Shown here: piece after piece, positions 1 to 43,963 of the stretch
How positions within the stretch are numbered: position 1 is the stretch's first letter
How the letters are laid out: every line of letters starts with the position of its first letter
Origin: Herpetosiphon giganteus
Lineage (GTDB): Bacteria > Chloroflexota > Chloroflexia > Chloroflexales > Herpetosiphonaceae
Direction of reading: 5' to 3'
DNA length: 43,963 nucleotides
Assembly (NCBI RefSeq): GCF_016907925.1
Contig: NZ_JAFBCZ010000042.1
Span: forward strand, 1-43,963
The notes under the pieces: model-generated
Told to the model about the DNA's origin: nothing
What the model saw: the letters and a program-made list of their open reading frames with translations, nothing else
Databases searched by the model: none
Translations under genes and position numbers: made by a program

Positions 1-78
1 GGCTGCTGACACGTCCAGTATACGCGGATTCTCTGCCGTTTGTACATCGCATCGATTAACTACCTACCCTTGTAAGCC

Positions 79-270
79 AGCCCCCTCTCCCACTGGATGC
101 GGGCGAGGGGGAGCCGCCAGTACATGGGTGTGGTTTGGCATATTGAGGCTTTGATTAACTCCCACTGGATGCGGGCGAGGGGAAGCACCCATTTTTACCG
201 ACGAATCGTGCAAGAACCACGGAATAAAAGCCCCTCGCCCGCTGGGCGGGAGAGGGGTTGGGGTGAGGGC
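79..270. repeat. Interspersed GC-rich repeat in gene-free left end
   Basis: Bases 1-366 hold no convincing gene. Two short copies of a unit containing CCCACTGGATGCGGGCGAGG lie at about 88-107 and 161-180. The stretch 186-270 matches 31052-31136 over about 85 bases with scattered substitutions, sharing the words TTTTTACCGACGAAT, AAAGCCCCTCGCCCGC and GGGAGAGGGGTTGGGGTGAGGG. The flanking arms CCCTCTCCC and GGGAGAGGGG can pair, so the element is partly palindromic. Apparent reading frames here are produced by the repeat and are not believed to be genes. Confidence 0.75.
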
Positions 271-303
271 ATCCAAATCCATAACTTTAGGCAATTTGCC
301 CAC

Positions 304-331
304 TTGATCTTTATTAAAAGCAGCATAAGAT
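304..331 (+). promoter_or_regulatory. Candidate sigma-70 promoter for the P450 gene
   Basis: TTGATC at 304-309, a 16-base spacer and TAAGAT at 326-331. It lies 35 bases before the P450 start, at the right distance for its transcript. It is a fair rather than perfect match. Confidence 0.4.
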
Positions 332-366
332 AAGGCAATGGATTAGTCCTATGTAGAGGAGGATCG

Positions 367-1584
367 ATGATCCATTCGACCTATGCAGAGGTATTTAATC
401 AGCAATTCGTCCAAGATCCCTTCCCAACCTATGCTGCACTCCGTACCGAAGCCCCTGTTCACCGCATTACCCTACCCGATGGCCGTGGTTTATGGATGAT
501 TACCCGTTTTGAAGATGTTAAGGCTGCGCTGAAAGATCCGCGTTTTATTAAGAATTGGCGCAAAGTGCTTACCCCTGAAGAGCAAAAGCTCATGCCCGTG
601 ATGCCGCCAGTCGTTCAATTGTTGTTCAAACATCTGTTGGCGATCGATCCGCCTGATCATACGCGGATACGCGGCATGGTGCATAAAGCGTTTACACCGC
701 AATTGGTCGAGCAACTGCGGCCACGGATTCAGCAAATTGCCGATGAATTGCTTGATGCCATGCTGGCTGGTCCACGCAGCACCGATTTGCTCACAGCCTA
801 TGCCTTTCCCTTGCCGTTGACCGTGATTGCCGAATTGTTGGGCATTCCCTTGGATCATCGCGAGAAATTTCGCTATTGGTCGGGCTTGGTTGTGACTGTC
901 GATCCCTCGCCAGATCGTTTTACGCGCATGGCGGGTGAGATGGAAGAATTTGGCAATTATCTGCGTGAGTTATTTGCGATCAAACGGGCCAATCCCACTA
1001 ACGATTTGACTAGTGCCTTGGTGCAAGTTGAAGAAGCTGGCGATAAACTGACCGAGCAAGAAATGTTTTCGTTGGTGTTCTTCTTGTTGATTGCAGGCCA
1101 CGAAACCACAGTTAATTTGATTGGCAATGGCATGTTGGCCTTGTTGCAACATCCTGAACAATTGAAATTGCTGCGCGAAAATCCCGACATGATTCGCAAC
1201 ACCATCGAAGAATTGCTGCGCTTCGATAGCCCGGTCGAAACCTCAACCCTGCGTTGGGCGCGCGAAGATCTGGAATTCGCTGGGGTAACAATTCCGCGTG
1301 GTGAGCAAGTGCTGGCCGTAATTACCTCGGCGAATCGTGATCCGAACTATTTTGTCGAGCCTGATCAGCTTGATATTACGCGCAGCGAGCATAACCACAT
1401 TGCCTTTGGCCATGGTATTCACTATTGTTTGGGAGCGCCATTGGCTCGCCTTGAAGGTGCAATTGCGATCAATTCGTTGGTGCAACGGCTGCCAAACTTG
1501 CGTTTGGCCGTGCCCGCCCAAGACCTGATTTGGCGGCCTGGCATGCTGATTCGCGGTATGATCGAACTGCCGGTTAAGTTTTAG
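367..1584 (+). CDS. Cytochrome P450 monooxygenase
   Basis: A soluble 405-residue bacterial class I cytochrome P450, which would insert one oxygen atom from O2 into an organic substrate using electrons from a ferredoxin/reductase pair. The oxygen-activating I-helix motif AGHETT is at residues 243-248 (Glu246, Thr247). The K-helix ExxR is Glu282-Arg285. The haem-binding loop FGHGIHYCLG places the proximal thiolate at Cys354. There is no signal peptide or membrane anchor, and the length is typical of the soluble family. A strong RBS (AGAGGAGG) precedes the ATG. No ferredoxin or reductase is adjacent, so the redox partners must be encoded elsewhere and the substrate cannot be read from the context. 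It seems monocistronic: a stem-loop follows, and then a separate promoter for the next genes. Confidence 0.95.
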   Translation: MIHSTYAEVFNQQFVQDPFPTYAALRTEAPVHRITLPDGRGLWMITRFEDVKAALKDPRFIKNWRKVLTPEEQKLMPVMPPVVQLLFKHLLAIDPPDHTRIRGMVHKAFTPQLVEQLRPRIQQIADELLDAMLAGPRSTDLLTAYAFPLPLTVIAELLGIPLDHREKFRYWSGLVVTVDPSPDRFTRMAGEMEEFGNYLRELFAIKRANPTNDLTSALVQVEEAGDKLTEQEMFSLVFFLLIAGHETTVNLIGNGMLALLQHPEQLKLLRENPDMIRNTIEELLRFDSPVETSTLRWAREDLEFAGVTIPRGEQVLAVITSANRDPNYFVEPDQLDITRSEHNHIAFGHGIHYCLGAPLARLEGAIAINSLVQRLPNLRLAVPAQDLIWRPGMLIRGMIELPVKF

Positions 1585-1589
1585 AAATA

Positions 1590-1629
1590 GCTGGCATTGT
1601 TATAGGGTCATCTGTATAACAATGCTAGC
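1590..1629 (+). terminator. Long stem-loop after the P450 gene
   Basis: GCTGGCATTGTTATA at 1590-1604 pairs with TATAACAATGCTAGC at 1615-1629. This gives a 15-bp stem with one G-U pair and a 10-base loop. No T-run follows, so it may be a weak terminator or mRNA 3'-end stabiliser. It sits just before the promoter of the next operon. Confidence 0.55.
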
Positions 1630-1647
1630 ACTAAAAACAATAACTAG

Positions 1648-1676
1648 TTGACAGGATGAAATATTAATGTTATTTT
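1648..1676 (+). promoter_or_regulatory. Sigma-70 promoter of the MauE/MauD/Cys-peptide operon
   Basis: A perfect -35 TTGACA (1648-1653), an ideal 17-base spacer and TATTTT (1671-1676) as -10. It would give a leader of about 57 bases before the MauE-like start at 1740. Confidence 0.6.
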
Positions 1677-1739
1677 GATATAAGCTTCTGATTTGGGAAA
1701 ATATATCACTATAAATTCTTCTTTGAGAGAGAGGATGAT

Positions 1740-2321
1740 ATGATTGAACTTCCGATTTCTATTGTTCTTTTTTTGATATTTAAGCTTCTACTCCTCATAA
1801 TTTTTTTACCTTCAGCTTTGAGTAAATTGTCTAATCTGACGAATTTTAAGCATGCCTTATTACAATATCAAATCGTTCCAGTACCTATCGTATGGCTATT
1901 TGTTGTAACTATTCCTGTTGCTGAATTGATCTTACCAATATGTTTGCTTCTGGGTATTGGTCATTTCATCTCAGCATATTTACTTAGCCTGCTGCTTATT
2001 ATCTTTATTGTGGCAATTGGTATTAACCTTTTGCGGGGTAATCGAGTATCATGCGGCTGTAAAGGAGCCTCTGCCAGCGAGCAGATTAGTTGGGGTTTAC
2101 TGATCCGCAATTGTTTGTTAAGTCTGATAGCCTTTCTCATTGGGATCTTTGATCAATTCCAAGTCGTCAACGAATCTTCAATCATTCCTCTCCTGACTCG
2201 CATACTGGTTAATCCGCTTACCTTATTCCTAACAATGGGTATTTTAGTAAGTATATTTTTGATACTTAAATTAATCGAAACTGGAAGCTCTTTTTTTATT
2301 CATGGGTTTAGTAATAATTAG
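1740..2321 (+). CDS. MauE/DoxX-family redox-associated membrane protein
   Basis: A 193-residue integral membrane protein with about five hydrophobic spans (near residues 5-27, 50-70, 75-97, 120-140 and 155-178). The arrangement matches the MauE family, which helps form or isomerise disulfides in exported proteins, classically the methylamine dehydrogenase light chain. The hallmark loop SCGCKG (Cys105, Cys107), followed closely by ISWGLLIRN, is visible; these cysteines are the likely redox pair. The RBS is the purine run GAGAGAGAGG. It is followed after 8 bases by the thioredoxin-like gene and then the cysteine-rich Tat protein, so the three probably work as one relay. The gene is clearly AT-richer than the P450 gene, which hints at a separate origin. 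The family call is confident; the substrate is inferred from the neighbour. Confidence 0.85.
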   Translation: MIELPISIVLFLIFKLLLLIIFLPSALSKLSNLTNFKHALLQYQIVPVPIVWLFVVTIPVAELILPICLLLGIGHFISAYLLSLLLIIFIVAIGINLLRGNRVSCGCKGASASEQISWGLLIRNCLLSLIAFLIGIFDQFQVVNESSIIPLLTRILVNPLTLFLTMGILVSIFLILKLIETGSSFFIHGFSNN

Positions 2322-2329
2322 GAGCGTAT

Positions 2330-2893
2330 ATGAGTGGTTTTTGGTTAGTATCATATATTACCATGTGGGTTTTATTAATAGGCTTAAGCTTCGTTATGAT
2401 GAGTATTATGCGTAATATGGGTACTCTTTATCAGCGAATAGAACAAAAGAATGTACAACCTGATACAAGAATATCCAAGTATGAAATAAATGAACAAGTT
2501 GAGCCACTAACAGTTACTACGATACAAGGCGTAGCGTTTGATTTAGTAGCGCACGTTGATCAAAAAACTGCAATTATTATCATTAGCACGCACTGCGCGC
2601 CTTGCCGCGACCTGATCAAATATTTAGCAGATAACCCAGATAATGATCCACTAGATTTAGGAGTTGAAAAAACGATTGTTATCAGTATGAGTAATAATCG
2701 AGCACTTCAAGATCTTTTAGAAGAATATAGCATTGATTCGAAGAATCTATCCTTCTATTGTGATACCACAGATTCTTTGAGTCGAGTATGGGGTATTTAT
2801 TCGACCCCTACCATTATTACTGTTGATGCTACCGCAAAAATTACGAACCAACATGTAGGATTTTCTTTACCCCAAGTAGCCCTTCCTGCATAA
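2330..2893 (+). CDS. MauD/TlpA-like membrane-anchored thioredoxin-fold protein
   Basis: A 187-residue protein with an N-terminal membrane anchor (about residues 4-26), a short linker and a thioredoxin-like domain facing outward. The active site is THCAPC, with Cys89 and Cys92 as the CxxC pair. The cis-proline expected for the fold is Pro160 in the segment STPTIITVD. Size and layout match MauD-type or TlpA-type thiol-disulfide oxidoreductases, which reduce or reshuffle disulfides in exported proteins. It starts 8 bases after the MauE-like stop, with a short GGAG-type RBS, so translation is probably coupled. MauD normally partners MauE, and that order is kept here. The gene is AT-rich like its neighbours. 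I infer that its client is the eight-cysteine protein encoded next. Confidence 0.85.
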   Translation: MSGFWLVSYITMWVLLIGLSFVMMSIMRNMGTLYQRIEQKNVQPDTRISKYEINEQVEPLTVTTIQGVAFDLVAHVDQKTAIIIISTHCAPCRDLIKYLADNPDNDPLDLGVEKTIVISMSNNRALQDLLEEYSIDSKNLSFYCDTTDSLSRVWGIYSTPTIITVDATAKITNQHVGFSLPQVALPA

Positions 2894-2968
2894 TTTTTGC
2901 TTTGGTAGGTGAATTAACGTGGCGTTTCGTGCGACTTGCATGTGACGATATATTGAGGAGGTTCATTT

Positions 2969-3325
2969 ATGGGTTGGTTTAATCGGAAATCTAAAGCCAA
3001 TACGCAATCGGTTCTTGATCAGCTTACCGAAGCTGCTGCAGTAAGTTTATCGCGTCGAAGTTTTTTCAAGAAAGCAGGAGGAGGAGTTGCCGCGCTAGGC
3101 ATGGCATTAGCAGTCAAAGATACGTCCGCTGCTACTAATGCTACTTGTACGAAAACAACTGAAAGCTGTGGTTCTGTCCGAACCTGCGTTGCATGTTCAG
3201 GTGGTAAAGTTAGAACCAAGGATGCTTATTATTATTGGTGGAATTGCAACGATGGTTCACGCCAATGTTTAACTGCTCCAGGTGATACAGTCTATGGAAG
3301 CTGTGTAGCAGCTTGCCCTCAATAA
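2969..3325 (+). CDS. Tat-exported cysteine-rich mini-protein, MauA-like spacing
   Basis: A 118-residue precursor with a textbook twin-arginine signal: SRRSFFK at residues 28-34, a Gly/Ala-rich hydrophobic stretch to about residue 49, and probable cleavage near Ala54-Ala55. The mature part is only about 63 residues and has eight cysteines (60, 67, 73, 76, 93, 100, 112, 116), an even number that suggests four disulfides. The pattern Cx6Cx5CxxCSGG, then Trp90-Trp91, Cys93 and DG, recalls the N-terminal half of the methylamine dehydrogenase light chain (MauA), also a Tat substrate that needs MauE and MauD. This protein is roughly half MauA length, and no heavy chain is nearby, so it is not a normal MDH subunit. 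The RBS TGAGGAGG is strong. Function is unknown: a redox cofactor carrier, an enzyme subunit or a secreted peptide are all possible. Confidence 0.85.
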   Translation: MGWFNRKSKANTQSVLDQLTEAAAVSLSRRSFFKKAGGGVAALGMALAVKDTSAATNATCTKTTESCGSVRTCVACSGGKVRTKDAYYYWWNCNDGSRQCLTAPGDTVYGSCVAACPQ

Positions 3326-3333
3326 CATAGCCT

Positions 3334-3377
3334 AAACAGACTCTACCTTTTTCTGATAAATTGGGTAGAGTCTGTTT
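3334..3377 (+). terminator. Perfect 14-bp stem-loop between Cys-rich gene and ABC genes
   Basis: AAACAGACTCTACC (3334-3347) pairs perfectly with GGTAGAGTCTGTTT (3364-3377) across a 16-base loop. The 3' arm ends in TTT but no longer T-run follows. It starts 8 bases after the Cys-rich gene and ends 15 bases before the permease start, so partial termination or mRNA processing could make the small protein more abundant than the transporter. Confidence 0.65.
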
Positions 3378-3392
3378 ATAGAAGGTAGTATT

Positions 3393-5840
3393 ATGGCTTC
3401 ATTGAAGTCGCTGAATACGATTCGCTTGTCAGTAACCGTGTTGAGCATTGCGTTGGCAGCTGGTTTGCTAACCTTGCTGATCGGCATGTATCGTGGGATT
3501 GAGTTGCAATATCACCAACTTGTTGATGGAGCAGTAGGCGAACGAATTACCGTGATTCTTACCTCTGATTCGGTCAATGCTGGGGTTGACGAACTTAATC
3601 GCTTGAAGCCCGAAGGGCTTGATTTACTGACAAGTCCTTTTGCTGGCTCGTATGTTGACCTGAATATGGCAACACTCCAGCCCGCGCATTTAGATATTCA
3701 GCAGCTTAACAATGTCCCCGGCATCAAGGGTGTTGCTTGGTCAAATTATGCTCAAGCATTTGGGATTAATGGCACGATTAATTTGCCAGTCCAACGGGTT
3801 CCACGCGATTTTTTTACGGTTCAAAAACTACCATTGACTGCTGGCAGCCTTGATTCAGCAACAGACCATGTGGTGATCGGTGCAAAACTTGCTGAATATT
3901 TCTTTCCTCAGCAATCACCAATTGGGCAGGTGCTTAGCTCAGACCCTAATACGCCGCCACCAGGGGCCTTTCCGACAGTTGCGAAGATGCATCCTGGGGT
4001 CGCAACTTCAGGCTTAGGCCATAGTTACAGCTTGACCGTAACTGGGGTATTGGCTCCAGTGAATCCAGCCCGTAACGTCTTTGATCGCGCTTTTGATACG
4101 ACTATTTTTCTGATTGACAATAGTTTACCCACAAATTTGGCGAGTGTTGTCGTCGAGCCAGAGGCTGGCCAACAAGCTGCAGTAATACGCCAACTACAAA
4201 CGCAATTAGCTGAAAATTTGCCTGAAGGCTGGCGGGTTGTTGTTGAAAGTGAACAAGCAAGCTATCAGCAAGCCCAAATGCGTGATTTACAACAACTGGT
4301 CAACAGTAATTTCCTCTGGATTGTGGCAATTGCCCTGATTCTGATGGCATGCACGGTTGGCATTAGTAGTTATTTGGCAATTGTGCTGAAACGCCGCAGC
4401 TTGGGCATTCAACGCAGCCTCGGGGCAACCAAAGTTCGCTTGTTTCGCTCATTAATTGGCGTTGGCTTATTGATTGGTGGGGTAGGTGTTGCGAGTGGTT
4501 TGCTCCTTGCTTGGATTAGCCAAGGTTTTTTTGCGCGCTTAAGTGGCATTGCTCCGTTGCTTGACGTACAAACGCTGGCGATGAGTTGCCTCGTAATGCT
4601 GGCGATGGTAGCTGGCTCGTTTGGGCTAACGAGTTGGTATTTGCTCCGCGCAGCCCCAAGTGCAATGATTCGTGAGCAACTTGGCACGACATTGGCCAAA
4701 CATCGCTGGTTGGTTGGTGGGGCTAATGTGATGCTTGGCATCATTGCCTTGATTATGCTTTTAGGTTTACGCAGCGGCTTGGTCGCCCGCATCGATCAAA
4801 TTCTTGGTGGCACAGGTGCGAAAACAATCAGTGCAGTCTCATGGACATCTGGCTTGGAGCCGTTTAAGCCTGCGATCTACCTAACCCATGAAGATTATGC
4901 CGCAGTTAAGGCCGAATTTCCCGCTTGGCAGGTTGCTTGGCGACGCTCACCAATGTACACCGTGATTGAGGCAAGTGCGAATCTAGCTGATTTGCAGCCA
5001 ATTTCTTTGGCGTGTGGACGCTGGTTGAATGCCGAGGAAGAAACCAAGGCCCGTCAGGTGATTGTTTTGGGCTATGATCGGGCGCTTGAAATTGCTAAAG
5101 AACGCAAACTGGCGAATGTTTGTGATCTGAAACAATGGCGCAATCTGCCAGTGGTTGGGGTTTTGGCTGGCCTTGATTCATGGCCATTGATGATTGCGCA
5201 AGGCTTCTCGCCGCGGGCTGTCTACGCACCATTGCAGAGTAATATCAATCCAACGATCGATGACCCTCAAAGCTACTTTCCCAAAGATATGTATCTGATC
5301 AACGGCGAAATTTTGGTGCAGATTCCCGCGACGACTGATCTTGATCAAGCAGCCAAGCGCTTAGAACAATTTTTGGCTGCTCGGCATCCTGAGGGCGTGC
5401 CAAATCTCATTTTGCCAGCAGGCATAACCCAAGAACTTTTAGCACAACGAACCCAGATTTATTTGCTAGCTGGCCTGATGGTAAGCTTATGTTTATTGAT
5501 CAGTGGCGTTGGCTTGATGAATCTCACCTTTATTAGCATTCTGAGTCGGGCACGTGAGATCGGGATTCGGCGAGCAGTTGGCGCAACCAAACAGACCATT
5601 TTACGCCAAATTTTGACTGAAACAATCAAGATCTGTTTGGGTGCTGCGCTGCTTGGGGGTGTGATTGGCCTCCTGCTGGCACGAGTGTTACAAACCCAGC
5701 TGGGTTGGCCACCAACGATGCCTTGGCATTTGCTGGGTGTCGCTGGCGTTACCGCCTTGCTGATTGGTGCTACGTTTGGCGTTTTACCTGCATGGTGGGC
5801 GGCCAATCTGCCCCCAACGCGCGCGATCAATGTTCAATAA
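3393..5840 (+). CDS. MacB/FtsX-type ABC transporter permease
   Basis: An 815-residue permease with duplicated architecture. It has an N-terminal span (about residues 10-32), a large external domain, three spans of a first FtsX unit (about 307-332, 351-375, 394-418), a span near 443-460, a second external domain and a C-terminal FtsX unit (about 687-713, 746-766, 778-803). The conserved cytoplasmic coupling segment appears twice, as RRSLGIQRSLGATK and REIGIRRAVGATK. Such permeases drive lipoprotein or peptide movement across or out of the membrane by mechanotransmission rather than by forming a simple channel. The ATPase gene starts within about 20 bases of the stop. The position directly after the Tat mini-protein suggests a linked role, but the cargo is unproven. 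GC is closer to the genome norm than in the three upstream genes. Confidence 0.88.
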   Translation: MASLKSLNTIRLSVTVLSIALAAGLLTLLIGMYRGIELQYHQLVDGAVGERITVILTSDSVNAGVDELNRLKPEGLDLLTSPFAGSYVDLNMATLQPAHLDIQQLNNVPGIKGVAWSNYAQAFGINGTINLPVQRVPRDFFTVQKLPLTAGSLDSATDHVVIGAKLAEYFFPQQSPIGQVLSSDPNTPPPGAFPTVAKMHPGVATSGLGHSYSLTVTGVLAPVNPARNVFDRAFDTTIFLIDNSLPTNLASVVVEPEAGQQAAVIRQLQTQLAENLPEGWRVVVESEQASYQQAQMRDLQQLVNSNFLWIVAIALILMACTVGISSYLAIVLKRRSLGIQRSLGATKVRLFRSLIGVGLLIGGVGVASGLLLAWISQGFFARLSGIAPLLDVQTLAMSCLVMLAMVAGSFGLTSWYLLRAAPSAMIREQLGTTLAKHRWLVGGANVMLGIIALIMLLGLRSGLVARIDQILGGTGAKTISAVSWTSGLEPFKPAIYLTHEDYAAVKAEFPAWQVAWRRSPMYTVIEASANLADLQPISLACGRWLNAEEETKARQVIVLGYDRALEIAKERKLANVCDLKQWRNLPVVGVLAGLDSWPLMIAQGFSPRAVYAPLQSNINPTIDDPQSYFPKDMYLINGEILVQIPATTDLDQAAKRLEQFLAARHPEGVPNLILPAGITQELLAQRTQIYLLAGLMVSLCLLISGVGLMNLTFISILSRAREIGIRRAVGATKQTILRQILTETIKICLGAALLGGVIGLLLARVLQTQLGWPPTMPWHLLGVAGVTALLIGATFGVLPAWWAANLPPTRAINVQ

Positions 5841-5861
5841 TTGATAGGGAAGGAATTGATT

Positions 5862-6542
5862 TTGGACCATGTGATTCAACTCGATAAGGTTGCCAAAATA
5901 TTCTCCAAAGGTTCAAGTTCAGTTGTAGCTGTTGATCATGTGTCATTACAGATTGAAGCTGGTGATTTTTTGGCGATTATGGGTTCATCAGGCTGCGGAA
6001 AATCAACATTATTGCAATTGGTGGGTGGGCTTGATACGCCAACCAGTGGCTGTATTAATTATGGCCCAGTTGATATTGCGCAAATGAATGATGCGCAGCT
6101 ATCCCAATTTCGTAATCGCCAAGTTGGCTTTATCTTTCAAGCCTATAATCTCTTACCTGAATTGACTATTTTGGATAATGTGGCTTTGCCATTGAAATAT
6201 GCTGGCGTATCCAAGCCAGAGCGCCGCAAACGCGCGGCGCAAGTGCTTGAACAGGTGGGTTTGGCTGAGCGTATCCAGCATATGCCTAGCGAATTAAGCG
6301 GTGGTCAAGAGCAACGCACTGCAATTGCGCGCGCCTTAGTTACCAAACCGGCGATTATTTTGGCCGATGAGCCTACTGGCAATTTAGATAGCCATAATCG
6401 TGACCATATCCTTGAGCTATTTCACGCGATCAATCAAGCTGGCACTACCTTTTTGATCGTGACCCATGATCCGGTCGTTGGTGCTGCTGCACAACGGATC
6501 TTACCAATGCACGATGGTAAACTTGGAGAAGCTGCCCAATAA
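5862..6542 (+). CDS. ABC transporter ATP-binding protein (LolD/MacB class)
   Basis: The motor subunit for the upstream permease, about 226 residues. Walker A is GSSGCGKST (residues 41-49, Lys47). The Q-loop is in FIFQAYNLLPELT. The signature is LSGGQEQR (145-152), with Glu where Gln is usual. Walker B is IILADEPTGNLD, and the switch His is in IVTHD. I chose the TTG at 5862 because a GGGAAGGA RBS lies 7 bases upstream; an in-frame TTG at 5841 has no RBS and no ATG exists in this part. The gene follows the permease immediately and ends at a strong terminator, so the operon closes here. The EPTGNLD form is typical of the LolD/FtsE/MacB exporter subfamily. Confidence 0.93.
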   Translation: MDHVIQLDKVAKIFSKGSSSVVAVDHVSLQIEAGDFLAIMGSSGCGKSTLLQLVGGLDTPTSGCINYGPVDIAQMNDAQLSQFRNRQVGFIFQAYNLLPELTILDNVALPLKYAGVSKPERRKRAAQVLEQVGLAERIQHMPSELSGGQEQRTAIARALVTKPAIILADEPTGNLDSHNRDHILELFHAINQAGTTFLIVTHDPVVGAAAQRILPMHDGKLGEAAQ

Positions 6543-6556
6543 CCAGCATTTAAGCA

Positions 6557-6594
6557 AAAAGAGCACCCATGAAAATTCTCATGGGTGCTCTTTT
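6557..6594. terminator. Bidirectional intrinsic terminator
   Basis: GAGCACCCATGA (6561-6572) pairs with TCATGGGTGCTC (6579-6590) around a 6-base loop. AAAA precedes and TTTT follows, so a U-run is made in both directions. It ends the ABC operon on the plus strand and the convergent amidase gene on the minus strand. Confidence 0.9.
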
Positions 6595-6599
6595 GTTGC

Positions 6600-8840
6600 T
6601 TATTTGCCAACTACTGGTAAGAAGGTCGGAATGCCAAGCCGCGAACGCAGCAGCAAGACTGCGTTGCGTTGGGGGTCGGCGCTGGTTTGCGCTTTAACCC
6701 AAACTTGATCGCTGCTCGGGTTTTGGCCTGCTGGTAGATCGACGCGCAGCGTGATCGTTTGGCTGGCGTTTGGCCCAAGGCTGCTTGGCACGGCGCTGGT
6801 GAGCGTCGTTGGCCAGGTATTGCCCGTAAGGCTGAGGCTAATTGGCACGGTTTGTTGACTTAGATTGCGCAAGGTTAGCGTGTAGGTGATGCTGTTGCCA
6901 CTGATGCTGCCTTGCTCAGTTTGTGGCGTGGTTAAGCTGATGATGCTTGATTGCACTTCAACATCGCTTGCTTTGACAAAGCCAAAGCGATGATTGAAAT
7001 TAATTTGATAATACTTGGTTTGGCCGCTTACCACGACGTGCGAACGTGGATCAAGCGTCGGCGTGTAGACTGGCGACGAGTAGTAGGTGCTGGTGTACAG
7101 TTTGGTCGCCACCACCACATTATCAGCAGGCAGGGTGTAAATTGGCGTAATTGCTTGCGGCGTGATGCCTTGTGGATAGGCGGCAGCCTCAGGATAGGCC
7201 CGCCCATAGACTGGAATGCTGGCTTGGCCAACTTTGGGTCGAACTTTTAGCCCTTGGCCAGCAGTGGTGTTCACGCCATTTGGGTTATGAAACCAGGCCT
7301 TTTGGCCGCCAAAATAAATTGCTTGCCAGGCATCTTGTTGCCCCGCCGAAACATAGGTTTGGCCAGTAACCGCTTTATTGGCCCAGTTGTTGGCGTGGGT
7401 TGGCGTTGAACCAATGTATTGATTGGTAATTAATGGCGAGTTGGCGTTAGGCTGAGTGTGTAAATAGACAAAATTAGCGCTTTGAGTTGGCACTGCGCGA
7501 CAATCATTGCTGGTGTAGCAGTAGGTCATGGCTGGCATGTTGGTTGCAAAATCAGGATTGATCGTTAGTAATTGTGGGTCGGGATTGCTCATTTGGGCGG
7601 GGCCACCACGCACTAAATCCATATAATGCGCCCAATCCCAAAACGGACCTGGGTCCCAGTGCATGCCTGCTTGATGCTGTGGTAGCGGGCCGGGCAACTC
7701 ATCGTGGCCAATAATATGGCTGCGATCAAGCGGAATTTGGTATTTGTCGGCGAGATAGCGCGTGAGGCGGGCCGAAGCTTGATACATTGCTTCGCTATAC
7801 CAGCTTGCGCCTTCGATTGCATAGCCTTCGTGTTCCAACCCAATCGCATGGCCGTTCACATCCCAATTGCCTGCATGCCATGGCACATTTTTGTTCTCGA
7901 CCATTTGGGCAATGTGGCCATCGCTGGCGCGAACGACATAGTGGGTTGAGGCCTTGGTCAATGGGTTTTGAAAGACATTGATCGTTTGGGTATAGGTAAT
8001 TTCGGTGTCGTGAATCAAAATGTAGCGATAATCCAAGCCATCAGCTGGACGATTGGCTAAATCGTAGTTGCCATAATCGCCACGATCATCGGAATTGTTC
8101 AAGGCATAGGCAGCAGGAACCACTTCGCAATCAAGCGTCGCTGGACAATCCAATGGGAAATCATCGCCCTGCAAGAGTGGCAAATTGGCGGCGCTTTGGC
8201 GATTGAGCGTAACTGCGCTTGGCGCAAGGCTCAGCTGTTCGCCATTTTCAAGCCTGCGGCTTACGCCTTGTTGGAGGGTTAGATAGACGCGATCGGCGAA
8301 GGCAAAGGCAGTTGAACGCTCTTTGCTGCCACTAAACAAAACCACTGCGCCATACCAATCAGCGAGGTTGGTTGGCAGTTTGGGGTTGATGCTGCGGCTA
8401 TATTCAGCCAAGAGCGCCGCGCCACCACGAATATTCTGCACTGGATCGTTGATCAAGGCACTGGTTGGTTGATCAATCAATTTAGCTGCTCGAGCAAGGG
8501 TTTGAAATTCGGCAGGCTGCTTGAATGGCTCAGCCCAATCAAGCCCTTTGCTCGCCTGCCAATGGCCAAGATCGATTTGGGTTAAGTGCATAACTCCATA
8601 GCCGCCGCTGGTGCTTGGCTGGCCTGAATGCTGCTCCCAGCGCGAAAGATTGTAGCTCAAGGCCAACAACAATTCGCTTGGCACATCAAACTCGGCAGCA
8701 GCCTGATCAAAGGCCGCTTGCAGCGTGCTTGGGGCAGGTGTTGGCGAGTTGGCGAAGCTTGGCAGCGGCAGATAGCCCGCTAGCAGCCCTAAAACCACAA
8801 CAACGATCACGATTCTTGATCGTAACCACAATCGGTTCAT
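6600..8840 (-). CDS. Secreted N-acetylmuramoyl-L-alanine amidase (Amidase_2)
   Basis: A secreted protein of about 746 residues. It has a Sec signal peptide (RSRIVIVVVVLGLLAG then SFA), then a region near residues 40-200 resembling a lysozyme/transglycosylase-like fold (ALSYNLSRWEQH, GGYGVMHLTQ), and a central Amidase_2/PGRP zinc domain. In the latter, ILIHDTE, THYVV and HWDPGPFWDW supply the expected metal ligands, with GLEHEG and GHDELPG also present. The C-terminal third looks like beta-rich wall-binding and Ig-like domains. It would cleave the bond between N-acetylmuramic acid and the stem peptide, for wall turnover or for lysing prey. The last residues, TFLPVVGK, resemble the tail shared with other secreted proteins here. 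GAGGAAG fits the second of two adjacent ATGs (8840) better than the first (8843). Confidence 0.88.
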   Translation of the reverse strand: MNRLWLRSRIVIVVVVLGLLAGYLPLPSFANSPTPAPSTLQAAFDQAAAEFDVPSELLLALSYNLSRWEQHSGQPSTSGGYGVMHLTQIDLGHWQASKGLDWAEPFKQPAEFQTLARAAKLIDQPTSALINDPVQNIRGGAALLAEYSRSINPKLPTNLADWYGAVVLFSGSKERSTAFAFADRVYLTLQQGVSRRLENGEQLSLAPSAVTLNRQSAANLPLLQGDDFPLDCPATLDCEVVPAAYALNNSDDRGDYGNYDLANRPADGLDYRYILIHDTEITYTQTINVFQNPLTKASTHYVVRASDGHIAQMVENKNVPWHAGNWDVNGHAIGLEHEGYAIEGASWYSEAMYQASARLTRYLADKYQIPLDRSHIIGHDELPGPLPQHQAGMHWDPGPFWDWAHYMDLVRGGPAQMSNPDPQLLTINPDFATNMPAMTYCYTSNDCRAVPTQSANFVYLHTQPNANSPLITNQYIGSTPTHANNWANKAVTGQTYVSAGQQDAWQAIYFGGQKAWFHNPNGVNTTAGQGLKVRPKVGQASIPVYGRAYPEAAAYPQGITPQAITPIYTLPADNVVVATKLYTSTYYSSPVYTPTLDPRSHVVVSGQTKYYQINFNHRFGFVKASDVEVQSSIISLTTPQTEQGSISGNSITYTLTLRNLSQQTVPISLSLTGNTWPTTLTSAVPSSLGPNASQTITLRVDLPAGQNPSSDQVWVKAQTSADPQRNAVLLLRSRLGIPTFLPVVGK

Positions 8841-8843
8841 CAT

Positions 8844-9355
8844 AACTTCCTCAACAACTAAAAGACCCTACTCATGCAATTAAGTATAACTGTTAAAATC
8901 AATTAATAACTGAGAACTTGCTGATGCGTTTTGATCCACGAAGAACACAAAGGGCCGAAACCGCGAAGCACGCGAAGCGCACGAAGAGGAGAAGGCTATT
9001 GGCTCTAGGCTTTTGGCTAGCGGACAATCATTGGGATTGGCAACAGGTGATTGACACATGAGGGCGACCGATCTCCAAACCCCGACCCCTGATCCTTCAT
9101 GCTGAAACCGCGAAGAGCGCGAAGGCTTTTTTAGCCGCGAATTCCACGAATTGCACGAATAAACTTCCGCTAGCCTATAGCCCCATTCTTTTTTGCGCCT
9201 CTGCGTTAAAGCTCCATTCTCTTTATTGCTGGTTGCATTTCTGAACCCTGAACCCTATTCACAAATATTCAACGCATCAATCCTTGGCGTTCTTCGCGCT
9301 CTTCGTGGTTTCGTTGCCTGCCCCCTGAACCCTAACCCCTGATCCCTCAGCGCAA
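8844..9355. repeat. Gene-free mosaic of short interspersed repeats
   Basis: No gene is visible. The stretch is built of recurring words: CCACGAAGAACACAAAGG and GAAACCGCGAAGAGCGCGAA forms (about 8935-8993, 9105-9160, and inverted at 9283-9317), CCCCTGATCC forms (about 9083-9100 and 9322-9350), a 'GGCTCTAGGCTTTTGGC' form near 9000, and GCGCCTCTGCGTTAA near 9196. The same words recur in other gaps of this window in different orders and strands. A TATACT box on the minus strand (8883-8888) may be the amidase -10. Confidence 0.7.
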
Positions 9356-9384
9356 TTGCAACTGCTCCAAAAGAATGCCATAAT
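9356..9384 (+). promoter_or_regulatory. Candidate promoter for eutBC
   Basis: TTGCAA (9356-9361), a 17-base spacer and CATAAT (9379-9384). It sits 30 bases before the eutB start and just after the repeat-rich gap. Confidence 0.5.
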
Positions 9385-9414
9385 TGACCATTCTCGCGCT
9401 GTAGGAGGCTGGTT

Positions 9415-10806
9415 ATGACCATCTATCAGCATACAATTCGCCAAAACCGTTATCAATTTGATTCGCTCAAAACCCTGTTGGCCAAGGCAACCCCTGAGCG
9501 TTCGGGCGATGCATTGGCTGGCTTGATCGCTGCCAATGCAGAGGAACGAGTGGCGGCGCAATGGTGTTTGGCCGATCTGCCATTAACCACGTTTCTCAAC
9601 GAAGTGGTGGTTCCCTACGAAGAAGATGAAGTTACCCGCTTGATCATCGATAGCCATGATCAACAGGCATTTGCGCCAATTCGCCATCTGACGGTTGGTG
9701 GTTTGCGCGAGTGGCTGCTTGATTATCGTACCGACAGCCAGCAATTGGCGGCGGTTGCAGCAGGCATTACGCCTGAAATGGCGGCAGCAGTGGCCAAAAT
9801 TATGCGCAACCAAGATCTGATTGCGGTTGCCAAAAAATGCCAAATCATCACCCGCTTTCGCAATACCTTGGGCTTGGCAGGCCGTTTTTCCTCACGTTTG
9901 CAGCCCAACCATCCCACCGATGATCCGCAGGGAATTGCGGCGGCGATTTTTGATGGCTTGTTGTATGGCTGCGGTGATGCGGTGATTGGCATCAATCCGG
10001 CGACCGATAGCCCGCAAGCTATGACCAGCTTATTGCATTTAATTGATGAATTGCGTCAGCGCTATACCATGCCCGTGCAATCGTGTGTGTTGGCCCATAT
10101 CACCACCGCCTTGCAAGTGATCGAGCGTGGCGCTCCGGTTGATTTGGTGTTTCAATCGATTGCTGGTACCGAGGCTGCCAACCGCAGTTTTGGCATCGAT
10201 TTGGCACTCTTGAATGAAGCCAATCAAGCAGCGCGTTCGTTGGGGCGTGGCACAATTGGCAATAATGTGATGTATTTTGAAACTGGCCAAGGCAGTGCGC
10301 TTTCGGCCAACGCGCATCATGGCGTTGATCAACAGACCTGCGAGGCGCGGGCCTATGCTGTGGCGCGGGCTTTTGAGCCGTTGTTGGTCAATACGGTCGT
10401 GGGTTTTATCGGCCCCGAATATCTCTACGATGGCAAGCAAATTACCCGTGCAGCCTTGGAAGATCATTTTTGTGCTAAATTGTTGGGCCTGCCGATGGGC
10501 TGCGATGCCTGCTATACCAACCATGCCGAGGCCGACCAAAACGATATTGATAATTTGCTGGTATTGTTGGCGAGCGCTGGCTGCACCTATGTGATGGGCG
10601 TTCCTGGTGCTGATGATATTATGCTGAATTATCAAAGCACCTCATATCATGATATTCGGTTTGTGCAAAGCAGCTTGGGTTTGCGGCCTGCGCCAGAGTT
10701 TGAAGCATGGCTGCAACAGCTTGGCATCGTCGATCAAGCAGGATTATTGATTGCCAATGAGCGTCATCGTTTATTGCAATCAGCTGCTCAACTAGGAGGC
10801 TGGTAA
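9415..10806 (+). CDS. eutB: Ethanolamine ammonia-lyase large subunit
   Basis: The 463-residue large subunit of adenosylcobalamin-dependent ethanolamine ammonia-lyase, which converts ethanolamine to acetaldehyde and ammonia. Full-length similarity to EutB is recognisable, including the TIM-barrel core segments RFRNTLGLAGRFSSRLQPNHP, split here as RFRNTLGLAG and RFSSRLQPNHP, then GDAVIGINPATDS, FQSIAGTEAANRSFG, YFETGQGSALSANAHHG and the cysteine-bearing end of the barrel (LGLPMGCDACYTNHA). The length is normal for the family. It begins after TAGGAGG with good spacing and overlaps the eutC start by one base (TAATG), so the two subunits are translationally coupled. No reactivase (eutA), aldehyde dehydrogenase or microcompartment gene is adjacent, so this is the minimal cytosolic version. 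Confidence 0.96.
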   Translation: MTIYQHTIRQNRYQFDSLKTLLAKATPERSGDALAGLIAANAEERVAAQWCLADLPLTTFLNEVVVPYEEDEVTRLIIDSHDQQAFAPIRHLTVGGLREWLLDYRTDSQQLAAVAAGITPEMAAAVAKIMRNQDLIAVAKKCQIITRFRNTLGLAGRFSSRLQPNHPTDDPQGIAAAIFDGLLYGCGDAVIGINPATDSPQAMTSLLHLIDELRQRYTMPVQSCVLAHITTALQVIERGAPVDLVFQSIAGTEAANRSFGIDLALLNEANQAARSLGRGTIGNNVMYFETGQGSALSANAHHGVDQQTCEARAYAVARAFEPLLVNTVVGFIGPEYLYDGKQITRAALEDHFCAKLLGLPMGCDACYTNHAEADQNDIDNLLVLLASAGCTYVMGVPGADDIMLNYQSTSYHDIRFVQSSLGLRPAPEFEAWLQQLGIVDQAGLLIANERHRLLQSAAQLGGW

Positions 10807-11582
10807 TGGCCGAACAACCAGAAAGCGAGCAACTTTGGCAACGCCTGCGCCAATTCACCAATGCGCGGATTGGGCTTGGTCGGGTTGGCGATGGCTTGCC
10901 AACCAAGGCCCATTTGGCTTTTCAACAAGATCATGCTTTGGCGCGTGATGCGGTGCATGCCCAGGTTGATTTTGCGGCGCTGGCTAGCGCAGTGCAGGCT
11001 GAATTCCCGCACATTCTCAGGCTCAAAAGTGCAGCCGTGGATCGCGCTAGCTATCTCAAGCGGCCAGATTTGGGCCGTATGTTGGATGCTGATTCGCGCC
11101 AACAGCTTGAGACATTACAGTCTGCACCAGCGACTATAGCCTTGGTAGTCGCCGATGGCTTATCGGCGGTGGCGATTGAACGCCATGCTGCGCCATTGCT
11201 CAAACTAATCAAGCCCCAATTGAGCGAGCTTGGCTGGTCGCTGGCTCCGTTGAGCCTAGTTGAGCAAGGGCGGGTGGCGATTGGCGACGAGATTGGCGAA
11301 TTATTGCGTGCCGAGTTGGTCGTGATTCTAATTGGTGAGCGGCCTGGCTTGAGCGTTGCCGATAGTTTGGGCATGTATTTAACTTATGCGCCGCAGCGTG
11401 GCCGTAACGATGCAGAGCGCAACTGCATCTCCAACATTCACCCCCAAGGCCTGAGCTATGCCTCAGCCAGCGAATTATTGGTCTATTTGTTGGGCCAAGC
11501 GCGTCAACGACGTTTAACTGGAGTTGGGCTGAAAGACGAGCGCCAACGCCTGAGCCAACCCACGAACCCAAGCCTTGAATAA
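10806..11582 (+). CDS. eutC: Ethanolamine ammonia-lyase small subunit
   Basis: The 258-residue small subunit that, with EutB, binds adenosylcobalamin and forms the active lyase. Recognisable EutC segments are ARIGLGRVGDGLPTKAHLAFQQDHALARDAVH near the N-terminus (residues about 19-50; key words GRVGDGLPT and DHALARDAV), the central VVADGLSAVAIERHA, and the C-terminal ERPGLSVADSLGMYLTY and ERNCISNIHPQGLSY. Its ATG overlaps the eutB stop codon (TAATG), giving tight coupling, and a GGAGG RBS lies inside the end of eutB. The length is slightly shorter than enterobacterial EutC but includes every conserved block. No terminator is obvious after it. A separate promoter for the next gene starts 13 bases downstream. 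Confidence 0.96.
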   Translation: MAEQPESEQLWQRLRQFTNARIGLGRVGDGLPTKAHLAFQQDHALARDAVHAQVDFAALASAVQAEFPHILRLKSAAVDRASYLKRPDLGRMLDADSRQQLETLQSAPATIALVVADGLSAVAIERHAAPLLKLIKPQLSELGWSLAPLSLVEQGRVAIGDEIGELLRAELVVILIGERPGLSVADSLGMYLTYAPQRGRNDAERNCISNIHPQGLSYASASELLVYLLGQARQRRLTGVGLKDERQRLSQPTNPSLE

Positions 11583-11594
11583 CGCTTGGTAGAA

Positions 11595-11629
11595 AATGTC
11601 AAATTTTGCGACTGTCAGTTTGCTATGCT
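11595..11629 (+). promoter_or_regulatory. Shared-architecture promoter of a beta-helix gene
   Basis: AATGTCAA (11595-11602), 18 bases, then the extended -10 TGCTATGCT (11621-11629). The same two blocks with the same 18-base gap occur at 37265-37299 before the other CSEAAFDA-type beta-helix gene, which points to a common regulatory class. Confidence 0.45.
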
Positions 11630-11664
11630 GTTGCTATCACTTGAATGCAAAAGGAGCAACAGCG

Positions 11665-13257
11665 ATGCTACGGCGCAAAAAAATCTTATTAAGCGGATTG
11701 ATCGTGCTTGGTTTGGCCCAATTTTGGCAGAGCCAACCTGTTGCCGCCGATAGCGTTGTGGTTGGCACGGGCACGCCTGCTAGCTGTAGCGAAGCCGCAT
11801 TTGATGCTGGCTTGGCTCTGCTCTACCCCGGCGATCAAGCGCCTGGTGGTACGCTAAGCTTTAATTGCGGTTCGAATCCACATACGATTGTGCTCAGCAG
11901 CCAAAAAGTGTTGCACGATGGCTCGGTGATTGATGGCGGCGGCACGATTACGCTCTCTGGTGGCAATACCACGCGCATTTTTTGGATCAGCCAACAAGCG
12001 CGAGTCGAAATTCAGCGCATCACCCTGAGCAATGGCTTTGCTGAGCATAGCGCGGCGATTTTTGCCGAGCCAAATTGGAGTGGCGATTATACCAACCTGA
12101 GCCTCAATCGCGTGACGTTGCGCGAGAATCGAGCCAGCCAGTTTGGCGGCGCAATTGGCTCGCAACATACCAACCTGAGCATCATTGATAGCCAGATCGA
12201 AGCCAATCAATCGAGTGGTAGCGGCGGCGGCCTGAGCTTCAACACTGGCAATCTGATCATTCGCAATAGCAGATTTATTAATAACGAGGCTGAAAGTGAA
12301 GGCGCTGGGCTTGAACTCTGGTCAGCAAATTTTGACATGAGCCAAACAATTATTGATTTAAACGAGTTGCAAGGCCAAGAAGATACTGATTTTGGCGGTG
12401 GCATGGTGTTGCGCCAAAGCCATGGCGTGTTTCAATATGGGCGCATTTGGGGCAATACTGCTGGCAAAGGTGGCGGCATGTATCTGCGCGAAGGCAGTGT
12501 GTTTGAATTTTTCAACAGTACATTGCAATCGAATCTCAGTGTGCACGAGGGTGGCGGAGCATATATTGCGCCAAATGCTGGCTTAACATTCGCCCAAAGT
12601 ATTGCTGAGCTGAATTTATCGGCCTTGGCTGGTGGCGGTCTTACCAATAACGGCAGCATCATTATTCAACGCTCAACCTTAATCAATAATGATGCTTTCG
12701 AAGGTGATGGCGGAGCGCTTGATAACTATGGAACGGCAACGCTCAGCTATAGCACCATCGCCAAAAACAATGCTGCGCGTGGTGCTGGGCTTAACAATCG
12801 CCCGAATGGCACAATTGGGATTGATCATGTGACGATGACTGCCAATACTGCTGAGGGTGCTGGCGGCGGGCTGTATCATGCTGGCACGAAATTTACCGTC
12901 AACAACAGCATTATTATGGGCAATCACGCCGCGACAGGCGATCAATGTGGCTATGCCAGCCAAGTGCCAAGCATGAGTTTCAGTTTATGGAGCGACGCAA
13001 CTTGTGGCACGCAAACGATTAATGGCAATAAACCAAATACCTGGCCAGTCTTGTATCCATTAGGCTGGTATGGCGGCCCAACTCCGACCTATTTGCCACG
13101 CAGCGATAGCGAATCGATTGATGCTGGTTCATGTTCAAGCTCCACCATGAGCGATCAACGTGGGTTGGCGGGCTTTGTGGGCGCTGCCTGCGATATGGGC
13201 GCGGTCGAAAGCGGCTCGTTGTGGTATCAAGTATTTTTACCGCTAACGATTAAGTAA
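11665..13257 (+). CDS. Secreted right-handed beta-helix protein, choice-of-anchor Q type
   Basis: A 530-residue exported protein: basic start MLRRKK, a hydrophobic signal core, cleavage near VAA, then a mature N-terminus VVVGTGTPASCSEAAFDAGL. The body is a parallel beta-helix made of short turns rich in Gly-Gly and Asn (repeated NxA..GGA/GGGL patterns), as in polysaccharide lyases and adhesins. The end, with SIDAGSC and DQRGLAG...CDMGAVE, is typical of the choice-of-anchor Q region. The protein finishes in QVFLPLTIK. I start it at 11665, which has AAAGGAG upstream. A longer frame from 11596 would begin inside the promoter. It is a paralogue of the protein at 37325-38950. No catalytic residues can be assigned by eye, so binding or lyase function are both possible. 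Confidence 0.85.
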   Translation: MLRRKKILLSGLIVLGLAQFWQSQPVAADSVVVGTGTPASCSEAAFDAGLALLYPGDQAPGGTLSFNCGSNPHTIVLSSQKVLHDGSVIDGGGTITLSGGNTTRIFWISQQARVEIQRITLSNGFAEHSAAIFAEPNWSGDYTNLSLNRVTLRENRASQFGGAIGSQHTNLSIIDSQIEANQSSGSGGGLSFNTGNLIIRNSRFINNEAESEGAGLELWSANFDMSQTIIDLNELQGQEDTDFGGGMVLRQSHGVFQYGRIWGNTAGKGGGMYLREGSVFEFFNSTLQSNLSVHEGGGAYIAPNAGLTFAQSIAELNLSALAGGGLTNNGSIIIQRSTLINNDAFEGDGGALDNYGTATLSYSTIAKNNAARGAGLNNRPNGTIGIDHVTMTANTAEGAGGGLYHAGTKFTVNNSIIMGNHAATGDQCGYASQVPSMSFSLWSDATCGTQTINGNKPNTWPVLYPLGWYGGPTPTYLPRSDSESIDAGSCSSSTMSDQRGLAGFVGAACDMGAVESGSLWYQVFLPLTIK

Positions 13258-13510
13258 GAGCATAGAACATAATTGATCCACGAAGGGTGAGCTATTGAAA
13301 CCGCGAAGAACACAAAGTGCACGAAGGATGTCTATTTCGTGAAATTCGTGGAATTCGTGTCTCAAAACGCTATGCAGCTTAACGCAGAGGCGCAGAGGAG
13401 AATGGGGCTATAGGCTCTGGTTTGCGGACAATTCATGACAGCCAAAAGCCCAGAGCCTATAGCCTATCGCCAAATGCCCAGAGCCTCATCCCCTTCGTGG
13501 ATGAACTGCA
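13258..13510. repeat. Mosaic repeat between convergent genes
   Basis: Contains ATTGATCCACGAAGGG, GAAACCGCGAAGAACACAAA, TTAACGCAGAGGCGCAGAGG and AGCCCAGAGCCTATAGCC words, the same set as in the gaps at 8844, 14615 and 41413. No gene or obvious terminator is seen. Confidence 0.65.
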
Positions 13511-14614
13511 CTAGTCTTGTTTGAGGGCTTGCAGTTGCTCGGCAAAATGTTTGGCTTGGGCTGGGTTTGCCGCTTCAAGATAATTGACATAAGCATTTAA
13601 TAAAACTAAGGCTGCCTCGGTTTGGCCTTGCTGCCACAAAACTTGGCCCAAATGCCAGCCCGCCAAATGGAAAATTGCCAGATCGTTGCGGCTTTCGGCC
13701 AATTGGCGCGTGCGTTCGAAGCAGGTGCTTGCCGCAGGCAGTTGATTTAATTCGACATAACGCAAGCCGACAGTGCCAAGTGCATAGCCTTTGCCAAAGC
13801 CATCAGCCTCGTTGGTTGCTGGCTCGCTGGCCTGATCGGCATAAATGTGCTGAGTTAGGGCCAGTTTTTGTTGATAGTAGGCGGCAGAACCTTTGGCATG
13901 GCGATTGTGGCGATAGCCCCACATCCAGCGGCCCCAACGCAAGCTCATAATCACAATAATATCGGCAATCACATAGCACACAAATGCGCCGACTGGTGGA
14001 TTGGTCGTGTGTAGCAGGCCATTGAGCGGGTTCAGATCCCAGCGCCAACAGCCAAGCCATGTGCCCATTAATTCGATGTAGAGCACCAAAAAGCCCATAA
14101 TGAGGTGCAAAAGCTGCGCCCGAAAAAGCAGCAGAATCAGGCTAAAAATGAGGCCGAAAATCGCGCTCAGGCTATCATCAAAGAGCAGCCATGCCCCAAG
14201 AAATAGACTTGCATGGCCAAATAGCAGCCCCCAGCGTAGGCGCTCAGCGTGCTGCTTGACCCAAGCTAATTCGCTGATTAGCAGGCCTGTGCCGAGCAAA
14301 ATTGCATGGCCAAACGGCACATAGATGGGAATTGAACCAAATTTATAGCTATAGAGTTCGAGCAGCAAGCTAAACACATATTCGCCAAGCGCGGAGAATG
14401 GCACAAATACTAGGGCAATTAGGCGCTGGTCGGGGCGCAAATGATAGAGCATCAAGCCAAAATAGAGCGGCGCAGCCACGTTGCTGATAATTTGGCCGTT
14501 GAAGCCTTGGGCGTTGAGCCAGGCCGAATCATTGAATAAGGCGAAGAGCACAATTGGCCAAAATCCGAGGATCAGGCCAATTTGCCAACGTTGGGTTTTG
14601 CTGCTTGCCGCCAT
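13511..14614 (-). CDS. Multi-pass membrane protein with C-terminal TPR-like region
   Basis: I do not recognise a named family with confidence. The 367-residue product has about seven hydrophobic spans in residues 10-235 (for example GLILGFWPIVLFALF, LIALVFVPFSALGEYVFSLL, AIFGLIFSLILLLF). A basic loop (RWGRWMWGYRHNRHAKG) and a soluble C-terminal domain of about 110 residues follow. The latter carries two TPR-like helical pairs (GKGYALGTVGLRYVELNQLP..A and HLGQVLWQQGQTEAALVLLN). It could be a membrane scaffold or sensor. A GAGGGAG RBS precedes the ATG. It stands alone between two repeat-rich gaps, convergent with the beta-helix gene, so its neighbours give no functional hint. Confidence 0.75.
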   Translation of the reverse strand: MAASSKTQRWQIGLILGFWPIVLFALFNDSAWLNAQGFNGQIISNVAAPLYFGLMLYHLRPDQRLIALVFVPFSALGEYVFSLLLELYSYKFGSIPIYVPFGHAILLGTGLLISELAWVKQHAERLRWGLLFGHASLFLGAWLLFDDSLSAIFGLIFSLILLLFRAQLLHLIMGFLVLYIELMGTWLGCWRWDLNPLNGLLHTTNPPVGAFVCYVIADIIVIMSLRWGRWMWGYRHNRHAKGSAAYYQQKLALTQHIYADQASEPATNEADGFGKGYALGTVGLRYVELNQLPAASTCFERTRQLAESRNDLAIFHLAGWHLGQVLWQQGQTEAALVLLNAYVNYLEAANPAQAKHFAEQLQALKQD

Positions 14615-14960
14615 ATGTGCTCCCTCGCTAACGAACTAGGCCTATTTTAGCCGAATTTACTAACTAAAGAGCACAAAAGCACGTTTTAACATAGAGGCGC
14701 AAAGAAAATGAAGGCTTGCTATCGGGAACCGCGAAGGGTACATTTTTGATCCACGAAGGACACGAAGAGCACGAAGTTAGGCTATGGGCTATTAATTTTT
14801 GCCTTCTGCCTTTTGCCTTTTGCTTTCATCCCTCATCCTTCATAATTTCGTTATGCTCTGCGCCGCTGCGTTAAAAGTTGTTACTGATGTGGATTTCTGA
14901 CTTATGATTTTTGATTTCTGCCTTTGGCTTCATCCCTCATCCTTCATCCTTCATCCTTAG
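14615..14960. repeat. Gene-free mosaic repeat region
   Basis: About 346 bases without a gene. Words seen: CATAGAGGCGCAAAGAAAATG, here given as AGAGGCGCAAAG (near 14692), GAACCGCGAAGGG (14727), GATCCACGAAGGACACGAAG (14750), GGCTATGGGCTATT, repeated CATCCCTCATCCTTCAT units (about 14827-14844 and 14932-14958) and CTCTGCGCCGCTGCGTTAAA (14855). All recur in other gaps of the window. Confidence 0.7.
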
Positions 14961-16808
14961 TTAGCGTTGTCGCCCCATGCGTTGGCCAACTTGGGTCACG
15001 ATCTCGCTGACGCTAAAGGTTGCGTAGGCCGTGCCGCCAGCGTTGGCAGTTGTTTGGGCATAGCCGCTGCTGCTGCTTTCGAGCGTGCCGCCACTATTGA
15101 TCGTATAACTTGCGCCTTGTTGCAAGGCTGGCGACGAGAAGACCAAGGCTTGATATTGTTTGCGTGGCGTAAAGCTCACAAGCGCTTGACCAGATTGATC
15201 GAGAATTTGCACAAGGTTGCCAGCAGCTTGAGCCGAGCTATAGTTGATTAGCACTGAAGATTGGGTTGAATTGCTATCCGGCGCTTGCACCATGCCTGCG
15301 CTGCCAGCGGCAACCAAGGTTCCGCCATTCAAGGCAAAGCCGCCATCGTAATCCAGCGCGCCGTTCATTTGAGCGGTTGGCCCATGCACCAGTACCAAAC
15401 CAGCGTTCATCACGATCGAACCATTGGCATCCAAGCCGTCGCCAGCAGCATCGACGACCAACGTACCGCCGTTGATATACAAGAAATAATTGCCGGCAGC
15501 AAAACTATCGTTGCGGCCTGGCCGGCCCATTCCACCACCTTGCATGCTCGAACCGTCGCCACCAGCCACGTTCACGCCATCATCTTGGGCCACAAGGCTA
15601 ATATTGCCTTCGTTGATCGTAATGACGGCGCTTTCCAAGCCCTCGTAGGAGTTGCTGATCGTCAGATCACCACCGTTGATTGTGAGCGTTGCATCGGCAT
15701 GTACGCCATCGTCGCCAGCAGCAAGGCCGATTGTGCCAGCGTTGATCGTCACATTGTTATCGGAATGGATCGCATCTTCGGCTGCATCAATCGTGATCGT
15801 TGCCTCGGCAATCACCAAATTTTGGCCCGCCTTCAAGCCTTTGGCTGAGGCATCGGCGCTGATACTTGTGCTACTGCCGCCACCTGCGCTAATCGTCAGC
15901 TCGCCAGCATCGATCAAAATATCGGTGATTGCGCTCAAACCATCGCCGCCAGCCGTAACATTCAACTTGCCGCCAGCAATCGAAATATAGCCTTTGCTGG
16001 CATCTTCTTCATTATCAGCGCTTAGGCCATCGCCTTGGGCATTGATGTTAATTGTGCCACCGTTGATCACCAGATAATCTTTGCCGCGCAAACCATCATC
16101 CAGCGCGGTGATGTTGATTGTGCCACTGTTGATAATTAAGCCATCTTTGCTGCTAATGCCATCGTTGCCATTGGCCTGAATCGTCAAACTGCCATTGCCA
16201 GCAATTGAAAGATCGGCCTTGCTGTAGAGCGTGGCATTGGGCAAATCTTCAGTGGTGGTTGCATTCGCCGACGCATCAACCGTATCGGAAAGCGTATTTT
16301 GGCTTTCGTCGGCCAGAATAATCGCCATCTGTTCAGCTTGCATAATTGCAATTGGCGCGTTGCCGGAGCTATGAATCGTAGCGCCATTCAAAATCAAGCG
16401 CACTAAATCTTTATCAGCGGTATCCACAATAATTTGGCCATCGTTGAGCTTGCCACTGAGTTGATAGGTGCCTGCTGCGCTAATCGTGGCGGTCGTGCCA
16501 TCGATCTTCACATTTGGGTTATTGGCGCTGATGCTGCTCTCGTTGAGCTTAATTTCAACTAAATCGGCATTTTGCCAAGCCAAATCGGCGGCTGTGTCGT
16601 GAGGCGTGGCTTTGTTCGCCAGCGCTTCGTCAATTGATGCGACGGTTGGCACAACAACGGTTGGGCTGCTTGTGCTGGCTGAATTTGAACTTACAGCTTG
16701 GCCGCCACTAGCCGAATTGACGGTGGTTGTGGTGGTTTGGTTCGTCGAACAGGCCGTTAGTATGGCAACCAGCATGCTGGTGATTAATGCTCGGGCAAAT
16801 GGTTTCAT
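14961..16808 (-). CDS. Carbohydrate-binding beta-helix lipoprotein (Cthe_2159-like)
   Basis: A 615-residue exported lipoprotein. The signal ends in the lipobox LTAC (Cys20), followed by a Ser/Thr-rich tether. The body is dominated by repeated units such as GNDGISSKDGLIINSGTINI, DDGLRGKDYLVINGGTINI, GDGLSA and AEDAIHSDNNVTINAGTI. Each carries Asp-Gly and Ile-Asn pairs that would bind calcium along a parallel beta-helix. This is the signature of the Cthe_2159/DUF4353 family, whose founding member binds pectin-like polygalacturonate. A Gly-rich loop (GGMGRPGRNDS) lies past the middle. It probably sits on the cell surface and captures acidic polysaccharides. The ATG at 16808 has GGAG 8 bases upstream; a longer TTG frame is less likely. 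Repeat-rich DNA follows the stop. Confidence 0.87.
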   Translation of the reverse strand: MKPFARALITSMLVAILTACSTNQTTTTTVNSASGGQAVSSNSASTSSPTVVVPTVASIDEALANKATPHDTAADLAWQNADLVEIKLNESSISANNPNVKIDGTTATISAAGTYQLSGKLNDGQIIVDTADKDLVRLILNGATIHSSGNAPIAIMQAEQMAIILADESQNTLSDTVDASANATTTEDLPNATLYSKADLSIAGNGSLTIQANGNDGISSKDGLIINSGTINITALDDGLRGKDYLVINGGTININAQGDGLSADNEEDASKGYISIAGGKLNVTAGGDGLSAITDILIDAGELTISAGGGSSTSISADASAKGLKAGQNLVIAEATITIDAAEDAIHSDNNVTINAGTIGLAAGDDGVHADATLTINGGDLTISNSYEGLESAVITINEGNISLVAQDDGVNVAGGDGSSMQGGGMGRPGRNDSFAAGNYFLYINGGTLVVDAAGDGLDANGSIVMNAGLVLVHGPTAQMNGALDYDGGFALNGGTLVAAGSAGMVQAPDSNSTQSSVLINYSSAQAAGNLVQILDQSGQALVSFTPRKQYQALVFSSPALQQGASYTINSGGTLESSSSGYAQTTANAGGTAYATFSVSEIVTQVGQRMGRQR

Positions 16809-16835
16809 GCAAAAACTCCACAATAGAATTCAAGG

Positions 16836-16856
16836 TTGAGCAAATTGGCTGCTCAA
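16836..16856. promoter_or_regulatory. Inverted repeat upstream of the Cthe_2159-like gene
   Basis: TTGAGCA (16836-16842), 7 bases, TGCTCAA (16850-16856). It lies 28-48 bases before the minus-strand start and could be an operator or the base of a small 5'-leader hairpin. Confidence 0.35.
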
Positions 16857-16915
16857 ACGTTTAATCTATGGCTAATTCTAGCTAGCAAGTGTGAGGAACT
16901 AGTGAAGGGATTATG

Positions 16916-16944
16916 TGGTTGCTGTGTGGGATGCGCTGTATACT
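16916..16944 (+). promoter_or_regulatory. Promoter of the tandem cyclase gene
   Basis: TGGTTG (16916-16921), a 17-base spacer and TATACT (16939-16944). The expected transcript start near 16951 supports translation from 16984 rather than from an earlier in-frame codon that would overlap the promoter. Confidence 0.5.
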
Positions 16945-16983
16945 GGATTTGCATCTATCCTGTGGTCAAGGAGTCGGACTATT

Positions 16984-18510
16984 ATGCCAACCCATCCATT
17001 AACTTTGCTAGAGCCGCGGCTACGTTCATTGTTGCCAGCAATGTTGTATGCCTCAGTTTGGGTCGAGCCAATCCCTGAGCGCTTAATTCAGGTTTTTGAG
17101 CATTTGCGCACGATGCGGCGCATGCTTGGCGATTATGTGCCGCGCTTTGTGGCCGAAACGCCACCAACGCCAGGCATCGCGCGTTCTGCGTGGCAAGAAG
17201 GCACGTTAATGTTTACCGATTTGGCGGGCTTTACCAGCTTGATGGATGCCCACGGCGATGCCCAGGCCACTGACCAAGTGTTGAATGTGTTGAATACCTA
17301 TTTTGCCCAAATGGTCGAAATTATTAGCAAATCTGGCGGTAATTTATTGGAATGGACTGGCGATGCGATGCTGGTGCAGTTTCCTGCTGATGGCGAGCGC
17401 AACCATACCGCGTTGGCGGTACGGGCTGGGCTGCGGATGCAACGGGCAATGACCCAATTTCATCAATTAACCACCCCGCAAGGAGTTATTTCGCTTGGGA
17501 TGCGGATTGGTCTGCATCGTGGGCGTTTTATTGCTGCCGATATTGGCACGCCCAAACGGATGGAATATGTGCTGTTGGGCGAGGCGGTGCAAATCACCAA
17601 ATATGCTGAGGGTGCTGGCGAAGTTGGTAGTGTGTGTTTGAGCCAAGCTGCGCAACAAGCGATTGCTGGTTTGTATCGCTGCGAGCCGTTGGCCGATGGT
17701 TATGCCTTGGTCTGTGATGATTTGGCTGAGCAAACCTTAGGCGAGTACGATATTGCGCCGACCAAACGCCGCCAAGCTGGCGGATTTTTGCTCGATCGCA
17801 GCGTTGAGGCGCTGGTGCGCGAAATTGAAGAAATGTTGACCGCGATTGAGCCATTGGCCAGTTTTCTGCCCTTATCGGTGTTGGGCTTGTTGGTTGAAAC
17901 CGCTGCCCAGCGCAAAGTGCCGCCGCAATGGCTGCAACTACCAGTCATTTATATGAACCTGAGCGGCATCAGCGACGCGCCCGAATATCTCGACCCAGCC
18001 GAAGAACCATTGTTGATTACTGCTTATTCGCGAATTTTTGCGCTGATCAATGCAGCAGTGGAGACGACAGGCGGCATGCTCAAAAACGTCACCTACGATA
18101 AATCTGGCTCAAATATTTTGATTCATTTTGGGGTAACTGGGGCGCATGTTGATGATGCGCTGCGGGCGGCCCAAACTGCGCTTACAATCCAGCGCTTAGT
18201 TGCACAATCGCCTGAATTGCATTTTCGCAACTATCAACAACGGATTGGTTGCAAAATTGGCCTCGCCTATGGCCCAGCATTTGCCGCCGAAATTGGCGAG
18301 CCACGCGGGCGGCGCGAGTTTAATTTGCTTGGCGATGTGGTCAATACTGCTGCGCGCTTGATGGCCGCCGCCGAACCTGGCCAGATTTTGCTTGAGCCTG
18401 GTTTGCAGCAGTTAATTCATAATCGGCTGCGTTGTGTCGATTTGGGTACGATTCAGTTGAAGGGTAAAGCCAGCCCAACCGCTATTTTTAGCCTGCATCC
18501 CGCTGAATGA
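16984..18510 (+). CDS. Tandem class III adenylate/guanylate cyclase-domain protein
   Basis: A soluble protein of 508 residues with two class III cyclase folds. Domain 1 (about 72-250) keeps both metal-binding aspartates: Asp79 in MFTDLAGF and Asp127 in EWTGDAML. It has Gln203 and Tyr207 where the transition-state Asn and Arg belong. Domain 2 (about 318-490) lacks the aspartates (Asn325 in YMNLSGI, Ser376 in DKSGSN) but carries Asn454 and Arg458 in DVVNTAARL. Together the halves could make one composite active site, as in mammalian C1/C2 cyclases and soluble adenylyl cyclase. Base-selecting residues look unusual: Lys373 is near its expected position and Asn replaces the usual Asp/Thr. The product could be cAMP, cGMP or neither. 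The start at 16984 has AAGGAG upstream; there is no membrane span and no attached effector domain. Confidence 0.88.
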   Translation: MPTHPLTLLEPRLRSLLPAMLYASVWVEPIPERLIQVFEHLRTMRRMLGDYVPRFVAETPPTPGIARSAWQEGTLMFTDLAGFTSLMDAHGDAQATDQVLNVLNTYFAQMVEIISKSGGNLLEWTGDAMLVQFPADGERNHTALAVRAGLRMQRAMTQFHQLTTPQGVISLGMRIGLHRGRFIAADIGTPKRMEYVLLGEAVQITKYAEGAGEVGSVCLSQAAQQAIAGLYRCEPLADGYALVCDDLAEQTLGEYDIAPTKRRQAGGFLLDRSVEALVREIEEMLTAIEPLASFLPLSVLGLLVETAAQRKVPPQWLQLPVIYMNLSGISDAPEYLDPAEEPLLITAYSRIFALINAAVETTGGMLKNVTYDKSGSNILIHFGVTGAHVDDALRAAQTALTIQRLVAQSPELHFRNYQQRIGCKIGLAYGPAFAAEIGEPRGRREFNLLGDVVNTAARLMAAAEPGQILLEPGLQQLIHNRLRCVDLGTIQLKGKASPTAIFSLHPAE

Positions 18511-18630
18511 GCCAACTCTCCAAACTATCAAGCCTAATAATCTTGCTTGAGTGTGGGTGAAATTCATGGCTGCGTTGGATGATGAACTATGCTACGATAG
18601 GTTTACCCCTCAACCCACGTTAAATCGTTT

Positions 18631-18688
18631 GCCTGAATCGCAGGCTACTGCAATGAGCGCTGAAATCTGAGAGAGCAGGCGCTTTTTT
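18631..18688 (+). terminator. Two small hairpins ending in a T-run before a secreted-protein gene
   Basis: GCCTG-AATCG-CAGGC (18631-18645) is followed by AGCGCTG (18656-18662) pairing with CAGGCGCT (18676-18683), with one bulged G, and then TTTTTT. This is an intrinsic-terminator shape. It lies 43 bases before the next start, so it could end the cyclase transcript or act as an attenuator in the leader of the downstream gene. Confidence 0.45.
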
Positions 18689-18730
18689 CGACCATTATCG
18701 AATGCTCATCCACAGTGCAAGGAGAATTTC

Positions 18731-21775
<3,045 letters not shown>

Positions 21776-22133
21776 CCAAGTAGAGCTTAGCGGGATGAAG
21801 GGGGCTAGGGGTCAGGGGTCAGGAAAACGGCAACCGCAAAGATGCGAAGCGTACAAAAAAGATGAGGCGCTAGGCTGTTGGCACAGAACGATCAACCGAT
21901 CCCCAGCTCCTGACCCCCGACCTCTCTCCAGATGAGCCAGCCTCGATCTTTGGTATGAGAGCCTACCTGCTGAATTGAGTGGCTCGCTTTGTATTTTGAG
22001 CGAGGGCAATTCAGCATTATTAACCTAGCTCAAGCAGCTATCAATCAACTATGCTTCCTGCAATCACTGCAACGCGGATCAACATTTTTTCTACTTCGTG
22101 ATTGTTGGATTGTGTTAGGTTGAAAGGTAGTTT
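21776..22133. repeat. Gap with mosaic repeat and a long hairpin
   Basis: About 358 bases without a gene. 21800-21930 carries AGGGGTCAGGGGTCAGG, a worn CGCGAAG-type word and CAGAACGATCAACCGATCCC; the latter recurs at 24710-24729. A hairpin lies at 21969-22015: GCTGAATTG (21969-21977) pairs with CAATTCAGC (22007-22015), with an inner CTCGCT/AGCGAG stem. It may end the upstream transcript. The rest shows nothing clear. Confidence 0.6.
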
Positions 22134-24260
22134 ATGTCGAATTTTGCTCAATTTTTGCCCCAATGGCAACGCTGGATTTTGCTGACCGGGACGGCGGCAA
22201 TTCTCTTGGCCAGTTGTAGCTCAGCCAATCCCCAACCAACCGCTACTAGTGCGATAACTGCAACTGCTGCGCCAACCAGCGTGAGTGCCGCAACTGCTGC
22301 ACCAACCAGTGCCGCCACTGCCACCGCTGCGCCAACCAGCCCAAGCGCTGGCGTTGAAAGCTCAACGATTTATACCAGCACCAGCCAATTATTCTCGGTG
22401 CCAATTCCAACCAACTGGCAACTTGCCGAAGAAGCTGGAATTGTGCGGCTCAACGATCCTGAGCAGAAAATCAAAATTGCGCTGCTGAGCGTTGAAGAAG
22501 CCGACCTTGCCAAAGCGATTGAATTGGGCTGGCAACAAGCTGATCCAAGTTTTAAACTCACACCCGATGATAGCCAAGAAGTGCCTTCGCCCAATGGAGC
22601 CGAAAAAACCTTAGTTGCTGCCTACGACACCAAAAATACCAGCCAATCAACGGTGGCAATGGCTCAATTGCACGAAGGCGTAGCCTATTTGATGTTGATT
22701 CAAGGTGATAATGCCACGATTACCAAACGCCAATCCCAAGTTGGCATCATTCAATCGGGCTATACAATTTTGGCGCTGAACCAAACCACGGTTACTGCTG
22801 ATCAAAGGGTTGATGTTGGCCCTGAATTAATTAGCGAATTAGAAAATTTTATTCAAACTGAGCAAGCCAAATACAAGGTTCCTGGCGTGAGTGTGGCGAT
22901 TGTGCAAGATGGCAAAATCGTTTATAGCAATGGCTTTGGGGTGCGCGATGTCGTTTCGCAAGCGCCAATTGATGCAGACACGCAGCTGATGATTGGCTCA
23001 ACTGGCAAAAGTTTGACCACCTTGTTAATGGCAACCTTGGTTGATCAAGGCAAGCTCGATTGGGATACGCCAGTTGTCGATATATTGCCAAACTTCAAGG
23101 TGAAAGATCCTGAGCGAACCAAGCAAATTACTGTGCGTCACTTGGTTTGTGCCTGTACTGGCGTGCCACGCCGCGATTTCGAAATGATTTTCAACGCCGA
23201 AGATTTAGATGCCCAAGGAATTATCGCCTCGGTTGCTGATTTTGAGTTCTTCACCGATTTTGGCGAGGCCTTCCAATATAGCAATCAGATGGTCGCAATT
23301 GGTGGCTTTGCGGCAGCAGCTGCCAGCGGTGGCGATCCAACTCAGCTTGATCAAACCTTTGCTCAAACACTTACCGAACGGGTGCTCAAACCAATGGGCA
23401 TGAATAACACCACGCTTGATCAAGCAACTATTGAAGCTAGCCCCAACCATGCCTTGCCCCATGGCTTGGATCTGACCAGTTCAACCTACCAAACCATGCC
23501 AATTAGCATGGAATTCGCGATCAAAGGCGTGGCTCCCGCTGGCGCAACCGAATGGTCGACGGCCAACGATATGGGCAACTATTTGATAACCCTGCTCAAT
23601 CATGGCATTACGCCTAGCGGTGAGCGCTTAGTTTCCGATCAGAATCTTGATGTGTTGTGGGAGCCGCAAGTTGCGATCGATGCCAAAACCAGCTACGGGC
23701 TGGGCTGGATGATCAGCGATTATCATGGCTTGGAATTTATTGCCCACGGCGGCACGACCTTTGGTTTCTCATCGGAGTTTGCCTTTATTCCCGAGGCCAA
23801 GATTGGGATTGTTGTGTTGAGCAATGGCCAATATGCCAACCATTTTGTTACCAGCATTAGCGACCGCTACTTTGAATTGGCCTTCGATCAACCAAGCAAG
23901 GCCGCCGAAACCGCAGCCTACAGCGCCCAAGGCATCGAAGAATCGCTGGGCGAAATCAGCAAACAAATTGCGCCCGATTTTGACCCTGCCAGTGCCGAGC
24001 CATTGTTGGGCAACTATACCAACCCTGCCTTGGGCGATGTGACGTTGATGCTCAATGGTGCGGAATTATGGCTCGATATTGGGGCGATTCAGACCCAATT
24101 CAAGCCCTTGCTGAACGAACAAGGTGAGCCTGATGGCTACCTCTCAGTAACGCCACCACTCACTGGCATTCCCTTCAAAACTGGTGTTGATGCTAACAAC
24201 CAACCAACCTTGACCATGGATATTGGCACCGAAACCTATCTGTTTACCCGCAAGCCATAA
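22134..24260 (+). CDS. Beta-lactamase-family serine hydrolase lipoprotein
   Basis: A 708-residue exported lipoprotein with lipobox LLASC (Cys28). An Ala-Thr-Pro low-complexity tether (about 34-75) follows, and then a domain of about 140 residues with no clear family. The serine hydrolase domain (about 235-590) is of the class C beta-lactamase/esterase fold. Catalytic motifs are Ser289-Thr-Gly-Lys292 (SxxK), Tyr382-Ser-Asn384 (YxN) and His538-Gly-Gly540 (the KTG counterpart). A C-terminal beta domain (about 625-705) is common in these peptidase/esterase proteins. Likely activities are D-aminopeptidase, esterase or carboxypeptidase; beta-lactam resistance should not be assumed. The RBS is GAAAGG. 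It is monocistronic, between two repeat-rich gaps. Confidence 0.87.
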   Translation: MSNFAQFLPQWQRWILLTGTAAILLASCSSANPQPTATSAITATAAPTSVSAATAAPTSAATATAAPTSPSAGVESSTIYTSTSQLFSVPIPTNWQLAEEAGIVRLNDPEQKIKIALLSVEEADLAKAIELGWQQADPSFKLTPDDSQEVPSPNGAEKTLVAAYDTKNTSQSTVAMAQLHEGVAYLMLIQGDNATITKRQSQVGIIQSGYTILALNQTTVTADQRVDVGPELISELENFIQTEQAKYKVPGVSVAIVQDGKIVYSNGFGVRDVVSQAPIDADTQLMIGSTGKSLTTLLMATLVDQGKLDWDTPVVDILPNFKVKDPERTKQITVRHLVCACTGVPRRDFEMIFNAEDLDAQGIIASVADFEFFTDFGEAFQYSNQMVAIGGFAAAAASGGDPTQLDQTFAQTLTERVLKPMGMNNTTLDQATIEASPNHALPHGLDLTSSTYQTMPISMEFAIKGVAPAGATEWSTANDMGNYLITLLNHGITPSGERLVSDQNLDVLWEPQVAIDAKTSYGLGWMISDYHGLEFIAHGGTTFGFSSEFAFIPEAKIGIVVLSNGQYANHFVTSISDRYFELAFDQPSKAAETAAYSAQGIEESLGEISKQIAPDFDPASAEPLLGNYTNPALGDVTLMLNGAELWLDIGAIQTQFKPLLNEQGEPDGYLSVTPPLTGIPFKTGVDANNQPTLTMDIGTETYLFTRKP

Positions 24261-24357
24261 CGCTGAGGGCAGGGGTCAGGAACCGCGAAGAACGCGAAGG
24301 GCACGAAGAGCACGAAGGGGAAGTAAACGCATATCAATAATCCACGGAGAAACATTT

Positions 24358-24422
24358 GGGGGTGCAGGGGGATGAAAACCTCCTGCGTCTCCCGTCTTGA
24401 GGCGGGACGGAAGAGTGGTGAA
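24358..24422 (+). repeat. REP-like double-hairpin element, copy 1
   Basis: A 65-bp unit starting GGGGGTGCAGGGGG. Hairpin 1 pairs GCAGGGGG with CCTCCTGC and hairpin 2 pairs CCCGTC with GGCGGG. Relative to copies 2 and 3, the stem differences give G-U pairs on this strand rather than breaks. Confidence 0.8.
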
Positions 24423-24542
24423 CGAGGGGCCAGTAATCAGGGATCAGGTGTTAGGGGTCTAGAACACCTGAAACCACGAAGAATGCGAAGGAACACAATG
24501 GGGGTATAGGATCAAACCCAATAGTCCAACAAGTAAATATTA

Positions 24543-24607
24543 GGGGGTGCAGGGGGATGAAAACCCCCTGCGTCTCCCGCCTTGAGGCGGGACGGAAGGG
24601 TGGTGAA
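24543..24607 (+). repeat. REP-like double-hairpin element, copy 2
   Basis: The 65-bp unit matches copy 1 apart from a few bases. GCAGGGGG (24549-24556) pairs with CCCCCTGC (24564-24571), and TCCCGCC (24575-24581) with GGCGGGA (24586-24592) around TTGA. Copy 3 lies inverted at 34261-34325. Confidence 0.85.
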
Positions 24608-24762
24608 ACGAGGAGCCAGTAATCAGGGGTCAGGGGTCAGGAACCGCGAAGAACGCGAAGAGCACGAAGATGAAGCTATTGGCTTTGGGCTATAGGCTGT
24701 TTTATCCCAGAACGATCAACCGATCCCCAACCCCTGATCCCCAACCTCCAGCAGCACAGAAT

Positions 24763-24791
24763 TTGACAAGCAAGCGCTTCGCTGGTATACT
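24763..24791 (+). promoter_or_regulatory. Near-consensus sigma-70 promoter of the tRNA-Ser pair
   Basis: TTGACA (24763-24768), 17 bases, TATACT (24786-24791). It lies 35 bases before the first tRNA, which is typical for a strong stable-RNA promoter. A G/C-rich stretch (TTACGCCTCG) follows the -10, as in growth-controlled promoters. Confidence 0.85.
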
Positions 24792-24826
24792 TACGCCTCG
24801 TAAACAAGTAAATACGAATTTCGTCC

Positions 24827-24916
24827 GGAGCAGTGGCCGAGCGGTTGAAGGCGACTGTCTTGAAAATAGTTAGGGTGTCAAAGCCCTCGTGGGTTCGAAT
24901 CCCACCTGCTCCTCCA
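24827..24916 (+). tRNA. tRNA-Ser (anticodon TGA)
   Basis: A 90-base gene. The acceptor stem pairs GGAGCAG with CTGCTCC and CCA is encoded at 24914-24916. The anticodon arm is ACTGT-CTTGAAA-ATAGT, with anticodon TGA reading UCA and related serine codons. A long variable arm and GGTTCGAATCC T-arm confirm a class II serine tRNA. The discriminator base is T rather than the G usual for bacterial tRNA-Ser. Confidence 0.95.
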
Positions 24917-24926
24917 CCATAGATAC

Positions 24927-25016
24927 GGGAAGGTGGCTGAGTGGACGAAAGCAACGGTTTGCTAAACCGTCGAAGGGTCACACCTTCCGAGGGTTCGAAT
25001 CCCTCCCTTCCCGCCA
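24927..25016 (+). tRNA. tRNA-Ser (anticodon GCT)
   Basis: A 90-base gene with acceptor GGGAAGG/CCTTCCC, discriminator G and encoded CCA (25014-25016). The anticodon arm ACGGT-TTGCTAA-ACCGT gives anticodon GCT for AGC/AGU codons. The long variable arm has GAAGG/CCTTC pairing. It lies 10 bases after the first tRNA and shares its promoter. Confidence 0.96.
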
Positions 25017-25018
25017 AG

Positions 25019-25049
25019 AAACAACGTGAGTAACCCTCACGTTGTTTTG
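25019..25049 (+). terminator. Intrinsic terminator of the tRNA operon
   Basis: AAACAACGTGAG (25019-25030) pairs with CTCACGTTGTTT (25036-25047) around a 5-base loop, followed by TTGTTTT. It starts directly after the second tRNA. Confidence 0.9.
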
Positions 25050-25068
25050 TTTTAGCTTAAGTTATCCA

Positions 25069-25077
25069 TGCTATAAT
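25069..25077 (+). promoter_or_regulatory. Extended -10 promoter of the beta-helix gene
   Basis: TGCTATAAT is a perfect extended -10 (TGn then TATAAT at 25072-25077). Only a loose -35 (TTGTTT-like, 19-base spacer) precedes it, as is common for extended -10 promoters. Confidence 0.65.
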
Positions 25078-25122
25078 CCTGCCTTCATTGCCTAACTATT
25101 ATTAATTTTTTAGGAGGCAGGC

Positions 25123-26898
25123 TTGAAATCTATCCTTAGCGCTCTTCTTCTCGCTTTATTGGTGACTCAGGTTGGGGCGGCTGCCCCGCAAAGCGCGGTT
25201 GTGGCAGGCGAATTACGCGCCGATGCCGGCTTCAACCACATTGGCGTAACATGGGCAATCGGCGGCGATACTGATCGCGATAGCAGCCTAAAATTAGACT
25301 ATCGCGTGCTTGGCAGCACGGTTTGGCTGGCTGCTGCACCTGCAATGCGAGCCAACCCCAGCACGATTGTCGAAGGCGCAGCCCTCAATCGTAACTATCA
25401 GGCGGCCAGCGCCATGTGGCTCAGCGCTGGCACCGAATATGAACTCCGCGCTACATTAACCGACCCCGATGGCGGTAGCACAACCCGCACAATCACCAAA
25501 CGCACGCGCAGCCTCGCCGATTTTGGCCCAACTGTGCGCACGCGCTTTGTGGTTCCAGGCACGAGTGGTGGTAATGGCTCGATTGAGAATCCATTTCAAG
25601 GCATTCAAACTGCGGTTAATGCAGCAGCACCAGGCGATAGCTTTATCTTGGCAGAAGGCACGTATAAGCCGTTTCAAATTCTGACCAGCGGTACGCAAAC
25701 GCAGCCAATTCGTATCAGCGGCCCATCCAATCGACGGGCGATTATTGATGGTGCAAATACGACCCGTGGCATAATAACCCTTGGTGAAAGCGACCAAACC
25801 CTTGGCTTTGTGATTGTCGAAAACTTGACGATTCAAAATGGTACGTGGGGCATCGATGCCCAACATACTCACGATATTCTGATTAGCCGCAATCTTATTC
25901 GTGATGTTGGCTTTGGCATTTACAATCGCCGCCAAACCCACCAAGAATACAATCAGACGGTGCTTGATAACACGATTATTGGCCGTACGCCTTGGCCTGG
26001 CACGGGCATTCCCAGCGAGCGCGGCATCGATTTACGCGGTACTGGCAATATTGTGGCCTTTAACAGCGTGATGAATTTTGGCGATTGTATTTCGCTGCAA
26101 CCTTGGGCTGCCCAAAGCACCTATGGTCAAGATGTGTACAATAACGATGCGGCATTTTGTGTTGATGACGGGATCGAAATTGATTATAACCAAGCCAACA
26201 CGCGGGTTTGGAATAATCGCGTAACCAATGCCCGCATGGGGATTAGCGTTCAGCCGATTTATGGCGGGCCGGCCTATCTGTTCCGCAATAGCTTTTTCAA
26301 TCTTGCTGGTACGCCGTTTAAATTACACAACCAACCAACCGGCCTGTTTATTGCCCACAATAGCTCAGCCCGCATCGGCAATGCCTTTAGCGACGATGGC
26401 CAACAATGGCGCAACACGATTATTCGCAATAATCTAATGCTGGGCACGCGCTATGCCTTTGAGTTTATGACCATCGCCGACGAAGGCTTTCGCGATGTTG
26501 ATTACAATGGCTGGGGAACCAACCATGCCAGCGATTCAGCATCGGCTCCCGATTTCAAATGGAATAATGTGCGCTATCAACGCTTGAGCGATTTGCAGGC
26601 AATTGGGGTCGAAACTCATGGGGTGACGGTCAATTTTAGCGATGTGAATAACGCCACTTTGCCAGCCTCAGTCGATGTGGCCTCGCCTGTTGGCGAAGCA
26701 GATTTGCGCTTGAAAAACAATTCGGTGGCAATCAACAAAGGTGCTGTGATTGCCAACCTCAACGATCCGTTTGTAACTGATAACCAGCCCGATTTGGGTG
26801 CGTTTGAATTGGGCAAGCCACTGCCGCACTATGGCCCACGCATCGAATATCAAATCCCAACTAATATTCAGGTGTATGTGCCAATTGCTCGTCGTTAA
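25123..26898 (+). CDS. Secreted parallel beta-helix protein (pectate-lyase-like)
   Basis: A 591-residue exported protein. Translation starts at TTG, 5 bases after TAGGAGG; no ATG fits. The signal peptide is KSILSALLLALLVTQVGAAA. A fibronectin-like beta domain spans about residues 27-130. A right-handed beta-helix (about 140-500) follows, opening with the pectate-lyase-type VPGTSGGNGSIENPFQGIQTA segment (key words GGNGSIENPF and AAPGDSFILAEGTY). Later turns include HDILISRNLIRDVGFGIYNR and DDGIEIDYNQANTRVWNNRV, a pattern seen in families that cleave acidic polysaccharides. Near the end is DNQPDLGAFE, and the last residues QVYVPIARR match the tail motif shared by other exported proteins here. 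Catalytic residues cannot be fixed by eye. It has its own promoter after the tRNA terminator. Confidence 0.85.
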   Translation: MKSILSALLLALLVTQVGAAAPQSAVVAGELRADAGFNHIGVTWAIGGDTDRDSSLKLDYRVLGSTVWLAAAPAMRANPSTIVEGAALNRNYQAASAMWLSAGTEYELRATLTDPDGGSTTRTITKRTRSLADFGPTVRTRFVVPGTSGGNGSIENPFQGIQTAVNAAAPGDSFILAEGTYKPFQILTSGTQTQPIRISGPSNRRAIIDGANTTRGIITLGESDQTLGFVIVENLTIQNGTWGIDAQHTHDILISRNLIRDVGFGIYNRRQTHQEYNQTVLDNTIIGRTPWPGTGIPSERGIDLRGTGNIVAFNSVMNFGDCISLQPWAAQSTYGQDVYNNDAAFCVDDGIEIDYNQANTRVWNNRVTNARMGISVQPIYGGPAYLFRNSFFNLAGTPFKLHNQPTGLFIAHNSSARIGNAFSDDGQQWRNTIIRNNLMLGTRYAFEFMTIADEGFRDVDYNGWGTNHASDSASAPDFKWNNVRYQRLSDLQAIGVETHGVTVNFSDVNNATLPASVDVASPVGEADLRLKNNSVAINKGAVIANLNDPFVTDNQPDLGAFELGKPLPHYGPRIEYQIPTNIQVYVPIARR

Positions 26899-26913
26899 GA
26901 TGACATAATAATT

Positions 26914-26948
26914 AAAGCGCTCGAATCAACTGCTGATTTGAGCGCTTT
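26914..26948 (+). terminator. 15-bp stem-loop between beta-helix gene and duplicated-domain gene
   Basis: AAAGCGCTCGAATCA (26914-26928) pairs with TGATTTGAGCGCTTT (26934-26948), with one G-U pair and a 5-base loop. Only TTT closes the arm, so termination may be partial. The next gene starts 20 bases later on the same strand. Confidence 0.65.
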
Positions 26949-26967
26949 GATGGTTGAGGTTTAGGCA

Positions 26968-27609
26968 ATGCAAACTCAATCGAAGCTGGCCCAAGTCCCA
27001 TTGTTTCGCGTTGTGAAATGGTGGCAAGCACTCAATATGCTGGTCGTATCAGCTGATCGGCTTGGTTCAGCGCTTCTTAATCAAGCCCAAGCTCCAGCAA
27101 CGCGCGATTTTTTGCGTTACATGCAGCAAAGTGGCCTGATCAACGAATTAAAACACTGCGCTGACGATCTGCGCTTTTTTGTGGTTCAGCAGCTGCCAAG
27201 CGTGTTAGACCAGCCTGCTCCCGATTATCGGGATCTTTTGGAATTGCTTTCGCAAGATTTAGGCTATTTTTGGAATGAGCATCCTGCTCCTGAACCGCTG
27301 CCGAATCACGCCCTAATTCCGTTGTATAAATTAGTTCAATGGTGGCAACCATTGACTATGCTCGCCGCAGCCTTTGAGCAAGGAATTGATCATGCAGAAC
27401 CTGATAGTCAAGCATTGCATGATCAATCATTAATCGATTATCTGACCCAAAGTGGCTTGTTTTTGGCTTGTGGTCAAATTCGCAGCGATTTAAACTCGTT
27501 GCTCGCACAGCACGATTTAAGCGTTATCGATCGCTATGAGCTTGAGTATGCTGGCTTATTTGGTCAGGTGGCCGCCCGCTTAGGCTATTTTTGGCAGGCT
27601 CCACAATAA
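26968..27609 (+). CDS. Uncharacterised helical protein with internal duplication
   Basis: I do not recognise the family. The 213-residue, cytosolic-looking protein is a clear tandem duplication. Residues about 10-104 and 117-211 align with an offset of 107: VPLFRVVKWWQALNML with IPLYKLVQWWQPLTML, FLRYMQQSGL with LIDYLTQSGL, DLRFFVVQQL with DLNSLLAQHD, and DLGYFWNEHPAP with RLGYFWQAPQ. Each half is predicted helical, begins with a Trp-Trp pair and ends in LGYFW. There is no signal peptide, membrane span or catalytic motif. A modest GAGG RBS lies 9 bases before the ATG. It is convergent with kynA, ending 5 bases from it. Two-fold helical repeats suggest a binding or scaffold role, but that is only a guess. 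Confidence 0.72.
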   Translation: MQTQSKLAQVPLFRVVKWWQALNMLVVSADRLGSALLNQAQAPATRDFLRYMQQSGLINELKHCADDLRFFVVQQLPSVLDQPAPDYRDLLELLSQDLGYFWNEHPAPEPLPNHALIPLYKLVQWWQPLTMLAAAFEQGIDHAEPDSQALHDQSLIDYLTQSGLFLACGQIRSDLNSLLAQHDLSVIDRYELEYAGLFGQVAARLGYFWQAPQ

Positions 27610-27614
27610 TGCAC

Positions 27615-28406
27615 TTATAAATCGGCGCGAATTGCCCACAAATCAGGGAAGAATGGCTTGATTGTGCTGGCGAGATAGGCCGCGCCACTTGAGCCACCAG
27701 TGCCTTGCTTGATGCCAATCGTGCGCTCAACCATTTTTACATGGCGATAGCGCCATTCTTGAAAGCCCTCGTCAAGGTCGATTAAGCGTTCGCAGAGGTT
27801 GCTCACCAAGGGGTTTTGGCGATAGACCGTAATTAAGATTGCTTGAATTTCGGGCGCTGCTGCTAGCGCTTGGGTTACGTCGCGCTCAATGTACGCCTGC
27901 GGAATTGCATAGCCATTCAATTGCAAATAATGTAAAAAGCTATCCCACAGGCTGGCTTGCTGATAGCGTTGTTCGAGCCGTTCATGGCTTGGTAATGCTC
28001 CAAAATGCTGCAAAATCGCAGGCCGTTTGTGGCCTAAGGCAAATTCAATCTCGCGAAATTGCAGCGATTGAAAGCCGCTGGCCGATTCGAGCGAGCCACG
28101 AAAGGCATTGAATTGCAATGGAGTCATCGTTTCCATCACATCAACTTGGGCCACAATCGTTTTGAGAATTGTCAAAATGCGGCGGATTGTTTGGTTGGCT
28201 CTGCCTGTATCATTGGCGCGCAGCAGTTCGCCCAAATAATCAAGCTCGTGCAAAATTTGCTTAAACCACAACTCATACACCTGATGAATCACAATAAACA
28301 ATAATTCGTCGTGTTCGGGGCCGTTGGGGCCATGACTGCGGGGAGCTTGTAAATTTAACAGCTCATCAATTTTCAAATAACTGGCATAGGTTAATGCTTG
28401 CGACAT
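27615..28406 (-). CDS. kynA: Tryptophan 2,3-dioxygenase
   Basis: A 263-residue haem enzyme that opens the indole ring of L-tryptophan with O2 to give N-formylkynurenine, the first step of the kynurenine route to anthranilate or NAD. Family markers: HDELLFIVIHQVYELWFKQ near the N-terminus, with the distal His41; FRGSLESASGFQSLQFREIE, containing the substrate-carboxylate Arg; and WRYRHVKMVERTIGIKQG, with the proximal haem His and the GTGGSSGAAYL end. The length is close to bacterial homologues, and AAAGGAG precedes the ATG. No kynureninase or formamidase is adjacent, so the rest of the pathway must lie elsewhere. The gene is convergent with the duplicated helical protein. Confidence 0.96.
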   Translation of the reverse strand: MSQALTYASYLKIDELLNLQAPRSHGPNGPEHDELLFIVIHQVYELWFKQILHELDYLGELLRANDTGRANQTIRRILTILKTIVAQVDVMETMTPLQFNAFRGSLESASGFQSLQFREIEFALGHKRPAILQHFGALPSHERLEQRYQQASLWDSFLHYLQLNGYAIPQAYIERDVTQALAAAPEIQAILITVYRQNPLVSNLCERLIDLDEGFQEWRYRHVKMVERTIGIKQGTGGSSGAAYLASTIKPFFPDLWAIRADL

Positions 28407-28476
28407 TGCACACTCCTTTGGATGCAGGTTTTGGCTTGCGGCGCAAGTTTAACATAGCCCGCGAGCAGCGTCTACC

Positions 28477-28515
28477 AAAAAAACAGCGCTTGGTTATTAA
28501 TCCAAGCGCTGTTTT
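28477..28515 (-). terminator. Intrinsic terminator of the trefoil/beta-helix gene
   Basis: AAACAGCGCTTGG (28481-28493) pairs with CCAAGCGCTGTTT (28502-28514) around an 8-base loop. On the minus strand the stem runs into a T7 tract, so it ends transcription coming from the gene at 28536-30737. Confidence 0.85.
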
Positions 28516-28535
28516 GGGCTATCCAACGGCGTTAA

Positions 28536-30737
28536 TTAGGGATAATTGGTTACTTTGGGGGTGTAGGTGACATTGGGTTGGGTCGAGCCACCAGTATTAT
28601 TGATGACGTTGCTAATGCCGCCATTGGCCCCAATTGCCACCGAAATCATGTTGTGAAAGCGTACATTTGGGTTGTTTGGCGCTTCAATCGCGCGAGTCAG
28701 CCAGACGTTGGGGTAGGTGAAAACGCTGTAAATGCCCAAGCCCCAAGCTTCGTGGCTGGTCACGTTATCGGCAACTTTGTAGGATGCCCAACCGTTGACT
28801 CCCGCCGCACTGCGCCAGCTATCTTGGGTTGGTGGATCGTAGGGAATTTCCGATTGATAGAAGTAGACGCGGCCACCATTGCCCTGCCAAAGCACTTGAT
28901 ATTGTTGATAGTGCTCGACAAACAGGCCGTAGATCGTCACATTATTGCCATTAACGATCAAGCCATTGGCCGCGGTGTTGCTGTTCCACGCAACGCCGTC
29001 GCCGTGGTCGGCACGCCAAACCCACGTATGGTCAACAATCGTGTTATGGCTGTTGATCCGCAAACTGGTCGAGGCTTTGCCGGCTGCGGCTCCGCCAACG
29101 CGGAAAATTACATCGTGCAAGACGATTGGATTGGCTGCATGGTTGGCGTTGCTGCCATTTGGCCCAACTTCCAACAACACTGGCGAATTAATCACGCCTG
29201 CATCAAACAGCACGCCAGCAATCGTTACGCCATCGACATCGGCCACGGTCATCGCTGCCAAGCCAGTTGTTGGGCGCAAGGTCGCAAAGCCCAAGCCCAA
29301 AACCACAGTATTTGGGTTATTGACCCGAATTGTGTCGTTCAAGGCGTAAATGCCAGGCGTAAACAACAAATGTTTGCCAGCAGCCAACTGAGCGTTGATC
29401 GTGGCGGCACTATCGCTTGGTTTGGCGATAAAAAATTGGCTCATGGCGATGGTCGTGCCTGGCGTTGAACCACCAGCCCATGTGATGCCGTTGCTGTTGG
29501 TGCGCAAACTTGGCACGCGCACGCCCCAATTGCCAGCAGCATCGACCGTTACAAACGGTTTTTCACGCACAATCGGCGTTTGATCAATTTTGGTATACGG
29601 TGGATTTGGCCAATTGCCTGCTGGCGGATTGGTCACGCCAACAAACACCATATTCCAATTTGAGCCAGTCCAGCTGCCCCATTGGGTGTTGCGCGAAATC
29701 CATTGCTGCTGCGTGCCAGAATTAACATTGCCATCAACCAGCACATCCGACATCCAGCCGCCGCTCGACCAGCCATTATTTTGATTAAGTTTCATATTGC
29801 CGCGAATGTGCATGCGGCGGAAGGGCACGGCCTGCGAAACTGCCCATTGCATTGTGCCGTTGGCGGGCGTAATCGATAAGCCTTCTGCGCCACGCCAGAA
29901 ATTACAGGTCGCATTATCGTTGCCCAGATAGGCGTTCGAATAAACGCTGCCGTTGATGTTGACACTATCGGGTGATGCGCCAACGCCCAGCAGTTGGGTA
30001 TAGAAACCAACCGGAATATTCAGGCCATTGTAGGTGCCTGGTTTGAACATTAAGGTATAGCGCTCTGAGCCAAATTGGCTATTTTGCTGAATGCCATAGA
30101 CATTGTTGATTTGATTTTGAATCGAGGCTGTTGACATTGATGGATCAAACATCAAAACATTCGGGCCGAAATCAGGCGTTGTGCCTGGCGGCGTGGTTGG
30201 AATCGGGGTTGGATTGGCTCCAACGATGCCCCAATTGAAGGTTTCCCAGCCAGAAGCAGTTGGGCGGTTGGCAACCAAAGGTGCGTGAGTGCCAAGATTA
30301 AGATCGCTAGAAACGAAATTGTTATTGCCAAGCGAGCGCAATTGCACTTGGCCCGCCGTTACATCGACCCATTGAAAGACTTCCCAACCGCTCATTGTGG
30401 GGCGGTCGGCAACCAAGGGCGTATTGGCAAAATTTTGGTCGGCTGAAACAAACTTGCCATTGGCCAAGGCGCGCAGGCCAATATTGCCATTGCCTGCATC
30501 GACAACCTGAAAGTGCTCCCAACCACCAGCAGCATCGCGGTCGGCCACCAACGGCGTGTTGGCTCCACGATTACTATCCGCCGAAACATATTTGCCGCTA
30601 GAAACTGCCCGTAGCCAGATGGTTTGGCCAAGCGGCGCTGCGGCAAACGCCGTTTGGGGAGCCGCTGTAATAAACGTAAACAGGATGCTGAGGGCAAGGC
30701 CAAGCGCCGCCAGTTTACGCCAAACATGAGTAAGCAT
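28536..30737 (-). CDS. Secreted fascin-like trefoil plus beta-helix protein
   Basis: A 733-residue exported protein. The signal peptide starts MLTHVWRKLAALGLALS and ends near TAFA. Residues about 35-165 hold three homologous units (WLRAVSSGKYVSAD, GLRALANGKFVSAD, QLRSLGNNNFVSSD), each ending in a GWExF segment. Three such units make one fascin-like beta-trefoil, a glycan-binding fold. The remaining 550 residues form a beta-helix similar to actinobacterial secreted proteins often labelled 'adenylyl cyclase' by error and resembling GH55 exo-beta-1,3-glucanases (REKPFVTVD, FRRMHIRGN, NTIVDHTWVWRADHGDG). Probable role: binding and attacking beta-glucan. The start at 30737 has CGGAGGA upstream. 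The gene is controlled by the promoter/palindrome at 30848-30907. Confidence 0.82.
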   Translation of the reverse strand: MLTHVWRKLAALGLALSILFTFITAAPQTAFAAAPLGQTIWLRAVSSGKYVSADSNRGANTPLVADRDAAGGWEHFQVVDAGNGNIGLRALANGKFVSADQNFANTPLVADRPTMSGWEVFQWVDVTAGQVQLRSLGNNNFVSSDLNLGTHAPLVANRPTASGWETFNWGIVGANPTPIPTTPPGTTPDFGPNVLMFDPSMSTASIQNQINNVYGIQQNSQFGSERYTLMFKPGTYNGLNIPVGFYTQLLGVGASPDSVNINGSVYSNAYLGNDNATCNFWRGAEGLSITPANGTMQWAVSQAVPFRRMHIRGNMKLNQNNGWSSGGWMSDVLVDGNVNSGTQQQWISRNTQWGSWTGSNWNMVFVGVTNPPAGNWPNPPYTKIDQTPIVREKPFVTVDAAGNWGVRVPSLRTNSNGITWAGGSTPGTTIAMSQFFIAKPSDSAATINAQLAAGKHLLFTPGIYALNDTIRVNNPNTVVLGLGFATLRPTTGLAAMTVADVDGVTIAGVLFDAGVINSPVLLEVGPNGSNANHAANPIVLHDVIFRVGGAAAGKASTSLRINSHNTIVDHTWVWRADHGDGVAWNSNTAANGLIVNGNNVTIYGLFVEHYQQYQVLWQGNGGRVYFYQSEIPYDPPTQDSWRSAAGVNGWASYKVADNVTSHEAWGLGIYSVFTYPNVWLTRAIEAPNNPNVRFHNMISVAIGANGGISNVINNTGGSTQPNVTYTPKVTNYP

Positions 30738-30847
30738 TGCGTTCCTCCGTAGATTGAACCCAGTTTCATCCTCGAAATCAGCTATCCAACAATGCGATAG
30801 GGTGGGCCTGCGGAACGGAAACCTGCATCGTACTGCTAAAAATACCA

Positions 30848-30879
30848 AGTCGGTATCGTTTCCGGAAACGATACCGACT
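30848..30879. promoter_or_regulatory. Perfect 32-bp palindromic operator
   Basis: The half-site AGTCGGTATCGTTTCC (30848-30863) is followed directly by its exact reverse complement. The core GTTTCC-GGAAAC recalls the half-sites of LacI-family sugar regulators, here back to back. It abuts the -10 box of the minus-strand promoter, so a bound protein would cover the transcript start. Confidence 0.75.
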
Positions 30880-30907
30880 ATATTAATGAAATTTAAAGGT
30901 TTGTCAA
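30880..30907 (-). promoter_or_regulatory. Sigma-70 promoter of the trefoil/beta-helix gene
   Basis: Read on the minus strand: perfect TTGACA (30907-30902), a 16-base spacer and TAATAT (30885-30880), immediately followed by the 32-bp palindrome. The leader to the start at 30737 is about 135 bases. Confidence 0.75.
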
Positions 30908-30939
30908 GCCTGCAAACATTTGCCTAGTGTGGTTTGAGC

Positions 30940-31140
30940 TTCCCTCACCTCAACCCCTCTCCTCTCAAGGGTAGGTTTTAAAAAAGCGTGGTGGTTAAAT
31001 ATTCCCTCACCCCCCAGCCCCCTCTCCCACGAAAACGCGGGCGAGGGGGAGCACCGGTTTTTACCGACGAATTGTGCTAGAACCATCGAGTTAAAGCCCC
31101 TCGCCCGCGCCACGGGAGAGGGGTTGGGGTGAGGGGAGAT
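30940..31140. repeat. Interspersed GC-rich repeat, second locus
   Basis: No gene lies between the promoter and the HxlR stop. 31052-31136 is the partner of 186-270 (shared TTTTTACCGACGAAT, AAAGCCCCTCGCCCGC). 31010-31045 contains CCCCCTCTCCCACGAAAACGC with GCGGGCGAGGGGGAGC, the sequence seen near 79-112. CTCACCTCAACCCCTCTCC near 30945 is an inverted fragment. A worn fragment of the family is also present near 34450-34490. Confidence 0.75.
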
Positions 31141-31159
31141 CTGGCGGTGAGGGGAAATC

Positions 31160-31816
31160 TTATTCTGGTGGATTAATTGCACAGCACATGAGGAAACGGG
31201 TGAGGCCGCTGGGATCACCCTGAACTTGCACAAGCCCTTGAACAATTGCTTGCTCAGGCTTGAGCGCACCTTGCAATAGTTGCAAATAATGCTCAATTGA
31301 GGTGTGCAGCATGATTGCTGGTTGCTGGCTCGGCCCTTGCTGAATTAGCAATTGACCATGATCAATCGTCACGCTCAGCAATTCGCCATCAACATGCCAT
31401 TGATAGCGTTCGTGGAATTGGGCTTGCGCTGGGCGAAAAAAGGTTTTGAGCGTCAAGGCATACGAGCCAATATTCAACATATGCACATTTTCAGTATTGG
31501 TTGGCACAAACTGGCTGCCCCATTTGCCCAATTCGAGCAAACTTGACTCAAGCGCTCGGCCTACATCGGTTAGGCCATAGACGGTCGAGCCAGCTGGGGG
31601 CGCGAGCACTTGGCGCATAATCAGGCCTTGCTGCTCAAGATGTTTGAGCCGCTCGGTGAGCAGGTTGGTGCTAATCCCTGGTAGGCCATTAAGCAGATCT
31701 TTAAAGCGGCGTGGCCCAGCAATCAGCTCACGAATGACGAGCATTGTCCAGCGTTCGCCGAGAATTTCGAGGCTATAGGCTAGCCCACAATATTGGTTGT
31801 AACTGCGATTATTCAT
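31160..31816 (-). CDS. HxlR-family transcriptional regulator with SCP2-like tail
   Basis: A 218-residue DNA-binding protein. Residues about 8-100 form the HxlR/MarR-like winged helix: YCGLAYSLEILGERWTMLVIRELI, cited by its key words LGERWTMLVIREL, then GPRRFKDLLNGLPGIS, LLTERLKHLEQQGLI and STVYGLTDVGRAL. An early cysteine (Cys10), often the redox sensor in this family, is present. Residues about 115-210 resemble an SCP2-type lipid-binding domain, seen in some HxlR proteins. It probably senses a small molecule or electrophile and controls the divergent reductase-like gene at 31942. The inverted repeat at 31831-31891 between them is a plausible operator. Confidence in the N-terminal family is high; the ligand is unknown. 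Confidence 0.9.
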   Translation of the reverse strand: MNNRSYNQYCGLAYSLEILGERWTMLVIRELIAGPRRFKDLLNGLPGISTNLLTERLKHLEQQGLIMRQVLAPPAGSTVYGLTDVGRALESSLLELGKWGSQFVPTNTENVHMLNIGSYALTLKTFFRPAQAQFHERYQWHVDGELLSVTIDHGQLLIQQGPSQQPAIMLHTSIEHYLQLLQGALKPEQAIVQGLVQVQGDPSGLTRFLMCCAINPPE

Positions 31817-31830
31817 AATGCTTTAACATA

Positions 31831-31891
31831 TACTTCAATAATAGGATTATCTACAAGTATACCTGAAATCAGGGCTTGACTTTTTGAAGTA
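31831..31891. promoter_or_regulatory. Candidate HxlR operator in the divergent intergenic region
   Basis: TACTTCAA (31831-31838) and its inverted copy TTGAAGTA (31884-31891) flank the start region of both genes. The second arm falls between the -35 and -10 of the plus-strand promoter, where a bound repressor would block it. ATACTT/AAGTAT (31830-31835 and 31855-31860) is a closer alternative pair. Confidence 0.45.
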
Positions 31892-31904
31892 GTGCTTATA
31901 TTAT
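31876..31904 (+). promoter_or_regulatory. Promoter of the reductase-fold/DUF2277 operon
   Basis: TTGACT (31876-31881), 17 bases, TATTAT (31899-31904). It lies 37 bases before the start codon at 31942. Confidence 0.7.
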
Positions 31905-31941
31905 AGCAAATATGTTCTATTAGTGTAAAGGGAATGTACGA

Positions 31942-32478
31942 ATGGGTAAGATTGTACTAACCATGTTTGTTTCGCTCGATGGTGTAGTCGAAAATCCAGG
32001 CTGGTCGATGCCATATTGGGCTGATGATATTGCCGCCTTCAAAGGCGAAGAATCAGCTGAATGTACGGCCTTGCTGCTTGGTCGGGTAACCTACGAGGGT
32101 TTTGCCAAAGCATGGCCCGAATCCAAAGATGAAGGTGCTGAACAGATCAATGCCTTGCCCAAATATGTGCCAACCAGCACCCTCGAAACCCCAGAGTGGA
32201 ACGCTACTTTCTTGAAGGGCGACGTAATCGAGCAAATTCGCGAGCTGCGTAAAGAGCACAATTTATTGATTTACGGTAGTACCGTTTTATCCGATAGCTT
32301 GATCAAGCACAATTTGATCGATGAATATCGCCTGCTGATCTACCCTGTTGTGCTTGGCGAAGGCCAACGCCTCTTTCACCAAGGCACAAGCGCAACCCTC
32401 AAACTGGTCGAAACCCGCACCATGAGCACTGGCGTGGCGATGCTGAAATATCAACGCATTGAACAAGCAGCGGAGTAA
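31942..32478 (+). CDS. Dihydrofolate reductase-family (RibD C-terminal-like) protein
   Basis: A 178-residue cytosolic protein with the NADPH-binding fold shared by dihydrofolate reductase and the RibD C-terminal domain. Visible family marks are IVLTMFVSLDGVVENP at the N-terminus, LLLGRVTYEGFAKAWP, the glycine-containing LLIYGSTVLSDSLIKHNLIDEY (key words IYGSTVLSDSLI), and the C-terminal YPVVLGEGQRLF. Members of this stand-alone group are mostly of unknown substrate and are often next to HxlR, MarR or ArsR regulators, as here. It is divergent from the HxlR gene and probably under its control. The DUF2277 gene begins 6 bases after its stop, making a two-gene operon. True folate reduction is unlikely, because the chromosomal DHFR has a different layout. 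Confidence 0.9.
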   Translation: MGKIVLTMFVSLDGVVENPGWSMPYWADDIAAFKGEESAECTALLLGRVTYEGFAKAWPESKDEGAEQINALPKYVPTSTLETPEWNATFLKGDVIEQIRELRKEHNLLIYGSTVLSDSLIKHNLIDEYRLLIYPVVLGEGQRLFHQGTSATLKLVETRTMSTGVAMLKYQRIEQAAE

Positions 32479-32484
32479 CGCTTT

Positions 32485-32754
32485 ATGTGTCGTAATATTC
32501 GCCCATTGTTCAATTTTGAGCCACCTGCCACCGAAGCTGAGATTCAAGCTGCTGCGCTGCAATTTGTGCGCAAAATTAGCGGCTTCAATCAACCTTCTGC
32601 TGCCAATCGCGAGGCCTTCGAGGCGGCTGTGGCGGCGATAACCGCTAATGCCCAAACCCTCTTGGCCGCGTTGCAAACGACCAGCCCCGCCAAAGATCGC
32701 GAGACTGAAAAGCACAAAGCGCAGGCTCGTAATGTCCAGCGCTTTGGTTCATAA
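32485..32754 (+). CDS. DUF2277 family small protein
   Basis: A complete 89-residue protein recognisable by its invariant opening MCRNIRPLFNFEPPATEAEI and the QAAALQFVRKISGF helix. DUF2277 proteins are short helical cytosolic proteins of unknown function, found across Actinobacteria and Chloroflexota. The N-terminal Cys-Arg-Asn could bind a metal or serve as a redox site, but this is speculative. It follows the reductase-fold gene by 6 bases and is probably cotranscribed from the promoter at 31876-31904. A large palindrome just downstream likely ends the operon. Confidence 0.9.
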   Translation: MCRNIRPLFNFEPPATEAEIQAAALQFVRKISGFNQPSAANREAFEAAVAAITANAQTLLAALQTTSPAKDRETEKHKAQARNVQRFGS

Positions 32755-32773
32755 GTAGCTGCGTATTCCTGAT

Positions 32774-32808
32774 CACGCTTGCTAATTCCAGCTGGAATTA
32801 GCGGCGTG
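32774..32808. terminator. 22-bp perfect palindrome at a convergent gene junction
   Basis: GCTAATTCCAG (32781-32791) is followed directly by its reverse complement. Flanking CACGC/GCGTG (32774-32778, 32804-32808) extend the stem, and GTTTTG follows on the plus strand. It overlaps the last codons of the minus-strand SH3 lipoprotein and probably terminates the reductase/DUF2277 operon. Confidence 0.6.
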
Positions 32809-33391
32809 GTTTTGAGCTTGGCGGTTTACTACTTGTTGGCGGCTTCGGCTTGGCGGGCTGTGGTTTGCTGGTTATCGGCGGCTTTGGCTTGTTTGGCCGA
32901 CTGGGAGCCTGCGGTCTGGTGGTTGCGCGTGGCCGCGTTGGCGCGTAGGGCCGCGTCGTTGCATAGGGTCGATTGGTTGGCCGAAAAGTTGGCGAGGCGG
33001 TTGCAATCAAGGCCTGTTCCCAAGGCAAGCTGGCTTGTTGATCGGCTGGCAAATTGAACAGACTAGCGCTCATCCAACCAAGATAATCATTGACCCGCAC
33101 CCGATACCATACGTGATCAGCATCGTTGCGTTGTGCCAAAATCTCAATTGATGCTTGCGGATCAACTGTAGTAATAATCGCTGCATCGGTGCTTGGCTCA
33201 GCCCGCAAATTCGAAATCGAACTTACCGAGCTAAGTAAAGGCGTGGCTTCAACTGGAATTGGACTGGGAAGCGGCGTGTTGGATACATTCACGACCGAAC
33301 GGGCAACATTGGTTGGCAGCGCCGCACTTTTGGCCCGCCCACAGCCAGCCAACAACAAAATCCCAAGCCCAAGTAACAAACCTCGTCGCAT
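32798..33391 (-). CDS. SH3-domain lipoprotein with Pro/Lys/Arg-rich tail
   Basis: A 197-residue exported lipoprotein. The signal is RRGLLLGLGILLLAGC, with lipid attachment at Cys17. A bacterial SH3 domain (about 55-115) follows, with ISNLRAEPSTDAAIITTV, VWYRVRVNDYLGWMSASLF and a typical Arg-Ala-Glu-Pro start. SH3b domains bind peptidoglycan peptides or act as protein scaffolds. The last 70 residues are a disordered, strongly basic tail of Pro, Arg, Lys, Thr and Ser (RPTNRPYATTRPYAPTRP, then KPKPPTSSKPPSSKPRR). That could bind anionic wall polymers. The ATG at 33391 has GAGGGA 4-5 bases upstream and is preferred over 33403. It lies downstream of the acetyltransferase on the same strand, separated by a strong hairpin. 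Confidence 0.82.
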   Translation of the reverse strand: MRRGLLLGLGILLLAGCGRAKSAALPTNVARSVVNVSNTPLPSPIPVEATPLLSSVSSISNLRAEPSTDAAIITTVDPQASIEILAQRNDADHVWYRVRVNDYLGWMSASLFNLPADQQASLPWEQALIATASPTFRPTNRPYATTRPYAPTRPRATTRPQAPSRPNKPKPPITSKPQPAKPKPPTSSKPPSSKPRR

Positions 33392-33453
33392 ACAATCCCT
33401 CATAGCTTCAATACATCAAAGGCTGGAGTGTATACGCCAATTATGCAAGAAGG

Positions 33454-33502
33454 TTACTAATGGAGGATGCATGCTTTTCGCAATTGCATCCTCCATTAGT
33501 AA
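33454..33502. terminator. 18-bp perfect stem-loop after the acetyltransferase gene
   Basis: TTACTAATGGAGGATGCA (33454-33471) pairs exactly with 33485-33502 around 13 bases. It lies 9 bases after the minus-strand stop at 33512. It has no U-tract, so it could be a Rho-linked or stability element rather than a classic terminator. Confidence 0.6.
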
Positions 33503-33511
33503 ATCCTCAAA

Positions 33512-34150
33512 TTAGCCTAAAAACTCATCGGGATTGTCTAAAATGGCTTGAACGCGCTCATAGAACCGCCCAACATGTAAGCCATCCATTAGGCTATGAT
33601 GCACTTGTACGGCTAAAGGCATGAGCCGGCGTTGGCCTTCGAGGGTGTGTTTGCCCCACGAAATCCGTGGCACTGAATCAATTGGGTTGAGATGAACGGG
33701 GTGCATGATGCCTGTGAAACTAACCCACGGAATGCTGGTCATGTAGAGCAGATTATCTTGACCTGGCTCGTCGCTGATTGTTGGATTGGCCTTGACCGCA
33801 GCAACTTTGGCCTCAGCAAGCGGCGCGAATTCTGCATAATTTGAGTGATAGGGAATAACGCAAAAGCTAAATAAATCGTTATCGAGCAAAACGGTTGGCG
33901 AAGGATCAACCCGATCGTGCTCAACCACGCTATCGCCGCGAATTCGCCAGCGAAAGGCCACTTGCTCATTGGCGGCGCGCGCAAAGACAAAGGTTAGGCT
34001 GGTGCTTAATCGCATTTGGCGGGCTTTGATCGCTTGATACCAGGTTTGAATATCAATATTGGCACATAAACTAAAGTGCGGGTAGGTCATGCTATGATAG
34101 TGGGCAAAGTGCTGGCGACGGGGCCATGTAGCAAGATCAATGGTACGCAT
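33512..34150 (-). CDS. Chloramphenicol acetyltransferase-family protein (type A)
   Basis: A 212-residue protein matching the classic trimeric chloramphenicol O-acetyltransferase, which transfers acetyl from acetyl-CoA to the drug. Conserved blocks are TIDLATWPRRQHFAHYHS at the N-terminus, FSLCANIDIQTWYQAIK, the SIPWVSFTGI segment and the catalytic QVHHSLMDGLHVGRF, where the second His of HHxxxDG is the base. The length equals that of known CAT enzymes (about 213-219). AAGGAAG supports the start at 34150; a longer frame adds a non-homologous leader. No plasmid, transposon or integron feature surrounds it, so it looks like an intrinsic chromosomal gene. Drug resistance is not shown, and other acyl acceptors are possible. 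Confidence 0.9.
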   Translation of the reverse strand: MRTIDLATWPRRQHFAHYHSMTYPHFSLCANIDIQTWYQAIKARQMRLSTSLTFVFARAANEQVAFRWRIRGDSVVEHDRVDPSPTVLLDNDLFSFCVIPYHSNYAEFAPLAEAKVAAVKANPTISDEPGQDNLLYMTSIPWVSFTGIMHPVHLNPIDSVPRISWGKHTLEGQRRLMPLAVQVHHSLMDGLHVGRFYERVQAILDNPDEFLG

Positions 34151-34537
34151 ATGCTTCCTTATATGTAATGGTTTATTGGATTGGCCCGCAGCAGTGATCC
34201 TTACTCCTTGTTTACTTAAGACCATGTTTACCGAATCAAGGAATGTTGGCATATATCAGGTTCACCACCCTTCCGTCCCGCCTCAAGGCGGGAGACGCAG
34301 GGGGTTTTCATCCCCCTGCACCCCCTAAAGGACATTGGGTGGTACGAAAGCATACAGTGATGAACCAGTCATTTCTGGGTTCTGAGCAGAGAACTATAAG
34401 CAACAGACTATTGTGCTAATAGCTAAATAACAGCAACATTACAGCAAAAGCACCCCTTGTCCCTCATCGTGGGAGAGAGGTTGGGGTGAACAGAAAACAT
34501 GCCTTGGTCAATCCAATGAACCATTATAATCAGCCAA
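34151..34537. repeat. Gene-free gap with inverted REP-like copy
   Basis: No gene is seen. It contains REP copy 3 (34261-34325) and a worn fragment of the GC-rich repeat (CCCTTGTCCCTCATCGTGGG and GAGAGGTTGGGGTGAAC, about 34454-34493). The rest shows nothing recognisable. Confidence 0.65.
34261..34325 (-). repeat. REP-like double-hairpin element, copy 3 (inverted)
   Basis: The reverse complement of copy 2 with hardly any changes over 65 bp, ending GCACCCCC. Both stems are intact (CCCGCC/GGCGGG and GCAGGGGG/CCCCCTGC). It lies about 9.7 kb from the other two copies and in opposite orientation. Confidence 0.85.
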
Positions 34538-34556
34538 GCTTGATCGTCAATCAAGC
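34538..34556 (-). terminator. Small hairpin after the STAND regulator gene
   Basis: GCTTGAT (34538-34544) and ATCAAGC (34550-34556) pair around 5 bases, 11 bases past the minus-strand stop. No T-run follows, so termination strength is doubtful. Confidence 0.35.
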
Positions 34557-34567
34557 GCAAGTAGGCG

Positions 34568-37186
34568 CTAATTGGCAAGCGCCAAACTGATTGCTCGTTG
34601 CAAGCTCAATTGCTGGCCTTGTTGCGTAGCTTGTTGCCATGCTTCGGCGCTCAAATGTGCTTGAATTGTTTGCACAATTTGGTTATAGCTCTGTTGATCG
34701 GCGGGAATCATTGGATAGCCTTTGGTGCTGCGCAAGTGATCAGCGTAGGCCAACAGCTGGGCAGCGGTGGTCGGCAAGTTTTGGCTCAAACACTGGGCGA
34801 TGCCTTCTAATCCTTCAACAATGCCGCCATCAAAGCCAATTGCATGAGCTAACATCAGGCATTGACGATAGCCAATTTGGGCTTGAGCATGCTCGCCGAG
34901 CAGCCAATAGGCATTGGCAATCCGATTTTCGAGCAAACACAGCGATTGTTGGTCGCCTAAGCGCTCAAAAATCTGCTTTGCGGTTCGATAATGGGTTAAG
35001 GCATGGGCTGGCTGGTGCACATCGGCTGCAATATTGCCCAAATTAATCAGCGCTGTTGCCTCATTCCACTCGTCGCCTAGCTCGCGTGCTAAGTTCAGGC
35101 TTTGTTCAAATGAAGCTTGGGCTGCTTCCAAGCGTTGTTCATCGCGGGCAATTGCGCCAAGGCCCAAGGCAATTAAGGCAACGCCAGATTGGTCGCCCAG
35201 CTGCGCATAAATCTGCAAACACGCTTGATATAACTCGCTAGCTCGTTGATTTTCTGATTGCTGGCAATACAGATTGCCTAAATTGTGTAAGGTTGCAGCA
35301 ACGCCCGCTTGATCAGCAAGCGCTTGATAGAGCGGCAAGCTTTGTTCGTAATAGGCTGCTGCTTGATGATATGCGCCAGTATCCATCGCCACCAAGCCCA
35401 AATGGCCCAACACCTGCGCCTGCCCTGAGCGATGCTGGTTGGTTTGGTAGATGGCTAGGGCTTGCTGATACCATTGTTCAGCTTGTTGATAATCGCTTTG
35501 CCGCCAAGCCAAAATGCCTGCGCCATCGAGCGCCCGCGCAAAATCCACATCGGCATTTGGTTCATAGCTGATTAGCAGTTTTTCAAACCAACGCCGCCCT
35601 TCGCGCAAATAGCCACGCATATACCAAAAACGCCAAATATAGCCGATTAACTGAATCGCTTGCTGCTGAGCATTATGTTGCCAAGCCCAATTTAACGCCG
35701 TTCGAATGTTATCGTGTTCAGCTTCGAGATGCTGAATCCATTGCGCCTGACTATTGCCCGTGCGTAAAGCCTGTTCTGCTTGGCGCGCTAAGTCAATCTG
35801 ATAAGCAAGCAACCTGCGTTGCAACAGCTCGTTTTCGCCATGCGTTTGGGCTTGCTCTTGGGCAAACGTGCGTACCATGGTCAACATACGCATGCGGGTT
35901 GAAGCTTCGTTGCTCTGTTGTTGAATCAGGCTATGATCAAGCAAGCTATTTAATTGTTCGATTAACTCATGGCGTTCCTGCTCTGCGCCACAAACCGCTA
36001 GCGCACTCTCGACCGTCCAGCCGCTCACAAACACGCTTAGGTGCTCGAACAAGCGTTTGGTCGCCGAATCAAGCTGTTGGTAGCTCCAAGCCAGCGCGGT
36101 TGTGACCGAATAGTGGCGCGAAGGTAAATCGCGACCACGCCGCCGCATACTTAAAAAATGGCTGGCCAATTCGCTCAATAAGGCCTCGGGATCGAACAAG
36201 CGCCCAGAAGCGGCAACTAACTCCAGCGCCAGCGGCACGCCATCGACCCGCACACACAAGGCTGCCAGCGCCAACGCATTTTTCTCGGTCAGCTCAAGCT
36301 TGGGGTTATGCACCTGTAAACGAGCCAATAACAAGGCCATAGCTTCGATTTGGGCCAATTCGGCCAATGCTGGCAAAGCCAAGAGATTTGGCACGGCCAA
36401 GGGCGTAAGTTGCAGCACATGTTCGTCGTTCAAGCGCAAGGCAAGTTGGCTGGTAACGATCAATTTGAGATTTGGCACGGCTTGCAGCAATTGGTTAATC
36501 ACCCGACTTGCTGCTTGAATTTGCTCACAATTATCGAGCAGCAAACAGCTTGGTTGTTGGCCAAGGTAATTAATCGTTGAAATCAGCGGTTGCTCATCGG
36601 GGCTTTCGGTTAAATCAAGTGCTTTATTGATCGCCTGAATCATCGATTCTGGTTCGTTGGCGCTGACCAGATCAACAAAAATACACTGATATTCGCTTTG
36701 GCTGGCAAATTGATGCAAACAATGCAGCGCCAATTGGGTTTTGCCAATTCCCGCCAAGCCAACGAGGCTGATCAAACGAATCCGAGGATTATTCAGCCAT
36801 TGCACTATTCGTTGCTGTTCTGGATTACGCCCAAAAAATTGGCTGGTTGGGCTGGGCAAATGGCTCGCCAACAAGGGGCTTGCTTGCTTGGGCATTTGGC
36901 TGGTTGAACTATTGGCTGGCTCGGCGGTTAATTCTTCGCGGGCAACCGCCGCTAATTCCAAAAGCTGCTGCGCTTCCTGCGATTGGGCCTCAAGATCCAA
37001 GGCTGGCAGAAAGAGCGCAATCAAAGTAATCAAATCGGGCGGGCGACGACCTGTTTCAAGCCGACAAATTTGGGCATCGCTATAACCAACCGCAATCCCC
37101 AATTCTGCTTGGGTTAGGCGTGCCCGACGGCGCAACAAGCGTAATTGCTTGCCAAATGCTGGTGAATTGATGGCACTTTGAGTCAT
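34568..37186 (-). CDS. XRE-HTH / NB-ARC / TPR regulator (STAND ATPase)
   Basis: An 872-residue cytosolic signal-transduction ATPase. Residues about 12-66 are an XRE-type helix-turn-helix (LTQAELGIAVGYSDAQICRLETGRRPP). An NB-ARC-like ATPase (about 118-440) has Walker A GLAGIGKT (143-150), a Walker B-like LLLDNCEQ and a winged-helix region. The C-terminal half carries about seven TPR units (ALAIYQTNQHRSGQAQVLGHLG-type; repeated LGNLY, LGLGAIA, LINLGNIA). In this class, ligand binding to the TPR sensor drives nucleotide exchange and oligomerisation. It is transcribed divergently from the beta-helix/heparinase-like operon, so that operon is its likeliest target. The ATG at 37186 has GAGGACGGA upstream; the longer frame would cross the divergent promoter. 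A defence role, known for some STAND proteins, cannot be excluded. Confidence 0.87.
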   Translation of the reverse strand: MTQSAINSPAFGKQLRLLRRRARLTQAELGIAVGYSDAQICRLETGRRPPDLITLIALFLPALDLEAQSQEAQQLLELAAVAREELTAEPANSSTSQMPKQASPLLASHLPSPTSQFFGRNPEQQRIVQWLNNPRIRLISLVGLAGIGKTQLALHCLHQFASQSEYQCIFVDLVSANEPESMIQAINKALDLTESPDEQPLISTINYLGQQPSCLLLDNCEQIQAASRVINQLLQAVPNLKLIVTSQLALRLNDEHVLQLTPLAVPNLLALPALAELAQIEAMALLLARLQVHNPKLELTEKNALALAALCVRVDGVPLALELVAASGRLFDPEALLSELASHFLSMRRRGRDLPSRHYSVTTALAWSYQQLDSATKRLFEHLSVFVSGWTVESALAVCGAEQERHELIEQLNSLLDHSLIQQQSNEASTRMRMLTMVRTFAQEQAQTHGENELLQRRLLAYQIDLARQAEQALRTGNSQAQWIQHLEAEHDNIRTALNWAWQHNAQQQAIQLIGYIWRFWYMRGYLREGRRWFEKLLISYEPNADVDFARALDGAGILAWRQSDYQQAEQWYQQALAIYQTNQHRSGQAQVLGHLGLVAMDTGAYHQAAAYYEQSLPLYQALADQAGVAATLHNLGNLYCQQSENQRASELYQACLQIYAQLGDQSGVALIALGLGAIARDEQRLEAAQASFEQSLNLARELGDEWNEATALINLGNIAADVHQPAHALTHYRTAKQIFERLGDQQSLCLLENRIANAYWLLGEHAQAQIGYRQCLMLAHAIGFDGGIVEGLEGIAQCLSQNLPTTAAQLLAYADHLRSTKGYPMIPADQQSYNQIVQTIQAHLSAEAWQQATQQGQQLSLQRAISLALAN

Positions 37187-37264
37187 TGTTCCGTCCTCGT
37201 AGCTGGGATTGCGCCTGCCCGATTTCGCTTGCTGCGTTTGGGCCAATCCGCTTGACTGGTAGGA

Positions 37265-37299
37265 AATGTCAAGTTTTTGCTGCGTACTGCTGCTATAAC
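37265..37299 (+). promoter_or_regulatory. Promoter of the polysaccharide operon
   Basis: AATGTCAA (37265-37272), 18 bases, extended -10 TGCTATAAC (37291-37299). Blocks and gap match those at 11595-11629. It lies in the 138-base divergent region with the STAND regulator. Confidence 0.5.
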
Positions 37300-37324
37300 T
37301 ACCGCAACCTAGAAGGAGGTAGTT

Positions 37325-38950
37325 ATGCACTTTTTAAAGATTTTCCTGCTATGGTGTTGTACGTTGGCGTTGGCATTTCAGGTTCAGGCTGCGCCAATGG
37401 CTGGCATTGTGGGGACTGGCACGCCAGCGAGTTGCAGCGAGGCGGCATTTGATGCAGCGCTCACCAATGGCGGCACTATCAGCTTTAATTGCGGCGGCCC
37501 AGCCACAATCAACCTGAGCAGCGACAAGATTTTGGTTAGTTCTACCACGATTGATGGGGCAAATCAAATCACGCTGAGCGGGCGCAATCTCAATCGTTTG
37601 TTTGTGGCCAATGGCGACATTCAGTTTACATTGCGTAATCTCACGCTTGAAGCTGGTTTCTCAGCAGTTGGCGGCGGAGCCTTGGAGTTGGTTGGGGCGA
37701 CGGTTGTGCTCGATCGGGTGCGCTTCAACAACCATCAAGCGACCGACCAAGGCGGGGCGATCTATTGTTTTGAAGGCAGCGGCGGCAGCCTGACGATTCG
37801 CGACAGTAGCTTTGCTGGCAATCGCTCGGCCTCAGGCGGCGCAATTTATAACGATGGCTGCGGATTAACGATTGACAATAGCGATTTTACGGCGAATAGC
37901 GCACCAACCAACAATATTACCTCGTTTGGCGGCGCGATTTATAGCGTTGGGCCAACCAGCATCAACAATACGCGCTTTTACCAGAATCAGGCTCGTGATG
38001 GCGGCGCAATCTTCATCCACAACCAAGCCTCAGCAACCATCAGATTGAGCAATTTTCTCGAAAATAGTGGCGGCTATGGCGGCGCGCTGGAAAATACTGG
38101 CGGCCTGACGATCACCGATAGCTTGTTGCAAGCCAACACTGTCAGCGGCACGGGCGGCGCAATTTGGAACAGCGGCGGACGTTTGTTGCTCAAACGCTCG
38201 CGCTTGCTTGACAACCAAGCAGATGAAGGCGGCGCAATCAGCAGCTATGGCAGCCACGCCGAATTAGTCGATCTGCTGATCGAAGGCAATGTGGCGACTG
38301 GCACAAACGGCGGCGGTGGCATTTTTCACGATAATGGCACGATCTTCATCACCAATGCCAGCCTGATTCACAACCAGGCAACTGCTGGCCATGGCGGCGC
38401 AATTTACCAAGCTTCCGATGATAACTTGACCTTGACCAACGTAACCGTGGCCGCGAATCAGGCCGATCAATTTGGCGGTGGTCTGTATCACAAAGCGCGG
38501 TATGCAGTAATTACCAACAGCACGTTTTATGGCAATTTGGCCTTGGCGGGCACTGAACTGTATGAAGATTCGCCTTTGACCGCTGAGCAACCAGGCATTA
38601 TTCAAATTGGCAATAGTGTGGTAGCGGGCGTAAGCAACAATTGTGGCGGCAGCGCTGTGCAATCGTTGGGCTTCAATTTTAGCGATGGAACATGTGCTGG
38701 CTTGGATAGCGCCAGCGACCAGCAAAACACGAGCGATCTCAAGCTTTCGGCGTTGCAAGTCAATGGTGGGCGGATTGCCATGCCTGTTTATACGCCGCTC
38801 GCAACCAGCCCATTAATTAATAGTGCCGACCCCAACCTTTGCCCAGCGAGCGATCAGCGCGGCGCGGCGCGAGTTGCAAGCTGCGATGTGGGCGCGGTCG
38901 AAGCGGCGGCGATGTTGGTGCAAGTTTATTTGCCTTTAGCCAAGCGCTAA
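37325..38950 (+). CDS. Secreted beta-helix protein, choice-of-anchor Q type
   Basis: A 541-residue exported protein. The signal peptide HFLKIFLLWCCTLALAFQV ends near QAAP, and the mature start IVGTGTPASCSEAAFDAAL is nearly identical to that of the protein at 11665. The body is a right-handed beta-helix with many GGAI/GGAL turns (DQGGAIYC, SGGAIYND, GRDGGAIF-like), matching Pmp-like and lyase-like repeats. The C-terminal region has NCGGSAVQSLGFNFSDG, TSDLKLSALQVNGG, SPLINSADPNLCP and CDVGAVE, the choice-of-anchor Q pattern. It ends in QVYLPLAKR. RBS GAAGGAGG is strong. The heparinase-like lipoprotein starts 17 bases later, so they form an operon, probably for binding and degrading an acidic polysaccharide. 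It is a paralogue of 11665-13257. Confidence 0.88.
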   Translation: MHFLKIFLLWCCTLALAFQVQAAPMAGIVGTGTPASCSEAAFDAALTNGGTISFNCGGPATINLSSDKILVSSTTIDGANQITLSGRNLNRLFVANGDIQFTLRNLTLEAGFSAVGGGALELVGATVVLDRVRFNNHQATDQGGAIYCFEGSGGSLTIRDSSFAGNRSASGGAIYNDGCGLTIDNSDFTANSAPTNNITSFGGAIYSVGPTSINNTRFYQNQARDGGAIFIHNQASATIRLSNFLENSGGYGGALENTGGLTITDSLLQANTVSGTGGAIWNSGGRLLLKRSRLLDNQADEGGAISSYGSHAELVDLLIEGNVATGTNGGGGIFHDNGTIFITNASLIHNQATAGHGGAIYQASDDNLTLTNVTVAANQADQFGGGLYHKARYAVITNSTFYGNLALAGTELYEDSPLTAEQPGIIQIGNSVVAGVSNNCGGSAVQSLGFNFSDGTCAGLDSASDQQNTSDLKLSALQVNGGRIAMPVYTPLATSPLINSADPNLCPASDQRGAARVASCDVGAVEAAAMLVQVYLPLAKR

Positions 38951-38967
38951 TTCACCCTGGAGGATGT

Positions 38968-41412
38968 ATGCGACGTATATCAATGTTCGTTGTGCTGCTG
39001 ATCTTAATGGGTTGTGGAGTTGCAGCACCAGCTCCAAGTGGCTCCACCAGCGTAAGCGTTAATCCTGAAGCCACCAATGTGCCGCCCGATGCGACCAAAA
39101 CCAGCTTGCCCGTGGTAATGACTGGCGATCCCAATGCTCACCCGCGTTTGTGGCTGACCCAAGCCGATTTGCCTCGGCTGCGAGCCTGGGCCAGCGATAG
39201 CAACCCGCTCTATCGTGATGGCTTGAAGTTGGTGGCTGAGGAAGCCAAAATCACCATGGATGCTGGGGATGTGCCAAGCCGCGATTGTGGCAGCACCGAA
39301 TATGAAGAATTTCCGACCGAAATGTATGCAGAACTCTTTGCCTTTATGGCGTTGATCGAGCCGAACGAAGCGGCGCGTGCCGATTATGCCCAACGAGCGC
39401 GAACCTTGTTGATGTACATTATTAATATTGCTGCGCAAGGCCCCGCCGAAAACGACGATTATTTATGCCCTGAAACCCAATCGACTGGCTACCCACCATT
39501 TCGTAGCCCGCGCTTTTTCACCGAGGATTCCAACCGCGCGCGCTGGCATGGCGAGGCCTTTCCGTTGGTCGTCGATTGGATTTATCCGGTGTTGAGTGCC
39601 AGCGATAAAGCGGCGATTCGCGGTGTATTTTTGCGCTGGTCAGATGAAATTGTCCAACGCGCCTACCATCATCCAGAGCCAATTGGCGTGATCAATGATC
39701 CCAGCTTAATTGCCAACACGGAGCAAGTACGTTGGTCGGGCAATAATTATTTTGTGGCCCATATGCGCAATTTGGGCATGATGGCATTAGCATTTGATGC
39801 CAACGACGACCCCAATAACCAATTGCGTCATTATTTGGATAATGCCACGGGCGCTTGGCTGTATATTTTTGATCATCTGACCCGCACCGATAGCAAGGGC
39901 GGCCTGTTGCCCGAGGGCTTTGAGTATAGCCCGCAAACTGCTAGCTATGCGATTCAATTTTTGCTGGCCTTGCAAACCGCAGGCAAAGACACGTGTGGCC
40001 AGCATTGCAAACTCAGCGAAAATCCATTTTGGGATGATTTTGTCACCAGCTATTTGCACTCGCTGAGTTCTAATCCAAGCGAAGATCCCAATCATGGCTT
40101 GGTCTATCAGCCAGCGTGGTATGGCGATGCTCAGAGCTATCACTTGGTCGATTTTATCAACGCCTTTGGCTCGTTGGGGATGTACGATCAACGGACTGGC
40201 AATGCTGCACGTTTGGCCAAAGTGCGCTGGATCGAAACCGTGACCCCGCCTGGTGGCGCTGAGGGCTTGATTGAGCGGGTTGGCAACCCGAATGATTTTC
40301 GCGATGCAATCATCTATTTTATGCTGTTTGACCCAACTGCGGCTGCGGCGAGTGACCCACGGCCAAGCATGGCGCTTGATTTTTACGCCGAGGGCATGCA
40401 CAAAATTTTCTCGCGTAGCAGCTGGGCCGATGATGCAGGCTGGTTCAATTTCAGCCTGAGTTGGAATTTTATCGACCATCAACAGGCCGATGGCAACCAT
40501 TTTGAGTGGTATCGCAAGGGCGAATGGCTGACCAAAGCGCGCACTGGCTATGCCGATATTGCCGAAGGCATTGCTAGCTCCGAATTTCGCAACCTGATCG
40601 CGCTCGAAAACGATCAACCTGATCGCGACCCAAGCGATTGGCGGATCGATCTCTGGCGACGTGGCTCGCAATGGAATTTGGTACCAACTGGTGATCCTAC
40701 GTTGGTCGCGCATAGCCTTGATAGCCGTTTTGTCTATGCGTTGGGCGATGCGACCAATCTCTACAACAGCGAAAATGAGGCAACGACCGACATTAGCCAT
40801 GCCAGCCGCTCGATTGTTTGGCTCAAGCCCGATGCGATTGTGACCTATGATCGGGGCACGTCGCAAACCGCCAATCGTTTCAAACGCTGGTGGCTACAAC
40901 TGCCCACGCCCGCGACGATCAACGCCAATCGTGCGACGATGACAACAGCTGGCGGCCAAAGTTTGAATATCACCAGTTTATTGCCAGCCAACGCCACATT
41001 AACCGCCGTCAACACCAGCGATCAGCAGGTCGAAAATACTGCTGCCAGCGACGACCCGATGAAAGTGCGATTGCGGATCGATGCGCCTGGTAATCCGCAG
41101 GATGTGCGCTTTTTGCAAGTGCTTCAAGCAACCGATAGTGGCGTTACGCCAGCCAGCGTGAGCTTAATTCAGGCGACTTCGGGCAATTATGTTGGGGCGC
41201 AAATTGGCTCGCAGGTAGTGCTGTTCCCGATTAATGTTAATCAAGCCTTTGCCACAATCGAATATAGCATGCCAAGCGCTGCCAATCTGCAATTAATTAC
41301 TGGCTTGCAGCCAAATACTGGCTACAGCGTGCAGCGCAACGGCAACAGCGTGAGCATCAGCCAAGGTGGCGCGCAAATGAGCGATAGTGGTGGAGTGTTG
41401 ATCATCGAATAA
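38968..41412 (+). CDS. Heparinase II/III-like polysaccharide lyase lipoprotein
   Basis: An 814-residue exported lipoprotein with lipobox LMGC (Cys16) and a short Ser/Val/Pro tether. An alpha/alpha-toroid-like domain (about 50-430) follows: HPRLWLTQADLPRLRAWA, EDSNRARWHGEAFPLVVDW, WSGNNYFVAHMRNLGMMALA, LLPEGFEYSPQTASYA and WYGDAQSYHLVDF. The next part is a heparinase II/III-type beta domain with FSRSSWADDAGWFNFS, then DHQQADGNHFEWYRKGEWL, whose His and Tyr are likely catalytic. The family eliminates across uronic-acid linkages in heparin, alginate or similar glycans. The start at 38968 has TGGAGG upstream; the longer frame would overlap the previous gene by more than 100 bases. It probably acts at the cell surface with the upstream beta-helix protein. 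The exact polysaccharide is unknown. Confidence 0.85.
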   Translation: MRRISMFVVLLILMGCGVAAPAPSGSTSVSVNPEATNVPPDATKTSLPVVMTGDPNAHPRLWLTQADLPRLRAWASDSNPLYRDGLKLVAEEAKITMDAGDVPSRDCGSTEYEEFPTEMYAELFAFMALIEPNEAARADYAQRARTLLMYIINIAAQGPAENDDYLCPETQSTGYPPFRSPRFFTEDSNRARWHGEAFPLVVDWIYPVLSASDKAAIRGVFLRWSDEIVQRAYHHPEPIGVINDPSLIANTEQVRWSGNNYFVAHMRNLGMMALAFDANDDPNNQLRHYLDNATGAWLYIFDHLTRTDSKGGLLPEGFEYSPQTASYAIQFLLALQTAGKDTCGQHCKLSENPFWDDFVTSYLHSLSSNPSEDPNHGLVYQPAWYGDAQSYHLVDFINAFGSLGMYDQRTGNAARLAKVRWIETVTPPGGAEGLIERVGNPNDFRDAIIYFMLFDPTAAAASDPRPSMALDFYAEGMHKIFSRSSWADDAGWFNFSLSWNFIDHQQADGNHFEWYRKGEWLTKARTGYADIAEGIASSEFRNLIALENDQPDRDPSDWRIDLWRRGSQWNLVPTGDPTLVAHSLDSRFVYALGDATNLYNSENEATTDISHASRSIVWLKPDAIVTYDRGTSQTANRFKRWWLQLPTPATINANRATMTTAGGQSLNITSLLPANATLTAVNTSDQQVENTAASDDPMKVRLRIDAPGNPQDVRFLQVLQATDSGVTPASVSLIQATSGNYVGAQIGSQVVLFPINVNQAFATIEYSMPSAANLQLITGLQPNTGYSVQRNGNSVSISQGGAQMSDSGGVLIIE

Positions 41413-41732
41413 AAGAACATAGAACATTGATAAGGATGAAGGATGAATTATGAGGGATGAATTATGAGGGATGAGGCTATTGGTTATGGGACGATAATCC
41501 AACGAAGCTTAATTGATCACGCTGTTAACGCAGAGGCGCAGAGCGTTGATTGATAAGGATGAAGGATGAATTATGAGGGATGAGGGATGAAAATATGAAG
41601 GATGAGGCTATAGGCTTTTGGCTATAGGCAATTAGCTCTGCAATTTGTGGCTAAACCGATGACGGATGAAACCACGAAGAACACGAAGGGTCACGAAGCT
41701 AAGCTTGAAGCGATGCTTGCAACCAAAACAAA
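41413..41732. repeat. Gene-free mosaic repeat region before the CRISPR array
   Basis: Contains tandem units of AAGGATGAATTATGAGGGATG (here cited as GATGAATTATGAGGGATGA) at about 41442-41470 and 41560-41595, TTAACGCAGAGGCGCAGAGC (41524), GGCTATAGGCTTTTGGCTATAG (as GGCTTTTGGCTATAGG, about 41612) and GAAACCACGAAGAACACGAA (41668). All match words in the gaps at 8844, 13258 and 14615. No gene is seen. Confidence 0.7.
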
Positions 41733-41763
41733 AGCCCTCTCGACCACTATGGTCGAGAGGGCT
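41733..41763 (-). terminator. Strong minus-strand terminator facing the CRISPR array
   Basis: AGCCCTCTCGACCA (41733-41746) pairs exactly with TGGTCGAGAGGGCT (41750-41763) around CTA. Read on the minus strand, the stem is followed by TTTTGTTTTGG. It lies 100 bases left of the first repeat and would stop transcripts leaving the array leftwards. 41764-41862 shows no gene and no clear AT-rich leader. Confidence 0.75.
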
Positions 41764-41862
41764 GCGCATTTTTACGAATGTTGGAAAATCCACAAGCGTA
41801 ACTTGCAAAGGTTTGGGGCTACATTAAACGCTTCAACATCCTCAGCCATATTGAGGTGCACT

Positions 41863-43963
41863 GTTTTAAACCCCTCCACGGCGGGGCCGTGAGATGAACA
41901 TTGATGAAAACGCTAGCAAAGCTCCCGAAGAACTCAGTTTTAAACCCCTCGCGGTCGGAGCAGTGAGATGAACAATGCGACGCACAAAATCCAGTAGGTG
42001 TATTATTCTGGTTTTAAACCCCGCGCGGTCGGGGCAGTGAGATGAACAGCTAGGAGGACCGAGATGGCTGGTTTGGCAGCTTTGGCGTGTTTTAAACCCC
42101 GCGCGGTCGGGGCCGTGAGATGAACACCCAAAAGGAGCACCTCGATGGAGACCAACAAGGTTTTAAACCCTGCGCGGTCGGGGCAGTGAGATGAACGTAA
42201 TCTACGTCTACGGCGAAGTGATGGAAACAACCTAGTTTTAAACCCCGCGCGGTCGGGGCAGTGAGATGAACGGCTGGTTCGACTGGATATCTGCGGGGAC
42301 GGCGCGAGTTTTAAACCCCGCGCGGTCGGGGCAGTGAGATGAACTATTGACTGCGTACAGGTTATGGCACAACCGTGCTCGAGTTTTAAACCCCGCGCGG
42401 TCGGGGCAGTGAGATGAACCTACCTAAACTGAATCCATGGCTGGCGGCGGTGAGCCGAGCGTTTTAAACCCCGCGCGGTCGGGGCAGTGAGATGAACTTT
42501 TACTATGACGAGAATGGATACCGTGCTCTACCTGGTTTTAAACCCCGCGCGGTCGGGGCCGTGAGATGAACTATGGCACCGATTACAGGTTGTATCGCCA
42601 ATATCGCGTTTTAAACCCCGCGCGGTCGGGGCCGTGAGATGAACACAAGCTAACTCAAGACGAAGGCACAACGCCTGAGTTTTAAACCCCGCGCGGTCGG
42701 GGCAGTGCGATGAACGTCCGAGGGTGTGAATGCTCGGTTCATTATCGTTCGTTTTAAACCCCTCGCGGTCGGGGCAGTGAGATGAACACTTTTGTCCTAA
42801 CTGCGGAAACGAACAAACGGTAGAGTTTTAAACCCCTCGCGGTCGGGGCAGTGAGATGAACGGGTAGTTCAACAACTAGAAGAGAATGGGTATTAAGTTT
42901 TAAACCCCTCGCGGTCGGGGCAGTGCGATGAACTTGAGAATTTTCTCTACACTTGGTTCGGCAATACGTGTTTTAAACCCCGCGCGGTCGGGGCAGTGCG
43001 ATGAACGTCCGAGGGTGTGAATGCTCGGTTCATTATCGTTCGTTTTAAACCCCGCGCGGTCGGGGCAGTGCGATGAACTTGAGAATTTTCTCTGACCGAA
43101 CCAGCGCCGACTGGGGCGGCGGGGTGTGGTGTTTTAAACCCCTCGCGGTCGGGGCAGTGAGATGAACGCGATCATTGAAAGTTTCCAAGATGGTGAATGG
43201 GAAGAGTTTTAAACCCCTCGCGGTCGGGGCAGTGAGATGAACGATGTGGATGTAATTCGGATCGCGAATGCCCCAACTGTGTTTTAAACCCCGCGCGGTC
43301 GGGGCAGTGAGATGAACTTGCATCAGCACGGGAATATTTTCCAAACCTTTACAAGTTTTAAACCCCTCGCGGTCGGGGCCGTGAGATGAACTTTGATCGG
43401 ATTGTTGGTAGCATTTGGGGGCTTCCAATAGGTTTTAAACCCCTCGCGGTCGGGGCCGTGCGATGAACTTGAGAATTTTCTCTACACTTGGTTCGGCAAT
43501 ACGTGTTTTAAACCCTGCGCGGTCGGGGCCGTGAGATGAACATGTATTTACTGGAATCATCAGATGGTGCCTTCATGTTTTAAACCCCTCGCGGTCGGGG
43601 CCGTGAGATGAACTCGCACTCATCATCGCTGTGTTTCTTCCAGACTTCGGTTTTAAACCCCTCGCGGTCGGGGCAGTGAGATGAACGAAGCACTGCTTCC
43701 CATAAAGTCAAAGTGACTTTTTGTTTTAAACCCCTCCACGGCGGGGCAGTGAGATGAACGGGCCTTACCCTCCTGATCGCAGGCAAGGGCCTGTACGTTT
43801 TAAACCCCTCGTCGTCGGGGCAGTGAGTTGAACAAATGTTTGACGAAGACATGACGTCAGAGGAAAAAGTTTTAAACCCCTCGTCGTCGGGGCAGTGAGT
43901 TGAACAAATGTTTGACGAAGACATGACGTCAGAGGAAAAAGTTTTAAACCCCTCGTCGTCGGG
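41863..43963 (-). CRISPR. CRISPR array, 28 full repeats plus one partial
   Basis: 37-bp repeats start at 41863, 41937, 42011, 42089, 42160, 42235 and onward to 43869, with a partial repeat at 43941-43963, so the array continues outside the window. Plus-strand repeats begin GTTTTAAACCCC and end GATGAAC. Most spacers are 34-41 bases; one is 52. Variable positions lie in the hairpin loop (GCGCGGTC, TCGCGGTC, TCCACGGC, TCGTCGTC), then CAG or CCG, then GTGAGATG, GTGCGATG or GTGAGTTG. Read on the minus strand, a CCCCG/CGGGG stem is followed by exactly eight bases, TTTAAAAC, like a Cas6-made crRNA handle. With the terminator at 41733-41763 this suggests transcription on the minus strand from a leader beyond the right edge. 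No cas gene is present, so the type is not assigned. Confidence 0.97.

What the first reader, a model, noticed from the sequence alone, without database searches (positions are those of the whole stretch)
1740..3325. MauE/MauD relay dedicated to one Tat-exported eight-cysteine mini-protein
Three adjacent genes encode a MauE-like membrane protein (Cys105/Cys107), a MauD/TlpA-like thioredoxin (Cys89/Cys92) and a Tat precursor whose mature part of about 63 residues has eight cysteines. Its Cx6Cx5CxxCSGG pattern and nearby Trp90-Trp91 recall the N-terminal half of MauA, but MDH heavy chain, MauG and other mau genes are absent. By inference the MauE/MauD pair has been reused to fold a different, possibly cofactor-bearing or secreted, protein.
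Basis: partly seen in the sequence, partly recalled or inferred. Interest (0 to 1): 0.78.

Follow-up and report, generated by a model that had tools for sequence, protein, structure and literature searches.

The report
Folding cassette for exported cysteine-rich mini-protein
A small three-gene cassette carries one exported, cysteine-rich mini-protein together with what look like its two private disulfide-forming helpers, borrowed from the machinery that matures a methylamine-oxidising enzyme; relatives keep the helpers and the export tag but swap the cargo.

Summary
In detail: MauE-like (1740-2321), MauD/TlpA-like (2330-2893), and a 118-aa Tat precursor with eight mature cysteines (2969-3325). 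The central inference, that the MauE/MauD pair serves a different client, is well supported. The MauA and cofactor hints are not: profile comparison finds MauA likeness only in the Tat leader, Trp90-Trp91 are not conserved, and the genome has no MauA or heavy-chain match above cut-off.

New evidence: (1) The trio is a 1.79-kb low-GC insertion between two hairpins; same-genus genome G034 has the site without it. (2) The module recurs in other Chloroflexota: 11 of 13 strong family genes lie beside MauE and/or MauD (partly by construction), one does not, one is untestable. (3) Mature parts share no detectable identity beyond cysteines; 12 of 13 have an even number. (4) One locus has two paralogues with identical 50-aa leaders (11 synonymous changes) but unrelated cargos.

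Best reading: a dedicated oxidative-folding module for interchangeable Tat-exported disulfide-rich mini-proteins, perhaps secreted effectors. The general idea is already in print as a prediction for Streptomyces (decRiPPter, PMC7794033), so this is a new variant of a known kind.

The parts
1586..3379 (+). Inserted cassette (whole unit), GC 0.375 against 0.51 (P450), 0.49 (permease and ATPase) and 0.52 (rest of window)
   Evidence: blastn of the window against same-genus loci: G034 aligns up to 1585 and resumes at 3380; GC, and no significant trio DNA in the fetched loci of five same-genus genomes
1590..1629 (.). Hairpin at the upstream edge (15-nt arms, 93% complementary), after the P450 gene
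   Evidence: the repeat finder I2
1648..1676 (+). Promoter-like site TTGACA-17-TATTTT with TG before the second hexamer
   Evidence: consensus scan, not evidence of function (11 sites found, mean 5.4, sd 3.0 in shuffles)
1740..2321 (+). MauE-like membrane protein, 193 aa, Cys105-x-Cys107
   Evidence: PF07291 83.4 bits; alignment with relatives; profile match to MDH MauE E 2.7e-26
2330..2893 (+). MauD/TlpA-like membrane-anchored thioredoxin, 187 aa, Cys89-Ala-Pro-Cys92
   Evidence: alignment A3; profile match to MDH MauD E 2.9e-13; TIGR02661 only 14.6 of 188.6 bits
2969..3325 (+). Tat-exported cysteine-rich mini-protein precursor, 118 aa; leader about 1-55 (cleavage site judged by eye), mature part with 8 Cys from residue 60 (nt 3146)
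3333..3378 (.). Hairpin at the downstream edge (15-nt perfect arms, 16 nt between them), perhaps the end of the trio's transcript
   Evidence: the repeat finder I1; not listed by the terminator scan, which allows loops of 3-8 only

Best explanation
The trio is a self-contained, horizontally acquired cassette that makes one secreted disulfide-rich mini-protein. The precursor is exported by Tat; its long leader is the conserved, interchangeable part. On the outer face of the membrane, MauD (a membrane-anchored thioredoxin, CAPC) makes or rearranges disulfides in the released mini-protein, and MauE (a membrane protein with a CxC) re-oxidises or otherwise recycles MauD, as the homologous pair is thought to do for MauA. 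The product is a small protein with four disulfides. Because only the cysteine framework of the cargo is kept while leader and helpers are conserved, it is most likely a secreted effector, such as a bacteriocin-like or predation factor. Shown: gene content, homology of E and D, recurrence as a module, presence as one discrete insertion, leader/cargo decoupling. Inferred: Tat export, disulfide formation, direction of electron flow, secretion. The effector role is a guess at about 0.4.
For: Site without the trio in G034 and without trio, permease and ATPase in four other same-genus genomes. Module recurrence in G321, G310, G322 (fragmentary E and D), G010 and G220. E-D-client order equal to that of three annotated mau clusters and of L047 and L048. 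MauE/MauD homology. The nine MauD-like proteins that accompany mini-proteins form one side of the MauD tree, 92/90 support, 91% of 200 bootstrap trees. Even Cys number in 12 of 13 mature parts (P 0.0017 for a coin). Non-Cys identity of mature parts 0.23 against 0.245 (sd 0.115) in a shuffled control, leader core 0.43, over 12 proteins. Two paralogues with 0 amino-acid and 11 synonymous changes over 50 leader codons and no detectable similarity after them. Parallels: decRiPPter Streptomyces families (PMC7794033, passages read), Priestia plasmids with a 6-Cys peptide, ATP-grasp clusters in AL-N1.
Against: One family member (G310:C876) has no MauE/MauD on its 7.4-kb contig, though its genome has the pair elsewhere. 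One of 13 has 13 cysteines. A single-sequence search with the mini-protein finds no strong relative: 2 of 301 phylum genomes, the own one and a weak leader-region match. AlphaFold gave no usable model (pLDDT 51.5, pTM 0.26). No immunity gene or receptor is identified in the trio. Six of the 13 genes were found by starting from MauE, so co-occurrence is partly by construction; of the four testable genes found by mini-protein profiles alone, three are beside MauE/MauD, one of those three in a locus already known. Similar leaders occur on larger Cys-rich proteins, and 14 of 18 such loci fetched show no MauE- or MauD-like frame, many on short contigs. The MauE tree does not resolve the mini-linked MauE as one group.
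Confidence: 0.7

Rival explanations
1. The mini-protein is a shortened MauA that carries a Trp-derived quinone (TTQ-like) or another cofactor and works as a small redox protein.
For: Same gene position as mauA after mauE-mauD; similar Tat leader (probability 93%, E 2.9e-7); CSGG and a Trp pair in the window protein.
Against: Mature parts not detectably homologous to MauA (probability 0.2%, E 0.33); PF02975 not among the matches of the 9 members of A4 or of the window protein; Trp not conserved; no PF02975 match over cut-off and no PF06433 match at E 1 in the genome.
Confidence: 0.04
2. The mini-protein is an exported metal-binding or redox-buffer peptide whose cysteines are kept reduced by MauD, as a TlpA-type reductase would do.
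For: The MauD-like protein resembles ResA, a reductant (model score 24.1 of 170 bits); weak resemblance of the MauE to the HvfX copper-peptide maturation model (19.4 of 80 bits).
Against: No conserved metal-ligand spacing seen in the alignment; cysteine number varies from 6 to 16 but is even in 12 of 13; the cargo diverges to background outside Cys.
Confidence: 0.15
3. The mini-protein is a structural or cell-surface protein of the producer, for instance an envelope part acting with solute-binding lipoproteins.
For: In G321 (C29, and twice in C4), G322 and G432 a large SBP_bac_1 lipoprotein directly follows the mini gene.
Against: No such gene in the window cassette, nor among the genes listed beside the mini genes in G010 and G220; a hypervariable cargo is unusual for a structural part.
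Confidence: 0.2
4. The three genes are neighbours by chance, the mini-protein being a stand-alone Tat protein.
For: Similar Tat leaders occur on other Cys-rich Chloroflexota proteins, most without a MauE/MauD frame on the stretch fetched; one family member stands alone on its contig.
Against: The trio is one discrete insertion; MauE/MauD neighbours in five other genomes.
Confidence: 0.03

Closest known systems
mauE-mauD-mauA of the methylamine dehydrogenase cluster (Paracoccus denitrificans PD1222, L061)
   Same: Same gene order; homologous MauE and MauD; client with a long Tat leader and many cysteines
   Different: Client not detectably homologous in its mature part; no MauA or heavy chain over cut-off in the genome and no other mau gene in the cassette; MauD-like protein falls far below the MauD equivalog cut-off
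decRiPPter candidate families of Streptomyces with mauE (one also mauD) and a predicted precursor of at least 8 Cys (PMC7794033; passages read)
   Same: MauE/MauD without other mau genes, beside a Cys-rich small protein; same idea of reuse
   Different: Reported as RiPP candidates in Streptomyces; the word Tat does not occur in the main text; the supplement with precursor sequences was not read, so sequences were not compared
Priestia megaterium plasmid cluster (L059, L060)
   Same: Cys-rich small peptide near MauE and, in L059, a redoxin
   Different: 60-aa peptide with 6 Cys and no twin arginine; an ABC transporter and an extra thioredoxin-like gene in between
Conserved-leader, hypervariable-cargo peptide families in general (for example class II bacteriocins, conotoxins; recalled, not tested)
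   Same: Leader constrained, mature part free to change except for cysteines
   Different: Tat leader, and MauE/MauD helpers in the same operon

Membership tests
MauE (PF07291) | Pfam profile score above gathering cut-off | tested here: met
   83.4 bits, cut-off 27
MauE (PF07291) | CxC pair and homology to MDH MauE | tested here: met
   C105/C107 invariant in 4; profile E 2.7e-26 over 132 columns
MauD (TIGR02661) | Equivalog score of at least 188.6 bits | tested here: not met
   14.6 bits for the window protein; 21.9 for relative L027
MauD (TIGR02661) | Homology over the N-terminal anchor and thioredoxin domain, CxxC | tested here: met
   profile-profile E 2.9e-13 over columns 1-181; C89/C92 invariant in 6
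MauA / MDH light chain (PF02975) | Profile match | tested here: not met
   not listed for the window protein at E 5 (HMMER's filters drop most matches above 0.1), nor for any of 9 members at E 0.1
MauA / MDH light chain (PF02975) | Homologous mature part | tested here: not met
   hhalign of mature parts, 12 minis vs 4 MauA: probability 0.2%, E 0.33
MauA / MDH light chain (PF02975) | Two conserved Trp forming TTQ (recalled) | tested here: not met
   0-2 Trp per mature part in 13, no common position (alignment)
MauA / MDH light chain (PF02975) | Heavy chain (PF06433) in the genome | tested here: not met
   no match at E 1
Tat substrate | Twin-arginine leader with hydrophobic region | tested here: met
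   SRRSFFKK, then AGGGVAALGMALAV; TAT_signal_seq matched by 6 of 9 members at E 0.1, the window protein scoring 16.6 against a cut-off of 16.7. Export itself untested
MauE/MauD-linked Cys-rich peptide clusters (decRiPPter type) | MauE, with or without MauD, no other mau genes, precursor with at least 8 Cys | tested here: met
   window: 8 Cys; only light chain and heavy chain were searched for in the genome, neither found over cut-off; criteria read in PMC7794033
MauE/MauD-linked Cys-rich peptide clusters (decRiPPter type) | Precursor sequence homology | not tested
Bacteriocin | Killing activity and cognate immunity | not testable with these tools
   no immunity gene in the window trio; activity needs an experiment

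The most novel reading that the evidence does not exclude
A Tat-dependent family of interchangeable disulfide-rich effectors: one constrained Tat leader is recombined onto unrelated cysteine-rich cargos, nearly always delivered with a private MauE/MauD folding pair, and the whole moves between Chloroflexota as a small cassette used in competition or predation.
Probability: 0.3. Interest if true: 0.75.

Novelty: new variant of a known kind. Interest (0 to 1): 0.56.

Why it matters
MauE and MauD are known mainly as helpers of one enzyme, and how they work is unresolved (PMC7794033 calls MauE's role speculative and MauD's unclear). Here they come with a roughly 60-residue client with four possible disulfides and nothing else, a far simpler test system for what the pair does than methylamine dehydrogenase. 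If the leader/cargo swapping is general, it also marks a searchable source of natural disulfide-rich mini-proteins and a portable oxidative-folding kit for making them.

Tried and rejected
MauA homology of the mature part was tested by family profile, pairwise BLASTP and profile-profile comparison and rejected. A link of the trio to the neighbouring P450, ADOP-type permease and ABC ATPase was rejected: the P450 is present without the trio in all five other same-genus genomes examined, and permease plus ATPase without the trio in G034. A lactococcin-972-type reading of the ABC pair was dropped for that reason (its ATPase also scores 207.1 of 254.85 bits for TIGR03608). Structure prediction was uninformative, so no fold search was run. 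The PDB sequence search gave only chance-level matches, best E 0.34. With the mini-protein, a genome-contig scan and a plasmid search found nothing; a plasmid search with the window MauE found nothing, with the L027 MauE it gave 15 records, 12 of Paracoccus, of which I opened five regions. The viral-contig scan with the MauD profile found no relative. Weak A4 matches in the class (20 places, E 1e-9 to 1e-5) look mostly like leader matches to larger Cys-rich Tat proteins; I fetched 18 of those 20; 3 have a MauD-like and 1 a MauE-like frame nearby; all 20 are left out of the 11-of-13 count. One of the 3 (L135) was put into the MauD tree.

Literature: nine searches, seen as listings of titles and abstract starts; only PMC7794033 was opened, and only passages of it. 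No listing showed a Tat-exported mini-protein with MauE/MauD, but subscription journals are mostly not held. The 1997 MauE/MauD paper was not held; what I say of it is what PMC7794033 says, plus recall.

Full report
What is there. The window lies in an unnamed 6.16-Mb genome. Three genes lie head to tail: 1740-2321, 2330-2893 and 2969-3325. The first is a MauE (PF07291, 83.4 bits), the second a membrane-anchored thioredoxin with CAPC, the third a 118-residue Tat precursor with eight cysteines after residue 59.

Homology of the helpers. The MauE alignment of four module members matches five MDH MauE proteins at E 2.7e-26, and the MauD alignment of six members matches five MDH MauD proteins over columns 1-181 at E 2.9e-13. 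By NCBI's own cut-off the window protein is not MauD proper (14.6 of 188.6 bits). In a tree of 19 MauD-like proteins the nine that accompany Tat mini-proteins (one of them, L135, from the weak set described below) form one side of a branch (92/90; 91% of 200 bootstrap trees), apart from MDH MauD and from the MauD-like proteins of ATP-grasp clusters; the MauE tree (17 rows) leaves this open.

The client is not MauA. MauA and the mini-protein share position in the operon and a Tat leader with a long front part. Full-length profile comparison aligns only columns 18-44 against 10-36, the leader (probability 93%, E 2.9e-7). Mature parts alone (12 mini-proteins, 4 MauA) give probability 0.2% and E 0.33. 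PF02975 is not among the matches of any of the nine members of A4 at E 0.1; the genome has no PF02975 match above cut-off (two chance-level ones, best E 0.06) and no PF06433 match at E 1. Mature parts carry 0-2 Trp without a common position. The TTQ-like idea therefore has no support.

Recurrence. A single-sequence search with the mini-protein hit 2 of 301 phylum genomes, the own one and a weak leader-region match. Searching relatives with the window MauE gave matches in 6 of 60 genomes including the own one, and in none of five other same-genus genomes. Reading out their surroundings showed, next to MauE-MauD pairs, small Tat proteins with the same kind of leader and other cargos in G321 (contigs C3, C4, C15, C29) and G310 (C270, where the mini gene is divergent from MauE). 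A MauD-profile search of 400 genomes of the phylum at E 1e-25 hit the own genome and G010, which has MauE-MauD-mini as well. A mini-protein profile (A1) over 400 genomes of the phylum gave 5 genomes at E 1e-4: the own one; G220, with MauD and MauE next to it; and G246, G154 and G353, whose weak matches lie in unrelated Tat proteins or an unresolved frame without MauE on the stretches seen. The fuller profile A4 over 158 genomes of the class gave 18 genomes at E 1e-5: 11 matches at E 1e-10 or better in five genomes, and 20 weaker ones. Adding G010 and G220, there are 13 strong family genes in seven genomes. Eleven lie beside MauE and/or MauD, at most about 3.3 kb away (G000 1, G321 6, G310 1, G322 1, G010 1, G220 1); in G322 only fragments of E and D are open, and in the C4 locus of G321 the MauE frame has a stop. 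One (G310:C876) has neither on its 7.4-kb contig, and one (G432) sits at a contig end. Six of the 13 were found by way of MauE, one is the finding itself, one came by MauD. Of the four testable ones found by mini-protein profiles alone, three are beside MauE/MauD (G220, G322, and the second copy in the already known C4 locus of G321) and one is not (G310:C876).

A mobile cassette. A P450 homologue is found in all seven genomes searched (91-100% identical in the six of the genus, 52% in G061). In four same-genus genomes (G094, G274, G102, G070) the P450 is followed directly by the amidase gene that lies at 6600-8843 in the window (Amidase_2); in G034 the permease and ATPase lie between; only in the window is the trio there too. 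The window aligns with G034 up to base 1585 and again from base 3380. The 1.79 kb between have GC 0.375 against 0.49-0.52 around, are bounded by hairpins at 1590-1629 and 3333-3378, and have no significant DNA match in the fetched loci of the five relatives; the whole-genome searches for mini-protein, MauE and MauD were negative there too. So the permease and ATPase are not parts of the unit, and the three genes arrived, or were kept, together. Loss in G034 cannot be excluded by this alone, but absence from all five same-genus relatives makes gain the simpler reading.

Leader and cargo are decoupled. Over 12 mini-proteins (66 pairs) the leader core is 43% identical on average; mature parts outside paired cysteines are 23% identical, the level of a shuffled control (24.5%, sd 11.5, 200 draws). 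Over all 13 the number of cysteines ranges from 6 to 16 and is even in 12; nine end in C-x2-C with at most two residues after it, and ten have an inner CxxC. A coin would give 12 or more even of 13 with P 0.0017, ignoring kinship. In G321:C4 two copies share 209 bp at 93% identity, from about 55 bases upstream of the start to codon 51; the first 50 codons differ by 11 synonymous and no amino-acid changes, and the rest shows no similarity in DNA or protein. Point mutation alone would hardly erase the cargo while leaving so young a leader, so recombination of leaders with cargos is the likelier cause (inference).

How it most likely works. Tat delivers the precursor across the membrane; signal peptidase frees the roughly 60-residue cargo; MauD introduces or shuffles disulfides, and MauE takes the electrons or recycles MauD. 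This is carried over from the role proposed for the pair in MDH maturation, as told in PMC7794033 (passages read), and is not shown here. The direction of electron flow is open, since TlpA-like proteins can be reductants. For the cargo's use, the pattern of conserved leader and helpers with free cargo, several copies in one genome (G321), the insertion, and parallels in a plasmid cluster with a Cys-rich peptide and an ABC transporter and in ATP-grasp peptide clusters with their own MauE/MauD-like pair speak for a secreted effector. No killing or immunity function has been shown, and I put this at about 0.4.

What is known. PMC7794033 reported three Streptomyces candidate families with mauE, one also with mauD, each with a predicted precursor of at least 8 cysteines and no other mau orthologs, and proposed that these proteins modify the precursors. 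The finding here is thus a new variant: a Tat-leader, Chloroflexota branch with the mau gene order, a swappable cargo, and a documented site without the insertion. My paper searches listed no description of it, within an open-licence library only.

Noticed in passing
G321 loci L031, L032, L034, L035 (and L040 of G310): A second kind of MauE/TlpA pair. In L031, L032 and L034 it sits with an MvdD-like ATP-grasp protein, an SDH-type ClpP-like protease and an ABC transporter, near small Cys-rich proteins, several with a common start (M-S-x-L-F-A-F-x-V/A, as in L031 and L040); in L035 with an ABC transporter, signal-peptidase-like genes and Cys-rich peptides. They look like Cys-rich graspetide-type clusters.
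   Followed up: partly
L027:6024-8594 (-), L028:12359-15115 and 15645-18344, L124:1289-4021 (-), L123:693-3533 (-): SBP_bac_1 lipoproteins of 850-950 aa (two matched stretches in four of five) directly follow mini-protein genes; no permease was noticed next to them (not searched for).
   Followed up: partly
L026:9876-10289, L033:7908-8315 (-), L057:2461-2736 (-), L058:9576-9911: A small protein without Pfam match, with a recurring [FY]-x-G-[RH]-x-x-[VI]-E-x-W motif (by eye), follows the mini-protein gene in four modules; in L026 and L033 the motif occurs twice. Candidate partner or immunity protein.
   Followed up: partly
window 1584-6600: The spot between the P450 and the amidase gene has three states in the genus: empty (four genomes), permease-ATPase (G034), trio plus permease-ATPase (window): perhaps an insertion hotspot.
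   Followed up: yes
L051:1282-1794 (-), L130:3719-4474 (-), L133:5080-5982: An extended front part of the Tat leader (FD-x2-T-[KR]-x2-A-x3-SRR) occurs on larger Cys-rich Tat proteins (12, 36 and 46 Cys), two of them next to a TlpA-like gene; MauA has a similar, not identical, front part. It may be a general mark of disulfide-rich Tat cargo.
   Followed up: partly
window 42400-43963: CRISPR-like array, at least 21 repeats of about 37 nt (GTTTTAAACCCC...GATGAAC, spacing about 73) in this stretch, running off the contig end, with variable repeats and duplicated spacer blocks.
   Followed up: no
L059:3251-3433 and L060:3261-3443 (Priestia megaterium plasmids): A 60-aa peptide annotated as hypothetical, with 6 Cys, near a thioredoxin-like protein, an ABC transporter, MauE and (L059) a redoxin: a likely disulfide-bonded peptide cluster; in L060 a Tn3 transposase lies where the redoxin would be.
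   Followed up: partly
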